From Woeseiaceae bacterium (lineage in GTDB: Bacteria; Pseudomonadota; Gammaproteobacteria; Steroidobacterales; Woeseiaceae), in assembly GCA_021773115.1 (NCBI GenBank), contig JAJFKS010000005.1, forward strand, positions 163,390-227,389: a stretch of DNA of 64,000 bases, written 5' to 3'. Below the pieces are notes generated by a model, which was given only the letters and a program-made list of their open reading frames with translations, did no database searches and was not told the DNA's origin. Positions within the stretch are counted from its first letter, which is position 1. The number at the start of each line of letters is the position of its first letter. Both the position numbers and the translations under genes were made by a program. Shown piece by piece: positions 1 to 64,000 of the stretch.

Positions 1-405
1 TGTCAGGTCTGTCGAGAGAACGGGCTCGCCACCGCCGAGAATCTTGTACAAAGGTGCGTTCAGCGACTGTGCAAACAAATCGTAAACGGCTATTTCAACG
101 GCGGCTTTGGCGCTGAAATTTTTGTACAGCGCGCCCTGAATAAGCTCGACGACATGATTAAGGTTCTGGATATCCTCATTCTGGATAGCGGGGAGAATGA
201 TGGTGCGAATGGCCTCAATGATCGAACCGTGGGTCTCCCCCGTAATAATCGCAGTGGCTGGCGCGCTGCCGAAGCCTTTGTGGCCTGTATCCGTCTCCAA
301 TACGATGACGACGTCTTCCATATGGTCGACACTGCGCAGCGCGGTCTTGAACGGCATTTTGAGCGGGATTCTCAATTTGCCCAGTTGGAAGCCTGTTATT
401 TTCAT
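1..405 (-). CDS. L-Ala-D/L-Glu (dipeptide) epimerase, enolase superfamily; C-terminus beyond the window edge
   Basis: Reverse-strand reading from ATG at 405: MKITGFQLGKLRIPLKMPFKTALRSVDHMEDVVIVLETDTGHKGFGSAPATAIITGET...NFSAKAAVEIAVYDLFAQSLNAPLYKILGG. Typical N-terminal capping domain of dipeptide epimerases. No stop inside the window, so it is missing from the ORF track. Confidence 0.8.
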   Translation of the reverse strand, partial: MKITGFQLGKLRIPLKMPFKTALRSVDHMEDVVIVLETDTGHKGFGSAPATAIITGETHGSIIEAIRTIILPAIQNEDIQNLNHVVELIQGALYKNFSAKAAVEIAVYDLFAQSLNAPLYKILGGGEPVLSTDLT

Positions 406-1355
406 GGTGTCATCTCTGGTTCGTCCACCTGTTCGTTCTCGCACGGCGCCGTAGAATCCAGCGGCTCTTCGACCTGTAGCAGTTCATCCAGACGTTCAGG
501 GTAGTACTTGTCCAGCAACGCAAACAGGATCGCCGCGGACTCCCGCGTCATCTCACGCGTAACTGCCCATGGCTGAAAGTGCAGCTGGAATGCGCGCACG
601 ACATTTCGTGTTTGTTCGTCAATTTCACCCGTCAGTTCGATTTCGTAGCCATAGGCAGCAAGGGCTTTCTGCAGGTTGATCAGTGGCAATGGTTCCGCGC
701 GAAACCTTTCCCAATACTGTATTACCGTCGCGTCGTCGTACCAAGCGCCGTAGCCAAGCGAGGCGAGCCGTTGCCACGGGAAACGCGGGCCCGGATCGAT
801 CTTCCGCCCTGGCGCGATATCAGAATGGCCGATGATGTGTGTCGGTTTGACGTCGGGGTGACGCTCCAGAATTTCGTCGAGCAGTTCGGTCAGGAGCGCA
901 ATTTGACCATCGGCAAAGTCGGGGTAAAAACACAGTCGATCGGGCCCGCCGGTGTAGGGATTCACGCCGGTATCGCTCGCGTGGCACCAGGTTCGGTTGA
1001 CGAGCTCAATGCCGATTGATTGGTCGTTGAGACCGCTTTTGCCGGCCCAGTAGCTGGTGCCGGCGTGCCAGGCGCGGCGCGATTCGTCTACCAGTTTAAA
1101 AATTTTGAGCGGAGATTTGCCGTAGGTCGGATCGCCAGGTTCCGGAATCAGGTAGTGCGAGCTGACCGGATACGAAGACGGTTTGGTCAGAATCTGCAGC
1201 GAATCCCCAAAATTGGCCGTCGTATGATGAATAACGATGATGCTGACGCGGCTGTTTTGATTGGCCGAATCCGTCGTTTGGGTGGTAGTACATGCAACGA
1301 TATTGAATGCCGCAACAAACGTGATAAAAAGAGCTGTGATGCGGCGTAGCATCAT
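402..1355 (-). CDS. N-acetylmuramoyl-L-alanine amidase, AmiD/AmpD-like lipoprotein with C-terminal peptidoglycan-binding domain
   Basis: Amidase_2 motifs (IVIHHTTANF, SSHYLI, IGIELVNR, IIGHSDIAPGRKIDPGPRFPW) and a PG_binding_1-like C-terminus; lipobox FNIVAC. Start placed at MMLRRITALF inside the longer ORF 402..1466; overlaps the epimerase start by 4 bp. Confidence 0.85.
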   Translation of the reverse strand: MMLRRITALFITFVAAFNIVACTTTQTTDSANQNSRVSIIVIHHTTANFGDSLQILTKPSSYPVSSHYLIPEPGDPTYGKSPLKIFKLVDESRRAWHAGTSYWAGKSGLNDQSIGIELVNRTWCHASDTGVNPYTGGPDRLCFYPDFADGQIALLTELLDEILERHPDVKPTHIIGHSDIAPGRKIDPGPRFPWQRLASLGYGAWYDDATVIQYWERFRAEPLPLINLQKALAAYGYEIELTGEIDEQTRNVVRAFQLHFQPWAVTREMTRESAAILFALLDKYYPERLDELLQVEEPLDSTAPCENEQVDEPEMTP

Positions 1356-1488
1356 GTGGGTTTCGTTCTGCATGGGAGGAATTCTGGGAGGAATAAATAA
1401 TTCTTTACTTTTCCGTGCTCGATGATATTTTATGCCGTACAAGGCTGACATAGTCAAGAAAACCATTCAAATTCAGGGGAGCACCATC

Positions 1489-4476
1489 ATGACCTTGTTC
1501 AATTTGGGGAACGCGCCTGCCGTTACCTCGCGTGCGCTAAAATCTGTTCTTAATCTCTTCGTCCTTAGTCTCGCGCTGGCATTCTTCGCCACGCCCGCAA
1601 ACGCACAGCAGACAGGCGAAATTGCCGGCCAGGTTGTCGATGCGAGTGGCGCTGGTGTATCAGGCGTCAGTATTGAGGCCAGCGGTGATGTGTTGCCACA
1701 GGCGCGTACGACAACGTCGGCCGACAACGGCAGTTATCGCTTCCGCCTGTTGCCCCCGGGCAGTTACTCGGTGGTATTCAAGCTGCCCGACGGTAGCACT
1801 CAGACGCGCAATGTCGCAGTGCTACTGCAACAGACTGCCAAAGTTGACATGGTTACTGGTACGTCAATGGAAGAGATCGTGGTTTTAGGGACGCAACTCT
1901 CTCCGGACGCAGGTCAGGGGGCACTTAGCAGTTCGATTAACGCGAGTACCATAGATGCCATACCCGTGGGTCAGGAATATCGCGATCTCATAAAATTGAT
2001 ACCCGGCGTTCAATACTCCGAAGACTCAATTCGCGGTCCTAGTGCGGGCGGCAGTGGCCAGGACAACGCTTACCAGTTCGATGGCGTCGACGTGTCTTTG
2101 CCCTTATTCGGTACCTTGTCAGCAGATCCCTCGTCACATGACATTGCGCAAGTGTCGGTTGTCCGCGGCGGTGCCAAAGCCGTCGGTTTCAATCGCTCCG
2201 GCGGTTTCCTGGTCAACACGGTTAGCAAATCCGGTACTGACGAATTTCGTGCCGAGGCCAGCTACCAGATTCAGTCTGCAAGCCTGACCAGTGACCAGGA
2301 TACTGGCACTAACCGGCTGGAATTTGATGAAGACAAGGCATGGGCGACAGTGAGCCTTGGAGGACCGGTGGTGCGTGACCGCCTGTACTTCTACACGTCG
2401 TACTATGCGCCTACCGCGAAACGCGATAACACGGCGAACGTCTATGGACCTGTCGGTAACTTTGATGACAGTCGCGACGAGTACTTCGGCAAGCTGACGT
2501 TTTCGCCAACCGACAATATTCTCTTTAACGGCAGCTATCGGACTTCGGACCACGACATTCAGAAACGAAGCGTTGGCTCGTTAGGTGCGGACTCCACCTC
2601 AGAGGGGGATAAATCGACTCTCGATGTCGCCATTCTGGAAGGGTCGTGGATCGTAAATGATACGAGTTCCGTAAACTTCAAATATACGGACTTTCAAAAC
2701 GACACGTCTTCCCGACCGGATACCTTGTTCGGGTTTCCGGTCTCCGACGGTGATTCGCTGAATATTGGAGCGCTGGATCAACAAGGTAACTTTTTTGTAC
2801 CTCTGCCGAGAACGGTCGTTGACCCCAGCGATACGGCTTACAACGCCTTCATACAACCGCTAATCAATCAATATGGCTACCTTGATAATGGGGTACCGAC
2901 CGGTGGCGGCAATGTCGGTGGCGCGAGCACATTGAATGATCAGAACTTTTCGCGTGAGAGCTTCGAAATCGCTTTTGATAAGACTTTTTTCATCGGCAAT
3001 ACGACGCACGATCTGCATTTTGGCTACCAGAACCAGACCGTCGAAGAAGAGTTGCTGCGAACATCCAACGGCTGGGGCGCAATTACAGTGCCGGGTGGAC
3101 GGGTGAATGCGTCGGACGGTGTTACACCGGTATTTTTCCAGGCGACACTGCAACAGATGAGCTTCCTGACGTCGGGTGGCGCCGCTCTGGCACCGATCGT
3201 TTCGTCTTCGGAACTGCAGAGCTTCGAGATCAACGACACAATTGAAGTCGGGGACTGGACTTACAACGTTGGTGTGCTGGTTAGCAACGACGTCTTGTTC
3301 GGACAAGGCCTGGCACCGAATGCGTCAAACCCTGTTACGGGTCTCGAAGCGTCGCCGGGCACCAAATACAAAATGTATGAGACCGACTGGTCTGACTTGA
3401 TCCAGCCACGCCTTGGCGCGTCATGGAACTATTCAGACAAGAGCTCAGCCTATGTGAACTATGCGAAGTACAACCCGTCGGCTTCGTCGCTGGCGCGGGC
3501 GGCATCGTGGGATCGCAATTTGTTAGGTGCCCGGGTTGAGACAAATTTTGATGCCAACGGCAATTTTATCGAATCGGTATTGATTGGCGGATCGTCCGGT
3601 AAAATCTTTGATGACAATTTGACGCCACGTAGCATTGACGAGTATCTGATTGGCTGGACCACAGACGTGTCCAGCGAATTAACGCTGCGTGCGCATGTGC
3701 GTTATCGGGACGGCGGACATTTCTGGGAAGATACGAACAACAATGCGCGTTCGAGGTTCTTGCCACCACCAGGCATTCCAACCGAAGATTACATTCCGAA
3801 TCTTCAGGATATTCGTGACGAAATTGGCGGCTCATCGTATGTCATTGCCGAGCTTGATGGCGCTTACACAAAGTACTACGAGGCCAGTTTTGAAGCCGAG
3901 TGGAGCGTTGATGAGTTTTACGTGCGTGGGTCCTATGTCTGGAGTCACTACTACGGCAATTTCGACCAGGACAACTCCACGACCGAAAATGATGCCAATA
4001 CGTTCGTAGGCTCGTCGTTTATCGCTGATGGAGCAGGCCGACAGCTGTGGAACTTCCGCGACGGCAACTTACGTGGTGACCGTCGGCACATGCTGAAAGT
4101 GTACGGGTACTATCTGCTGCCGTGGGACGCGAGTGTTGGCGGGTATCTGGTTTACCAGTCCGGCCAGCCGTGGGAGGCATGGGATGTGGAGGTCTATCGA
4201 GCCCTAACGGGTAGTAGCAGTGACACGAGCCGATACGCGGAACCTGCAGGGTCGCGAACTACCGATGCGCATTATCAACTGGACTTGAATTACACGCATA
4301 ACTTCGCGTTCAAGGGTGACCACAATATTCAATTGCGTGCGGATATTTTCAACGTGTTCGACAATCAAACCGGATACAACATTCAAAATAAAGTGAATAG
4401 TGCGGACTTTGGTCAGCCGCGAGACTTTTTTGACCCGCGTCGCATCCAGTTGGCAGTTAAATATCAGTTCAACTAA
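1489..4476 (+). CDS. TonB-dependent receptor with N-terminal carboxypeptidase-regulatory-like domain (Oar-like)
   Basis: Signal peptide; GEIAGQVVDASGAGVSGVSIEASG...GSYRFRLLPPGSYSV; plug-like region EEIVVLGT...IPVGQEYRDLIKLIPGVQY; long beta-barrel ending AVKYQFN. Start at ATG 1489 after AGGGGA. Confidence 0.9.
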   Translation: MTLFNLGNAPAVTSRALKSVLNLFVLSLALAFFATPANAQQTGEIAGQVVDASGAGVSGVSIEASGDVLPQARTTTSADNGSYRFRLLPPGSYSVVFKLPDGSTQTRNVAVLLQQTAKVDMVTGTSMEEIVVLGTQLSPDAGQGALSSSINASTIDAIPVGQEYRDLIKLIPGVQYSEDSIRGPSAGGSGQDNAYQFDGVDVSLPLFGTLSADPSSHDIAQVSVVRGGAKAVGFNRSGGFLVNTVSKSGTDEFRAEASYQIQSASLTSDQDTGTNRLEFDEDKAWATVSLGGPVVRDRLYFYTSYYAPTAKRDNTANVYGPVGNFDDSRDEYFGKLTFSPTDNILFNGSYRTSDHDIQKRSVGSLGADSTSEGDKSTLDVAILEGSWIVNDTSSVNFKYTDFQNDTSSRPDTLFGFPVSDGDSLNIGALDQQGNFFVPLPRTVVDPSDTAYNAFIQPLINQYGYLDNGVPTGGGNVGGASTLNDQNFSRESFEIAFDKTFFIGNTTHDLHFGYQNQTVEEELLRTSNGWGAITVPGGRVNASDGVTPVFFQATLQQMSFLTSGGAALAPIVSSSELQSFEINDTIEVGDWTYNVGVLVSNDVLFGQGLAPNASNPVTGLEASPGTKYKMYETDWSDLIQPRLGASWNYSDKSSAYVNYAKYNPSASSLARAASWDRNLLGARVETNFDANGNFIESVLIGGSSGKIFDDNLTPRSIDEYLIGWTTDVSSELTLRAHVRYRDGGHFWEDTNNNARSRFLPPPGIPTEDYIPNLQDIRDEIGGSSYVIAELDGAYTKYYEASFEAEWSVDEFYVRGSYVWSHYYGNFDQDNSTTENDANTFVGSSFIADGAGRQLWNFRDGNLRGDRRHMLKVYGYYLLPWDASVGGYLVYQSGQPWEAWDVEVYRALTGSSSDTSRYAEPAGSRTTDAHYQLDLNYTHNFAFKGDHNIQLRADIFNVFDNQTGYNIQNKVNSADFGQPRDFFDPRRIQLAVKYQFN

Positions 4477-4510
4477 GAGCTAGACATTTAGTTCTGTGCG
4501 GGACGAAATT

Positions 4511-4569
4511 GCGCCATGCACCGGTTTAACCCACCCCCCCTGGGAAAACCGGAGCATGGCGCATTTTTT
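4511..4569 (+). terminator. Intrinsic terminator/attenuator-like hairpin after the TonB receptor
   Basis: GCGCCATGC-A-CCGGTTT-AA-CCC...GGG-A-AAACCGG-A-GCATGGCGC followed by ATTTTTT; 9+7+3 bp complementary arms. The 3' arm contains the ATG (4556) of the next ORF. Confidence 0.8.
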
Positions 4570-6829
4570 GTGGTGGGCATTGTTGCTGCTGAATCTTATT
4601 TCCTGCAGTGTGGCTGGAAGCAATGCAAAACTTGATTTGCCAGATCTCAGCGACGCGCAATATCGCTGGATCGCGTCGCGAATATTCGAAAACGAGACCA
4701 ACGGCAAGACGAAAAACCTGACCTTCTGGGGAGCCGGTGAGGACTTTCCGTCAATGGGGATCGGGCACTTCATCTGGTTTCCCGAGGGTGTCGACGCGCC
4801 ATTCGACGAAACTTTCCCGGCGATGCTGGATTACGTCAGTGAGCACAGCAACGCATGCGTGACAGTACCGGAGTGGTTGCGGGAAAGACCGGTGCGCGAC
4901 GCGCCGTGGAGTGACAAGGAAAGTTTCGATGCGCTGCAGGAGTCACAGCCCGTCGCATCGCTGCGGCAGTGGCTGGCAAATACCGCACCGCAACAGGCGC
5001 AATTCATCGTCGCGAGTTTCACGCAACGATGGAACGCGCTGCCGCTCGAAGCCGCTAACAAAGCGGAGCTGACTCGTCTTCTGCAAGGATTGCTCGGTAC
5101 ATCAGAAGGCTTGTTCGCCGTAATCGACTATTACAACTTCAAAGGTATCGGCAGCAACCCGCGCGAACGATACGCGGGTGAGGGTTGGGGTCTGGTACAG
5201 GTACTCAGCGATGTTGCAACCGCGTCCAACAACGGTGCCGAGTTAGTCGAGCAGTTCAGTCAAGCCGCGGCGAATCGCCTTGCACAACGGGTCGCCAACG
5301 CGCCGCCGGAACGGCGTGAGGCGCGTTGGCTCGAAGGATGGTACAGACGTGTCGCGGCCTACACCGACACGGCACCAGTACTCGCCGCACCGACAGCTAG
5401 CCAGTATCGTGTTCCACCGTACCTGCAATCGGTATCGGCGGACGGTGCCACTATTGTCTGGTTTAGCGAGAGCGCGAACGCCGCGACGGTGCGCGTCGAG
5501 GGCGACGCGACGAATGTGATCGCGCGTTCGCCACGCCTCGCCTGTGAGCTCGCGTACCACCTCGCCGAGTTTCGCGATGTCGATACGGCACGGTCGTTGC
5601 CCTATCGACACGAAATAAGCCTGCAGGGGCTCGAGTCGGACCGAAGCTATCGCGTCGATATCGATCAGGATGGCGACGCTTCGATGCTGGAATTGCGGAC
5701 GCCCGCATCTGCAAAGGCACGATTCGTGGTTTATGCCGACAGCGAAACCGAGCCTGAATCAAGCGGTGCACATGTCGCGTGGCCGGTACCCGGTGCGGTC
5801 GGTAACGAGCGGCAATATCCGGCCGATCAAACCACGGGCTATGCGGCGAACCTGGCCATCATGGCCGCCAGCAAACCCGATTTCATCGCGATTGCCGGGG
5901 ACCTCGTGCAGTCGGGCGGCGAGCAACGCGATTGGGATGAGTTCTGGCGACAAAATGCAACGCTCGCGGCATCCGTGCCAATCGTACCGGCCTTGGGCAA
6001 CCACGACTACTACGGTGGCCCGGGCGAACTCGGCGGCTACGGAGGCGCAGCATCGGAACGGGCGGCGTCGAAGTATCAGAGCTATTTTGGCCGACCGCCT
6101 TACTACGTCCTCAATGACGGCCCTGTCGCGCTGATCGTACTCGATGCCAATAACGGCAAGCCCGAACGGTCTCCGACGGATACCAACTGGTACTTAAGCG
6201 ACACCGCCCCGGAATGGCAGGAGGGCTCAGAGCAAATGCGGTGGCTGCATGAGACCCTGGCCGAGGCACAAAGCGACAAAGCGTTCACGTTCGTGATGTT
6301 TCATCCGGCACCGTATTCCTCCGGCGTCCATGGCAGGGTGCCAGGAATTGGCGACGCTGAAAACTTCTCCTCGGGACACCCTCTGCGGGAGCTCACGCCA
6401 CTCTTTTTACGTTACGGCGTCGACGCTGTGTTCAATGGTCATGACGAGATGTACGAGCATTCGCTGGTGAAAGGGACGGAGCACAGGTCAGACGGTCGTG
6501 AAACGAACCACAGCGTGCATTTTTTCACGGTGGGTATCGGTGGTGACGGGCTTCGCGGAATTGACACCGGTACCCATAATCCCTACAGCCTGTTCACTGC
6601 AGATGAAAATTCGCCGGAGCTATATGACGCCAACGGGGTCCTGCAGGATGGCGGAAAACACTACGGTCATCTCCTGGTCGACGTCGGACGTCAGGGCGAC
6701 GGCCATTGGGAGGCACGTTTTGAACCTGTTTACGTATTCCCCGTCATGGACGCGCACGGCGAAGTGCAGTCATTTGAGCGGCGCGTCTATGACGATGCAC
6801 TCACATTGAGACGTGAACATGTCGATTAA
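4556..6829 (+). CDS. Exported lysozyme-like (GIGH motif) domain fused to purple-acid-phosphatase-like metallophosphoesterase
   Basis: Lipoprotein signal (LLLLNLISCS); N-terminal IFENETNGKTKNLTFWGAGEDFPSMGIGHFIWFPEG resembles the lysozyme E...(T/S)xGIGH motif; C-terminal GDLVQSGG, GNHDYYGG, MFHPAPYSS, FNGHDEMYEH metallophosphoesterase motifs. Start codon uncertain because ATG 4556 lies in the hairpin. Confidence 0.75.
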   Translation: MAHFLWWALLLLNLISCSVAGSNAKLDLPDLSDAQYRWIASRIFENETNGKTKNLTFWGAGEDFPSMGIGHFIWFPEGVDAPFDETFPAMLDYVSEHSNACVTVPEWLRERPVRDAPWSDKESFDALQESQPVASLRQWLANTAPQQAQFIVASFTQRWNALPLEAANKAELTRLLQGLLGTSEGLFAVIDYYNFKGIGSNPRERYAGEGWGLVQVLSDVATASNNGAELVEQFSQAAANRLAQRVANAPPERREARWLEGWYRRVAAYTDTAPVLAAPTASQYRVPPYLQSVSADGATIVWFSESANAATVRVEGDATNVIARSPRLACELAYHLAEFRDVDTARSLPYRHEISLQGLESDRSYRVDIDQDGDASMLELRTPASAKARFVVYADSETEPESSGAHVAWPVPGAVGNERQYPADQTTGYAANLAIMAASKPDFIAIAGDLVQSGGEQRDWDEFWRQNATLAASVPIVPALGNHDYYGGPGELGGYGGAASERAASKYQSYFGRPPYYVLNDGPVALIVLDANNGKPERSPTDTNWYLSDTAPEWQEGSEQMRWLHETLAEAQSDKAFTFVMFHPAPYSSGVHGRVPGIGDAENFSSGHPLRELTPLFLRYGVDAVFNGHDEMYEHSLVKGTEHRSDGRETNHSVHFFTVGIGGDGLRGIDTGTHNPYSLFTADENSPELYDANGVLQDGGKHYGHLLVDVGRQGDGHWEARFEPVYVFPVMDAHGEVQSFERRVYDDALTLRREHVD

Positions 6830-8288
6830 TATTGGCGGCCTCGATGCAGCGATCATCATTGCTTACATGCTCGCCGTTCTCGCGTTCGGACTCTGGCTGG
6901 GACGTGGCCGGCAAACAGCGACGCGTTATTTTCTCGGCGATCGCTCCTTGCCGTGGGGCGCTTTGTTGTTGTCAATCGTCGCGACCGAGACCAGTACCGT
7001 CACATTCCTGAGTCTCCCGGGACTGGCTGCCGCCGCCGGCGGTAACCTGACGTTCCTGCAAATTACGATTGGCTATATTGCCGGCAGAACCGCTGTCATA
7101 TTTATATTGCTGCCGTTGTATTTCCGCGGTAAACCCTTCACGGCCTACGAGGTTCTTGAAACGCGATTTGGCATGGCAAGTCGGCGTCTCGTATCGAGCC
7201 TGTTTTTGCTGACGCGCAACGCCAGCGATGCGTTGCGGCTGTTCCTGACCGCGCTCGTGTTACAGATCGTCCTCGGCCTCGATTTGAACCTGAGCGTGAT
7301 CTGCATCGGCGCGGTCACGATTCTCTATACGTTTATCGGTGGCGCGAGATCGGTCATTTGGAACGACTGTGTTCAGTTCGTCATTTACATGTTTGGTGCG
7401 GCAGCAGCAGCTTACGTCATCGTTGGCGAAGCGCCAGGTGGTTTGGAGCACATCGTGGAGTTCGCGAATGACAGCGACAAACTGCGAATCTTTGATTTCG
7501 ATATGAGCCTTACGAAGCCCGGCATGACGTTTTGGGCTGGGCTCGCAGGCGGTGCATTTCTTACGGCCGCAACGCATGGAACAGACCAGATGATGGTGCA
7601 GCGTTACCTGTCAGCTCGAAACCAGCGCGATGCATCGTTGGCGCTCGGTATCAGTGGCTTCATCGTGTTGTTGCAGTTCGCCGTGTTCCTGCTGATCGGT
7701 ATCGGACTCGCAGCGATGTTCAATATCACGGATGCAGGCTCGACGGTTAACGTCAAGAATGACCAGCTGCTCGCGTACTTTATCGTCAATTACATGCCGG
7801 CAGGACTGCTGGGTATCACGCTCGCCGCCGTGTTCGCCGCGGCGATGTCAACGCTTTCAAGCTCTTTAAATTCCTCGGCGGCGGCATTCATCAATGATAT
7901 TTACCTGCCGCTGCAAAAAAATGAACCGGCCGAAGCACGCAAACTGACTGCGAGCCGTGTGGCGACGGTCGTGTTCGGATTCGTGCAAATTGCCATCGCA
8001 CTTGCCTTCGGCCTGCTGACGTCAAACGAAAGTATTGTCGCAAATGTTCTCAAGATCAGTGGGTTTGCTGCAGGTCCCGTGCTGGGCCTCTACTTCCTGG
8101 GTGTTTTCGCGCCGAACGTGCGCCAACGATCGGCATTATCGGGATTCGTTGTCGGCGTCGGTGTATTGTCTGTTATTGCCTATTCAACACCTGTCCATTG
8201 GGCATGGTATGCGCTATTCGGTTCCATGGTGACACTTTTGGCCGGCAATCTCGCGAATCGTCTGGAGGGACGTAAACTTGAGCAATGA
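6819..8288 (+). CDS. Sodium:solute symporter (SSS family)
   Basis: Multi-TM protein with SSS signatures (AAAMSTLSSSLNSSAAAFINDIY; GLWLGRGRQTATRYFLGDRSLPWG). Start overlaps the preceding stop by 11 bp. Confidence 0.88.
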   Translation: MSINIGGLDAAIIIAYMLAVLAFGLWLGRGRQTATRYFLGDRSLPWGALLLSIVATETSTVTFLSLPGLAAAAGGNLTFLQITIGYIAGRTAVIFILLPLYFRGKPFTAYEVLETRFGMASRRLVSSLFLLTRNASDALRLFLTALVLQIVLGLDLNLSVICIGAVTILYTFIGGARSVIWNDCVQFVIYMFGAAAAAYVIVGEAPGGLEHIVEFANDSDKLRIFDFDMSLTKPGMTFWAGLAGGAFLTAATHGTDQMMVQRYLSARNQRDASLALGISGFIVLLQFAVFLLIGIGLAAMFNITDAGSTVNVKNDQLLAYFIVNYMPAGLLGITLAAVFAAAMSTLSSSLNSSAAAFINDIYLPLQKNEPAEARKLTASRVATVVFGFVQIAIALAFGLLTSNESIVANVLKISGFAAGPVLGLYFLGVFAPNVRQRSALSGFVVGVGVLSVIAYSTPVHWAWYALFGSMVTLLAGNLANRLEGRKLEQ

Positions 8289-9666
8289 CATCGTTGCGGC
8301 GCTGCAGGATATCGTCGGTGAGCGGCACGTACTTAGCGGTGACGCGGTTGCCGAAATTGGATTTCCCTGGAACACCCATTCCGGGTGCGCGGCACGAGCA
8401 ATCGTCAAGCCTGCAAGCACCGAAGAAGTGGCGGCGATTATGCGTTGCTGCAACCTGGCCGGGCAAACTGTCGTGCCGTTTGGCGGTATGACCAATCTCG
8501 TGCAGGGTTGTGCGACGGCCGCCGATGATATCGTCCTGTCGCTCGCGCGCATGAATCGCGTTGAAGACGTCGATCGGCCGGCTGCGACAATGACCGCACA
8601 GGCCGGCGTCACCCTGCACGCTGCTCAAGAGGCGGCTGCGGCGGCAGATTTGTTTTTTCCGCTTGATATTGGTGCGCGCGCCAGCTGCCAGCTCGGGGGA
8701 CTTGCGGCCAACAACGCCGGTGGTAACAAAGTCATTCGTTACGGGATGACACGGGACACAGTTCTCGGGCTCGAGGCTGTGCTGGCGGACGGCACGGTCA
8801 TCTCATCGATGAACCGTTACATCAAGAATAACTCCGGCTTTGATCTGAAGCACTTGTTTATCGGTAGTGAGGGGGTGCTCGGCATAATTACGCGACTCGT
8901 ATTCCGCCTGCGCGCCACGGCTCGCAGCCACAACGTTGCGTTGCTGGCTTGCGGGAGTTTTGACGATGTAATCGCGATGCTTGAAATCGCAAATCGCACA
9001 TTGCCGACTACAATCAGCGCGTTCGAAGTGATGTGGGACAGCTTTTACGATCGCGCCGTGCAGCCGCGCGGCAGATTGGCGCCGCCGCTGGAGCCGGGTG
9101 CCGGACTCTACGTTCTTATCGAGACCATGGGTGTTGATCAGGAACACGACACGACGGCGTTCGAGGCGCTGCTTGAAGATCTGATGAATCAAGATCTGTG
9201 TGTTGACGGTATGCTCGCCAAGTCGGATCGTGAACGCGAGCTTATCTGGGAGATTCGCGACGAGGTTGAGCCGGTAATTGGCGGCGCACACAATTTTGAC
9301 GTTAGCCTGCGAAGTGCTGACGTTGGCGAGTACGTGAGTAAGGTCGAGGCGGCGATCACAGCGCTGTTTCCGGAGGCCAGTGTCATCGGATTCGGCCACC
9401 TCGGCGATAACAACGTGCACATATCGGTGGCGGATGTTGTTTGGGATGACAAAAAGATTCGGCAGGTCGAAGAGCAGGTATACGGCTGCCTTGCGCCCTT
9501 CGATGGCGCGATCTCGGCGGAGCATGGTATCGGTCTCGAGAAGCGTGCGTATCTGCCAATCAGTCGCAGCCAGGCCGAGATCGAGTTGATGAAATCGCTG
9601 AAGCGCATGCTCGACCCGAAGAATATTTTGAACCCCGGCAAAGTTGTCGACGCAGCGTCGCAATGA
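8278..9666 (+). CDS. FAD-binding oxidase, D-lactate/D-2-hydroxyacid dehydrogenase (GlcD/Dld-like)
   Basis: FAD_binding_4 and FAD-oxidase C motifs: VPFGGMTNLVQG, GGLAANNAGGNKVIRYGMTRD, GFGHLGDNNVHI, SAEHGIGLEK, DPKNILNPGKV. TTG start overlaps the symporter stop. Confidence 0.85.
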   Translation: MSNDIVAALQDIVGERHVLSGDAVAEIGFPWNTHSGCAARAIVKPASTEEVAAIMRCCNLAGQTVVPFGGMTNLVQGCATAADDIVLSLARMNRVEDVDRPAATMTAQAGVTLHAAQEAAAAADLFFPLDIGARASCQLGGLAANNAGGNKVIRYGMTRDTVLGLEAVLADGTVISSMNRYIKNNSGFDLKHLFIGSEGVLGIITRLVFRLRATARSHNVALLACGSFDDVIAMLEIANRTLPTTISAFEVMWDSFYDRAVQPRGRLAPPLEPGAGLYVLIETMGVDQEHDTTAFEALLEDLMNQDLCVDGMLAKSDRERELIWEIRDEVEPVIGGAHNFDVSLRSADVGEYVSKVEAAITALFPEASVIGFGHLGDNNVHISVADVVWDDKKIRQVEEQVYGCLAPFDGAISAEHGIGLEKRAYLPISRSQAEIELMKSLKRMLDPKNILNPGKVVDAASQ

Positions 9667-9755
9667 GCCGGCAACTAGTCACGAATTGCAAATTGTTCGC
9701 CGGCGAGTCGGCCGTAGTGGATCTTGGTGGCCATTTGCTAGCGCCGGGACTCGCC
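9663..9755 (+). pseudogene. Short remnant resembling the N-terminus of N-acetylglucosamine-6-phosphate deacetylase (nagA-like)
   Basis: ATGA-coupled start after the FAD oxidase; reads MSRQLVTNCKLFAGES-AVVDLGGHLLAPGL, resembling NagA N-terminus (ALTNCKIYTG...VVDLxGxxLxPGFID) with an internal gap, then runs into antisense of namZ. Confidence 0.5.
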
Positions 9756-9761
9756 GTGGCG

Positions 9762-10958
9762 TCAGTCGTACAGCAGGTAGTTAGCGCGTCGCGTATTGAA
9801 TTCGTCAAGCCCGCTTTGGTATGCGGCCTGGATCTCAGTCACGCTCTTGCCGTCAAGCAAGGCCCCGAACGCGGCGTCATTGCCAAGCAGGCGAATATAG
9901 CGTTCGGTCTGCCAGTCATCAGGATACTCGAGCAACAGTTGCCGGGCGATGCTGAGACCGGTCGTCAGCGGTTCGAAGACAGTGCGGTCTGTTATCGTAA
10001 AGCGCACGCCTTCACAGGACTCTTCGGCAAACACACTCGCATCCGGCGTAAACTGTGTGGCCGTGAATGCGATACCCGGGATTTTCAGCGCGTTCAGTTT
10101 CCTGGCGAGCGACGTACCGTCGAGCCACGGAGCGCCGATGAGCTCGAAGGGCGTATCGGTGCCGCGGCCCACAGACAGGTTGGTGGTCTCAAGCAATCCG
10201 ATACCCGGATACAACAAAGCCGCACGCTGGCTGCGCATATTGGGCGACGGATTTACCCAGGCCAGACCCGTGTCGTCGAGGAACTCGCCGCGTCGCCAGC
10301 CCTCAATGCGCACCACCTGCAAGTCGAGGTCGAGACCCAGTTCATCCTTAAAGAGCTTGGCGAGTTCACCCACGGTCATGCCGTGGCGCACGGGGATCGT
10401 ATGAAAGCCGACGAACGACTGCAGGCCGTCATCGAGTACGGGCCCGGCGACATCAATACCGTTAATCGGGTTGGGGCGGTCGAGGACGACAAAGCGAACA
10501 TTGTGTTGGGCGGCGGCCATCATGGCGTTTCCCAGCGTCGAAATGTAGGTGTAGAAGCGCGTGCCGATATCCTGGATATCAAAAACGAGCGTGTCGATGC
10601 CGGCGAGCATGGCCGGTGTCGGTCGACGTACCTCGCCGTACAGGCTAATGACCGGAATGCGCGTAGAGGCCTCAAGCTCATCACCGATGATCGGGATATC
10701 AAGTTTTCCGGAAAGACTGTGCTCGGGACTGAAAATGCGCACGAGCTCAAGCTTGCTTGCAGTGTGCAACAGCTGAATCGTACTGCGGCCGTCCCGGTTA
10801 AGACCGGTGTGATTGGTAATCAGGCCAACACGGCTACCGGCCAGTTGTCGGAAACCGTCGCGTTCGAGCACGTCGACGCCGGGCAGCGTGTCGCCGGCGT
10901 CAACTGACTGGGCTGCAACGAGCAGCAAAAGGAAAAATAGAAAATGTCGAGATTTCAT
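9762..10958 (-). CDS. namZ: DUF1343 family exo-beta-N-acetylmuramidase (NamZ-like)
   Basis: Signal peptide MKSRHFLFFLLLLVAAQSVDA; VGLITNHTGLNRDGRSTIQLL, FDIQDIGTRFYTYI, VLDRPNPINGIDVAGP, LLYPGIGLLETTNLSVGRGTDTPFE are DUF1343 hallmarks. Confidence 0.87.
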   Translation of the reverse strand: MKSRHFLFFLLLLVAAQSVDAGDTLPGVDVLERDGFRQLAGSRVGLITNHTGLNRDGRSTIQLLHTASKLELVRIFSPEHSLSGKLDIPIIGDELEASTRIPVISLYGEVRRPTPAMLAGIDTLVFDIQDIGTRFYTYISTLGNAMMAAAQHNVRFVVLDRPNPINGIDVAGPVLDDGLQSFVGFHTIPVRHGMTVGELAKLFKDELGLDLDLQVVRIEGWRRGEFLDDTGLAWVNPSPNMRSQRAALLYPGIGLLETTNLSVGRGTDTPFELIGAPWLDGTSLARKLNALKIPGIAFTATQFTPDASVFAEESCEGVRFTITDRTVFEPLTTGLSIARQLLLEYPDDWQTERYIRLLGNDAAFGALLDGKSVTEIQAAYQSGLDEFNTRRANYLLYD

Positions 10959-10978
10959 AGAATGGATACAGTAGAGCA

Positions 10979-11875
10979 ATGCACGAGAACTTGACAACTG
11001 AAGCGGCGAATCCTGGTTCGACCGATCTGGATCGGCTGACTAGCGTCGAGCTCGTGCAGCTGATTAATGCCGAGGATGCGAATATCGCGGCTGCGGTCGC
11101 CGAACAATCCGAAGTGATTGCAGAGGCGGTTGATTTGATCGCAGCAAGACTTGCGGAGGGTGGGCGATTGATTTATCTCGGCGCGGGAACGTCTGGTCGG
11201 CTCGGGGTACTGGACGCCTCCGAGTGTCCGCCGACCTTCAACGCTGATCCATCACAGGTTGTGGGTTTGATCGCAGGTGGTGACGAAGCGCTGCGGCGCG
11301 CCATTGAAGGGGCGGAGGACTCCGCGGATCTTGGTGCCGAGAACCTCAGGCAGCTGAAACTGACCGCGAAGGACGTCGTTGTTGGCATCGCTGCCAGCGG
11401 CACCACGCCCTATGTCTTGGGAGCGCTGGACGAAGCGCGCTCAATAGGCGCGGCGACCATCGGCCTGACATGCAATCGTGATGCGCCGATAGCTCTGCAC
11501 GCCGACATTTCGATAGCGGTCGTTACAGGTCCCGAAGTGCTGGCCGGGTCAACCCGTATGAAAGCCGGCACCGCCACCAAGATGGTACTCAACATGCTAA
11601 GCACGGCGTCGATGGTCCGTTTAGGTAAGACATACGGCAACCTGATGGTTGACCTGCGCGCAAGCAACGAAAAGCTTATCGGCCGATCCTTGCGAATCCT
11701 GCAGTCATTGAGCGGGCTGACGCTGGGCGAGGCGAGGACCGTACTCGATGCCAGTGACGGGGAGCTCAAGACAGCCATTGTCAGTCAGCGGCTCGACATC
11801 AGCGCCGAAAAAGCACGGCAGCGCTTGCGGGATGCGAGCGGTCGCCTGCGTGCCGCGCTCGGTGAAGATGAGTAA
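10979..11875 (+). CDS. murQ: N-acetylmuramic acid 6-phosphate etherase
   Basis: SIS-domain MurQ motifs: IYLGAGTSGRLGVLDASECPPTF, GLIAGGDEAL, VVGIAASGTTPYVLGAL, VLAGSTRMKAGTATKMVLNMLST. Confidence 0.95.
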   Translation: MHENLTTEAANPGSTDLDRLTSVELVQLINAEDANIAAAVAEQSEVIAEAVDLIAARLAEGGRLIYLGAGTSGRLGVLDASECPPTFNADPSQVVGLIAGGDEALRRAIEGAEDSADLGAENLRQLKLTAKDVVVGIAASGTTPYVLGALDEARSIGAATIGLTCNRDAPIALHADISIAVVTGPEVLAGSTRMKAGTATKMVLNMLSTASMVRLGKTYGNLMVDLRASNEKLIGRSLRILQSLSGLTLGEARTVLDASDGELKTAIVSQRLDISAEKARQRLRDASGRLRAALGEDE

Positions 11876-12824
11876 GCGCACACACATTCTTGGTATTGAT
11901 GGTGGTGGCTCGAAAACAGCTGTGCGCATCGCCTTAATCGAAAACGACGGCGCGATACAAGTCGTCGGTGATGGGCACAGTGGTCCGTCCAATGTGCGCG
12001 CTGTTGGGCAGGCGCATGCAGAGATCAATCTCAATGTGGCAGTCGATGCGGCGCATCGCATGGCCGGGACTTCCAAAGACGTCATCGACTATGCGGTACT
12101 GGGTCTGGCCGGCAGTTCGTCGCCCGAGGTTAAATCCTTTATCGAAAACTGGGCCGCGCGAAGAGCACTCGCGAAAACCGTCGACATTGTGCACGACGCC
12201 GACCCGGTGCTGGCGGTCGGCGCACCTGATGGTGATGGTATCGCCCTCATCGTCGGCACGGGTTCTGCGGCGATCGGTCGCGGCAGCGATGGGCAGCGTC
12301 TGGTCACAGGTGGCTGGGGACACTGGTTCGGTGACACTGGCAGCGGCTACGACCTCGGACGTCGGGCGTTGGCAGCCGTGGCCGATGCGGTGGATGGTGT
12401 CGGGCCCGAAACGCTACTCGTAGAGCGCGTTCTGCGGCATCTGCACACCGACAATCCTCGCGAGATACTGAAACAGCTTGGTCGCAATACCGATGTGAGT
12501 CGTGAGATTGCGTCGGTCGCGCGTATTCTGCTGGCTGCGGCCGAAGACGGTGACGAGGTTGCCAATGTCATTGTCACCGCTGCCGCCGCTGGCACGGCAG
12601 CGCTGGTGCGCGCGACGATCGACAAACTTGGCCTGGAGCATGATGCGCCATTGGCGATTGCTGGCGGAGTGGTGTGTTCGAACACAATGTACCGCGAAAC
12701 CTTGTTGCAGAATTTACGAGCGCAGGGAATCGAACCTGCGTTAGTTACCGTCGTGCACGAGCCGGTCGAAGGCTGCCTGCTAATGGCGCGTGAACGCCTG
12801 CTTGGCACAAAGACTGTGATGTGA
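11868..12824 (+). CDS. BadF/BadG-type amino-sugar kinase (N-acetylglucosamine/MurNAc kinase-like)
   Basis: ILGIDGGGSKTAVRI, GHSGPSNVR, IVGTGSAAIGRGSDG, GGWGHWFGDTGSGYDLGRRAL. Start at ATG 11868 overlaps the murQ stop; the ORF-track start at 11748 is inside murQ. Confidence 0.87.
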   Translation: MSKRTHILGIDGGGSKTAVRIALIENDGAIQVVGDGHSGPSNVRAVGQAHAEINLNVAVDAAHRMAGTSKDVIDYAVLGLAGSSSPEVKSFIENWAARRALAKTVDIVHDADPVLAVGAPDGDGIALIVGTGSAAIGRGSDGQRLVTGGWGHWFGDTGSGYDLGRRALAAVADAVDGVGPETLLVERVLRHLHTDNPREILKQLGRNTDVSREIASVARILLAAAEDGDEVANVIVTAAAAGTAALVRATIDKLGLEHDAPLAIAGGVVCSNTMYRETLLQNLRAQGIEPALVTVVHEPVEGCLLMARERLLGTKTVM

Positions 12825-14110
12825 CCGGATTGAGCCAAAAGCGCAGCCGCTGGACCTGGCTGCCAAGTCTGTATTTCGCTGAAGGCTTGCCATTTGTCGC
12901 GGCAATGACCGTGTCCGTGATCATGTACAAGCGACTCGATATATCCAATGCCGAGGTCGCGTTTTACACCAGTTGGTTGTACCTGCCGTGGGTAATCAAG
13001 CCCCTTTGGAGCCCGATTGTCGATCTCCTGAAGACTCGCCGCTTCTGGATTATCGCGATGCAGCTTCTGTTGGGTGCCGGCTTCGCAACCGTCGCACTGT
13101 GTATCCAGGCGGACAATTTCTTTCGCTACTCACTCGCTGCATTCTGGCTCATCGCATTCAGTTCGGCGACGCACGATATTGCGGCAGACGGTTTTTATAT
13201 CCTGTCTCTATCGGACCACGAACAGGCCTGGTTCGTCGGCATTCGCAATACGTTCTACCGTCTCGCAATGATAGCCGGCCAGGGATTACTGGTTATGGTT
13301 GCCGGTTATCTCGAAAACGAAACGAACAATATACAACTCTCCTGGAGCATTGTTTTCTATCTGCTTGCAGGCTTTTATGTTGTGTTGTTCGCCTGGCACA
13401 GGAAGGTCCTGCCGCGACCGGGAGCGGACGTCATCGGCGTGGCAGAGTCCCTGGGCAGTCTGCTGGCGAAGTTCGTTCACACCTTTGTCATGTTTTTTAA
13501 AAAACAGCACATCGGCAAAGTACTGGCGTTTCTATTGCTGTACCGGGTCGCCGAGGCCCAATTGGCAAAGCTCGCACCGCCCTTTCTGCTGGATGAGCGC
13601 TCAATCGGCGGACTTGGCCTGGCCACCTCGGACGTGGGTTTTGTCTATGGTACGGTCGGCGCGTTGATGTTGACGCTGGGTGGCTTGCTGGGCGGTTTCC
13701 TGGCGGCACGGGACGGGCTCCGACATTGGCTCTGGTGGATGGTTCTGGCGATCAATTTGCCGAATGCGGTCTACGTGTTGCTCGCATTCGCGCAACCGGA
13801 TAGCGTACTACTGGTAACTATTGCTGTCGGCATTGAGCAATTTGGATACGGACTCGGTTTCGCCGCGTATACACTGTATATGTTGTACGTGTCGAGGGGC
13901 ACCCATAGCACGGCGCACTTCGCAATTTGCACAGGCTTTATGGCGCTTGGCATGATGCTCCCTGGTATGGTCAGCGGCTGGTTTCAGGAGGTGCTGGGTT
14001 ATCAGAATTTCTTCATCTGGGTGCTGGCAGCGACAATTCCGTCATTCATCGTCGTAGCGATGATACCGCTTGACCCGGACTTCGGGCGCGAGAAATCCGA
14101 AGTGTCATGA
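12821..14110 (+). CDS. ampG: AmpG-like MFS permease (muropeptide/anhydro-sugar importer)
   Basis: LYFAEGLPF, WVIKPLWSPIVD, SSATHDIAADGFYI and multiple TMs; GTG start overlaps the kinase stop by 4 bp. Confidence 0.83.
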   Translation: MTGLSQKRSRWTWLPSLYFAEGLPFVAAMTVSVIMYKRLDISNAEVAFYTSWLYLPWVIKPLWSPIVDLLKTRRFWIIAMQLLLGAGFATVALCIQADNFFRYSLAAFWLIAFSSATHDIAADGFYILSLSDHEQAWFVGIRNTFYRLAMIAGQGLLVMVAGYLENETNNIQLSWSIVFYLLAGFYVVLFAWHRKVLPRPGADVIGVAESLGSLLAKFVHTFVMFFKKQHIGKVLAFLLLYRVAEAQLAKLAPPFLLDERSIGGLGLATSDVGFVYGTVGALMLTLGGLLGGFLAARDGLRHWLWWMVLAINLPNAVYVLLAFAQPDSVLLVTIAVGIEQFGYGLGFAAYTLYMLYVSRGTHSTAHFAICTGFMALGMMLPGMVSGWFQEVLGYQNFFIWVLAATIPSFIVVAMIPLDPDFGREKSEVS

Positions 14111-14172
14111 TTCGCCATTATTGTTCTCCATCATTGCCACATTGAAATGCAAGGATTGAGTCAGCTTGTTAA

Positions 14173-15444
14173 TTGAAAAAGAGGTTCAATGTGGATTCCA
14201 TTGTAGTTGTAGGCGGTAAAAAACTTTCCGGCAAGATTTCCACCAGCGGATCAAAGAACGCGGCGCTGCCAATTCTATTTTCAAGCTTGTTAGCCGATGG
14301 CGTACATCGTTTCGACAACGTGCCCGCCCTGCGCGACATTGACTCAACTGAATTGTTGCTCACTGCACTTAATTGCGACATCGAACGTGACGGGCATTCG
14401 ATGCAGGTCGCCGTGAAGCCACCTATAAAGCCTGAGGCGTCATATGACCTTGTTCGCAAAATGCGGGCCAGCATTCTTTGTCTTGGGCCCTTGCTGGCGC
14501 GCTACGGTGAAGCACGCGTCAGCTTGCCGGGCGGCTGTGCAATAGGCTCTCGTCCTATCGATTTGCATATCGATACGATGCGCCGTCTCGGTGCCGAGAT
14601 TGATACCGAGGAAGGCTACGTTGTTGCTCGAGCGGGTCGACTCAAGGGTGATCGAATCCTTTTTGAAAAACTGACGGTCGGTGGCACCGAGAACGCGCTG
14701 ATGGCGGCGTCTCTTGCGAAGGGGACCACCGTTATCGAGAATGCCGCGAAAGAGCCCGAGGTTGTTGACCTGGCTCGCTATTTGAAAACGATGGGCGCTA
14801 AAATCGATGGTGAGGGTAGCAGTGTCATAACGATTGACGGCGTCGATGAACTTGTACCGGGTCGGCACCGCATCGTTGCTGACCGAATCGAAGCTGGGAC
14901 ACTGCTGATCGCCGGCGCCATTACCGGCGGTGATGTGGTGGTTGAAAATTGCGAACCGGAACACCTGCGATCGCTGATCGAGCACCTGATCGCGTGCGGC
15001 TTTGATGTCACGAACGATGAAACGTCAATTTCGATCGCCGCCTGCGATAGTTGGAAAGCGACGGATATTTCCACCGCGCCATACCCCGGGTTTCCAACGG
15101 ACCTGCAAGCCCAGTACATGGCGCTGATGACACAGGCTGAGGGGACATCTGTAATTACAGAAGGGATATTCGAGAATCGTTTTATGCATGTGCAGGAGCT
15201 GGTCCGTCTTGGTGCGGACATTTCGCCAATGTCACAGGTTGCCGTCGTCCGCGGCGATCGCGGCGGACTGAGCGGCGCCCCGGTAATGGCAACCGATCTG
15301 CGTGCGAGTGCCAGCCTGATTCTTGCTGGCCTTGTCGCGAAAGGCGAAACCCGTGTGAACCGAATCTACCACCTGGATCGTGGTTATGAGCACCTTGAGG
15401 ACAAGCTGAAGTCCCTGGGGGCAGATGTGTTGCGAGTTTCGTAG
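14173..15444 (+). CDS. murA: UDP-N-acetylglucosamine 1-carboxyvinyltransferase
   Basis: [52 protein letters not shown] (catalytic-loop Cys retained), [15 protein letters not shown]. Start TTG 14173 or GTG about 14191. Confidence 0.93.
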
Positions 15445-15477
15445 TCAATCCAGCGGCCGTTTAAGCCCGTTAAATTC

Positions 15478-17916
15478 CTACTCATACCTCAACGCCAGCA
15501 CCGGCCTCGCCGTCGCAGCCCGACTGGCTTGCAACACAATAGTCATCCAGGCCGCTGCCAATGCAGCCAGGCCTGCAGCAATAAATAACCATGCCCATTC
15601 GCTGAATGGCGCCTTGTACACGAACCGGGTCAGCCACTGATTCATGAAGTAATACGCCACTGGCCAGGCAATCACATTCGCGAGTAACACGAGCTTTGTG
15701 AAATCGGATGTGAGTAACCAGACAATGTCTTTAACGGATGCGCCCATCACTTTACGGATGCCGATTTCCTTCGTACGACGTTCGGTCGTAAAGGATGCGA
15801 GGCCAAAAAGCCCCAAAGTCGCGACAAAAATAGCAAATGCGGAAAAAACGGCAAACATTTGAGCCTGTCGCTGTTCCGACCGATAAAGTGCATCAAAGCG
15901 ATCGTCAAGGAATTCCCAGAACACCGGCTCGCCCGGAACCAACTTGCTCCACACCGATTCAAAATGAGCGATCGCATCCCGATGGTCACCGGGCGCCAGT
16001 TTCACCGATATGCGGCGGCCATAGTTTGGGCTTGGTTCCTCAAAGATTGTTGCTTTGATCTCATTGTGCAGGGAAGAGAAATGTATATCCGGGATAACGC
16101 CGACTACTTCCCGGTCAATGACTCTTGTGAGTTCCCGATTGAGCGGCGAGCGAATGATCTTGCCGATCGCTTCCTCGGGCGACCAGCCAAAGCGGCGTGC
16201 AGCGGACACATTTAGAATAGCTGCGGCCTTGACGACCGGGTTTTCCTCAGTGGGTTCCGGCACTCGCATCTCATTCTGCCGAAAAGCACGCCCAGCAATG
16301 AAGTCAATGTCGTAATGATCGAACCACTGGTAGTCGACTTTGATGTTCGCTATGCCTATGAAATTTTCCCTGACTATTTGCTCGCCCTCGGCAATGTAGC
16401 CTGAGCCATCGTTATTCTGCATGCCGGGCACGCGTGACGAATAAACAGCGGATAAAATGTCGGGATGCGCCTCAAGCTCCGCCTTCATTGGCTCGTAGAG
16501 TTCCCAAAGATCGGAGAAAAATGGCAGATTGCTAATGAGATTGCGCGACTTATCAAAGCCGAGATCAGCATTCTTCGCATAGTTCATCTGCGCAATGACG
16601 ACACCCGTCGCGATCATGAGTGCTATTGACGTCGCAAACTGGAAAACCACCAGGCCCTTTCTGAGTAGCACGGAGCCGCTACCCGATACGGAACCTTTCA
16701 GTACCTCGGCGGGCTTAAATTTTGACAGGTAGAGTGCCGGGTAGCTTCCGGCAAACAGCCCAACGACTATCACACCGGCGACCAGTATCGCGATCGCGCC
16801 GGGATTCGCCAGTGAAAATTCAAGCGGCTTTTCGAGGTAGTTGGAAAATCCTGTTATAGACAGTTCGACGATGACAAGGGCGAGCAACATTGCGATCGCC
16901 GTTAACAGAATCGATTCGCCCATAAACTGCGTGATCAGCTGACTCCGGTGAGCGCCAACCACTTTTCGGATTCCAACCTCTCGTGCACGCTGCGTCGATC
17001 GAGCCGTGGTCAGATTCATGAAATTGACACACGCGATTAGTAGTACAAAAAGGGCAACAGCGGAAAACGTGTAAACCGTGTTTATGCTGCCATTCTCCTG
17101 CCACTCACCGTCACGGTCCGAGCTAAGGTGAATATCGGTCAGAGCCTGCAGCGAAAGAAACGAACTGCTTTCGGCATCTTCGCTCCAGTGCCTGATCAGG
17201 AAGTCAAGAAATTTTGCCTCGAGATCTGCCGGATCAAATCCTTCGGGCAGTCGGACATAGGTGTAATAGTTGTTACTGCCCCAGCTTTCCAGTTCGTCCG
17301 GACCCATCATTAAGGGAATTGCTGCGATTGAGCCGACAATTTCAAACTGCATGTGTGTGTTGTCAGGCAAATCCTTTATGATTGCCGTTACTGTGACGTC
17401 CGCCTGATCCATCAGATTCAGTGTTTGACCAATGGGGTCTTCATCTCCGAAGTAACGTGCCGCCGCTCGCTCTGACATGACGATGTCGGTTGGCCGCGCA
17501 AGGGCGGTTTCCGGATCGCCATCGACAAATTCGAGATTGAAGAATTTGAATACGTTCGGATCGGCGATTACCAGTTGCTGTTCGCGGAGTCGGATATCAT
17601 CTCGCGATAAGGTGACTCCACCCGTGGAAAGAATTCTTGTGATGTCCTCCACTTCGGCGAAGTCCTGTTTCATCAGCGGGGCGATGGGCGGGGCAACCGC
17701 AGCAAGCCGCAAATCATTGCCAAGGAAATCTCGAGTGACTCGATAAATTCGATCGGCGTTATCCCAGTGTTTGTCATAGGAAACTTCATAACGGACGAAC
17801 ATCGCAATCATGATGCAGCACGCTAGTCCAATGGCAAGGCCGATGATGTTGATGGCACTGAACAGTGGATTTCCGACAATATTGCGCCAGGCAATTTTAA
17901 AGTAGCTATTGAGCAT
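15478..17916 (-). CDS. ABC transporter permease, FtsX/MacB-type
   Basis: [34 protein letters not shown]; duplicated FtsX domains (TTARSTQRAREVGIRKVVGAHR, TERRTKEIGIRKVMGAS). Confidence 0.92.
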   Translation of the reverse strand: MLNSYFKIAWRNIVGNPLFSAINIIGLAIGLACCIMIAMFVRYEVSYDKHWDNADRIYRVTRDFLGNDLRLAAVAPPIAPLMKQDFAEVEDITRILSTGGVTLSRDDIRLREQQLVIADPNVFKFFNLEFVDGDPETALARPTDIVMSERAAARYFGDEDPIGQTLNLMDQADVTVTAIIKDLPDNTHMQFEIVGSIAAIPLMMGPDELESWGSNNYYTYVRLPEGFDPADLEAKFLDFLIRHWSEDAESSSFLSLQALTDIHLSSDRDGEWQENGSINTVYTFSAVALFVLLIACVNFMNLTTARSTQRAREVGIRKVVGAHRSQLITQFMGESILLTAIAMLLALVIVELSITGFSNYLEKPLEFSLANPGAIAILVAGVIVVGLFAGSYPALYLSKFKPAEVLKGSVSGSGSVLLRKGLVVFQFATSIALMIATGVVIAQMNYAKNADLGFDKSRNLISNLPFFSDLWELYEPMKAELEAHPDILSAVYSSRVPGMQNNDGSGYIAEGEQIVRENFIGIANIKVDYQWFDHYDIDFIAGRAFRQNEMRVPEPTEENPVVKAAAILNVSAARRFGWSPEEAIGKIIRSPLNRELTRVIDREVVGVIPDIHFSSLHNEIKATIFEEPSPNYGRRISVKLAPGDHRDAIAHFESVWSKLVPGEPVFWEFLDDRFDALYRSEQRQAQMFAVFSAFAIFVATLGLFGLASFTTERRTKEIGIRKVMGASVKDIVWLLTSDFTKLVLLANVIAWPVAYYFMNQWLTRFVYKAPFSEWAWLFIAAGLAALAAAWMTIVLQASRAATARPVLALRYE

Positions 17917-18616
17917 GACGCGCCTCGCTTGCCTGGTTCAGGCCCACGATATTTTCGGATAGCACTCGGCCGTCAAGCATATTGACGATGCGACTGGCAT
18001 GATCAGCATGCCCCGGATCATGTGTCACCATTACGATAGTCGTACCGTCTCTGTTGAGTTGATTCAAAAGTTCAAGCACCTCTTCACCATTGCTCGTATC
18101 GAGATTTCCGGTCGGCTCGTCCGCGAGAATCAGTTTCGGCTGGTTAACTACCGCGCGCGCAACTGCGACGCGTTGTTGCTGGCCGCCCGAAAGCTGTTGT
18201 GGCCGATGTCCGGCACGATGTGCAATGCCAACGCGCTCCAATACTGTCTGCACTCTTTTCTCGCGTTCCGCCGCGGGTACCTTTTGATAAAGGAGCGGTA
18301 ACATCACGTTTTCTGCGACAGTCAGTTCGTCAACCAGGTTGAAACTCTGGAAAATGAATCCGATGTTATGTTTGCGAATGTCGGCCAACTTGCTTTCGCC
18401 ATACGCGGCAACTTCTTCATCGAGAAACATATAACGACCAGTGTCCGGCGAATCCAGCATGCCCATGATGTTCAAGAGCGTCGATTTGCCGCAACCTGAC
18501 GTTCCCATGATGGCGATAAACTCTCCCGCTTTTACTTCCAGGTTGATGTTGTCCAACGCCGTTGTCTCTATGTCGCTGGTCCGATACGCCTTCGTAAGGC
18601 CATACATCTCAATCAT
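17906..18616 (-). CDS. ABC transporter ATP-binding protein (MacB/LolD type)
   Basis: Walker [10 protein letters not shown], signature [14 protein letters not shown], Walker [13 protein letters not shown]. Confidence 0.95.
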
Positions 18617-18642
18617 CTTGGTCCACTCCTGATTTAATACTG

Positions 18643-19929
18643 CTACTGGTCGATGAATAGCCGATCGACCTCAATAAAATGTGCGTAAGAAGAAATAATG
18701 ACCTGGTCGCCAGCGACGAGGCCGGATATCACTTCAATCGTGCTCGGGTTGCGTCGCCCGAGCTGGACAGGGCGCCGGGTGGCGAATTTTCCATCCGCAG
18801 CGATGACGAAAACCCACGCGCCACCCGTGTCATTGAAAAAGGGACCGTTGGCAAGAAGTGTTGCGCGCTCGGTCGTGTCGCCGAGCACCAGGCGCATTTG
18901 CAAGGTTTGGCCGCGGCGAATATTTGACGGTGCGTCACCGATAAATCGAAAGTCGACTTCAAACTGTGACGCTTGAACTTCAGGATAAATTTTGCTGACT
19001 TCCAGCCGGTAATCGCGTCCGTTGAACTCCAGCAATGCCTGCTGGCCAACTCGCACCCGGTTAAGATAAAACTCATTGACCAGCGCGACCGCCTTAAAGC
19101 GGTCAACATCATCAATCTGTCCCAGCCGTTCTCCACGGGCTTTCGATTCGCCGATCTCGGCATTCATGGATGTGATCTGTCCGGATCGAGGTGCGCGAAT
19201 CAACAAGTTGTCGAGATTGCCACGGGCAAGTGTCAGGTTTTTTTCGAGATGCAGAACCGAGCTGTTGAGTTGCGCGATCTGGGCCAGGCGAATCTTTTCG
19301 TCCTGCTCCTGGCTTTCCCGCGTAACCTGCCGTCGATCGCGGTTGTATTGCAACTCATCAACGGCGTCTTCGTATTCGTTGTTCGATATGAACCGCTTTC
19401 CCTCGAGCTTTTCGTAACGTCCAACCAGGCGCGACAAACGCGCAATCGCGTAATCGATCTCAATCAACTCGCTCTTGAGTCGCAGGCGGTTTTGTTCAAT
19501 AGCAAGTTGAGTATTGCGAAGATTATTGAGTTGCTCGCTGACCTCCGCTTCGCGCGCGATCACGTCAAGCTGCAATGACGTGTTCGACAAATCGATCAGT
19601 GCTTGACCTTTTTCAACAATCGATCCTTCTTCGACGTGAATCGCCTCGACCCTTCCGCCTTCAATCGCATCGAGGTATACCGTTCGCTCAGGCTCGACGG
19701 CAGCACGCAGCGGAATGAAGTCTTCGTACATGCCGACCGATACCTCTGCCGTTCGGATACGCTGACCGTCGAGCGTGAAAGACGTTCCCGTGTGCAGGGT
19801 GGTGTAAATCAGGGCAAGTACCGCAACGCCGGCCACGACGACACCGCCAATGATCAAGGGCTTCCTGGAATTCCGCTTTATGTGGCGATCCATGCCGGCG
19901 GCAGTCGAATGTTGGCTTTGCGATTTCAT
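18643..19929 (-). CDS. HlyD-family periplasmic adaptor (efflux membrane-fusion protein)
   Basis: N-terminal TM; coiled-coil; VEAIHVEEGSIVEKGQALIDL and LLIRAPRSGQITSMNAEIGES biotinyl-lipoyl halves. Confidence 0.9.
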   Translation of the reverse strand: MKSQSQHSTAAGMDRHIKRNSRKPLIIGGVVVAGVAVLALIYTTLHTGTSFTLDGQRIRTAEVSVGMYEDFIPLRAAVEPERTVYLDAIEGGRVEAIHVEEGSIVEKGQALIDLSNTSLQLDVIAREAEVSEQLNNLRNTQLAIEQNRLRLKSELIEIDYAIARLSRLVGRYEKLEGKRFISNNEYEDAVDELQYNRDRRQVTRESQEQDEKIRLAQIAQLNSSVLHLEKNLTLARGNLDNLLIRAPRSGQITSMNAEIGESKARGERLGQIDDVDRFKAVALVNEFYLNRVRVGQQALLEFNGRDYRLEVSKIYPEVQASQFEVDFRFIGDAPSNIRRGQTLQMRLVLGDTTERATLLANGPFFNDTGGAWVFVIAADGKFATRRPVQLGRRNPSTIEVISGLVAGDQVIISSYAHFIEVDRLFIDQ

Positions 19930-19990
19930 TACTCATTAGATCAATCTCACCACCCCATTGGTTTAAACAATAAAAACAAAGAGTTATGGA

Positions 19991-20048
19991 AAATATTGAA
20001 TATTTGAGCGTCCGCTGACGGACGAAAGTGATCGATTTCGGACACTTT
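19991..20048. promoter_or_regulatory. Three consecutive inverted repeats in the divergent adaptor/response-regulator promoter region
   Basis: AAATATT-G-AATATTT (19991-20005), CGTCCG-CTGA-CGGACG (20009-20024), AAAGTG-N12-CACTTT (20025-20048), read directly. Confidence 0.65.
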
Positions 20049-20066
20049 GGAAGCTAAGCTTTCGTC

Positions 20067-20639
20067 ATGGAGTCTCGTGCCACCATTCTCGTCGTTGACG
20101 ATGATGCCGATGTTCTGACAGCGGCTCGCCTGCTGTTGCGGCAGTTTTTCGGGGCGGTTCTGACAACGACAGACCCCGGCGATATCCCCGGCCTGATGAC
20201 TGAACAGTCTATCGACGTCTTTCTTATCGATATGAATTTCGCGATTGGCCAGCACAGTGGCATCGAAGGCCTCAATTACATGCAACAGATCAAGAGCCTG
20301 GATCCCGATGCCGTGGTCGTCCTGATGACCGCCTTTGGCGCGTTGAACACAGCGGTTCAGGCGATGCGCGAAGGAGCAACGGACTTTGTTTTAAAGCCCT
20401 GGCAAAACGAAAAGCTGGTTGCCACGCTTAGTGTTGCCGCCGAATTGCGGCGGACGCGTACGGTGGTCATCCAGGAAAGCGATGCGGCGAAGGCGGTTTC
20501 GCTTAACCTGGAGGCCAATGAGCGAAAAATGATCTCGATGGCGCTCGAGCAATCGCACGGCAACATTTCTCATGCGGCAAAAGCGCTCGGCATTACCCGT
20601 GCCGCACTGTACCGGCGCATTGAGAAGTACGAATTGTGA
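20067..20639 (+). CDS. Response regulator with receiver and Fis-type HTH, no AAA+ domain
   Basis: ILVVDDDADVL, phosphoacceptor region VFLIDMNF, KPW; C-terminal SHAAKALGITRAALYRRIEKY Fis-like HTH; no sigma-54 interaction motifs. Confidence 0.87.
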   Translation: MESRATILVVDDDADVLTAARLLLRQFFGAVLTTTDPGDIPGLMTEQSIDVFLIDMNFAIGQHSGIEGLNYMQQIKSLDPDAVVVLMTAFGALNTAVQAMREGATDFVLKPWQNEKLVATLSVAAELRRTRTVVIQESDAAKAVSLNLEANERKMISMALEQSHGNISHAAKALGITRAALYRRIEKYEL

Positions 20640-21943
20640 AGCAGCAGTTCCGAGCCCGTTTTCGTGCACTGATAGTCATCCAGATCATGCTGCTGGTGGG
20701 CAGCATTTGCTTTCTTGCGTGGTCATTAGTGGCAACTGGATTCGTCGCGATTCCCGTCGCCGTCACGATCGTTGTATCGCTACAGGTAATTGGCCTGCTC
20801 CGCTATGTCGAGTCTCACGTCGACACGCTTGAAGACTTTTTTGCAGCAATTAATTATGAAGATTTCACGCGCCGATTTGTCGAGGACAATGTTGATGTCG
20901 AACTGAAAGAGGCCTTTAACCGCATACTCGAAAAATTCCAGGACGCGAGTGCTGCAAGGGAAGTTCAGGCCGTTTACCTGGAGACGGTGGTCAAGCATGT
21001 GCCGGTGCCATTTATTGCGGTGAAATCGGATGGGACGCTGAGCCTTGTCAACAATCCGGCGCGCCGGCTGACCGGGTTATCCGCATTGCATCATTTCGGC
21101 CAACTCGCAGAACTTGATCCTCAGTTGCCCGGGCTCATGCAGGCGATCGAACCGGGCAGCCAGCAATTGTTGCAAACCAGGCTCCGCGATGTGCCAGCCG
21201 AATTACGCGTATCGGTGTCTGAAATTCGAATTGCCGGCGAAATCGAACGGCTATATTCGATCGAGAATCTATCCGGTGAATTAACGGCCCGTGAAGCAAG
21301 CGCCTGGCGCAAGCTGATAAGGGTATTAACACACGAAATCATGAACACACTGACGCCCGTGGCATCGCTGGCGCAGACGGCTGCGGCAATACTTGAAAAA
21401 CCTGACGCGACGGGTGAAGTTCGCGAGGCAGTAATGACGATCGCGCGCCGCAGCGAGGGCTTGATGAGTTTTGTGTCGCGGTATCGCGAGATGCTGAACG
21501 TGCCCCTCCCGGACCCCGAGTCGATCGGAGTGGCGGAAGCACTGCAAAGTGTCGTTGCATTGATGAGCGAAGAGCTTGAAGGCGTCAGTGTTGTAATCAG
21601 TGTCGTACCGGAGTCACTCGAGATTCAAGCGGATCGGCAGTTGCTGGATCAAGTGTTGGTTAACGTCGTTAAGAATGCTGCGGACGCTCTGCAGGATACC
21701 GATTCACCGCAACTGCGGCTTAGCGGCAAACTGGATTCAGGACGTGTGCTGATTAGGGTCCGGGATAATGGACCTGGCATAGCCGATGATACTTTGGACC
21801 AGGTATTCATACCGTTTTTTACCACCAAACGAGAGGGCAGCGGTATCGGACTTAGCCTTTGCCGGCAAATCATGATTGCTCATCATGGAGAAATCGTGCT
21901 CGAGAGTGACAAGCGCGGAACGACGATCGGTCTGCTGTTCTAG
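20636..21943 (+). CDS. Sensor histidine kinase (NtrY/NtrB-like)
   Basis: Two TMs; H-box RVLTHEIMNTLTPVASL; N box NVVKNAADAL; RDNGPGI; GIGLSLCRQIM. 4 bp overlap with the regulator. Confidence 0.92.
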   Translation: MKQQFRARFRALIVIQIMLLVGSICFLAWSLVATGFVAIPVAVTIVVSLQVIGLLRYVESHVDTLEDFFAAINYEDFTRRFVEDNVDVELKEAFNRILEKFQDASAAREVQAVYLETVVKHVPVPFIAVKSDGTLSLVNNPARRLTGLSALHHFGQLAELDPQLPGLMQAIEPGSQQLLQTRLRDVPAELRVSVSEIRIAGEIERLYSIENLSGELTAREASAWRKLIRVLTHEIMNTLTPVASLAQTAAAILEKPDATGEVREAVMTIARRSEGLMSFVSRYREMLNVPLPDPESIGVAEALQSVVALMSEELEGVSVVISVVPESLEIQADRQLLDQVLVNVVKNAADALQDTDSPQLRLSGKLDSGRVLIRVRDNGPGIADDTLDQVFIPFFTTKREGSGIGLSLCRQIMIAHHGEIVLESDKRGTTIGLLF

Positions 21944-21979
21944 CTGCGGGGTGTCGGCCGACCGTCTATACTGAGTCAA

Positions 21980-23836
21980 ATGGACTCGCTGCCAATGCTA
22001 AGCACTGAAATGGCGGTCGTCATGGGGATCATCGTCATCGCGGTGTTTCTCTTTGCTACCGACCTGCTGCGCGTCGACGTCGCAGCGCTTTTCATAATGA
22101 CGCTGCTCGGCTTACTGATACTCGTCCCTGGCCTTGATCACTTGCTGGAGCCGGACGTGCTGTTCTCAGGTTTCGCAAGCAATGCCGTCGTCTCGATCAT
22201 CGCGGTGATGATTCTCGGTGGCGGGCTCGACAAAACAGGGGTCATGGATCGAGTCGCCGCTGCAATCCTGCGCTATGGCGGCAAGGCCGAACATCAGTTA
22301 TTGACGATGATCGCCGGCACAGCGGCGATCGTATCGTCGTTCATGCAAAACGTTGGTGCCGCCGCACTTTACCTGCCAGTCGTGTCACGTGTTTCCGCGC
22401 GCACGGGTATCCCGATGGGGCGACTGGTCATGCCCATGGGATTTTGCGCCATTTTGGGCGGCACCATGACGATGGTGGCATCCAGCCCGCTCATCATGCT
22501 GAATGACCTGCTCAGCAATGCCAATGAACGACTACCGGCGGACCGTGCCATGGAGCCGTTCGAACTGTTTTCAGTCACGCCGATCGGTGTCGCGCTGGTC
22601 GCGTCCGGACTGATCTTCTTCTTGCTACTTGGCAAACGAGTATTGCCCAGGTCCAGTGCTGGCAATCCAACACGCGGTACTGGCACCGTGAGGTATATGC
22701 GCCGGCTGTGGGGCGTTAATGCGGCCGTTCGCGAGGTGGACGTGCCCGAGACCAGTCCCCTGGTCGGCATGAAAATCGTTGACGTCCAGCTTGAGCATGA
22801 TGTGCGAATTGTTGCCTCACGATACGCCGGGAAAGTTCTCATTGGCCCGCCGGTTGATGCGCCGATCGCGGCACCGGCAACCCTGGCAATTATTGCACAG
22901 CCGAACAAACTGAAAGCCTTTGTCGCCGCAGGAAATCTGACACTCAAAAAGAAACTGGTAGAGTTTCGGCATACGCTGGCACGCTCAATTGCGGGCGTTG
23001 CTGAAGTGCTGGTTCCACCAAACTCGCGCCTGATTGGCCGGTCGGCGAAAGACCTGCATTTTCGACTGACCTACGGGCTCAGTTTGCTGTCAATTTTCCG
23101 TGGTGGGGAGGCGATCACGGATAAAGTCGCTGCTGTTCCGATCCAGGCGGGCGACATGTTGATTTGTCACACGCGATGGGAATACCTCACATTGCTCACG
23201 AAAGACCGCGATTTCGTCGTCGTTACGACCGACTATCCCCGCGAAGCGCGCGAGCCCTATCACGTCATACTGGCGCTAAGTTTTTTCTGTCTTTCAATCG
23301 GCCTGATCGTTTTCACAAATATTGCCTTGCCGGTCGCCTTGATGACCGGCGCGGTCGGCATGATCATCTTTGGCGTACTTTCAATGGACGACGCCTACAA
23401 GACCATCAGCTGGAAAACCGTATTCCTGCTGGCGGGATTATTGCCACTGGGTATGGCGGTCGAAACATCGGGTACCGCGAATTACGTTGTCCAGCATTTG
23501 CTGGCAAGTGTTGGCGACGTGCCGACATGGGTGTTGCAGACAATGGTCGCATTGCTCGCCAGCATTTTTACACTGGTAGTTTCGAACGTTGGCGCAACGG
23601 TTTTGCTGGTGCCCTTCGCAATCAATCTCGCCTTGGCCATCGGTGCTGACCCTGCGATGTTTGCGCTGACGGTTGCGATTTCGACGTCGAACTCTTTTCT
23701 GATCCCAACGCACCAGGTGAATGCCCTGATCATGGGCCCCGGTGATTACAAGGTGTCAGACTTTTTACGCGTCGGGGGCATGATGACGATCGTGTTTTTC
23801 GTTGTATCGCTGGTCATGCTGAACCTGGTCTTTTGA
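21980..23836 (+). CDS. SLC13/DASS-family permease with TrkA-C domains
   Basis: Repeated TM bundles (SFMQNVGAAALYLPV; VSNVGATVLLVPFA; STSNSFLIPTHQVNALIMGPG) flanking two TrkA-C-like segments. Confidence 0.88.
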   Translation: MDSLPMLSTEMAVVMGIIVIAVFLFATDLLRVDVAALFIMTLLGLLILVPGLDHLLEPDVLFSGFASNAVVSIIAVMILGGGLDKTGVMDRVAAAILRYGGKAEHQLLTMIAGTAAIVSSFMQNVGAAALYLPVVSRVSARTGIPMGRLVMPMGFCAILGGTMTMVASSPLIMLNDLLSNANERLPADRAMEPFELFSVTPIGVALVASGLIFFLLLGKRVLPRSSAGNPTRGTGTVRYMRRLWGVNAAVREVDVPETSPLVGMKIVDVQLEHDVRIVASRYAGKVLIGPPVDAPIAAPATLAIIAQPNKLKAFVAAGNLTLKKKLVEFRHTLARSIAGVAEVLVPPNSRLIGRSAKDLHFRLTYGLSLLSIFRGGEAITDKVAAVPIQAGDMLICHTRWEYLTLLTKDRDFVVVTTDYPREAREPYHVILALSFFCLSIGLIVFTNIALPVALMTGAVGMIIFGVLSMDDAYKTISWKTVFLLAGLLPLGMAVETSGTANYVVQHLLASVGDVPTWVLQTMVALLASIFTLVVSNVGATVLLVPFAINLALAIGADPAMFALTVAISTSNSFLIPTHQVNALIMGPGDYKVSDFLRVGGMMTIVFFVVSLVMLNLVF

Positions 23837-23922
23837 GGTGCGGCTGGCAGCAGCGCAATCACAGCTATGATCAGTACGGCGGGCGCCACCGGTCCGTCGT
23901 CAAGCGAATAAATTCCCAGCAT

Positions 23923-24729
23923 TCAGTCACAATGACTGTTCGGCTTTGTCGCAGTCACGGCAATATGGAAAGGGTGAAAATGCTCGACTGCCGCTATTTC
24001 CAGGCCCATATGATTGCTGATTTCAACCGCCAGATCCGTGTCAAACACGTGGTGGTGAAGGCAGCGGTTCTCGATATTGTGCAGGGATCGCTGCCGGAAC
24101 TCCTCCGTATCCCCAACACCTGGCGAGCGCTGAAAATCATGCAGTTCCAGCACCTCCTCAAGATGGGTCATGTCGTCTTCACCCATGTCGGCGTCAAAAT
24201 CCTCGAGCAGATGACTGAGCGTTGTAACCGGCCGACGATGGTCAAATGTTCGTGCTTTGTCGGGGAAGATCAGCACCATCATTCCCCCTGGCTTGAGTAC
24301 ACGAATCCATTCGGCGAGGCCGCGCAAAGGATTCGCAAGATGCTCAATGCAGTGTGAAGAAATAAGGAAATCATAAGTAGCTGAGGCGATGTTGTGCAGA
24401 TCACTGGCTTCCGCGACGTACTGACGGCCTGCTTCCTTGTCCCTGTTGAACTTAAAGGTGCGGCCTACTTCAATCGAACTCTCCCAAACCGTTGCCGACC
24501 CAAAATTACAATTATCGATTTGCATTGCGTCTGCATAAACGGGAATACAGCCTCTGCTGCCGAAGATTCGGCTGGGACCACCAATCTCCAGGCCAATGCC
24601 GGATTGAATCAATTGCCGGTATTCACCGTAGTGGCGTGAGCGTTGTGGGAAGAGCCAATAATAAGCGTACTTAAAAAGCTCTGTAACGCCATCATTTCTG
24701 AGTACGGCAAATAATTTGCGAATGATCAT
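23923..24729 (-). CDS. Class I SAM-dependent methyltransferase
   Basis: GLEIGGPSRIF; FLISSHCIEHLANPLRGLAEWIRVLKPGGMMVLIFPD. Confidence 0.8.
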   Translation of the reverse strand: MIIRKLFAVLRNDGVTELFKYAYYWLFPQRSRHYGEYRQLIQSGIGLEIGGPSRIFGSRGCIPVYADAMQIDNCNFGSATVWESSIEVGRTFKFNRDKEAGRQYVAEASDLHNIASATYDFLISSHCIEHLANPLRGLAEWIRVLKPGGMMVLIFPDKARTFDHRRPVTTLSHLLEDFDADMGEDDMTHLEEVLELHDFQRSPGVGDTEEFRQRSLHNIENRCLHHHVFDTDLAVEISNHMGLEIAAVEHFHPFHIAVTATKPNSHCD

Positions 24730-24876
24730 CAGTCAAAGCCAGTTTTTCTTACGGCGGTCAATCGCAAATGATAGCATCCGGGGATTAGCTGCTCCGTGAC
24801 ATTGATTCAGATTGACGAGCTTGTCTGCCTGGAAGATGTCGAATCCAGTGGATGATGTGGGCATGAAAAAGCACGG

Positions 24877-25848
24877 ATGGATCACGTGGAAATGATACAG
24901 ACCATAGAGCGGAAGAATTGTCCATTCTGCGGCGCGGAGCAAACGCCTCTCCACACGGGTTTGACTGATCGAATTTTTGGAACCGCTGGCAAGTGGCAGA
25001 TATCCACCTGTTCTGACAAAACCTGCAAGTTAGCCTGGCTGAATCCGATGCCGCTTGAGTCGGAAATTGAAAAAGCTTACGTAAAATATTATACGCACGC
25101 ACCGCAAGACGCCGACAGCGCGGGAACCTCCACGTTCAAGACCCTGCAGCGATGGTATGCGAAGCTGCTCGGCTGCGCCGGCGAACGAGCCAGCCTCGAA
25201 ACTTTTTTTCTTGATGATGATACACCGAAGAAAGTATTGGACGTAGGCTGTGGGAACGGCAATCGACTCAAGAAACTGGAGGCCCTGGGTTGGCAGGCCG
25301 AGGGCCAGGAAATCGACGCCACGGCCGCCGACACGGCGATCGCCCTGGGCCTGGATGTGCATGTCGGATCGATTCACGGTGAGCACTTCAGCGGCAGAAA
25401 ATACGACGCCATTGTGTCAAATCATGTCGTCGAGCACTTGCACGATCCCGCCGCGATGCTGCGCCGTTGTCGGGAATTACTGCAGGACGATGGCAAGTTG
25501 GTCATTATCACACCGAATATCTGCAGCTTCGGCAGTCGGCTATTCGGAAAGAACTGGCGAGGTCTCGAGCCACCCAGGCATATCCAGATTTTTTCGCCGT
25601 TCGCGATGCGACGGTTGTTGCTCGATTGCGGCTATCGGCAGGTGTCGGTATTCACGAGCTCGGCACGAGCAGACTTGATCATGACGGGTAGCCTCGATCT
25701 CGCGTTCCGTGGGTCTCACGAGCCATCGCACGCACGCCCGTCAATCGCGAATGCACTGATGACGGTAATTCTCTGGACGTTCGCACGCATCAGTACCATC
25801 GCATCCAAAAATAGCGGCGAAGAGCTCATCGCCATTGCCCATAAGTAA
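24877..25848 (+). CDS. Class I SAM-dependent methyltransferase with N-terminal zinc-ribbon-like Cys motifs
   Basis: CPFCGAEQ...CSDKTCKLAWLNPMP; VLDVGCGNGNRLKKLEALGW; NHVVEHLHDPAAMLRRCRELLQDDGKLVIITPN. Confidence 0.87.
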   Translation: MDHVEMIQTIERKNCPFCGAEQTPLHTGLTDRIFGTAGKWQISTCSDKTCKLAWLNPMPLESEIEKAYVKYYTHAPQDADSAGTSTFKTLQRWYAKLLGCAGERASLETFFLDDDTPKKVLDVGCGNGNRLKKLEALGWQAEGQEIDATAADTAIALGLDVHVGSIHGEHFSGRKYDAIVSNHVVEHLHDPAAMLRRCRELLQDDGKLVIITPNICSFGSRLFGKNWRGLEPPRHIQIFSPFAMRRLLLDCGYRQVSVFTSSARADLIMTGSLDLAFRGSHEPSHARPSIANALMTVILWTFARISTIASKNSGEELIAIAHK

Positions 25849-25858
25849 ACCAGCACCC

Positions 25859-26749
25859 TCAGCCGGAAATTTCATCAGGCGCCACGCCCATATTTCCTTT
25901 GAGCCCATCGCGCAGTCCGCGAAACATGGCTCTGATTTTTCGCCGCTTGTCCGTTTCGATCAGCAGGGCGATGACCAGCTCCCACGCGAGTGTTACGCAC
26001 TTGCGCGCGGCCCAAAGTGGATCGGTGGAGGCATACTGGATGATATTCCGGGTGCCATTACGCATGCTGTAGTACTTGCGAACGGGCGTGTGCAAGTACG
26101 GCAATATTCGATAGTTTGCAGATCGCTCGCCAATACGGTGTTTCATCAGCACACGACCATGCCGCGCCACCAGCAGACCCCTGGCGCGTCCGCGCAAGCA
26201 AATTTCGTGATCGATTCCATCAATAAAGTAATCATCACGAAATCGCCCCAGCTCACTCCAGGCAGTGAGACTCATGAGGCACCCGGAGGTAATGACAGTC
26301 GGGCAAGCCATGACATGATTACCTTCTTTGAATCGAGGTGAATCAAGGCCTGAACCATCAGCAAAATTACAGCCCAGCATGAACGGCGGTGATTCAGATT
26401 GTTGCCAGCATTCAATTTGCTGTAACAGAAAGTCGTCGGCCAAATCGGAATCCTGATCGAAAGTCACTACCCACGTGAAACCCGCACCTAAGGCCGCTTC
26501 ACATCCGACGTTGAGGGCGCTGGCGAGCCCGGTATTCATGCCCTGTGACAAATAGTGCACTCGCGGGCCGCAGTCGTGTTTTTTCCTTGCGTCGACATCG
26601 GGCGTGTTATCAACCCAATACACGGCCGCAAACTGGTCGCTTAGCCTCGTCAGACGTGCGGCAAATTGCTCGTCCGGGTGGTAACTCACAATTACGGCGG
26701 CCGTTTGGGTGACATCCGGTGTCGACAAGGAACCCGGTACTGGCGTCAT
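25859..26749 (-). CDS. Glycosyltransferase family 2 (rhamnosyltransferase-like)
   Basis: AAVIVSYHPDEQFAARL...VYWVDNTPD...GLASALNVGCEAALGAGFTWVVTFDQDSDLADDFL. Internal start at ATG 26749 chosen because the longer ORF overlaps the upstream gene out of frame. Confidence 0.85.
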   Translation of the reverse strand: MTPVPGSLSTPDVTQTAAVIVSYHPDEQFAARLTRLSDQFAAVYWVDNTPDVDARKKHDCGPRVHYLSQGMNTGLASALNVGCEAALGAGFTWVVTFDQDSDLADDFLLQQIECWQQSESPPFMLGCNFADGSGLDSPRFKEGNHVMACPTVITSGCLMSLTAWSELGRFRDDYFIDGIDHEICLRGRARGLLVARHGRVLMKHRIGERSANYRILPYLHTPVRKYYSMRNGTRNIIQYASTDPLWAARKCVTLAWELVIALLIETDKRRKIRAMFRGLRDGLKGNMGVAPDEISG

Positions 26750-26765
26750 GAGCTTGTCTCCCTCA

Positions 26766-27923
26766 TCACGCAAGGTCGATGATGTTTTGCAGGGATTGCC
26801 GAATCGCCGCATCTGAAAGTGCCCGTTGATAGTAATCGGCGCCAGCTCGCGCTGTGCTTGCCAATTCAGCGGGCTTGTCGCGGAGGCGGCACAATGCATT
26901 GGCAAGTGACTGCGCATCGCCAGGCGGCACCAACTGCAGAGGTGCTTCGCTTTCAAGGTCGTCGCACTCAGACAGAATTCTTTTTGTCGTAGCCGTTGCG
27001 GCGGTGATGACCGGCATGCCGAGCGCCAGGTAATAGTAAATCTTGTACGGCAGTACTCTCTGGGCCTTCGGCCCGTCGCCAAAAATGCCCAGGCAAATGT
27101 CGGCGTTGCTGATCTGGTCGGCGACGAACTCTGTGGAAAAATGACCACAATGCCAGGTAACGTTCGAGTCCGTGTTATCTGCCATGAAGTCCTGCAAATA
27201 GCTGGCATCCTGACCGTCTCCGACAAACACAAACTCAATCCTCGAATCTTCCGCGAGCAGGCTGACTGCGGCAATGATCGTACGAATTCCCTGGAGTGGA
27301 ACAAACGTACCCAGAAATACACAGCGCATGGATTCCGAACGCCTGTTCTCCGCTTTCGCCCTGCTTGAAAGCAGCGGCGGAATACAAAGCGGCATGGCAT
27401 AGAACTTATCCACGGGCATGTCGAACAGCTGACTGAAATATTCGGCGTTTTCTGGCGTATCGACGATGACGACCGTTGCCGCCGCGAAAGCGCGTCGCTC
27501 GAGACGATACAGGAGCTTCGCTAAAACACCGGACTCCTTGAGTAAACTTCGGTCGCAGACAATCGTGTCATACAGGGATATAAAGGCATCCAGGTACATC
27601 ACGGGATAGCGCCTGCGCATCCACGGCAGACCCAGCCAGATTGCGAGAAATACGCCGGGATAGCAGACGTAAACGCTTTTCGCACGGTGTCGCAAACTGT
27701 GGAACAATACCTTGATGTGAGCGATCAGAAAGCGCCAGATAAACACTGGCCGACTGGAGCTCATTGCGGCAAAGATACCGGGTGAAACGTCAGATTTAGA
27801 CAGCGGCACAACATATTGAATGTAGTTGTCGCCCAGTAGCTGCTTCAGAGCTACAAGTTTGTACTTGACGTTGGGATAGGAATCGCTAGCTTGGGTGACA
27901 CCCAGAACGTGAAGATCCTTCAT
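26766..27923 (-). CDS. Glycosyltransferase family 4 (GT-B)
   Basis: CVFLGTFVPLQGIRTIIAAVSLL...FVFVGDGQDASYLQ...CLGIFGDGPKAQRVLPYKIYYYLALGMPVITA. Confidence 0.85.
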   Translation of the reverse strand: MKDLHVLGVTQASDSYPNVKYKLVALKQLLGDNYIQYVVPLSKSDVSPGIFAAMSSSRPVFIWRFLIAHIKVLFHSLRHRAKSVYVCYPGVFLAIWLGLPWMRRRYPVMYLDAFISLYDTIVCDRSLLKESGVLAKLLYRLERRAFAAATVVIVDTPENAEYFSQLFDMPVDKFYAMPLCIPPLLSSRAKAENRRSESMRCVFLGTFVPLQGIRTIIAAVSLLAEDSRIEFVFVGDGQDASYLQDFMADNTDSNVTWHCGHFSTEFVADQISNADICLGIFGDGPKAQRVLPYKIYYYLALGMPVITAATATTKRILSECDDLESEAPLQLVPPGDAQSLANALCRLRDKPAELASTARAGADYYQRALSDAAIRQSLQNIIDLA

Positions 27924-28015
27924 GCCAGGTTTACCCGCAGTATCATTGGCCAATTCAATTCTGGCAAAGTATACGCTCACCGAACGTACCACTAAAGCCG
28001 CGCAGCAGGATAATC

Positions 28016-28927
28016 ATGATTCAGAGTCAAAGAGCATTAAAGTTGCTGCGCTTTGCGCTGGTCGTTGCGGCCGTTTCGCTGTTACTGCACATGATCTCGA
28101 AAGTGGGTATGGGGCAAATTGTCCAGTACCTGTCGAACCTGCATCCCGGCTGGCTGGCGCTGACATTTGTCTTCATGGCGGCAAATATTTCATTCGCGAC
28201 ACTGAGATTTCGATGCCTGATCACGTCGGAGCTTCCCTTTGTTTATTTTCTGGAAGTGTTCCTGGCGAGCTTCTTGCTGAATTACGCGGCTATGGTGCAA
28301 GGGCTGGGGCTGGGAGCGAAAATCGGTATGCTAAAGACCCGGCACGTTCCGATCAGCCAGTCATCTGCCGGAATCTGGCTGGAAATTAGCCTGGATATTC
28401 TGGTCTGTAGCAGCATGGTCGTCGTCTTCGTGTTCCTGGAAATTGGCCCCACCCCCCAAAGTTTGCTCATCTTTGCCATTCCGCTGGCGATTGTCGCCGC
28501 GGTTAGCATCGCTTTCCGGGTGGTGCGCCGATTTCCAGGACGTTTTGCGGTCGCGGATCAATTCCTGAGCGCTTTTCGCGATGTCAGTTCACTCCCGAGG
28601 CTTAGCTCGGCGCTTTTTTACTCAGCCGGAATCTGGATTAGCACCGGGGTCGGCCTGTATTGCATGCTGAATTCGGTGCAGTCTGCAGCCCCGACCGATC
28701 TGGGATTGTCGATCCTCGCGATGACGTCCGGATTCCTCACGGGATTGGTGTCGCTGATTCCGGGCGGCATCGGCGTGCGTGAATTGACCTGGTCGTATGT
28801 TGTCAGTCAGGGCGGCTATCCACTGGCCTTAGCCGGCTTGGCGGCAATTCTTTACAGGCTGTTTGCCATTTTTCTGGTTGCGCTGACGCTCGCAATCATG
28901 TCATTCACCCGGCGCCGTGCGGACTGA
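28016..28927 (+). CDS. Lysylphosphatidylglycerol-synthase TM-region/flippase-like membrane protein
   Basis: Multi-TM; SLIPGGIGVRELTWSYVVSQGGYPLALAGLAAILYRLF typical of the family. Confidence 0.78.
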   Translation: MIQSQRALKLLRFALVVAAVSLLLHMISKVGMGQIVQYLSNLHPGWLALTFVFMAANISFATLRFRCLITSELPFVYFLEVFLASFLLNYAAMVQGLGLGAKIGMLKTRHVPISQSSAGIWLEISLDILVCSSMVVVFVFLEIGPTPQSLLIFAIPLAIVAAVSIAFRVVRRFPGRFAVADQFLSAFRDVSSLPRLSSALFYSAGIWISTGVGLYCMLNSVQSAAPTDLGLSILAMTSGFLTGLVSLIPGGIGVRELTWSYVVSQGGYPLALAGLAAILYRLFAIFLVALTLAIMSFTRRRAD

Positions 28928-28963
28928 CAAACATCAGACAACAAGGGCGCGGTCATCTTTTCG

Positions 28964-30541
28964 CTAGAAACGAGCGACGCTGTAATGCGGATCATCCTCG
29001 GCAACTTCCACCTCGACCAGGCTGCCCGCGGCGGTAATCATTTTTTGACACTCGGTGCTCAGGTGACGCAATCGCAGTTTCTTGCCCGCATTTCTATAGC
29101 GCTCAGTGATGGCGTTCAGTGCCTCAAGACTGGAGTAGTCAGCGACTCGTGCGTCTTTGAAATCGATGATGACCACGTCCGGGTCGTTGGCAGGCCACAG
29201 GCGTTCTGAAAACTCCCGCACCGAGCCGAAATACAGCACTCCCTGAAGATTGTAGATGCGCGTGCCCGGCTCGATGTCCTGCGGCATCAGCCGTACGTGG
29301 TGCGCGCTTTTCCACGCAAATACCAGCGCAGAAAGCACGACACCGATGAAGACGGCCAGTGCCAGGTTGTGCAGTAACACGGTCGTCATCGTGACCACGA
29401 GGATCACAAATATATCGGTCCCGGGTACCTTGCCGAAGGTGCGGAACGTGGCCCACTCAAAGGTGCCGATGACCACCATGAACATGACGCCTACCAGTGC
29501 TGCGATGGGAATCTTCACGATGACCGGTCCGCCAACGAGGATGAACACGACCAGTGCCAGTGCAGCCACCAGGCCCGATGTACGACCACGCCCACCCGAC
29601 TTTATATTGATGAGACTCTGCCCGATCATGGCACAGCCGCCCATGCCGCCAAACAGACCGGACAGGAAGTTTGCGCCACCCTGTGCGAGGCACTCGCGGT
29701 TACCCTGGCCGCGTGTTTCCGTTAAGTCATCGATGAGCTGCAGTGTCATCAGGGATTCGATCAAGCCGACCATGGCGACGGCGACGGCAACGCCGCCGAT
29801 AAGGAGTATCGTTTCGCGATCCCAGATGATATCGCCGGGCCAGCTCAGAACGGGCAATGCGCCGCGCAACTCCCCGCTGCCGGTTCCCTCGAATAGCACA
29901 TCCGAAACAGTCTTCGTGTCGACGATGTCAAAAAAGCTCAAACAGCCGACCGCGACAATAGCGACCAGAATCGACGGGATCGCCGAGGTGATCCTGGGAA
30001 AAAACTGGATGATGAACATGGTCAGCAGCGCGAGAGCGCTCATGACCAGCAACTGGTTGGTCGCGAGCCATTGTCCGTCGACGGTTTGGAAGGACTTGAA
30101 CTGCGAAATCAGGATGACGATTGCAAGGCCGTTCACGAAGCCCATCATTACCGGATGTGGTACCAGCCGGATGAAACGACCGAGCTTGAGTACCGCAACC
30201 AGGCCCTGGATAAGGCCCGCGAGCATCAGTGTTGCAAACATGTACTGCATGCCGAGGTTATCGATGCCGAGCTCAGCGCCGGCGACGTTGCCCATTTCAA
30301 CGGATTTGGCAACGACGACCGCGATCGCGCCGGTCGCGCCGGATATCATGCCCGGCCGACCGCCAAAGGCCGATGTGATCAGGCCCAGCATCACGGCGGA
30401 CCAGAGCCCAACAATTGGATCGACCTTGGCGACAAAAGAAAAGGCAATCGCTTCAGGAACAAGCGCAAGTGCAACGGTCAGTCCGGATAGCGTATCGGCT
30501 TTCCAGGTACCGTTGGTTTTTGTGAATAAGTTAAAGATCAT
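28964..30541 (-). CDS. SulP-family inorganic anion transporter with C-terminal STAS domain
   Basis: DTLSGLTVALALVPEAIAFSFVAKVDPIVGLWSA; GRPGMISGATGAIAVV; C-terminal YFGSVREFSERL...VVIIDFKDARVADYSSLEAL. Confidence 0.92.
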   Translation of the reverse strand: MIFNLFTKTNGTWKADTLSGLTVALALVPEAIAFSFVAKVDPIVGLWSAVMLGLITSAFGGRPGMISGATGAIAVVVAKSVEMGNVAGAELGIDNLGMQYMFATLMLAGLIQGLVAVLKLGRFIRLVPHPVMMGFVNGLAIVILISQFKSFQTVDGQWLATNQLLVMSALALLTMFIIQFFPRITSAIPSILVAIVAVGCLSFFDIVDTKTVSDVLFEGTGSGELRGALPVLSWPGDIIWDRETILLIGGVAVAVAMVGLIESLMTLQLIDDLTETRGQGNRECLAQGGANFLSGLFGGMGGCAMIGQSLINIKSGGRGRTSGLVAALALVVFILVGGPVIVKIPIAALVGVMFMVVIGTFEWATFRTFGKVPGTDIFVILVVTMTTVLLHNLALAVFIGVVLSALVFAWKSAHHVRLMPQDIEPGTRIYNLQGVLYFGSVREFSERLWPANDPDVVIIDFKDARVADYSSLEALNAITERYRNAGKKLRLRHLSTECQKMITAAGSLVEVEVAEDDPHYSVARF

Positions 30542-30673
30542 CAGGCAATAGAAGTCACGTAAGTCGCAGCGAGACTGGCGACTCGGACGCAGTGGTTAGG
30601 AGGGGCGGGCGGCGGAGTCTACAGCAAATCGACGTGCTTGGAACAGGACATCGTGCGCAATTGCGGAATAGTC

Positions 30674-31159
30674 CTACAATTGCTTGCAGGCACGCAGTTG
30701 CCGCGTCAGTGCCAGCAACTCTGCAAGATACTCCTCACCCTGTGCCTTCGTGTAGGCATTAGCTCGCATCTCGAGATCAATCCCATCGATCGCATCGCGC
30801 GTCAATTTTTCACATTCGGCACGGTCGTCTGACGCCGGTTCGGGCAGCGGTGCTTCGGTGGCCGCTGGTGGTTTAGCGGGCTCGTCGAAGGGGTTCACGA
30901 AATCAAAGCTGTCACCAGCCGCGGCGGGTGTGCCGCTATCGCTATGACTCTCATCGGCTTCATCGCCCTTGTCGACAGGCACTGCAGGCTCGGCGCACGG
31001 GATTTCCTGAAACGCGAACGTGCCGTCGTCCTGCAAACAACGATGGATCCGGGTATCCGCTGCAACGCCGCCAGCCGCGAACAACAATACTGCAATGGCG
31101 ATGCACGCAGCGGATTGCATGCTCCTTCGACGCATGACTCGGGCCCTAAATGGCAACAT
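30674..31159 (-). CDS. Exported DUF4124-like protein
   Basis: Signal peptide; RIHRCLQDDGTFAFQEIPC motif; acidic/Pro-rich linker. Confidence 0.65.
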   Translation of the reverse strand: MLPFRARVMRRRSMQSAACIAIAVLLFAAGGVAADTRIHRCLQDDGTFAFQEIPCAEPAVPVDKGDEADESHSDSGTPAAAGDSFDFVNPFDEPAKPPAATEAPLPEPASDDRAECEKLTRDAIDGIDLEMRANAYTKAQGEEYLAELLALTRQLRACKQL

Positions 31160-31260
31160 ATTTCCTACAAGCTTCGACCATGGAAGTTGAGTTTACACTG
31201 CGCATGATAGCCAGGTTGCGGTTCGGCATTGTGGTGCAGACAGGTCGACGTCAGTCGCAT

Positions 31261-32940
31261 TTATGCCAAAGACTTTGTCTTACAGAAGGTCACTGCGGCC
31301 TCGATCGCATCCTTCCGGTCTTCGAACTGCTGTTCAAGCGGAATACGATCGAGGACACCCATACCGCTGAGCGCCCGCAGCGCGTGGCCTGTTAAGCCCG
31401 ACACGATGACATGCCGATCATGCTTTCGTGACAGGACGATCATTTCATCGAACGCCAGTGCCGCACTTGGGTCGACATAGCCGGCGTGCGTAAAGTCGTA
31501 AATGACCACATCACGGGGGCTTATCGCCTGAGTGTCGCGGCGAGCCAGGTCGCGCGCCGATGCATAGGAAAACGAACCATGTAGCTGAGTAATCAGCACA
31601 CGCCCATTGACGGTATTCAAAAGGGCTTTTTCGGCAGCCGTGAGTAGTTCGAGTTCGTTGGCGTCCGCAGATTGCTTTAGTCCTTTGACCTGTTCTTCGG
31701 CGAGCCAACGCGAATTGACGAATCCTGCCAGGATAATGCCAACACCAACGGCGGTAATCAGGTCGACGAAGACGGTCAGCCCGAGAGTTACCAGCATCAC
31801 GACGACTTTTTCCCTGGGTACGCGTCGTATGCGTTTCAGATAACCCCAGTCGATGATGTCCCAACCGACCTTCATCAGAATGGCGGCCAGAATAGTGGTT
31901 GGTACAAAGGCGACGATCGGGCCAAGGCCTAATGCAAGTGCCAACAGGATGATGGCATGCAACATTCCCGATACCGGGCTTCGACCCCCGGCCCGGACGT
32001 TGACTACGGTTCGCATTGTTGCACCAGCACCCGGTAGGGCACCTAACAAGCCGGCAAGCAGATTTCCGATGCCCTGTCCGACGAGTTCCTTGTCGGGGTC
32101 ATGTTGTGTTTTTGTGACTGAGTCGGCAACGAGTGATGTCAGCAGACTGTCGATTGAACCCAACAGCGCGAGAATGAATGCGGGTTGCAGCATCGTCGCC
32201 ATACCACCGCTGGATAATGTCGGCATGACGATCTCAGGTATTCCCGACGGCACTTCGCCGATAACGGGTAAGCCCTGAAAGACCAGCGCCGAAATGCTCG
32301 TACCAATTACCAGGATACCGAGCGGGGCCGGTAGTAACTGGGCAAGCCGTTTCGGCCAATATATGAGGATCAGTAGTGCGGCAACAGCAAAGGCAACTGC
32401 ACGAAAATCGATTGCGTCGAATTGCAGTGCAGTCAGGGTCTGCAGGGTGCCGGTGACACCTTGCGTTGAGGCAGGCGAGCCGAGAAACGGTAGCGTTTGA
32501 ATGATCACGATGATCACGCCGATACCGGTCATGAATCCGGACACGACCGATGCGGGTGTGTAGGTAACGTATTTACCGACACGAAGTATTCCGAACAGTA
32601 TTTGAATGACGCCGCCAAGCATCACAATGGTAAATGCCTCGGCAAGGTTTTCGGCGTGGGTCGCAACGACTGCGCCCATAACGACGGTCATTGGGCCGGT
32701 CGGGCCGGATATCTGTGCCGGTGTGCCGCCAAACAACGAGGCGAAAAATCCCGTCGCGATAGCACCGTACAATCCGGCAACGGCACCGGCACCCGAGGCA
32801 ACACCGAAGGCAAGAGCAAGCGGCAGTGCAACGACCGCCGCCGTGATTCCGCCGAAAATATCGCCGCGAATATTGTGGCTACTCTGGCCACCGCTTGGTC
32901 GGCCAAACAGGTTCGGTGTTAAAAGTTTTAGAACGGACAC
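31261..32940 (-). CDS. SulP-family transporter with C-terminal STAS domain
   Basis: GDIFGGITAAVVALPLALAFGVASGAGAVAGLYGAI; GTPAQISGPTGPMTVVM; C-terminal DVVIYDFTHAGYVDPSAALAF. Confidence 0.92.
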   Translation of the reverse strand: MSVLKLLTPNLFGRPSGGQSSHNIRGDIFGGITAAVVALPLALAFGVASGAGAVAGLYGAIATGFFASLFGGTPAQISGPTGPMTVVMGAVVATHAENLAEAFTIVMLGGVIQILFGILRVGKYVTYTPASVVSGFMTGIGVIIVIIQTLPFLGSPASTQGVTGTLQTLTALQFDAIDFRAVAFAVAALLILIYWPKRLAQLLPAPLGILVIGTSISALVFQGLPVIGEVPSGIPEIVMPTLSSGGMATMLQPAFILALLGSIDSLLTSLVADSVTKTQHDPDKELVGQGIGNLLAGLLGALPGAGATMRTVVNVRAGGRSPVSGMLHAIILLALALGLGPIVAFVPTTILAAILMKVGWDIIDWGYLKRIRRVPREKVVVMLVTLGLTVFVDLITAVGVGIILAGFVNSRWLAEEQVKGLKQSADANELELLTAAEKALLNTVNGRVLITQLHGSFSYASARDLARRDTQAISPRDVVIYDFTHAGYVDPSAALAFDEMIVLSRKHDRHVIVSGLTGHALRALSGMGVLDRIPLEQQFEDRKDAIEAAVTFCKTKSLA

Positions 32941-32994
32941 TTGCAGTCTGGTCGTGGATACCGGGCCAATGATGCTGCTTATGGATTCAATTTG

Positions 32995-33762
32995 CTACTG
33001 TGGATTCCGCCGGTTTACATCACTCGAGTCTTCCTGTAGCTGCCCGAGTGAGCCCGCATCCGTCACAATAAGGTCCATGGCGACGTCGTGGGCCTGTGGA
33101 TAAATTGACGGCAGCCGACAGATCTCCAGCCCGATACCGACAGTTACGGGTCGAGGATCCATTTCGGACAACGTCCGGTCGTAATAACCGCCGCCATGAC
33201 CCAGTCGATGCCTCCGATCGTCGAAGCCAAGCAACGGAATCAATAGCACGTCGACTTCGACGAGCTGTCGTGTCGCTGGCGCAGGTATTCCCCATGGCCC
33301 CGATTCGTCCAGCTTGTCACCGGGGTGCCAGGCCCAGAATTCAAGGGGCTGCTTCGGTTCAATGATGACGGGAAGGGCAGCTTCGACGCCCTGGTCGGTG
33401 AGTGCCGTCATTAACGGCCGCAAATCAATTTCACCTGCCATCGGCCAGTAGAAGCCAACTCGTTGACGACGTGAAAAAACGCCAGTGTTTTGCAGGTTCT
33501 CAACTATCCTTTTCGTGCATCGAGCGCGCTCATCGTAGTTAAGCTCACGTCGTAACGTGCGTAGTTGTGAACGTGTCGCAACTCGCCAGGACTGTACGGT
33601 GTCCCATGCCGACCCTGCGTCCGCATCCTTATCTTCTGCAAGCGCGGTACCAAGGTAATTCGGATCCAGCTCATGCTGATAGCACGGCGGCGACGCGTAG
33701 TCCCGAGGCTCAGTTTCGTGATCGTCTGCGCCGGGTTGTTTCTTGTCGGATGGGGATGACAT
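32995..33762 (-). CDS. 5-formyltetrahydrofolate cyclo-ligase with N-terminal extension
   Basis: FYWPMAGEIDLRPLM, PLLGFDDRRHRLGHGGGYYDRTL. N-terminal extension YASPPCYQHELDPNYLG. Confidence 0.88.
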   Translation of the reverse strand: MSSPSDKKQPGADDHETEPRDYASPPCYQHELDPNYLGTALAEDKDADAGSAWDTVQSWRVATRSQLRTLRRELNYDERARCTKRIVENLQNTGVFSRRQRVGFYWPMAGEIDLRPLMTALTDQGVEAALPVIIEPKQPLEFWAWHPGDKLDESGPWGIPAPATRQLVEVDVLLIPLLGFDDRRHRLGHGGGYYDRTLSEMDPRPVTVGIGLEICRLPSIYPQAHDVAMDLIVTDAGSLGQLQEDSSDVNRRNPQ

Positions 33763-34325
33763 CAGGCAGGAATCTGCTCAAAACAGATCGCGCTGGCCTC
33801 GGATGTTGCGATCGGTTCTTTCAATAGCTGACAATAATGTGGCTGGCCGTCGGCATGTTGTCGTGCGAAGTAACGACAATCCCGGCACTGCCCAAATGCT
33901 TGTCGATCCTGCGCTGCGAGCCGAGCTGACAGCAAGGCCTCCAGTCCGTCAGCCAGCGCGCTGTGTTGTGAACTGCCCAGGCGTTCGAGTGCATGAACCG
34001 TCGAGATGAGCGGATCGCGGCTCAGCAATTTTCGCCCTTTTGCGGTCAATGACAAGGTATTGCTGCGGCGGTCTTTGCTGTTCACTCGCTTTTTGACGAG
34101 GCCCTTGGTTTCAAGCGCTTTCAGGGTTTGCGAGACCGTGCCTTTGGTCAAGCCAAGATAGGTGGTCAACGCTGCGGCGGTCATCGAGAAGCGATTTGCG
34201 TGCTGCAGGTAGCGCAATGCCTCCCAGTGCACCGGCAATAAGCCCTCGGCGTGAGCTTCTGTGGTGAGCAGACGCCCGACTCGCTCCAGCAGTGCGGCGC
34301 TGTGACTGTAGTCGTCCGATTTCAT
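33762..34325 (-). CDS. MarR-family regulator with Cys-rich C-terminal tail
   Basis: Winged helix FSMTAAALTTYLGLTKGTVSQTLKALETKGLVKKRVNSKDRRSNTLSLTAKG; tail FGQCRDCRYFARQHADGQPHYCQLLKEPIATSEASAICFEQIPA. TGATG overlap with the next gene. Confidence 0.88.
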   Translation of the reverse strand: MKSDDYSHSAALLERVGRLLTTEAHAEGLLPVHWEALRYLQHANRFSMTAAALTTYLGLTKGTVSQTLKALETKGLVKKRVNSKDRRSNTLSLTAKGRKLLSRDPLISTVHALERLGSSQHSALADGLEALLSARLAAQDRQAFGQCRDCRYFARQHADGQPHYCQLLKEPIATSEASAICFEQIPA

Positions 34326-34334
34326 CAGCCTATA

Positions 34335-34400
34335 GTATCGACTCAAAACCACTCTTGCAATTCCACCTGTGGATCGTTATGCTCACAACGGTATCGACTC
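34335..34400. promoter_or_regulatory. Pair of 10-bp direct repeats (GTATCGACTC) in the marR/exported-protein divergent promoter
   Basis: GTATCGACTC at 34335-34344 and 34391-34400. Confidence 0.5.
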
Positions 34401-34420
34401 GACACTAAAGGACAGGAACA

Positions 34421-35140
34421 ATGAAACCCACTATCGCCACAGTTCTCATCGCCGGATTCGTTGCGAATACCGTATCCGCACATGAAATCCTTAGCCCGGT
34501 CGACAGCAGCAAAGCCGCGGCCTTTGATATCACCAAAGCCGGTGCGACCACGGATGGACGACTGACAACCTTCGCGATGGAACTGGTTGGCACGGCGGGC
34601 AGCATCAAGCCGACCCCCGTTGGCCAGTTAGCTGGCGCTAAAGTCGAGTCCTATGTTTGGCCAACGAGTCTGGATCCCGAAGTCGTCGGCTTCGACAAGG
34701 CTTCAGGTATTTTGTCACTCGCCATCACCGCGCATCCGGATTTCGATGACACCCCGTTGTTCGATGAAGATCAGGATGGCGACCCCGCGAACGACGGTGC
34801 CGACTGGCATTCACATTGGGTTGTACTGGTCGAAGACGCGGCCTGTGGCGCGGGACTCAAGGTCCGCGACGTCTCACCCGGTGTCGATCTGCTGCCTGCC
34901 ACCGCACCGTATCTGCCGATCGCACTCGATAGCCCTGGTATGAGTCCCACTCTCGACGGTCGAACTGCAAAGATAACGGTACCGGTCAGCGATACCGAGA
35001 ACGTTTCCTTTGATGCGGTGACCGCTGAACTCCAGGTCAACGAAAAAACCGAGGTGCCACTGTTGTGCGTCACCGGCGTCCATGATGTCGCTTCGGGTAA
35101 CCTGTCATTGCCAGGCCGTGTGACCGCCGTCGAACCGTAG
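34421..35140 (+). CDS. Exported protein of unknown function
   Basis: Signal peptide MKPTIATVLIAGFVANTVSAHE; acidic DEDQDGDPANDGADWHSHW segment; RBS AAAGGACA. Confidence 0.7.
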   Translation: MKPTIATVLIAGFVANTVSAHEILSPVDSSKAAAFDITKAGATTDGRLTTFAMELVGTAGSIKPTPVGQLAGAKVESYVWPTSLDPEVVGFDKASGILSLAITAHPDFDDTPLFDEDQDGDPANDGADWHSHWVVLVEDAACGAGLKVRDVSPGVDLLPATAPYLPIALDSPGMSPTLDGRTAKITVPVSDTENVSFDAVTAELQVNEKTEVPLLCVTGVHDVASGNLSLPGRVTAVEP

Positions 35141-35220
35141 ACAAGGCCGGAATCTGATGCGCGCCAAAATCACACATCGCGGCCGCAGCGAAGACCGTAT
35201 ATTTGCTGTAACTTGCGTCC

Positions 35221-35679
35221 ATGGACAAATTTTTAAGACAGGCGATTGATGAAGCCCAAGCGGGACTCCGCGACGGTGGCATCCCGATTGGATCAGTGCT
35301 GGTTGTCGGTGACCGCATCGTTGGGCGCGGGCACAATCAACGCGTGCAAAAAGGCAGTCCAGTATTGCACGCGGAAATGGATTGCCTGGAAAATGCCGGT
35401 CGACTACCGGTATCCGAATACCGCAAAGCGGTGCTCTACTCAACCTTGTCGCCCTGCGATATGTGTAGCGGAGCAATTCTGCTGTACGGCATTCCAAAAG
35501 TTGTCATTGGCGAGAATCGAAGCTTTCAGGGGCCGGAAGACTACCTGCGTTCGCGGGGTGTCAAAATCGAAGTTGTGGACGACAATGTATGTCGAAAACT
35601 GATGCACGACTTCATCGAGGCAAGCAGCTCACTCTGGAACGAAGATGTCGGTGAAGATGAGGCGACGCTCAAGTCATGA
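35221..35679 (+). CDS. Cytosine/nucleoside deaminase, closely resembling fungal Fcy1-type cytosine deaminase
   Basis: HAEMDCLENAGR and TLSPCDMCSGAILLYGIPKVVIGENRSF zinc motifs; C-terminal VVDDNVCRKLMHDFI matches the fungal-type tail. Confidence 0.87.
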   Translation: MDKFLRQAIDEAQAGLRDGGIPIGSVLVVGDRIVGRGHNQRVQKGSPVLHAEMDCLENAGRLPVSEYRKAVLYSTLSPCDMCSGAILLYGIPKVVIGENRSFQGPEDYLRSRGVKIEVVDDNVCRKLMHDFIEASSSLWNEDVGEDEATLKS

Positions 35680-35911
35680 TGGCTTGTCGATTTTTTGAAA
35701 GGTCCGGAACCAGCATCGCTCGCCACCAACCAGTATCGAACTGAACTTGACGAGTTCGCCGGTCGGGTCTGTGACGAACGCAATCGACTCGTGAAATTTC
35801 AGTTCGTAGCATGGTCCCCAGAACGTAGCCCGGTACCATTGAGAGTTGTGCCCCTCCACCAGAAGTGCGTCTCCCTAGAATTAGAATGCTTGCGAATGGC
35901 TTGGTAAACAT
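35674..35911 (-). pseudogene. DUF6491-like gene remnant (frameshifted, truncated)
   Basis: RBS (AAGGAG) and ATG at 35911 give MFTKPFASILILG...; the conserved part GDALLVEGHNSQWYRATFWGPCYELKFHESIAFVTDPTGEL...RCWFRTFQKI is in a different frame, preceded by an in-frame TAG. Confidence 0.45.
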
Positions 35912-36040
35912 TTCTCAACTCCTTGGTCATCCACGTCGGACGACACGGTTTCATTGAAATAATGTTACCTTTGGTCAGCTAAACGCACGCTTTCCGGACT
36001 GTTAAAGTTTCTTAATGTTGCTGACCGAGCCACTGGGAGA

Positions 36041-36529
36041 ATGCTGGTGAAAAACAAATACATGAGAACCGTTTTTCTATTGTCGATGTCGGGCTTTGCT
36101 GCTTTAGCCGGCTGCGCGCCCGGTGCCGTTGTTTACAATAGCCCGAAAGACGAAGCACTCGAACTGGAATCACCAGCCGCGGCTCATGCGCGAAGTGAAG
36201 CGCTGCAAACGGTAGCCGAAAGCCGTCGTTTGGTTGCCGAGGGCATGGCGCAGCTGGCGAGGGCTCGCGAGAAAATTATTCTGGGTGAGCAAAGGCTGAT
36301 TGAGGCTGACAAATTGAGTGAGCGGGCAGCAAGCGCCGGTTCTGCGATGATGCTTGATCGTGCCGCTGGCAAAATTCGTGAGGCCAACGAGATGATTCTG
36401 CTTAATCAACAGGAAATCGCCGAGGCTCAGCGCAAAATCCGTGACGGTCGCATGCAGATGAACGTCGCAGCAAACCTGCTCAGAGAGCTTGATGATGAGC
36501 GCATTAGAGTGCCGCAATCAGACCGGTAA
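36041..36529 (+). CDS. Coiled-coil lipoprotein of unknown function
   Basis: Lipobox FAALAGC; long Ala/Glu/Arg-rich heptad-like helix. Confidence 0.7.
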   Translation: MLVKNKYMRTVFLLSMSGFAALAGCAPGAVVYNSPKDEALELESPAAAHARSEALQTVAESRRLVAEGMAQLARAREKIILGEQRLIEADKLSERAASAGSAMMLDRAAGKIREANEMILLNQQEIAEAQRKIRDGRMQMNVAANLLRELDDERIRVPQSDR

Positions 36530-36536
36530 GCGAAAC

Positions 36537-37634
36537 TCAGTCGATCCCGCGGCCGAGAACACTGTGTCGATGCGCGTAGCCGAAATATATTGCCAGGCCA
36601 ATGGCCATCCAGATTGCAAAGCGCAGCCAGGTGATTGCGGGCAACTCGATCATCAGCCAGGCGCAAGACAACACGCCGGCAGCGGGAACGAACGGACTGA
36701 ACGGTGTCCGAAACGGCCGCTCAAGTGACGGCTGCTGTATTCTGAGAACAATCACACCTCCACAAGCCAGCGCAAACGCCGCCAATGTGCCGATATTGAC
36801 GAGTTCAGCTATTTGCCCAAGCGGTATCAGTCCGGCGACCAACGCGATGATTATGCCGCAAAGCGCGATCACTTTTACCGGGGTTCGGGACCGCCGCGAA
36901 ACCTCACCGAAAGCACGAGGCAGCAAGCCATCACGTGACATGGCGAAGAATATACGGGTCTGGCCGTAGTATGAAACCAGCATCACTGATGTCAGCCCAG
37001 CGATGGCGCCGGCTGCTACAACCCCGGCTGCCACGTTCTGGCCAATATTCAGCAATGCTGATGAAACTGGCGAGGCAACATTCAGGCTCTGGTATGGCGC
37101 GATTAATGTAAGCAGCGCTGCAACTGCGATGTACAGTGCCGTGCAAATAATGAGTGAACCGATGATGCCGCGTGGCATGTCACGTTGAGGATTGCGAGTC
37201 TCTGCGGCTGCTGTCGATACCGCATCGAAGCCGATGAAAGCAAAAAACACCAACGCCGCACCGTGCATGACGCCCGTCCAGCCGAATGGCATGAATGGCC
37301 GCCACAAGTCGAATCGCAGGTGGAAAAAGGCGACCAGCAAGAAGACAGCAATCGCGATCAATTTGACCGCTACGATCGCTGCGTTGAAACGCGCGCTCGT
37401 TTTGACGCCGATCGCGAGCAATATGCCGAGCGCCAGAACGATGAGGACTGCCGGCAAATTCAGGATGCCGCCATCCAGCGGTCCGTGCATTAGCGACATC
37501 GGCACGTGAAGACCAAATACCGCCAGCTCGTCAGTCACGTAGCCTGCCCAGCCGACCGCTACTGCCGAGACGGCGAGGGCATACTCAAGGACAAGGAAAG
37601 CTAATGCATAGACACGCGGCGACAGCGGGCTCAT
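36537..37634 (-). CDS. APC-family amino acid permease, apparently N-terminally truncated
   Basis: Homology begins at VLEYALAVSAVAVGWAGYV (normally around TM3) and continues (FFAFIGFDAVSTAAAETRNPQRDMPRGIIGSL) to a normal C-terminus; N-terminal TMs absent. Confidence 0.8.
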   Translation of the reverse strand: MSPLSPRVYALAFLVLEYALAVSAVAVGWAGYVTDELAVFGLHVPMSLMHGPLDGGILNLPAVLIVLALGILLAIGVKTSARFNAAIVAVKLIAIAVFLLVAFFHLRFDLWRPFMPFGWTGVMHGAALVFFAFIGFDAVSTAAAETRNPQRDMPRGIIGSLIICTALYIAVAALLTLIAPYQSLNVASPVSSALLNIGQNVAAGVVAAGAIAGLTSVMLVSYYGQTRIFFAMSRDGLLPRAFGEVSRRSRTPVKVIALCGIIIALVAGLIPLGQIAELVNIGTLAAFALACGGVIVLRIQQPSLERPFRTPFSPFVPAAGVLSCAWLMIELPAITWLRFAIWMAIGLAIYFGYAHRHSVLGRGID

Positions 37635-37669
37635 TTCTGGGTCATCGAATCCTTGTTCGATGGCCGGCT

Positions 37670-39073
37670 TTACAATCCCGAAGCAGGGCTCCGGGTATCG
37701 CCAGTGTCGCGAGGCAGAATCATTGTCATCCGAAGGCCCGGGTCAAGATTCTCTGTTCGCAGCTCACCCTTGTGCTGATCAACGACAGCTTTGACAAGAG
37801 AAAGGCCGAGGCCATTCCCCGGCTCTGATCTGGCAGTATCCAGCCGGACAAATCGCTGTTGTATGCGTAAATGATCCACCGCCGGCACACCACCACCGCT
37901 GTCGCTGACGGCGAGTTCGATCTGGCCGCCAAGCTCATTGATATCAATAGAAATGCTGCCGCCATACGGCGTGTACTTGACTGCGTTGTCCAACAGGTTT
38001 GCAAACGCCTGCGTGAGCAAGTCACGGTCACCGTAAATCAATACTTCTGGCTTAGACACAATGCTCAGAGTAACGCGCTTTTCATCTGCGGTGGCGCGAT
38101 AAAGCTCACACACACCGTCCACCAGCTCCATGACATTCAAAGTTGAAAAAGCTGTTCGATAGGCGCCGGATTCGATGCGAGCAATTCGTAGCAGTGCGTT
38201 GAAGGTCGCGAGTAGTTGATCCGACTCCGCGACACACTTTTCGAGCTCCGATGACATCGAAAGCTCGGTATGTGAGAGCGACTCCAGCCGGTTTCTCAAA
38301 CGGGTTAGTGGTGTTTTTAGATCATGCGCGACGCTGTCTCCAACGTGGCGCACATTATCGAGCAGAATTTCGATCTTCGACAACATGTCGTTGATCATAA
38401 TGGCAAGATCGTGATACTCGTCGCGTGACCCGGTGATTGGTATCCGCTCATTGAGTTCGCCGTCCATGATTTGCCGGGCGGTGCGGTTGATTATCGCGAT
38501 CCGGCGCTGTGCGCTGGCACTCATAAGTGCGCCACCGGCGATAGCAAGAATCAGGACGACCGCAATGCCCCACACGGCGGCCCGCTCAAACACGACCTTC
38601 AGTTCTGTGAGTTCCCGCAAGTCGCGCCCGACAAGCAAACGATAATCCCGGCCGACAGACAATATATTTGCTCGAAATCGAGATACACCGGCGCCATTGT
38701 GCGTCGTGTCGAATTCGATTTGTCCTGTAGAATCAGTCGCCAGCGTTGGCCAGCGCCGTAGGTTGCCAGCCAATGGCGATAAGTTCGAATCGGCAAAAAG
38801 ATAAATAGCCCCGCCGTCGGGCGAGCGCCGGACGCGCTCGGCCAGCACGTCAACCAGGCCAGTAACCCCGCGGCGTTCGTATTGCTCAGCCAGGCCAAGG
38901 ATCTCGCTCTCGATCGTGGCATCAATCTGGCGTCCGACACTGCCTATCGTTGCCCAGTACAGGATCGCGAAGAGAACCAGGGCGGACACCACGAACAATG
39001 CGGCATAGACAAGCGCCAGCCGAAAGGCACTGGTACGCATCAAAAGCCTGGCGTTCATCGGGGCATGTATCAT
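37670..39073 (-). CDS. Sensor histidine kinase with HAMP domain
   Basis: Two TMs, HAMP, H-box DSVAHDLKTPLTRLRNRL, N box FANLLDNAVKYTP, GNGLGLSLVKAVV. Confidence 0.93.
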   Translation of the reverse strand: MIHAPMNARLLMRTSAFRLALVYAALFVVSALVLFAILYWATIGSVGRQIDATIESEILGLAEQYERRGVTGLVDVLAERVRRSPDGGAIYLFADSNLSPLAGNLRRWPTLATDSTGQIEFDTTHNGAGVSRFRANILSVGRDYRLLVGRDLRELTELKVVFERAAVWGIAVVLILAIAGGALMSASAQRRIAIINRTARQIMDGELNERIPITGSRDEYHDLAIMINDMLSKIEILLDNVRHVGDSVAHDLKTPLTRLRNRLESLSHTELSMSSELEKCVAESDQLLATFNALLRIARIESGAYRTAFSTLNVMELVDGVCELYRATADEKRVTLSIVSKPEVLIYGDRDLLTQAFANLLDNAVKYTPYGGSISIDINELGGQIELAVSDSGGGVPAVDHLRIQQRFVRLDTARSEPGNGLGLSLVKAVVDQHKGELRTENLDPGLRMTMILPRDTGDTRSPASGL

Positions 39074-39813
39074 TTGCCCAGTTCCTCGATGCGGTAGCCG
39101 GCACCGCGAACGGTATGCAGGAGTTGACGCGTATATCCCTTGTCGATCTTGCCACGCAGGCGGCTCATGTGAACGTCAATGACATTGGTCTGCGGGTCAA
39201 AATGGTAACCCCACACCGCCTCGAGCAGCATTGTCCGGGTGACAACCTGGCCTGCATGGCGCATCAGGTATTCCAGCAGCAGGAACTCCCTCGGCTGTAA
39301 ATCGATGCCCTGGCCGGAACGCGATACGCTGCGCCGCAACAGGTCCATCCTGAGATCCGCGACTTCGAGCGTCGTCAACTCACCGTCCGACGGTGCCGAC
39401 GGGCGCCGCAATAGCGCCTCGACACGCGCCTGCAATTCGACAAAGGCGAAAGGTTTGACGAGATAGTCATCGCTGCCGGCCTTGAGCCCGTCGACACGAT
39501 CTGCAACCTCGTCCAGCGCCGACAGAATCAGTACCGGTACGTGGATATTCGACGCACGGATTGTGCGGATGATCGTAAGCCCATCCACTTCGGGGAGCAT
39601 CCTGTCGACGATCAGCATGTCGTAAGACTCAGTCGTCGCCAGGAACAGTCCATCCTTGCCGGAGTTCGCACAGTCAACGACGTAACCGGCCTGTTGCAGA
39701 CCGCCGACAATAAACGATGCGACATCCTTGTCGTCTTCAATGATCAAAATGCGCACGTCGACGACCAACCCCTGGCGTATGCCAACCGCAAAGTAGACTG
39801 TCGAATCTCTCAC
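39070..39813 (-). CDS. OmpR/PhoB-family response regulator
   Basis: ILIIEDDKDVASFIV, MLIVDRMLPEVDGL, KPFAFVELQARV, winged-helix C-terminus; 4 bp overlap with the kinase. Confidence 0.95.
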   Translation of the reverse strand: MRDSTVYFAVGIRQGLVVDVRILIIEDDKDVASFIVGGLQQAGYVVDCANSGKDGLFLATTESYDMLIVDRMLPEVDGLTIIRTIRASNIHVPVLILSALDEVADRVDGLKAGSDDYLVKPFAFVELQARVEALLRRPSAPSDGELTTLEVADLRMDLLRRSVSRSGQGIDLQPREFLLLEYLMRHAGQVVTRTMLLEAVWGYHFDPQTNVIDVHMSRLRGKIDKGYTRQLLHTVRGAGYRIEELGK

Positions 39814-39950
39814 GAATACGGTCGTGAATGAAGAATAGATTTTAAACCTTACAAATTATTAATGTGCACGAAAACGGGCGTTAATGTTTGCCCGCGTACC
39901 TTCAGCTGTGAGACGCGACAGTCGCGTTAATGGTTTGAGGAGTTACGAGA

Positions 39951-41447
39951 ATGAAACAAAGAGCTTATCGAAGTCCTGTCGCTGTGCGGTGGATTGGTAT
40001 CGTTTCCGCACTGGCATTCATTGTTGCCGGGGCCGCAAGCGTGCTACCGGTAGCCTACGGTTCCAGCCAGGCTGGGCCATCAGTTTTCGAAGTGCCTGCC
40101 ACGACGAAGTCATTTGCGGACGTTGTTGAGATGGTGAGCCCGGCAGTGGTTGCGATTTCGATAAGCAAGCAAGCAGCAGCGTTGCCCGCTTCCGCATTTC
40201 CCCGCCACGGCGGGCAGGGATCGCCGTTCGATGATTTCTTCGACCGCTTTTTCGACGCGCCGGGTATGGCGCCGCCGAATAGCAGTCCCGTGCAGGCCCT
40301 GGGATCTGGCTTCCTGGTCGAAAAATCAGGCTACATCGTCACAAATAACCACGTAGTCGACGGCGCAGACTCGATTCGAGTATTGTTTCAGGATGGGCGC
40401 GAACTCGAAGCGTCACTGGTTGGAACCGACCCGAAAACCGATCTCGCGTTGTTAAAAGTCGAGACTCAAGACAGCCTGCCGGCGCTCGCATTCGGTGATT
40501 CAGATCACGCCCGAGTTGGTGACTGGGTTCTGGCCATTGGAAATCCTTTTGGGCTTGGTGGCAGCGCCACCGCCGGCATTATATCGGCGCGTGGTCGAGA
40601 CATTCGATCCGGGCCGTATGATGACTACCTCCAGATTGACGCGCCTATCAATAGCGGCAATTCAGGCGGACCGGTATTCAATGCCGATGGAGAGGTCATA
40701 GGCGTCAATACCGCGATCTACTCACCTAACGGCGGCAATGTCGGTATTGGCTTCGCGATTCCTTCAAAGCAGGTGCAGACCATCGTAGCTGAGCTGAAGA
40801 CATCCGGAGTCGTGCACCGCGGTTGGCTGGGCGTGCAAATTCAGGATATCGACACCGCGCTGGCCGCGAGCCTTGGGCTGGACGAATCAACCGGTGCGTT
40901 GATCGCCGACGTCATTGCAGATAGCCCGGCGGCAAAGTCAGATTTGCAGATTGGCGATGTCATCATGCAGTTTGGAGCGGACAAAATCGCGTCCGCTAAA
41001 GCGCTGAGTATCGCCGTTGCCAACACGGATCCCGCCATCAAAGTGCCGGTAAAAATACTCAGGGACGGCAAAAACAAAACCATACAGGTGAAACTCGGCG
41101 AATCTGAACTCGCGACGGCAAACGTCAGCGGCGGGACCGGGAAGTCAAATGCTGTCGGTGGCGACCTTGGGTTGGGATTGTCGAATCTGACGGATAATGA
41201 ACGCCAGCAGCTCGGCTTGCCGAATGACTATCCCGGCGTGATCATTCGTAAGGTCGACCCGAGCAGCTCGGCGGCCAGCCAGGGACTGCGGCCGGGCGAC
41301 GTAATCTCGCGAGTGGGATCGACGACCGTTCATAACGTCGCAGAAGCAAGCGCGGCAATCGGTAAAGCGAAAAAAACAGGCAAGAGTGCGGCACTACTGG
41401 TAAGGCGTCGCGATGGGCAGCAGTACGTCTCGGTTGCGTTTTCGTAA
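39951..41447 (+). CDS. DegP/HtrA-like periplasmic serine protease with two PDZ domains
   Basis: Catalytic triad motifs TNNHVVDG, TDLALLKV, INSGNSGGPVFN; two PDZ-like regions. Confidence 0.94.
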   Translation: MKQRAYRSPVAVRWIGIVSALAFIVAGAASVLPVAYGSSQAGPSVFEVPATTKSFADVVEMVSPAVVAISISKQAAALPASAFPRHGGQGSPFDDFFDRFFDAPGMAPPNSSPVQALGSGFLVEKSGYIVTNNHVVDGADSIRVLFQDGRELEASLVGTDPKTDLALLKVETQDSLPALAFGDSDHARVGDWVLAIGNPFGLGGSATAGIISARGRDIRSGPYDDYLQIDAPINSGNSGGPVFNADGEVIGVNTAIYSPNGGNVGIGFAIPSKQVQTIVAELKTSGVVHRGWLGVQIQDIDTALAASLGLDESTGALIADVIADSPAAKSDLQIGDVIMQFGADKIASAKALSIAVANTDPAIKVPVKILRDGKNKTIQVKLGESELATANVSGGTGKSNAVGGDLGLGLSNLTDNERQQLGLPNDYPGVIIRKVDPSSSAASQGLRPGDVISRVGSTTVHNVAEASAAIGKAKKTGKSAALLVRRRDGQQYVSVAFS

Positions 41448-41555
41448 CCGTCACAGAGTTTTTTGATAATGCAGAAAACCGGCGGACCGTATTTCTGGTC
41501 TTGCCTGAAGAGCCCGGCTGAATTGCTCGCCGGATGACTATGAAGAGGAATTAGC

Positions 41556-42188
41556 ATGAAAAAGGGATACGCATTACAGATCGTACCAATCGCGTTGGCC
41601 ACATTACTCATGGTGACCGCCTGCGACGCCAAGCCAAAGGCCGAAAACCTTGTCGTCGAAGAAGATATCGTCCTGAACGACGGCGCCGTGACCACGGAAT
41701 GGATTGTTGATGAGATCGTGCCGATACCGGCACTAAAGTCGCCAGGCGTCGGTGGAGCCCGGCCATCCACGAATCACATCTGGGTTCCGGGCGAATGGAT
41801 GCGTAACGGTGATGTCTGGGAATGGGTTAGCGGCTCATGGAAAAAGCCGCCATTCAAAAACGCAAGCTGGACGGCTGGTCACTGGCGCTTCGACGCTGAC
41901 AAATGGCATTGGACTCCCGGGTATTGGGTCGTTTCGCGTCGTCCACACCTCGTGTCGGAAAAGCCAGCGGCACCAGCCTTGCTCACTGAGACGAAACCGG
42001 AAAAACCGTCAGACCACAATCACTGGATCGCTGGCTACTGGGACTGGGATGGATCCTGGTACTGGATTCCCGGCTATTGGACAAGCAAGCCGAAGCCGGA
42101 CGCCGAATGGGCTCCCGGTCACTGGGATGACTTCGGTGTGGACGGCCACTATCGATGGATTGGTGGTCACTGGCACGTGAACGACTAA
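41556..42188 (+). CDS. YXWGXW/WxxGxW-repeat lipoprotein
   Basis: Repeated WVPGEW...WEWVSGSW...WTAGHW...WHWTPGYW...WIAGYW...WYWIPGYW...WAPGHW...WIGGHW; lipobox LLMVTAC. Confidence 0.85.
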   Translation: MKKGYALQIVPIALATLLMVTACDAKPKAENLVVEEDIVLNDGAVTTEWIVDEIVPIPALKSPGVGGARPSTNHIWVPGEWMRNGDVWEWVSGSWKKPPFKNASWTAGHWRFDADKWHWTPGYWVVSRRPHLVSEKPAAPALLTETKPEKPSDHNHWIAGYWDWDGSWYWIPGYWTSKPKPDAEWAPGHWDDFGVDGHYRWIGGHWHVND

Positions 42189-42559
42189 CGGGAGTAAAAA
42201 TGCCGACCGAACAGGTCGTCAGCCCAGCTCAGTCGCCGCATCACTTTGTGCGTCCATGCCTTAGAGTACAGTCGTCAACAGAACATGGCAGAATGACACA
42301 GGCAGATGCCAATACCGATCCAGACCAAAATATCCATTGGGGCGTCTCAGCAGTGAACGACGGAACGACGATCCGGCGATAGTACGCTGTTTGTCGATAT
42401 TCGCACGGTAAGGTTGCAGCAACGAGAGCGAGGGAGGGGCACCATCAAGATAAGCACTGCGCGTAACGATGTCTCCGTATACCGCCATCTGGAAAGCGAG
42501 AGGATGGTAGCCGGAGTATCGTTTCGGGGGATGATTAAGGTCCGCCGCGCCGAACTCGA

Positions 42560-45088
42560 ATGAAACGACACACGGTTGCTATTGCCGACATCTACGAAGC
42601 GATCGTTCTGCAGCGGCCGCTCGTGACGCTCATGGTCATTGCCGTTGTCGTGCTGGGTTTTGGCTGGTTCACGCAGGATTTTCGATTGGACGCGAGTTCC
42701 GATTCGTTGGTCCTCGAACAGGATTACGACCTCGAGTACTACCGGTTTCTTCGTGCCAGGTATGGTTCCGATGATTACCTGATCCTGACGTATTCGCCAC
42801 GCGACGACCTGTTCAGTGATGAAGTCCTGCAGGACATTGCCGAATTACGCGGCAAGCTACGCGGCTTGAAGAATGTCAAATCCGTTACCAGCATTCTCGA
42901 CGTACCGCTGGTCATGAGCCCGGCCGCGAACCTTCGAAACCTTAACGCTGGCATTCGTCACCTGGAAGACCCGGACACCGATCGTCAACTGGCTCGAACC
43001 GAGTTATTAAGCAGTCCACTTTATCGCGATCTTATCGTTAGCAGCGACGGCAGTACCACGGCGATTACGATTGCATTCCAGACCGACGAAGCCTTACGTC
43101 AGCTACGTGACGAACGTGCTGCACTACGCGACATGGCACTTGCCGGGACGCTGGACGAAAGCGACGCCGAGCGCTTGTCCACTGTGACCAGCGCGTACGA
43201 CAAGGCAAGCGATGAGGCTATGTTGCGACAGGCACAGACGATAAGCGCCGTGCGTGAGATCATGCGTGAGCATCAGGACCTTGCCCAACTGCACGCAGGT
43301 GGAGTCCCGATGATTGCGTCCGACTCCATAGCCTTTATTCGCAGTGACTTGTTAATATTCGGTGCAGCCGTGTTTGGGTTCCTGATCCTGACACTCACGG
43401 TACTGTTTCGAAAACCCCGCTGGATAATTTTGCCGCTGCTGACTTGTGTCGCTGCGAGTATCGTCCTGACCGGCATGATTGGAATGCTGAATTGGCGCGT
43501 GACAGTGGTGTCGTCCAATTTCGTGTCGCTGATACTGATACTTTGCCTCGCGCTGACCTTGCATTTTATTGTTCGGTATCGAGAGATTCACGAAGGCCAG
43601 CCGGAAGCCAGCCAATTCGTTTTGGTATCGGCGACAGTCCGAAAAATATTCGTGCCGTGTTTGTACACGGCAATGACGACGATTGTCGCATTTGGCTCAT
43701 TGCTGATTAGCGGAATTCGGCCTGTGATCGACTTCGGCCTGATGATGTCAATCGGCGTTATCGTCTCGTTGGTGCTGGCATTCACGTTGTTTCCGGCAAG
43801 CCTGATGCTCATGAAGCCAGGTGAACCGACTGTTCGAAATGATATGACCGCACGAATTACCGGGTTCTTTGCGGCGGTAATTCAACGCCACCCAAGGGCG
43901 ACCATCATATCCTGGCTGCTTCTGACCACAGCAGGCCTTGCCGGGCTCGGCAGGCTGTCGATTGACAATCGCTTTATCGACTACTACAAGCAATCGACTG
44001 AGATTTATCAGGGCATGCTGTTAATTGATAGCAAGTTGGGTGGCACGACGCCGCTTGATGTGATCATCGACGCCCCACGTGACGTTGAACCCGATGCGGA
44101 CGAGAGTTCGCCGGAGGAGGCCGAGCTTGAGTACATCTTTGCTGAAGACGATGACAGTGATGTGGGATTTACGGCGACGAGCTACTGGTATAACAGCCGT
44201 CAACTTGGTCAGGTCATCGCAATTCATGATTATCTCGACGAACTGCATGACACCGGCAAGGTAATTTCGCTTGCGACGACCGCAAGACTGCTGGATACGC
44301 TTGAGCCAGGTGTACTGGACGATAACATCGCGTTGTCGATTATTTACAAGCGTATTCCGGACGATGTACGCGATGCTCTCATCACGCCGTACCTCTCAGC
44401 AGATGGCCAGCAGCTACGCTTTAGTGTGCGGGTTTACGAGAGCGACCCCCGACTTAAGAGAAACGCTCTGCTGCAGCAGATACGGGCTGACCTGCAAAGC
44501 CGGTTTGGCTTCGATAATTCACAAATCCACTTAAACGGTATGCTCGTCCTGTATAACAACCTGTTGCAAAGCCTTTTCAGCTCCCAGATTTTGACGCTTG
44601 CAGCCGTTATCGCGGCGATCTTCCTCATGTTCATCGCGCTGTTTCGATCCCTGAAGCTCGCGCTGGTTGGAATCGTGCCAACAGCGGTGTCTGCAGGCAT
44701 GGTCCTCGGTCTGATGGGCTGGTTACAAATTCCACTCGACCTCATGACCATCACAATTGCCGCGATCGCTGTTGGTATTGGCGTCGACGATACCATTCAC
44801 TATGTGCATCGGTTCAAACGCGAATTTTCAATCGATTCAAACTATTGGCAGGCAGTCGAGCGTTGTCACCTGAGCATCGGACGGGCGATGTATTACACCA
44901 GTATTACAGTCATTCTGGGCTTCTCCATTCTGGTGCTCTCCCGATTCGTACCAACGATTCACTTCGGTGTGTTGACGAGCCTGGCAATGGCGGTCGCGCT
45001 ACTTGCAAACATCACGCTGCTTCCTGCGCTAATTGTGGCATTCAGGGCTGTGAAACCGCATCTGTCAGCCCGCCAGCTGCTCAATTGA
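42560..45088 (+). CDS. MMPL/RND-superfamily exporter
   Basis: Two sets of TMs around large periplasmic loops; GIGVDDTIHYVHRFKRE motif. Confidence 0.9.
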   Translation: MKRHTVAIADIYEAIVLQRPLVTLMVIAVVVLGFGWFTQDFRLDASSDSLVLEQDYDLEYYRFLRARYGSDDYLILTYSPRDDLFSDEVLQDIAELRGKLRGLKNVKSVTSILDVPLVMSPAANLRNLNAGIRHLEDPDTDRQLARTELLSSPLYRDLIVSSDGSTTAITIAFQTDEALRQLRDERAALRDMALAGTLDESDAERLSTVTSAYDKASDEAMLRQAQTISAVREIMREHQDLAQLHAGGVPMIASDSIAFIRSDLLIFGAAVFGFLILTLTVLFRKPRWIILPLLTCVAASIVLTGMIGMLNWRVTVVSSNFVSLILILCLALTLHFIVRYREIHEGQPEASQFVLVSATVRKIFVPCLYTAMTTIVAFGSLLISGIRPVIDFGLMMSIGVIVSLVLAFTLFPASLMLMKPGEPTVRNDMTARITGFFAAVIQRHPRATIISWLLLTTAGLAGLGRLSIDNRFIDYYKQSTEIYQGMLLIDSKLGGTTPLDVIIDAPRDVEPDADESSPEEAELEYIFAEDDDSDVGFTATSYWYNSRQLGQVIAIHDYLDELHDTGKVISLATTARLLDTLEPGVLDDNIALSIIYKRIPDDVRDALITPYLSADGQQLRFSVRVYESDPRLKRNALLQQIRADLQSRFGFDNSQIHLNGMLVLYNNLLQSLFSSQILTLAAVIAAIFLMFIALFRSLKLALVGIVPTAVSAGMVLGLMGWLQIPLDLMTITIAAIAVGIGVDDTIHYVHRFKREFSIDSNYWQAVERCHLSIGRAMYYTSITVILGFSILVLSRFVPTIHFGVLTSLAMAVALLANITLLPALIVAFRAVKPHLSARQLLN

Positions 45089-45179
45089 ACTACCATTGAA
45101 AGTAAGGATTGACCACTGCGTGCCAACACAGGCCGCTGTCGAAGGAAGACATGTAATAACGCCCCACATGCTGGCTTAT

Positions 45180-45476
45180 CTATCCCCCGGCGACCGCACC
45201 TATGATCATGAACGGCACATCGCCCGTTACAACGGCTCTTGGTAATTCTTCGTCCGGTGAATCGTGTGTTACGTCCTCGCCGGCAGCAAAGAATCGAACC
45301 CTTGGTCGCCGCGCCAGGGTCACATGCTCACGTACGGTTCCCTTAAGCATTGGATAACGTGCTTCCAATGCGTCGAGCACGGTACGTTGCGTAACCGAAT
45401 CAGCAACCTCCAGCGCTACCTCGCGGTCGCAACGGGCCAGAGTCTGAAGATGAAACGGCAACACGACACGGATCAT
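45180..45476 (-). CDS. MoaD/ThiS-family (beta-grasp) protein ending in Gly-Gly
   Basis: [98 protein letters not shown]; start overlaps the upstream BNR gene by ATGA. Confidence 0.82.
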
Positions 45477-46660
45477 GGGACAACGTGTACCTCGACCGAC
45501 AGCACCGCCGGCAGGTCGCGAACGATCGCCTCCCAGCTGTCGCCCTCGTCGTTGGAGGCGTACACCTGCCCGCCGGTAGTACCGAAGTAGATGCCACAAG
45601 GGTCAGCCGTATCCACGGTCATCGCATCGCGCAACACGTTAACGTAACAGTGTTCCTGTGGGAGCCCCTTGGTGAGTGCTTCCCATTCCTCGCCGCCGGA
45701 ACGACTGCGGTAGACACGAAGTTTGCCCTCGGGTGGGTAGTGCAGGGAGTCGCTTAAAATAGGCACGACGTATATGGTTTCCGGATCGTGAGCGTGCACA
45801 GCAATCGGAAAACCAAAATCGCTTGGCAAATTGCCGCTCACTTCACGCCATGAATCGCCACCGTCATCGCTGCGCAAAACGTCCCAGTGTTTTTGCATGT
45901 ACAGCGTGTTTGGGTTCGACGGATGCATCGCGATACGGTGTACGCAGTGCCCGACTTCGGCAGTTGGGTCCGGTATGTACAAGGAATTCAAACCGCGGTT
46001 GATCGGCTTCCAGTTTTGACCGCCGTCATCAGAGCGGAACGCACCCGCCGCCGATATGGCACAGAAAATGCGCTCCTTATTCGTCGGGTCGAGCACGATA
46101 GTGTGCAGACACATGCCGCCGGCACCCGGTGACCAATTTGGCCCCGACTCATGGCCACGAAGGCCTGCGAGTTCATGCCAGGTCACGCCGCCATCCGTCG
46201 TCCTGAACAGGGCCGCGTCCTCGACGCCGGCGTAGCAGGTGTCGAGATCGTCAAGTGACGGCTCGAGATGCCAGACCCGGGCAAATTCCCATGGATGTTG
46301 TGTGCCGTCGTACCATTGGTGTGTCGTCAGTGGTTTACCGGTCTCGTCGGAGGTGTCGTAAATAAACATGTTGCTCATGCCCTGCGGCATGCCGGACGCA
46401 TCAACTTTTGGCTCGCTACCATCGGAGCCCGGTTGTGACCAGGTCTTGCCGCCGTCGTCCGAGCGCTGAATGATCTGCCCAAACCAGCTTGATGTCTGCG
46501 AGGCGTAGATGCGGTCGGGGTCCAGCGGCGAGGCTTTCATGTGATAGATCTCCCAGCCGGCAAAATGCGGGCCGTCGATCGACCATTTTTTGCGCTTGCT
46601 GTCGGAGCTCAGGATGAAGCCGCCTTTACGGGTACCGACGAGAAGTCGAATAGTCGTCAT
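45473..46660 (-). CDS. BNR/YVTN (sialidase-like beta-propeller) repeat protein
   Basis: Repeated Asp-box motifs: [66 protein letters not shown]. Confidence 0.9.
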
Positions 46661-46713
46661 GAGCCGTCTCCTTTTTCCTGGATTATGCGCCTGCGGATCG
46701 CAAATGGAATACC

Positions 46714-47808
46714 TCAGGCACCAATAAATCTAGCATAAACACTGCGTGCTACAGCAGGATCGTCGGTTCCTTTTATGATTGCGCGTCCGTCCGGGAACAA
46801 GCTGATCTCGTAGTTTGCGTCTGGCTTGCTTATCGTCGCACGCAACATGAAATCGTTTTTGCTCACCTCGCCGTGGTCACGCAAGCGCTTCGCGACTGCA
46901 TCGATGTCGATACCGCCGGCCTGTTGGCGGTGCCGAAGTTGCACCGCATTGCGCCCGCACAATACGGCGGCGCTGGAGCCGGCCTTGCCGTCGAGGAAAT
47001 CGAACTGTCGGTGCTTGCAGCAGGGACAATCGCCTTTCTCATACGCATCTCCGACTTTGAGTTGCATCAGTTCGTTTGACCAAAGATCGAGATTTAGCAA
47101 GCTGCGGCTGACACGATCATAATTAGCCGTGAGAATTTTCAGTGCTTCACTCACCTGAAAATTCGCGACGATACCGACGGCCGGCGCGATCACACCGCTG
47201 GTGTCGCAGGTAGCAAGCGTGCCCGGTGCTGGCGCATCCTCGAACAGGCAGCGAAAACAGGGCGTCGCGAAATTGTCGCCAGCGGCGTTTTCCCAGGGGC
47301 TGTCGCCGGCGCCGTGCGGAAGCACCGAAAAAGCCATGCCTGTGGTGCCGACCGCGGCCCCGTACACATAAGGTCTGGCACTTTTCACAGCAAGGTCGTT
47401 TGCGAGATAGCGCGTTTCGATGTTGTCGAGTCCGTCGACGAATACGTCAGCACCGTTCGCGTAACGTTCGATGTTGGTGTGGTTGATATCATCAACAATC
47501 GCGGTGACTTGTACACTTGAATTGATCATTGCGAGTTTACGCTTCGCCGCTTGTGCTTTCGGGGTACCGTCGGCAACATCATTCTCGTCGTACAGTACCT
47601 GGCGCTGCAGGTTTGTCAGTTCGACGAAATCACGATCAATGATAATGAGATGACCAACGCCGGCCCGTGCCAGCAAGTCGGCGGCTACGGAACCGAGTGC
47701 ACCGCAACCGAGCAGCAGCACGGTCGATTGCCGCAGGCGACGCTGCCCGTCCTCCCCGAAGCCGGGGAGCAGCATCTGGCGGTGATAGCGGGAGAGGTCG
47801 TCATTCAT
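46714..47808 (-). CDS. ThiF/MoeB/HesA-family adenylyltransferase (E1-like)
   Basis: [101 protein letters not shown], zinc Cys pairs, C-terminal [26 protein letters not shown]. Confidence 0.93.
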
Positions 47809-47915
47809 GATTGAGACATTATCACTATTGTCGGCTTAACGCGGGATGGCAGGCACGCCTTGACGCAAGCGATTTTGACTGCCGATTTCGATGACGTGTA
47901 TCAGGCTGCTCCCAT

Positions 47916-47949
47916 AAAAAAGGCCTCCCTGCAAAAAAACAGGGAGGCC
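47916..47949 (-). terminator. Rho-independent terminator of the downstream-read minus-strand gene 47985..48434
   Basis: Minus strand GGCCTCCCTG-TTTTTTTG-CAGGGAGGCC followed by TTTTTT; perfect 10-bp stem. Confidence 0.9.
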
Positions 47950-47984
47950 CATTTGTCTCGAAACTTAAGCAAGCGTGATTGGGT

Positions 47985-48434
47985 CTACTTAAAGGTGATC
48001 TCACGCAACAGGTACTCACCGGTAATTTCACGAATATCCGGATAGGTAACGACAATTTTGTCGGATATTTTCTGGTTTTCTTCGCCCCACTTTTTCATGA
48101 AGGCGTTGTACTTGGCTTGGTCTGGCTGCATATCGGCTGCATTTTTCAACCTTACAACCAGAATGACGTTGAAGTCACCGCTGTTCGCTAATTGGCTGAC
48201 GTAAATACTGTAACTTTCAATCTGGCCCAATTCGACTGCCACGTCATTCGCTGGTGCCCATGTCGCTTTGAGCCCCTCAAGGTATTTGTCGATCATGTTG
48301 GAATCGACTTTGACTGTCGTTACATTCGACAAAATCGGGCTGATGTCGTAATCGGTCCACGGATCGAGGTCAGCACTCGCAACATTCGCGAGTCCGAATA
48401 GAGCCATTCCCACAAGCATGGTTCGTAGTTTCAT
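47985..48434 (-). CDS. Exported protein of unknown function
   Basis: Signal peptide MKLRTMLVGMALFGLANVASA; followed by a strong terminator. Confidence 0.7.
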   Translation of the reverse strand: MKLRTMLVGMALFGLANVASADLDPWTDYDISPILSNVTTVKVDSNMIDKYLEGLKATWAPANDVAVELGQIESYSIYVSQLANSGDFNVILVVRLKNAADMQPDQAKYNAFMKKWGEENQKISDKIVVTYPDIREITGEYLLREITFK

Positions 48435-48469
48435 TTTTGATCCCCATTTGATTTTTAATTGTTATCATT

Positions 48470-48499
48470 TGCAAATTATTCTCCTTGGAATAATTTGCA
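48470..48499. promoter_or_regulatory. Perfect inverted repeat in a divergent intergenic region
   Basis: TGCAAATTATT-CTCCTTGG-AATAATTTGCA; 11-bp arms, 8-bp spacer. Confidence 0.65.
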
Positions 48500-48581
48500 T
48501 TCACGAACACTACGCTACCGACGACGAGATAGCGAACCGTTTGCTATTCTTCGATTACACTAAAGAAATGGAGCCCGATTC

Positions 48582-49685
48582 ATGCATACGTCACGCCGCA
48601 GGTTTATTCGCTCAGCCGCAGCGCTTGGTGTCCTTGCAGCACTGCCTGGTTGGAGTTGTGCAAAGAGTCCGTCGCCGAAGCCGCTGCATATTCTCGTCCT
48701 GGGTGGCACAGGTTTCATCGGGCCACATGAGATCAATTACGCGCTGTCTCGCGGACACAAAATCACCATGTTCAATCGTGGCAAAACAGCGCCGGGTTTG
48801 TTTCCAGGTGTTGAGACCTTAATCGGCGATCGCGACGATCAGCTTGACGCATTGAAAGGGCGCGACTGGGATGCCGTGATCGATAACTCCGGTTTTTATC
48901 CCCGTCACACACGTCTGTCTGCTGAGTTACTGCACGGGCATGTCGGAAAATACCTGTTCGTGTCGAGCATATCGGCCTATGCAGAGTCATTGACTGTCGA
49001 CGACGATGAGTTCACCGCGGCGTATGCCGAGATGGACGATCCCAACGATGAATCGGATTCGATTTACGGTCCGAGCTACGGTCCCCGCAAGGCCCTGTGC
49101 GAGCAGGAGGTGAGCAAGGTCTTCGGTGACGATGCCATTAACGTTCGGCCCGGTATCATCACCGGCACCGGCGATCCAACGGAGCGTCTGCGTCACTGGC
49201 TGAGGCGCATGGTGGCAGGCAATGAAATACTGGTTCCCGGCCAGGACGACCTGCCGGTGCAATACATCGACGCTGCGGACCTGTGCGGCTGGATGGTGCG
49301 CTTGCTCGAGGCTGGCAATGGCAGCGGTCCATACAATGCCGTGGGTGCCGAAGAGCCGTACCGGGCACGACCGCTGCTTGAGGGTCTCATCGATGCGACC
49401 GGCTCAACGTCGACACTCACCTGGGTCGACTGGGAATGGATTCGTCGGCAGGCGTCAGAAATCCCTGCTTACGGTCCGTGGTACGGGGAGGGCCCAATCC
49501 CCTTCATGCAGGTGAATAACGACAGGGCAATGGCCACGGGACTGACGTTTCGCCCGATTGGCGAGACGGCGAAAGACATGATCGCGAAGCTTGGCGAGGA
49601 TTCGGGTCCCGGGCTCAGGCCAGGTGGCTTTGATTTGGCGACGGAGGCCGCGCTGTTGGCGAAGTGGCACCTCGAGAAGGGATAG
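48582..49685 (+). CDS. NAD-dependent epimerase/dehydratase with Tat signal
   Basis: Tat motif SRRRFIRSAAALGVLAALPGWSC; Rossmann ILVLGGTGFIGPHEINYALSRGHKITMFNRG; VSSISAYA. Confidence 0.85.
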   Translation: MHTSRRRFIRSAAALGVLAALPGWSCAKSPSPKPLHILVLGGTGFIGPHEINYALSRGHKITMFNRGKTAPGLFPGVETLIGDRDDQLDALKGRDWDAVIDNSGFYPRHTRLSAELLHGHVGKYLFVSSISAYAESLTVDDDEFTAAYAEMDDPNDESDSIYGPSYGPRKALCEQEVSKVFGDDAINVRPGIITGTGDPTERLRHWLRRMVAGNEILVPGQDDLPVQYIDAADLCGWMVRLLEAGNGSGPYNAVGAEEPYRARPLLEGLIDATGSTSTLTWVDWEWIRRQASEIPAYGPWYGEGPIPFMQVNNDRAMATGLTFRPIGETAKDMIAKLGEDSGPGLRPGGFDLATEAALLAKWHLEKG

Positions 49686-49806
49686 CGCGCGCAACACCCA
49701 TCCGATCACGGCGACGTTAACGTTTTCTTCACAGAGACATATCGTCAACTTGACGCGCCACCTGCGAACATGACGGGTCTCAAAGTGTGATCCGGAAGAA
49801 TGCAGG

Positions 49807-50856
49807 GTGGATAGCTACTATCTGAAGATATCGAAGTCCGCCCCCCGGGAGTCGGTTGGGCGGGCACCGACACGAATATGGCGACACTTGAACGGGCGGA
49901 ATACGCGTGCCTGCGTCGGGCTGCTGTTGGCAGTGTTCTGCTTAGGGGCTTGCGACCTGCTGACGGAGCACGTCAGCGTTTACACACCGGTGTCAGAGTT
50001 GCTGTTCGCGGATCCGATACTCAAACGCTGTGTCACAGAGCAGGCGATAAAAGGTCATTGGGCGGAATCAGGGATGGTCACCGAGCTTGCGTGCACGAAT
50101 CCGGATTCAGCACCCGTTACAGAGCTCGACGGAATAGAGAACCTGGTTAATCTAAAACGGGTCGACCTTTCTCATAATGCAATTTCCGATATCAGTTTGC
50201 TGGACCGGTTGTCCCGAATTCAAGAGATAGACCTGAGCTACAACGAAATTTCGGATGTTCCCCTGCGCGATATTCGAACATCATTGTTGGCGTTGAACCT
50301 TGACCATAACGGGATCACGGATCTCGTGTGGGTTAGCCCGTTGGTGCTGCTGCAATCATTGTCCGTCAAGGAGAACAAAATTGATGACATCAGTCCTGTT
50401 CGTGCGTTGACAGTGCTGCGGGAACTTGATGTGGCGGGCAACCAAATCGAATCGCTGACGCCGGTCGCCCATTTGCAGACACTAAAGTTTCTGAACGCAA
50501 ACAACAACAGGCTCACGGACGTGGCGGCGTTGGCAGATCTGCCTGAGATGCTGGTTCTGCGTCTAAACAGGAACAGGCTGCGCGACTTGCAACCCCTAAG
50601 CGAGATGAATGAACTCATTGAGCTTGACCTGTCGGCAAATCCAGTGACCAACGTCGAGCCACTTAAGGCATTGCACCGCTTGTCGCGCTTGTTGCTTGAT
50701 TCGATTGAAGCGAGCGATCTTTCGCCATTGGCAAACCTGGGCGAACTGGAGCGGCTAAGCGTGTCGGACAACCCCCAGGTTGCCTGCGAGACTTTTACCC
50801 TGCTCCAACAGGCACTGGGTCCGGAGGTCGTCCAAACCGCCTCCAGCTGCCTCTAG
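49807..50856 (+). CDS. Leucine-rich-repeat (SDS22/internalin-like) lipoprotein
   Basis: LLLAVFCLGAC lipobox; tandem repeats such as NLKRVDLSHNAISDISLL, RIQEIDLSYNEISDVPLR, LLALNLDHNGITDLVWV. Start uncertain. Confidence 0.82.
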   Translation: MDSYYLKISKSAPRESVGRAPTRIWRHLNGRNTRACVGLLLAVFCLGACDLLTEHVSVYTPVSELLFADPILKRCVTEQAIKGHWAESGMVTELACTNPDSAPVTELDGIENLVNLKRVDLSHNAISDISLLDRLSRIQEIDLSYNEISDVPLRDIRTSLLALNLDHNGITDLVWVSPLVLLQSLSVKENKIDDISPVRALTVLRELDVAGNQIESLTPVAHLQTLKFLNANNNRLTDVAALADLPEMLVLRLNRNRLRDLQPLSEMNELIELDLSANPVTNVEPLKALHRLSRLLLDSIEASDLSPLANLGELERLSVSDNPQVACETFTLLQQALGPEVVQTASSCL

Positions 50857-51020
50857 GCTATCCAATCGAGGACGCGTGTACTGACGAAATGCTACGTCCG
50901 GAATCGTTCCACATTAACGGGATCTTGACATCGGGTTGATACTCCCTTGCGACAGCGGAGCTTAGTCTAATGTCATACAAGACACACAAGGAGAGGAGTA
51001 TGGATGACTAGTGAAGAGAT

Positions 51021-51070
51021 GCCGGGTATCGGTCTAATCTCCCCCGCCCCCCCCCCAACCGATACTCGGC
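51021..51070. promoter_or_regulatory. Stem-loop with poly-C loop in the kup 5' region
   Basis: GCCGGGTATCGGT ... ACCGATACTCGGC (13-bp arms, one mismatch, compatible with a wobble pair) enclosing CTAATCT-CCCCC-G-CCCCCCCCCC. Confidence 0.6.
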
Positions 51071-51145
51071 ACCTTCTTCAAGTACAAATGTTCTTGCCCC
51101 TGCGACGCGATGACGCGACGCCTGGCGGCATGAAGGAGGTCGGCA

Positions 51146-53029
51146 ATGTTGGCTAACGACATCGCGACGCAAGAACGAAATATCCCGCTGGGTTTTGCCG
51201 CACTCGGTGTGGTTTTCGGTGATATCGGCACCAGTCCACTGTACGCGATACGCCAGTGTTTCTTCGGTGTTAACCCGGTCCCGGTGACGCCCGGGAACGT
51301 ACTGGGGATACTTTCGCTTGTCTTCTGGGCGCTGATTGTCGTGGTGTCGGTCAAGTATCTGCTATTGGTTATGCGTCAGAACAACGACGGCGAAGGCGGC
51401 ATCATCGCACTGGTCGCACTGGTTCAGCCGCTCGCACGACGGCACCGCTGGGCCCGTCGCATTCTTGTGCCGCTCGGCATTTTTGGTGCCGCGTTACTTT
51501 ATGGCGACGGAACGATCACGCCGGCAATTTCGGTTATGAGTGCGGTCGAAGGCCTAAGTACCGTCAGCGATCGGATGCAAGCATGGGTGTTGCCGTTGAC
51601 AGTGACTATTTTGCTCACCTTGTTCGCGTTCCAGCACAAAGGGACGCAACGAATTGGCAGCATCTATGGTCCGATCATGCTGCTGTGGTTTGTGGTGATT
51701 GCGGCACTGGGCCTGCGGGGTATTTTCATGCACCCGGCCGTTCTGGAAGCCGTGAATCCGATGCACGCGTACGCGTTTTTCCATGTCAATCGGATGGCGG
51801 GTTTCCTGGTGCTGGGTACCGTGTTTCTCGTGGTCACTGGCGGCGAGGCCTTGTACGCTGACCTGGGGCATTTCGGCCTTGGTCCGATCCGTTTCGCGTG
51901 GTTCACCGTTGTGCTGCCGGCGTTGTTGTTGAACTACTTCGGTCAGGGCGCACTTATTCTGACCAATCCACTTGAGGCGGCACACCCGTTTTTTCATCTT
52001 GCCCCGGAGTGGCTTACACTGGCATTGATTGTGTTGGCCACGGCGGCGACGATCATCGCCTCTCAAGCTGTCATTTCCGGAACGTTTTCGTTGACCGCAC
52101 AGGCGATACGGCTGGACCTGCTCCCGCGAATGAATATCGTGCACACATCCGCCGACGAACGCGGCCAGATTTATGTTCCGTTTGTCAATTGGACCCTGAT
52201 GCTGGCGACGCTGGCCCTGGTCATCGGGTTTGATTCATCCACACGGCTCGGTGCAGCGTATGGCCTTGCCGTCTCCGCAGACATGGCTATCACCACCTTG
52301 CTTGCAGTGATTATTGCCTTTCGTTGCAGTGGACACCCTGTCTGGGCCGTCGGCCTCGGCGTTGCGATGTGGTTTGTCGACGGGGCATTTTTATCCGCCA
52401 ACCTGTTCAAGTTTGCTGACGGCGGATGGTATCCGATTCTTCTTGGCTGCCTGGTCTTCATCGTCGTCTCGACGTGGCGGCGCGGTCGCGAACTCATTAC
52501 TCGCCAGTTGGCGACCGCGCGTGAACCGCTTCCCACATTCCTGGCGGCGCGAGAGACAAGCCATGCCTATCGACTGCCGGGTACCGCAGTTTTCCTGACC
52601 CGATACTCCACTTCGACACCGCCTATTCTCCTGCATCATCTGAAGCATCATAAAGTGTTGCACGAACAGGTGATATTGCTCAGCATAGAGCTGGCGGAAC
52701 AGCCGCGTGTTGCGGCGCGCGACCGACTAAGTGTTCAAGCGCTGTCGAAAGGCTTTTACCAGGTGCGTGCCTGTTACGGCTACCTGCAAAGCCCGCATGT
52801 TCCGTCTGCATTGCGACTGTGCGAGCAGGACGGACTGATAGTCGACACCAATGAGGTGACTTACTATCTGGGCCGCGAGACGCTGATTCCGAGTGAACGC
52901 GTCGGCGGGATGGCGTTTTGGCGTGAACGTTTGTTCGCATTCCTGGCCCGGAATGCACAGCGAACGGCCTCGTTTTACGGCATACCCACCGAGCAAGTCG
53001 TTGAGCTCGGCATCGAACTTGAGTTCTAA
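51146..53029 (+). CDS. kup: Kup-family potassium transporter
   Basis: GVVFGDIGTSPLYAIRQCF, NNDGEGGIIALVAL, LLYGDGTITPAISVMSAVEGL, GGEALYADLGHFG, NYFGQGALIL. Confidence 0.96.
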   Translation: MLANDIATQERNIPLGFAALGVVFGDIGTSPLYAIRQCFFGVNPVPVTPGNVLGILSLVFWALIVVVSVKYLLLVMRQNNDGEGGIIALVALVQPLARRHRWARRILVPLGIFGAALLYGDGTITPAISVMSAVEGLSTVSDRMQAWVLPLTVTILLTLFAFQHKGTQRIGSIYGPIMLLWFVVIAALGLRGIFMHPAVLEAVNPMHAYAFFHVNRMAGFLVLGTVFLVVTGGEALYADLGHFGLGPIRFAWFTVVLPALLLNYFGQGALILTNPLEAAHPFFHLAPEWLTLALIVLATAATIIASQAVISGTFSLTAQAIRLDLLPRMNIVHTSADERGQIYVPFVNWTLMLATLALVIGFDSSTRLGAAYGLAVSADMAITTLLAVIIAFRCSGHPVWAVGLGVAMWFVDGAFLSANLFKFADGGWYPILLGCLVFIVVSTWRRGRELITRQLATAREPLPTFLAARETSHAYRLPGTAVFLTRYSTSTPPILLHHLKHHKVLHEQVILLSIELAEQPRVAARDRLSVQALSKGFYQVRACYGYLQSPHVPSALRLCEQDGLIVDTNEVTYYLGRETLIPSERVGGMAFWRERLFAFLARNAQRTASFYGIPTEQVVELGIELEF

Positions 53030-53076
53030 ATTCGATCAGCCGCGCGTTGCCTCCCATGATGCCGGCTGCGGCGGCG

Positions 53077-54378
53077 TCAAACAGTCGCTTGATCCGATGT
53101 GCCGTCAGTCGGGACCGCGAAGGTCACCGTAAATCGGGATCCTTGCCCTTCATCGCTGGTCACAGATACCGACCACCCGTGGCGTTCGCAGATGCGCTGT
53201 ACGATCGACAGTCCCAAACCGGCGCCATCAGTGTCACCGCTCTTGCCGCGGACATGGCGCTTGAACAAATGTGCCTGAGTGGCCGCATCGATCCCGACGC
53301 CGGTGTCGGATACGCAGATTTGATTACCGGTCAGGATGATCTCGATCCGCCCCCGCCTGGTGTAACGGAACGCGTTGCGGACGAGGTTGGCAATCATGAC
53401 GCTGAGAATACTGGCCGGGGCGGCAACCCGTGTCGGCGCTAGTTCCTGCACGGTGACCTCTATCGGTTTGCTGGACAACCAGACGCGTTGCTGCTCGATA
53501 ACGTCATCGACAAGTGGCCGCAAGTCGGCCGCGATATACTTCTCTGCACTGGAGTCGTCTATTCGTGCCAGTACAAGAAACGTGTCGACCAGTTCCGACA
53601 TTTCATCGGTTGCGCGCTGAATTCTCTGAATGCGTACGCGGTCTTTGGCTGTCAAATCCAGCTTCGTGCCCAGTACTTCGGCTGCCAGACTGATGTTGGT
53701 AATCGGTGTACGCAGTTCGTGGCTGACATTGCCGGCGAACTCCTTCTCCCGGGATAGAAGCTGTCTCAGCTGGTCGTGATAGTGTTTGAATTGGGCCGCC
53801 AACAATCCGATTTCGTCCTGGCGATAGCCGGTCAAGTCCATTTCCCAGTTCGGATCGTTTCTTAGAGCCGTGACCTGATTTGCAAGTCGTGAAACGGGTG
53901 CGCTGACACGGCGCGACAATAGCCAGCCGAGAGCGAACGCGATCAGAAGCGCAAGCAGTGATGTTAACCACACCAAGCTCACAAATTCACGTTCCCGCCG
54001 GTGAACTTCAGTGTCTTCAAATCGCACGGTGTAGCGCGTATCACCGACATCCTCAACGAGCACTCGAAAGTCGCGATTATTGCGAGTGAACTCATGTTGC
54101 CCGGGCTGAAAGCGCAACTGTTCAGGAATCGTGTGGAGTTCATCCAGCGGTGTGACAAAGATCACCGTCGTTCTGGAATTGAATGCGCCGACCTCTCGGG
54201 CCGTTTCCACTTCTGAGCGAAAGTGTGCGAGCTCCGCGCGCAGCGTGTCATCGAGCATGTTGGTCTCAACGGATTTCAGCGCGGCAACCAGTCCAAGTCC
54301 CAGCGTGAGCGTGAGCACCGCACCGAATACCAGAAATGAAAGAGTGATCTGCCAGCTGAGGCGGCTAGTCGTCCGCAT
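53077..54378 (-). CDS. Sensor histidine kinase with HAMP domain
   Basis: H-box AGNVSHELRTPITNISLAAEVLG, N box NLVRNAFRYTR, VSDTGVGI, GAGLGLSIVQRIC. Confidence 0.93.
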   Translation of the reverse strand: MRTTSRLSWQITLSFLVFGAVLTLTLGLGLVAALKSVETNMLDDTLRAELAHFRSEVETAREVGAFNSRTTVIFVTPLDELHTIPEQLRFQPGQHEFTRNNRDFRVLVEDVGDTRYTVRFEDTEVHRREREFVSLVWLTSLLALLIAFALGWLLSRRVSAPVSRLANQVTALRNDPNWEMDLTGYRQDEIGLLAAQFKHYHDQLRQLLSREKEFAGNVSHELRTPITNISLAAEVLGTKLDLTAKDRVRIQRIQRATDEMSELVDTFLVLARIDDSSAEKYIAADLRPLVDDVIEQQRVWLSSKPIEVTVQELAPTRVAAPASILSVMIANLVRNAFRYTRRGRIEIILTGNQICVSDTGVGIDAATQAHLFKRHVRGKSGDTDGAGLGLSIVQRICERHGWSVSVTSDEGQGSRFTVTFAVPTDGTSDQATV

Positions 54379-55045
54379 GTTCGGTCAATCGGTAGCCGAA
54401 ACCTCGCACAGTATGAAGCAAAGGATGAGCAAACGGTTTGTCGACCGCCTGGCGCAAGTTCGATAAGTGGGTGCGCAAGGCGTCACTGTCAGGTGGGTCA
54501 TCATTCCAAACGGCGTTTTCGAGTTCGTCTCGCTTTACCAGCCGATGCGTATTTTGCATGAGATAGGTCAGCAGCCGAAAGGCCGTTGGGTTCAACTCAA
54601 TCCGTTGACCGGCACGTCGAACTTCGTGCGCCTCGGCGTCCAGCGTCAGATCACCAACCTGCAGCCGAGACGCAGGCGCGCGGGTCACGCGTTCGGTAAG
54701 CACCTTGACGCGCGCCGCGAGTTCCTGCAGGGCAAAGGGTTTCACCAGGTAGTCATCCGCGCCGGAGTCGAACCCGGCCAGCTTGCTTTCCAGTGAGTCG
54801 CGCGCGGTCAGCATCAGTACCGGCGTGGTACTTTTGGCATCCTGACGAAGCCGCCGACACAGGTCGATACCGTCGATACCGGGCAGGCCGAGGTCCAGGA
54901 TGATCACGTCGTAGTTATTGGCAACAGCCAGATGCAGGCCGGTGACGCCGTCACCGGCGGCATCCATTACATAGCCCAATTCCTCGAGATAGTCGTAAAT
55001 GCTCGCAGCTATATCTTGATGATCTTCGATGACCAGTATTCTCAT
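54365..55045 (-). CDS. OmpR-family response regulator
   Basis: MRILVIEDHQDIAASIY, VIILDLGLPGIDGIDLC, KPFALQELAARV, winged helix. Start at the internal Met (55045); 14 bp overlap with the kinase ORF. Confidence 0.94.
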   Translation of the reverse strand: MRILVIEDHQDIAASIYDYLEELGYVMDAAGDGVTGLHLAVANNYDVIILDLGLPGIDGIDLCRRLRQDAKSTTPVLMLTARDSLESKLAGFDSGADDYLVKPFALQELAARVKVLTERVTRAPASRLQVGDLTLDAEAHEVRRAGQRIELNPTAFRLLTYLMQNTHRLVKRDELENAVWNDDPPDSDALRTHLSNLRQAVDKPFAHPLLHTVRGFGYRLTEHADD

Positions 55046-55171
55046 CGCACGGCCCTTCAAGCTCCATTTCGTCGCAGACAGTCTACGCCCGGCAACTGAA
55101 AACATAGCCGAACGTATGCCAACGCAACGTTAACTCGTGTTGACTGCAGCACCGCCAAATCCCAAGGCCAA

Positions 55172-55639
55172 TTAACTATTGTCGTACGGATCAAACCCCT
55201 GCTCGGGAGGCGTTTTGTCGGCGTCGTCTAACTCATTGCCCAGGATGACGCGCAACATCTGGGTGCTGACGAGTTCGAGCCCCTCACCAACTGCTGCTGC
55301 GTCGCCCGGCAGCTCGTCGGCAACAGCCGCCGCGCGCTTCGCCTCGTAATCCTTTTCCGTGCCGTCCAGAATGTGCTGCAACTCTTCATCGCTGATAATT
55401 TTGAAGCGCCCGTCGTCAATGTCCCGAGCAACCAGGCCATCGCCGCCAGCCGCCAAATCGTTAAGCGTCGCGGTGTCGTTGGTATCCCCGGCGTCGATGA
55501 TTTGCTTCAGCATTTGGGTTGATACAAGCTCCAGCCTGGCCGTCTCAACAGTGTCCACCCAGACGGTGCGACCCCGGTCATCCGTCATGACCTTGGAGCT
55601 ACGCAGAATCTTCATGGTTTTGTCTAACTTGTCAGACAT
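55172..55639 (-). CDS. Small acidic protein of unknown function with internal repeat
   Basis: LELVSTQMLKQIID and LELVSTQMLRVILG, two near-identical segments. Confidence 0.65.
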   Translation of the reverse strand: MSDKLDKTMKILRSSKVMTDDRGRTVWVDTVETARLELVSTQMLKQIIDAGDTNDTATLNDLAAGGDGLVARDIDDGRFKIISDEELQHILDGTEKDYEAKRAAAVADELPGDAAAVGEGLELVSTQMLRVILGNELDDADKTPPEQGFDPYDNS

Positions 55640-55696
55640 TCGTCTATCTCGTAAGTTGCCTGCCCCTTATTGTTGCACAAAGTGTTGATCGAAGAT

Positions 55697-56122
55697 CTAG
55701 ACGCCAGGTCCTTTGGACCGGCTCAGGCGTCGAGCAACGGGGAGCGCGAAGGCACCATCGCCGAGCAATGCCTGCACGATCGAAGCAAGCATCAGGAACG
55801 CAATATATTCCCAACCACCGTTCGCATTCGTGAACAGCCAACCATTTCCAAGGTGCACTGACAGTGCACCGACAAGGACAGGCAAAAGCAGTAGCGAAAC
55901 GAAGCGCGTTGCAACACCCAGAATCAACATTACGCCACCGCCGATCTCGAAAAAGGTGACTGGATAAGCCATCCAGGCGGCGAAACCAACGCTATCGAAA
56001 AATTGCGCGGTGCCGGGCAGGGTGAAGACGAATACTTTTAGTAAACCGTGTGCGACGAACATAGTGCCCAGGCTGACTCGCAGGACAAAGGCTGCGTATT
56101 GCTCAAATGATTTGTGTTCCAT
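55697..56122 (-). CDS. DoxX-family membrane protein
   Basis: LRVSLGTMFVAHGLLKVFVFTLPGTAQFFDSVGFAAWMAYPVTFFEIGGGVMLILG. Confidence 0.88.
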   Translation of the reverse strand: MEHKSFEQYAAFVLRVSLGTMFVAHGLLKVFVFTLPGTAQFFDSVGFAAWMAYPVTFFEIGGGVMLILGVATRFVSLLLLPVLVGALSVHLGNGWLFTNANGGWEYIAFLMLASIVQALLGDGAFALPVARRLSRSKGPGV

Positions 56123-56140
56123 GATATTTCTCCTCACATG

Positions 56141-56159
56141 TTAGTCCTAACTAGGACAA
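56141..56159. promoter_or_regulatory. Candidate MarR operator upstream of doxX
   Basis: TTAGTCCTAACTAGGACAA contains perfect GTCCTA-AC-TAGGAC. Confidence 0.65.
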
Positions 56160-56176
56160 TTAACTCAAAAAAAGGG

Positions 56177-56623
56177 CTAGAATAATTCTCGAATTTTTTT
56201 CAGCGAACGCAGTGCCGCTTGAGCATCAGCATCGCTTAGGCGGTCAAAGCGTTCTTTTAAATACGCAATTTGCCGCGGAAATTCCTTCCCAAACTTGCGT
56301 TTTCCCTTCGCGGTTAAGGTAACCAGAACACAGCGCCGGTCATCAGTACAGGTCACGCGCTTGACCAGGTCTTTCTGCTCCAGCCGGTCGATGACTCCCG
56401 TTAACGTACCTTTCGTAATCAAGGTTCGCCCACCAATTTCCTTGAACGTTCGCCCGTCTGTGTTTCCCAACGTGAATATCACGTCCGCCTGTGCGGTTGT
56501 GAGATCGGAATCCCGATAACCAAGCGCGTCGTAGGCGGCGAAGGCCTGATAGGCTCGTGCGAGTTCCCGCATTAGAGGAAGGAACTTCTCGTTGGCGGCA
56601 GCTTTTGTGATTGACGGTTTCAT
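56177..56623 (-). CDS. MarR-family transcriptional regulator
   Basis: LTTAQADVIFTLGNTDGRTFKEIGGRTLITKGTLTGVIDRLEQKDLVKRVTCTDDRRCVLVTLTAKGK. Confidence 0.9.
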   Translation of the reverse strand: MKPSITKAAANEKFLPLMRELARAYQAFAAYDALGYRDSDLTTAQADVIFTLGNTDGRTFKEIGGRTLITKGTLTGVIDRLEQKDLVKRVTCTDDRRCVLVTLTAKGKRKFGKEFPRQIAYLKERFDRLSDADAQAALRSLKKIRELF

Positions 56624-56650
56624 CGAAGTCTCTGATTAGTCGGTTTGAGA

Positions 56651-56670
56651 TTAGTCCTAATACGAACTAA
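56651..56670. promoter_or_regulatory. Candidate MarR autoregulatory operator
   Basis: TTAGTCCTAATACGAACTAA; shares the 10-mer TTAGTCCTAA with the site at 56141. Confidence 0.6.
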
Positions 56671-56875
56671 TGTCAATACCTGAGATTCCGCCAGATCCGG
56701 CCGGCGAATCCACATCACATGACCCGGTCGAGGCAACACAGACGGTGATGTGCTGCTCTGCTTACCCGATGAAAACGACGCCCGGCGTAATTCTGACAAA
56801 GCCTTATCGAATGCCCGTTCAGCACCGCTTCAGCCTGCGTGTGGCCAGATAGGCCGCAGGGATCAAAGGAGATCG

Positions 56876-57430
56876 ATGATGAAACGAACGAAAATTGTGC
56901 TGGCCTCGCTGCTGCTGGCAACTGCACTACCCCTGACGGCACAGGCAGAACCCGACCTCTACGTCGGTGCAAGTCTCGGCAATGCGCGTCTGGATGACCG
57001 CTTCGACGGATTCGGTATTGATACCGATGCTGACGCCTATCGATTTTTTGGTGGCATACAGGTCACTAAAAACTTTGGCATTGAGGGCGGTTATCTGAAC
57101 TTCGGCGATTTCACAGAGACGGTGGACCTGGGCGGTTTGCTATCACGTACCGACATCAGTGGAGACGGCTGGACGCTGGGTGCAACACTCGCACTGCCGC
57201 TATCGGACAGCCTGTCGATTTTCGGCACGGGCGGGGTGTTCTTCTGGGACGCTGACATAGCCATCGATGGCTTTTCAATCGACACGCCCGGGGACGACAA
57301 TCCCTATTACGGCGGTGGACTGAAACTGGATCTTGGTGAGAACTTTTCGCTGACCGGCGATTGGACCGTGTATGAGTTTGACGTTCTCGAAACCGATGTC
57401 ATTTCTCTTGGCTTTCTTTATCGGTTCTGA
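56876..57430 (+). CDS. Outer-membrane beta-barrel (OmpA/OmpW-like) protein
   Basis: Signal peptide MMKRTKIVLASLLLATALPLTAQA; DLYVGASLGNARL...; ends VISLGFLYRF. RBS AAAGGAG. Confidence 0.8.
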   Translation: MMKRTKIVLASLLLATALPLTAQAEPDLYVGASLGNARLDDRFDGFGIDTDADAYRFFGGIQVTKNFGIEGGYLNFGDFTETVDLGGLLSRTDISGDGWTLGATLALPLSDSLSIFGTGGVFFWDADIAIDGFSIDTPGDDNPYYGGGLKLDLGENFSLTGDWTVYEFDVLETDVISLGFLYRF

Positions 57431-57903
57431 ACCTTACGATTTTCGAGCCGTTGCTGCCGTCGAAGACCCGCGTCTTTAAAACGTCGCTTTTCGACGGCAG
57501 TCTGTGGCGCGACCGGCGTTACCGATTTCGGTTCACCGTCATCGCTCAGCGCCACGAAGGTCAGGTAGGCGGAAACCACGTGGCGGGATTCGCCGGTGTA
57601 GCTGTTTTCGGCGGCCACGTGCACGCCGATTTCCATGGAGCTTCGCCAGCTGCGGTTGGCCGCCGCCTTGATTATAAGCGTGTCGCCCGCACGTGCGGGC
57701 GCGACGAAATTGAGACTGTCAACGGCCGCTGTCACACAGGGTGCACCGCTGTGGCGCTCGGCAACAATCAGTGCGGTTCGATCGCAAAGACCCATGACCA
57801 GGCCACCAAAAACCGTGTATTTGGAGTTGAGATCGTTCGGGAAAACCTTGTAGACGTTCTGTTCGACGGCCGACTCCGACGGCGCCTTGCCTTTGTTACT
57901 CAT
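57418..57903 (-). CDS. Acyl-CoA thioesterase (hotdog fold)
   Basis: VFPNDLNSKYTVFGGLVMGLCDRTALIVAERHSGAPCVTAAVDSLNFVAPARAGDTLIIKA. Confidence 0.87.
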   Translation of the reverse strand: MSNKGKAPSESAVEQNVYKVFPNDLNSKYTVFGGLVMGLCDRTALIVAERHSGAPCVTAAVDSLNFVAPARAGDTLIIKAAANRSWRSSMEIGVHVAAENSYTGESRHVVSAYLTFVALSDDGEPKSVTPVAPQTAVEKRRFKDAGLRRQQRLENRKVQNR

Positions 57904-59780
57904 TGTGCGGTCCTTTGTAATGCGTATCGGAGCAGCCGACGCGTCAATCGTTGCTTCATTCCGTCCGGTTTTTCGAGGCCCATCCGGGCAAGTGCGGTTT
58001 CCCTTGCTGGCTGGGTGCCGCTCAATACTGCGCGCAACATTGTGCGAATCCGCTTTCCAGTGGACGCCGTATTGCTTTGCAGCCAGCCGAGCGCTGCAGC
58101 CAGCGCCTGCTCGTCCTCGCTTAATTCGGTGCCAAGCGGGTAGCGCGGAAAATGCGCTCGGTGCTGATTGAAAACCGCCGCAATGACTTCCGGCCGATTC
58201 TGGTCAGCGTCATCCGCCATCTTGTAGTCGTGTTCGATCTTGCCGGAGCGGAGCGGTGCCTCGATGAGGTCTTCGTGAAAGTCAGCACCGGCAACATGCA
58301 ACAGTCGATCGATAGTGTCCCGGTCGCTGCAGCCACGCGTTGCTGCGAGCCCGTACTCGGTGACATACACATCGCGGTGATGCCGCGGCACGGTATTGTG
58401 GCCGTAATTCCAGCGAATGTTCGATGACAGCTCGCCGCCGCTCTCGCGGCATGCGCGACACATCAGTATCGACATGGCGCCATCCAGCGATTGCGCCATC
58501 GAGATAAAATCGAACTGTCCGCCAACGCCACTGACAACACGTCCGTCCTCCAGTGCATCTGAAACAGCCGCGCCGAGTAGCGTGACCATCATGGTTTCAT
58601 TGATAAAGCGTGCGTCCCGCCGCTGCGCGCGTTTCTCGGCTTCCTCGCCAAACAAGGTGTTTACTTTCGAGATGCGGGTCATATCAATCAGTTTGCGGCG
58701 CGCTTCGGGGAGCTTGCGTAGCCCGTCATACAAAGCGTTTGAACCGATGAAAAAGCCTGCATGCATGACGATATCGCTTGAGCTGTCGGCCGGTCGCTTG
58801 ATGAGGCCCGCGTCGAACAGCGAGTACAGTGCATCACTCAACAACTCGGTCGAGGCGTAAAGACCTTCGCGAAATGGCGTGAGTTCAACAGGCAGATGCC
58901 GGCGTCGTTCGGTTGCCGTACCGCCAGGCAGTTTTTCAAGCACTTTCGCAAACAGCGCCGGTGACGAATGTCGCAGTTGCAGGCAATGTGCGACCGCATC
59001 ACTGAGTGAGCCGATACCGAGTTGCAGTGTGCCCCCATCGCGAACGAGGCTTGCAACGTGCATCGCGGTCGCGTAGTCGCCGTCAGACACCGCACGGTTG
59101 GGCAGGGCAAACAGCGGATAGTCGTAGCGAGCGTCGTCGAGGACGATATCGATATCGCTTGCATTGATATCCGCGTCACCCAGCATGAAAGGCATCGAAT
59201 GATTAACCTGTCCAACAAGCAAGGCAGGCAGACCCGCCTTTCGACGCTCATTGAAATACGGCACCAGGTCGAGTGTTACCTCCGGATTGGAACCCAGGCT
59301 GAAGCGCCCGGGGCGATCCGGTGAGACAGCGACCAGTTGTGCCAGGACGTTCACGCCGAGGCGCATCAATTCGCCGGCCACCTCGCTGTAATTGATGCTT
59401 GCGTATTGTTGCTGCACGTACGCGTTGCCAAGATAGCCGCCGGGCCGCAGGTAAAATTCCTGAACACGCACGTTGGCCGGCAGCGATCCGGCACGAATCG
59501 CCTCGACATAGCGGGGAACGGGACAGTTTGGGTACAGCCGCTCAAGCAGCGGTTCAAGAAAGCGCTTTTCCAGCTCGCTACCACCTCGTGGCGGTTCCAG
59601 TGTCAGCCCGGTAAAAATCGTGAGCGATATCGACGAATCCTGCCGTGCCAGCTCAAACAGGGCATCAGCGACATGCGTTGCCTTGCCAATACCGATCGGC
59701 AGGCCGAGCACGACTTCATGCCCGACACGCTCAACGATGCCTTTGGCGGTTTCTTCAGCAGATTGGCAGGTGACGGTCAC
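57900..59780 (-). CDS. Acetyl-CoA hydrolase/CoA-transferase family protein
   Basis: VVLGLPIGIGKATHVADALFELA; GLAATRGCSDRDTIDRLLHVAGADFHEDLIEAPLR. 4 bp overlap with the thioesterase. Confidence 0.83.
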   Translation of the reverse strand: MTVTCQSAEETAKGIVERVGHEVVLGLPIGIGKATHVADALFELARQDSSISLTIFTGLTLEPPRGGSELEKRFLEPLLERLYPNCPVPRYVEAIRAGSLPANVRVQEFYLRPGGYLGNAYVQQQYASINYSEVAGELMRLGVNVLAQLVAVSPDRPGRFSLGSNPEVTLDLVPYFNERRKAGLPALLVGQVNHSMPFMLGDADINASDIDIVLDDARYDYPLFALPNRAVSDGDYATAMHVASLVRDGGTLQLGIGSLSDAVAHCLQLRHSSPALFAKVLEKLPGGTATERRRHLPVELTPFREGLYASTELLSDALYSLFDAGLIKRPADSSSDIVMHAGFFIGSNALYDGLRKLPEARRKLIDMTRISKVNTLFGEEAEKRAQRRDARFINETMMVTLLGAAVSDALEDGRVVSGVGGQFDFISMAQSLDGAMSILMCRACRESGGELSSNIRWNYGHNTVPRHHRDVYVTEYGLAATRGCSDRDTIDRLLHVAGADFHEDLIEAPLRSGKIEHDYKMADDADQNRPEVIAAVFNQHRAHFPRYPLGTELSEDEQALAAALGWLQSNTASTGKRIRTMLRAVLSGTQPARETALARMGLEKPDGMKQRLTRRLLRYALQRTAQ

Positions 59781-59829
59781 GCGGCGAGTATAGCAACGTC
59801 ACGCCGCGACCTTTCGGTTGCCGTAGCGA

Positions 59830-60795
59830 CTACTCCGCTGCGGCGTCTCCGGAAAGCGCGGCGTCCAGCATTTCAACGAGTTCGTCGCGGCTATAGCTGT
59901 ACGGGCCCCATGTGTTCAGCTCAACCAGCCTTCCGATCTTCGTGCCTATTGTTAACGCTTGCTCGTCCTCGTTCGGGACAACCATATAGCGACGCAGCGG
60001 CTTGTCGTTAAACAGGGCGTGCATGAAAGCTTCAGTAACCTCATCGGGTTCCTTGTAGGAGAGTTCACGTGCAGCGGTCGCATCAAAGGCTTCTTTCATC
60101 TCTGCTGTCACTTCGCCGCCGTCGGCCTCAAGCCGGTCGAGTCTGCGCGAAACGCTCGTCCGGCGAATATTCGACTTGTAGTTACCCGGCTCCACGACGC
60201 TGACCCAGACGCCAAGTGGTTCCATTTCCGTGGCGAACGAATCGGTGAACGCCTCGATCCAGTGCTTACTGCCGCTGTAGGCGCTGAAACCTGGGAATCC
60301 TGCGAGAGTGCCGGCGATCGAACCGGTCGTAACAATGCGTCCCCTGGATTCTATAATGAGGGGTGCGAACGCCTGAGTCGTACGGTAAACGCCCTCGACA
60401 TTGACGGCGTAAACGAAACTCTGGTTTTTGACGGGCGTCTCGATGACTTCGCCGCCTCCGCCAACACCCGCATTATTAACGAGGCCATAAAGTCCGGTGC
60501 CGTTTTTCTTAATCATTGCGACAGCCGCGTCGACCTGGCCTTGACTGGTGACGTCGAGTTGCACTGCCGTGATGTTGTCGATCGCATCCAGTGCGGCGAT
60601 GTCTTTATCTTTTCGCGCACCTGCGTAGACGTGGTAGCCGCTCTCCGCGAGCGATTCGGCGAGGTGGCGGCCGATGCCTGTGCTGGCCCCGGTGACCAGG
60701 ATGGATTTGGTTTGTTCAGCAGCGACGGTTTGAGGCGCGGCAATAAGCGCGATGACGATCGCTACGGAAAAAATAAACTGGAGAAGTTTATTCAT
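59830..60795 (-). CDS. Short-chain dehydrogenase/reductase with predicted Sec signal peptide
   Basis: MNKLLQFIFSVAIVIALIAAPQTVAAEQ then SILVTGASTGIGRHLAESLA, NNAGVG, YSGSKHWIEAF. Confidence 0.88.
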   Translation of the reverse strand: MNKLLQFIFSVAIVIALIAAPQTVAAEQTKSILVTGASTGIGRHLAESLAESGYHVYAGARKDKDIAALDAIDNITAVQLDVTSQGQVDAAVAMIKKNGTGLYGLVNNAGVGGGGEVIETPVKNQSFVYAVNVEGVYRTTQAFAPLIIESRGRIVTTGSIAGTLAGFPGFSAYSGSKHWIEAFTDSFATEMEPLGVWVSVVEPGNYKSNIRRTSVSRRLDRLEADGGEVTAEMKEAFDATAARELSYKEPDEVTEAFMHALFNDKPLRRYMVVPNEDEQALTIGTKIGRLVELNTWGPYSYSRDELVEMLDAALSGDAAAE

Positions 60796-60868
60796 GGAGT
60801 ACCCCCTATTTAATTTTTGTTGTTAGCGGCGACACTACCACATGTTTGGCAGAAGGCGATCCTGGGCC

Positions 60869-62944
<2,076 letters not shown>

Positions 62945-62959
62945 TCAATAGCCCGTCCG

Positions 62960-63250
62960 CTACGCAAGCATTCGTTGCACGAACCGTGGGTCTGCCTTGA
63001 TCATTCGTAAAAAATTCGCCGCTGCTGCGTCCGGTTTTCTCTTTCCTTGTTCCCAGCCTTTGAGCGTATCGAGACTCAATTGAAATGAGCGAGCAAAGAC
63101 CGCCTGAGACATGTTCACACTCATACGAATCGATTTAATTTCTTCTGGCGACAAGATGACATAGACAGATTTCGGTGCCGTAGTGCCCTTGGCTACCTTA
63201 ACGGCCTCCTTCAAATTGCTATCGAGCTCTTTGAATAGTTTTTCATCCAT
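62960..63250 (-). CDS. XRE-family HTH antitoxin (NadS/HigA-like)
   Basis: LSPEEIKSIRMSVNMSQAVFARSFQLSLDTLKGWEQGKRKPDAAAANFLRMI; follows the toxin directly. Confidence 0.85.
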   Translation of the reverse strand: MDEKLFKELDSNLKEAVKVAKGTTAPKSVYVILSPEEIKSIRMSVNMSQAVFARSFQLSLDTLKGWEQGKRKPDAAAANFLRMIKADPRFVQRMLA

Positions 63251-63260
63251 TATTCGTCTC

Positions 63261-63590
63261 CTAAGCGAATTCGTCGACAATGACATCAACATGTTTTCTC
63301 AATTGCGCCATTTGCCTGGCAGTCAAATTGTCCTGCTCCGCCTTGGCGTATACCAACAACAGGAGGAGTGGTTTGTTGTCGTTGTGAAAATAGTAAATGA
63401 CTCGAGCGCCGCCACTCTTACCTTTGCCCGGGCGCGCGATGCGGACTTTACGTAAACCACCAGTACCCTTAATAATCTGCCCTGCTTTTGGGCGCCGCGC
63501 CAAGACCTCAAGCATGGCGTCAAAGCCGGCTTTACCAAGTAGCTTGAGAGCCTTTTCTTGAAAGGTCCCGATCGGTACGAGGGTCTGCAT
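63261..63590 (-). CDS. RelE/HigB-like toxin
   Basis: GTGGLRKVRIARPGKGKSGGARVIYYFHNDNKPLLLLLVYAKAEQDNLT. Confidence 0.85.
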   Translation of the reverse strand: MQTLVPIGTFQEKALKLLGKAGFDAMLEVLARRPKAGQIIKGTGGLRKVRIARPGKGKSGGARVIYYFHNDNKPLLLLLVYAKAEQDNLTARQMAQLRKHVDVIVDEFA

Positions 63591-63604
63591 CAGCTATGAT
63601 CCAA

Positions 63605-63630
63605 TGAACCATAGTGTAGTTCAATGAACT
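63605..63630. promoter_or_regulatory. Candidate toxin-antitoxin operator
   Basis: TGAACcatagtgtAGTTCA-A-TGAACT: perfect palindrome AGTTCA-A-TGAACT (63618-63630) plus a further TGAAC half-site, just upstream of the toxin start. Confidence 0.65.
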
Positions 63631-63756
63631 CCAAAGAGTCAATCTCCCGCTGTCCGCTTGGGGACAAGATAATTAACTGATTATTATGGAGAATTAGAAC
63701 TAGAGAAGGCGATCAGCGAATCTGCCGATTACCTTGATATTCTTGGATCGACCTTG

Positions 63757-64000
63757 TTATTTGTGCTTCAAAGCAGCAATGGTATGCCGTGCCCGCGCAC
63801 GTCGAATATCGTCGAGTTGCTTCAGCGTCTGCGTTTCGGCGATGTCGATCTTCTCTTCGACATCGGCACTGTACAGCGGCGTATTTTCGACTTTCAGCCG
63901 ATGTTGGCCGAGTGTTATGACGTCGTCAGTGCGCAGAATCTTGCTCTGCACCTGTATCGAATTCACGGTGGTGCCATTGGTGCTGTTCAGGTCAACAAGA
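63757..64000 (-). CDS. FHA-domain protein, N-terminus beyond the window edge
   Basis: LVDLNSTNGTTVNSIQVQSKILRTDDVITLGQHRLKV is the FHA C-terminal signature. Confidence 0.8.
   Translation of the reverse strand, partial: LVDLNSTNGTTVNSIQVQSKILRTDDVITLGQHRLKVENTPLYSADVEEKIDIAETQTLKQLDDIRRARARHTIAALKHK

Follow-up and report, generated by a model that had tools for sequence, protein, structure and literature searches.

Introduction

Two traits define the lysozyme superfamily: a catalytic glutamate that closes a central helix, and a β-hairpin in which each of its families is most strongly conserved (Wohlkonig et al., 2010, PMC2976769). In the representatives compared in that study, the hairpin region starts between 13 (GH24v) and 22 (GH46) residues past this glutamate, and later in GH19 and in lambda lysozyme (PMC2976769). 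DslA of Bdellovibrio bacteriovorus is a divergent enzyme of the superfamily that is specific for deacetylated peptidoglycan; it carries the helix glutamate, a second glutamate on the first strand of the hairpin and a supporting serine, and its Glu154 and Asp43 of chitosanase are counterparts for the second acid (PMC7511926). For the MurNAc released from peptidoglycan, the NamZ/MurK/MurQ pathway (murTKQ and NamZ) of Tannerella forsythia has been described (PMC10465942).

Here, we analysed a gene of the window (the whole stretch of 64,000 nucleotides) whose product joins an exported domain of lysozyme-superfamily fold to a metallophosphoesterase. We think it probable that the N-terminal domain belongs to the lysozyme superfamily as a new sequence family and cuts the glycan of peptidoglycan, as part of an exported scavenging enzyme with the phosphoesterase as an accessory.

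Results

The fusion reading frame runs uninterrupted from the ATG at 4556 to the stop codon at 6827–6829 and encodes 757 amino acids. It is a real gene, as the original prediction had assumed, and the FENE, GIGH and metallophosphoesterase motifs lie where that prediction had placed them. The parts of the protein and the surrounding genes are listed in Table 1. The predicted export of the protein agrees with its signal peptide and with a hydrophobic export-type leader in 101 of 107 members of the N-domain family, 38 of which also match a simple lipobox-like pattern. Its designation as a lipoprotein suits the window protein, which has a lipobox (LISC, Cys17), but does not extend to several fused relatives with a plain signal peptide. 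Judged by its sequence, the fusion protein is probably an exported, lipidated enzyme of a peptidoglycan-scavenging island. No description of this architecture was found in the open-access literature searched.

Table 1. Coordinates of the fusion gene, of the parts of its product and of the neighbouring genes (positions in the window unless marked L147).
Feature	Position	Strand	Remarks
NlpC/P60 protein with SH3_6	L147 13361-14638	-	upstream of window
L-Ala-D/L-Glu epimerase-like gene (dipeptide epimerase)	L147 14680-15834	-	upstream of window
N-acetylmuramoyl-L-alanine amidase (Amidase_2 + PG_binding_1)	402..1466	-	
TonB-dependent-receptor-like outer-membrane protein	1432..4476	+	CarboxypepD_reg domain; putative receptor, from sequence
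Fusion gene: exported lysozyme-fold domain, FnIII-like domain and PAP-type metallophosphoesterase	4556..6829	+	757 aa
Signal peptide with lipobox L14-I-S-C17	4556..4606	+	sequence; survey of leaders
Lysozyme-superfamily domain, residues 22-270	4619..5365	+	without Pfam, NCBIfam or PHROG model
Glu47, presumed general acid	4694..4696	+	invariant (98/98); near the C-terminal end of central helix 33-48 in the model
Glu62, preceding the hairpin; candidate for the second catalytic acid	4739..4741	+	96/98; by analogy with DslA E154 and chitosanase D43
FPSMGIGHFIW β-hairpin, residues 64-74	4745..4777	+	conservation maximum of the family; alignment and model
AVIDYYNFKGIG motif, residues 188-199	5117..5152	+	second conservation peak; Asp191, Phe195, Gly197 and Gly199 invariant
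β-sandwich (FnIII-like) domain, residues ~284-395	5405..5740	+	full-length model
Metallophosphoesterase domain, residues 388-757: D395-S-E397, GD449LVQ, GN482-H483, H583, GH629-D-E631	5717..6826	+	
Sodium/solute symporter (SSF)	6813..8288	+	
FAD-linked oxidase, GlcD/D-lactate-dehydrogenase type	8278..9666	+	D-lactate role putative
NamZ, exo-β-N-acetylmuramidase	9762..10997	-	E 4.8e-80 and 9.2e-46
MurQ, MurNAc-6-phosphate etherase	10979..11875	+	above equivalog cut-off (388 vs 302 bits)
BadF/NagK-type sugar kinase, presumed MurNAc/GlcNAc kinase	11748..12824	+	below NagK equivalog cut-off
AmpG-like MFS transporter	12821..14110	+	below subfamily cut-off

Scans of the first 281 residues of the fusion against Pfam and NCBIfam returned no match, and no credible family was found for the N-domain in Pfam, NCBIfam or PHROG, nor for any of 98 aligned relatives in Pfam or PHROG. 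A search of PDB sequences with the 98-member profile gave chance matches only (TRIM5, PTAC18). The family is nevertheless widespread. Using an alignment of six members, we obtained at least 579 pattern matches in GTDB representative genomes, at least 560 of which encode a relative; the best 80 matches cover Gammaproteobacteria, Verrucomicrobiota, Omnitrophota, Desulfobacterota, Myxococcota, Chlamydiota, Sumerlaeota and Kapaibacteria. The domain is carried by 18 of 274 genomes sampled from the class of the window and by 51 of 399 sampled from its phylum, in the latter nearly always as a single copy. It is usually a stand-alone exported protein: all N-domain frames in the phylum sample have at most 417 amino acids, except the window's own. 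A phage-borne origin is unsupported, since neither phage records (tblastn with member L088) nor plasmid records (tblastn with the window N-domain) gave a match; the viral contigs searched contained no relative either.

The fold of the N-domain was modelled by AlphaFold2 with 98 sequences (mean pLDDT 95.5, pTM 0.92). In a Foldseek comparison with the PDB, the five best matches were GH46 chitosanases (4ily, 1qgi, 4qwp, 4olt and 2d05; E 0.017–0.098, probability 0.82–1.00, with 4ily at 1.00 and 0.017), and these are the sole credible ones, the next match having a probability below 0.1. TM-scores were just 0.33–0.48 with an rmsd of 8–12 Å over gapped alignments. Because of these scores and the modest E-values, the likeness to GH46 has to be placed at the level of the superfamily. 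In a library of viral structures a phage glycoside hydrolase, a GH108 protein and lysozymes were near the top, all as weak matches.

Both defining elements of the superfamily were recovered. Glu47 stands at the helix end, and conservation in ten-residue windows peaks inside residues 64–74, i.e. at +17 to +27 from Glu47, where the model forms a hairpin with strands at 66–67 and 72–73 (DSSP) and where the family-wide pattern is FPSxGIGHFIW. Gly68, Gly70 and His71 are, like Glu47, shared by all 98 aligned relatives; Ser66 is kept in 96, as is Glu62. The original prediction had sought the catalytic glutamate in FENE and had named an unrelated fold with no glutamate near GIGH as the finding that would speak against it; the fold is related and Glu47 lies ahead of the hairpin. 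The second glutamate of FENE, Glu47, is the invariant one; the first, Glu45, varies among relatives and was rejected as a catalytic residue. Ser66 is a candidate for positioning water and, by analogy with DslA Glu154 and chitosanase Asp43, Glu62 for the second acid. The resemblance to DslA would lie in the residue layout, as read from the sequence; DslA itself is deacetyl-specific and was not among the Foldseek matches in the PDB.

By sequence, the domain belongs to neither of the two neighbouring families. It shares the layout of helix glutamate and hairpin with the GH46 chitosanases 4ily, 1qgi, 4qwp and 4olt, but its hairpin signature differs and its surroundings point to peptidoglycan rather than chitosan; PF01374 did not match, and hhalign, run in several modes, gave a probability of 0.1% and no similarity. 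With the phage-type lysozymes of GH24 it has in common the [ST]xG[IY]GH hairpin after the catalytic glutamate, but it is larger, does not match PF00959 and has no GH24 enzyme among its credible fold matches in the PDB. An hhalign comparison of the 98-member alignment with GH24 (E 0.007, probability 5%) aligned exactly the hairpin, WGAGEDFPSMGIGH with YRDAGGVWTIGYGH. The likeness to T4-type lysozymes that had been proposed for this protein is therefore real at the hairpin, and the lysozyme-superfamily fold stands, yet the fold is nearer to GH46 than to GH24. Sequence comparison and model together suggest a separate family.

The genes around the fusion support the cell-wall context that had been predicted for the locus, which is a peptidoglycan and MurNAc catabolic island with genes for Amidase_2, NamZ, MurQ, a kinase and an AmpG-like carrier. 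According to the Pfam and NCBIfam assignments, NamZ, kinase and MurQ genes lie side by side, and the gene content reads as a coherent route from peptidoglycan to GlcNAc-6-phosphate and D-lactate. The kinase scores below the NagK equivalog cut-off, so that its assignment to a given sugar is tentative. NamZ, a sugar kinase, MurQ and an inner-membrane carrier are common to the island and to the T. forsythia pathway (PMC10465942); compared with the latter, the island adds the TonB-type receptor, the FAD oxidase and the fusion. Seven related loci (L010–L016) retain parts of its gene order. With the NlpC/P60 and epimerase-like genes immediately upstream of the window, the island also covers murein peptides. 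In a further genome, the gene after the fused one encodes an RpiR-type (MurR-like) regulator with a SIS domain (L017:8299–9201); the remaining island genes do not adjoin there.

Presence of the N-domain coincides with that of NamZ. Among 40 relatives, six genomes encode both, one the N-domain only, two NamZ only and 31 neither (Fisher p 4.8e-5, with relatives counted as independent and kinship ignored), and in five of the six shared genomes both genes are found on one contig within ~6 kb. Several stand-alone members also adjoin cell-wall genes, namely YkuD L,D-transpeptidases in Verrucomicrobiota (L046, L047, L075, L089) and a CHAP protein (L079), while two others (L041, L058) lie near PG_binding_1 proteins. 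For many others, e.g. in Marinobacter and Thiomicrorhabdus, no peptidoglycan gene adjoins, and a cluster search for a common neighbour of the stand-alone members mostly returned lineage-specific synteny.

Fused reading frames were found in nine other assemblies, so that an assembly artefact was rejected. In a maximum-likelihood tree the fusion is confined to one clade of 11 members (support 89/98), which consists of nine fused sequences and two unfused ones, L007 and L051. The distribution is explained by one gain and two losses, or by three changes. Both unfused members consist of the lysozyme-fold part alone: L007 sits between receptor and symporter genes, and L051 has genes for an amidase, a symporter, an AmpG-like carrier and MurA nearby and is followed by an alanine racemase gene. 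Since these islands resemble that of the window and lack the phosphoesterase, the latter is an optional add-on, an accessory to a constant lysozyme-fold part.

The phosphoesterase half matches PF00149 (Metallophos), the sole Pfam hit in the fusion protein, over residues 437–630 (E 1.4e-15, 58.7 bits vs a Pfam gathering cut-off of 21.5). In the full-length model (mean pLDDT 80.7), Foldseek aligned the β-sandwich and the catalytic domain with purple acid phosphatase (PAP) 1xzw (E 2.1e-16). The two-domain fold and the GD, GNH, H and GH motifs are common to the fusion and to 1xzw, 1kbp and 3zk4, and the FnIII-like domain precedes the catalytic domain as in the plant enzymes. For the metal ligands, we compared an alignment of eleven relatives with a HMMER alignment to the plant enzymes. 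D395, D449, N482, H583 and H629 are kept, whereas two of the seven PAP ligands (D, D, Y, N, H, H, H) are changed in all aligned fused members: in the fused clade, Gln or Glu takes the place of the GDLxY tyrosine, and the second histidine of GHxH is replaced by Glu631 (GHDE) in all aligned relatives. The earlier assignment to PAP-type metallophosphoesterases with all main motifs thus holds for the fold and the placement of the motifs but not for the full ligand set, and a classical purple acid phosphatase was rejected for this half. A stand-alone relative of 736 amino acids with 39% identity is encoded elsewhere (L008:340–2550, on contig C41 of genome G005); its GNH motif reads GNW, and its C-terminal GTDGPDFVLGLKGRDMLTGGDGMDTF region resembles RTX calcium-binding repeats.

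Discussion

The strongest new point of this analysis is the N-terminal half, which defines a widespread family of the lysozyme superfamily that has escaped the model libraries searched, rather than the fusion itself. Considering sequence and model, it is likely that this domain is best read as a periplasmic or surface glycosidase of peptidoglycan that feeds the scavenging of MurNAc. We infer that it would hydrolyse β-1,4 bonds of the glycan strands, with Glu47 as the general acid and Glu62 together with Ser66 positioning or activating water, so that the reaction would proceed with inversion. The amidase and NamZ, which has a signal-like leader, would trim the released pieces, and the symporter or the AmpG-like carrier would import them. 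The imported sugars would then be phosphorylated and the product split by MurQ into GlcNAc-6-phosphate and D-lactate, which the FAD enzyme might oxidise. The fused PAP-fold domain would strip phosphate mono- or diesters off the same material.

A fold by itself is no proof of catalysis, and the N-domain might be a catalytically dead module that binds peptidoglycan and tethers the phosphoesterase. We regard this as very improbable, as Glu47 is invariant, Ser66 and Glu62 are nearly so, and the domain usually makes up a whole protein. More weight, though still little, is due to a glycosidase acting on some other β-1,4-linked aminoglycan, be it chitosan, a chitin-like polymer, N-deacetylated peptidoglycan or an exopolysaccharide. 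Chitosan is among the substrates of GH46-like folds, the nearest among solved structures, so that another aminoglycan could be cut here as well, and DslA demonstrates that enzymes of the superfamily can be specific for deacetylated peptidoglycan (PMC7511926). However, the domain has no sequence relation to GH46, and the island encodes the MurNAc-specific steps of NamZ and MurQ together with murein-peptide enzymes, not chitosan ones.

For the phosphoesterase, two readings were compared. Teichoic acids are attached to C6 of MurNAc by a phosphodiester, and the PAP fold of the domain and its linkage to a cell-wall glycosidase-type domain on a single polypeptide would suit an enzyme that removes wall teichoic acid or the C6 phosphate of MurNAc, thereby letting the lysozyme domain and NamZ act on Gram-positive walls. 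This idea is possible but doubtful, and teichoic acid removal in particular is a guess: the island has no teichoic-acid gene, the island proteins L007 and L051 do without a phosphoesterase, and the 39%-identical relative in G005 belongs to a secreted RTX-like protein. A somewhat better case, although still short of an even one, can be made for a general periplasmic phosphatase or nucleotidase that takes phosphate from cell debris, the fusion merely co-localizing two scavenging activities. Among solved structures, its closest relatives are purple acid phosphatases of plants, a phytase and a diphosphonucleotide phosphatase, and the domain is dispensable in the island; on the other hand, the ligand set departs from that of PAPs in a conserved way, which points to a special substrate or metal.

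The scavenging of peptidoglycan by a lysozyme-fold enzyme with an accessory phosphoesterase remains our preferred reading, and the fusion hints that glycan cleavage and the removal of phosphate are linked. In a bolder version, which we consider unlikely as a whole, the N-domain would be the founder of a glycoside hydrolase family that is new within the lysozyme superfamily and widespread in Pseudomonadota, Verrucomicrobiota, Omnitrophota and others. Its fusion partner in this clade would be a phosphoesterase whose metal site is altered and which takes polymers bound by phosphodiesters off C6 of MurNAc. If true, one protein would de-decorate and cut Gram-positive walls for nutrition.

Hundreds of genomes carry the N-domain family, usually in single copy, which from sequence and model is apparently one of lysozyme-superfamily glycosidases, and naming it would allow a likely cell-wall enzyme to be annotated in several phyla. 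A name would likewise open to testing the way in which abundant marine-sediment bacteria (the genus of the window seems to fall within Woeseiaceae) live on dead bacterial walls. In one genome family within the phylum and outside the class of the window (f201, with genomes of ~2 Mb), many of the sampled genomes have the domain, nearly always just once per genome, and a housekeeping role is suggested for it in that family.
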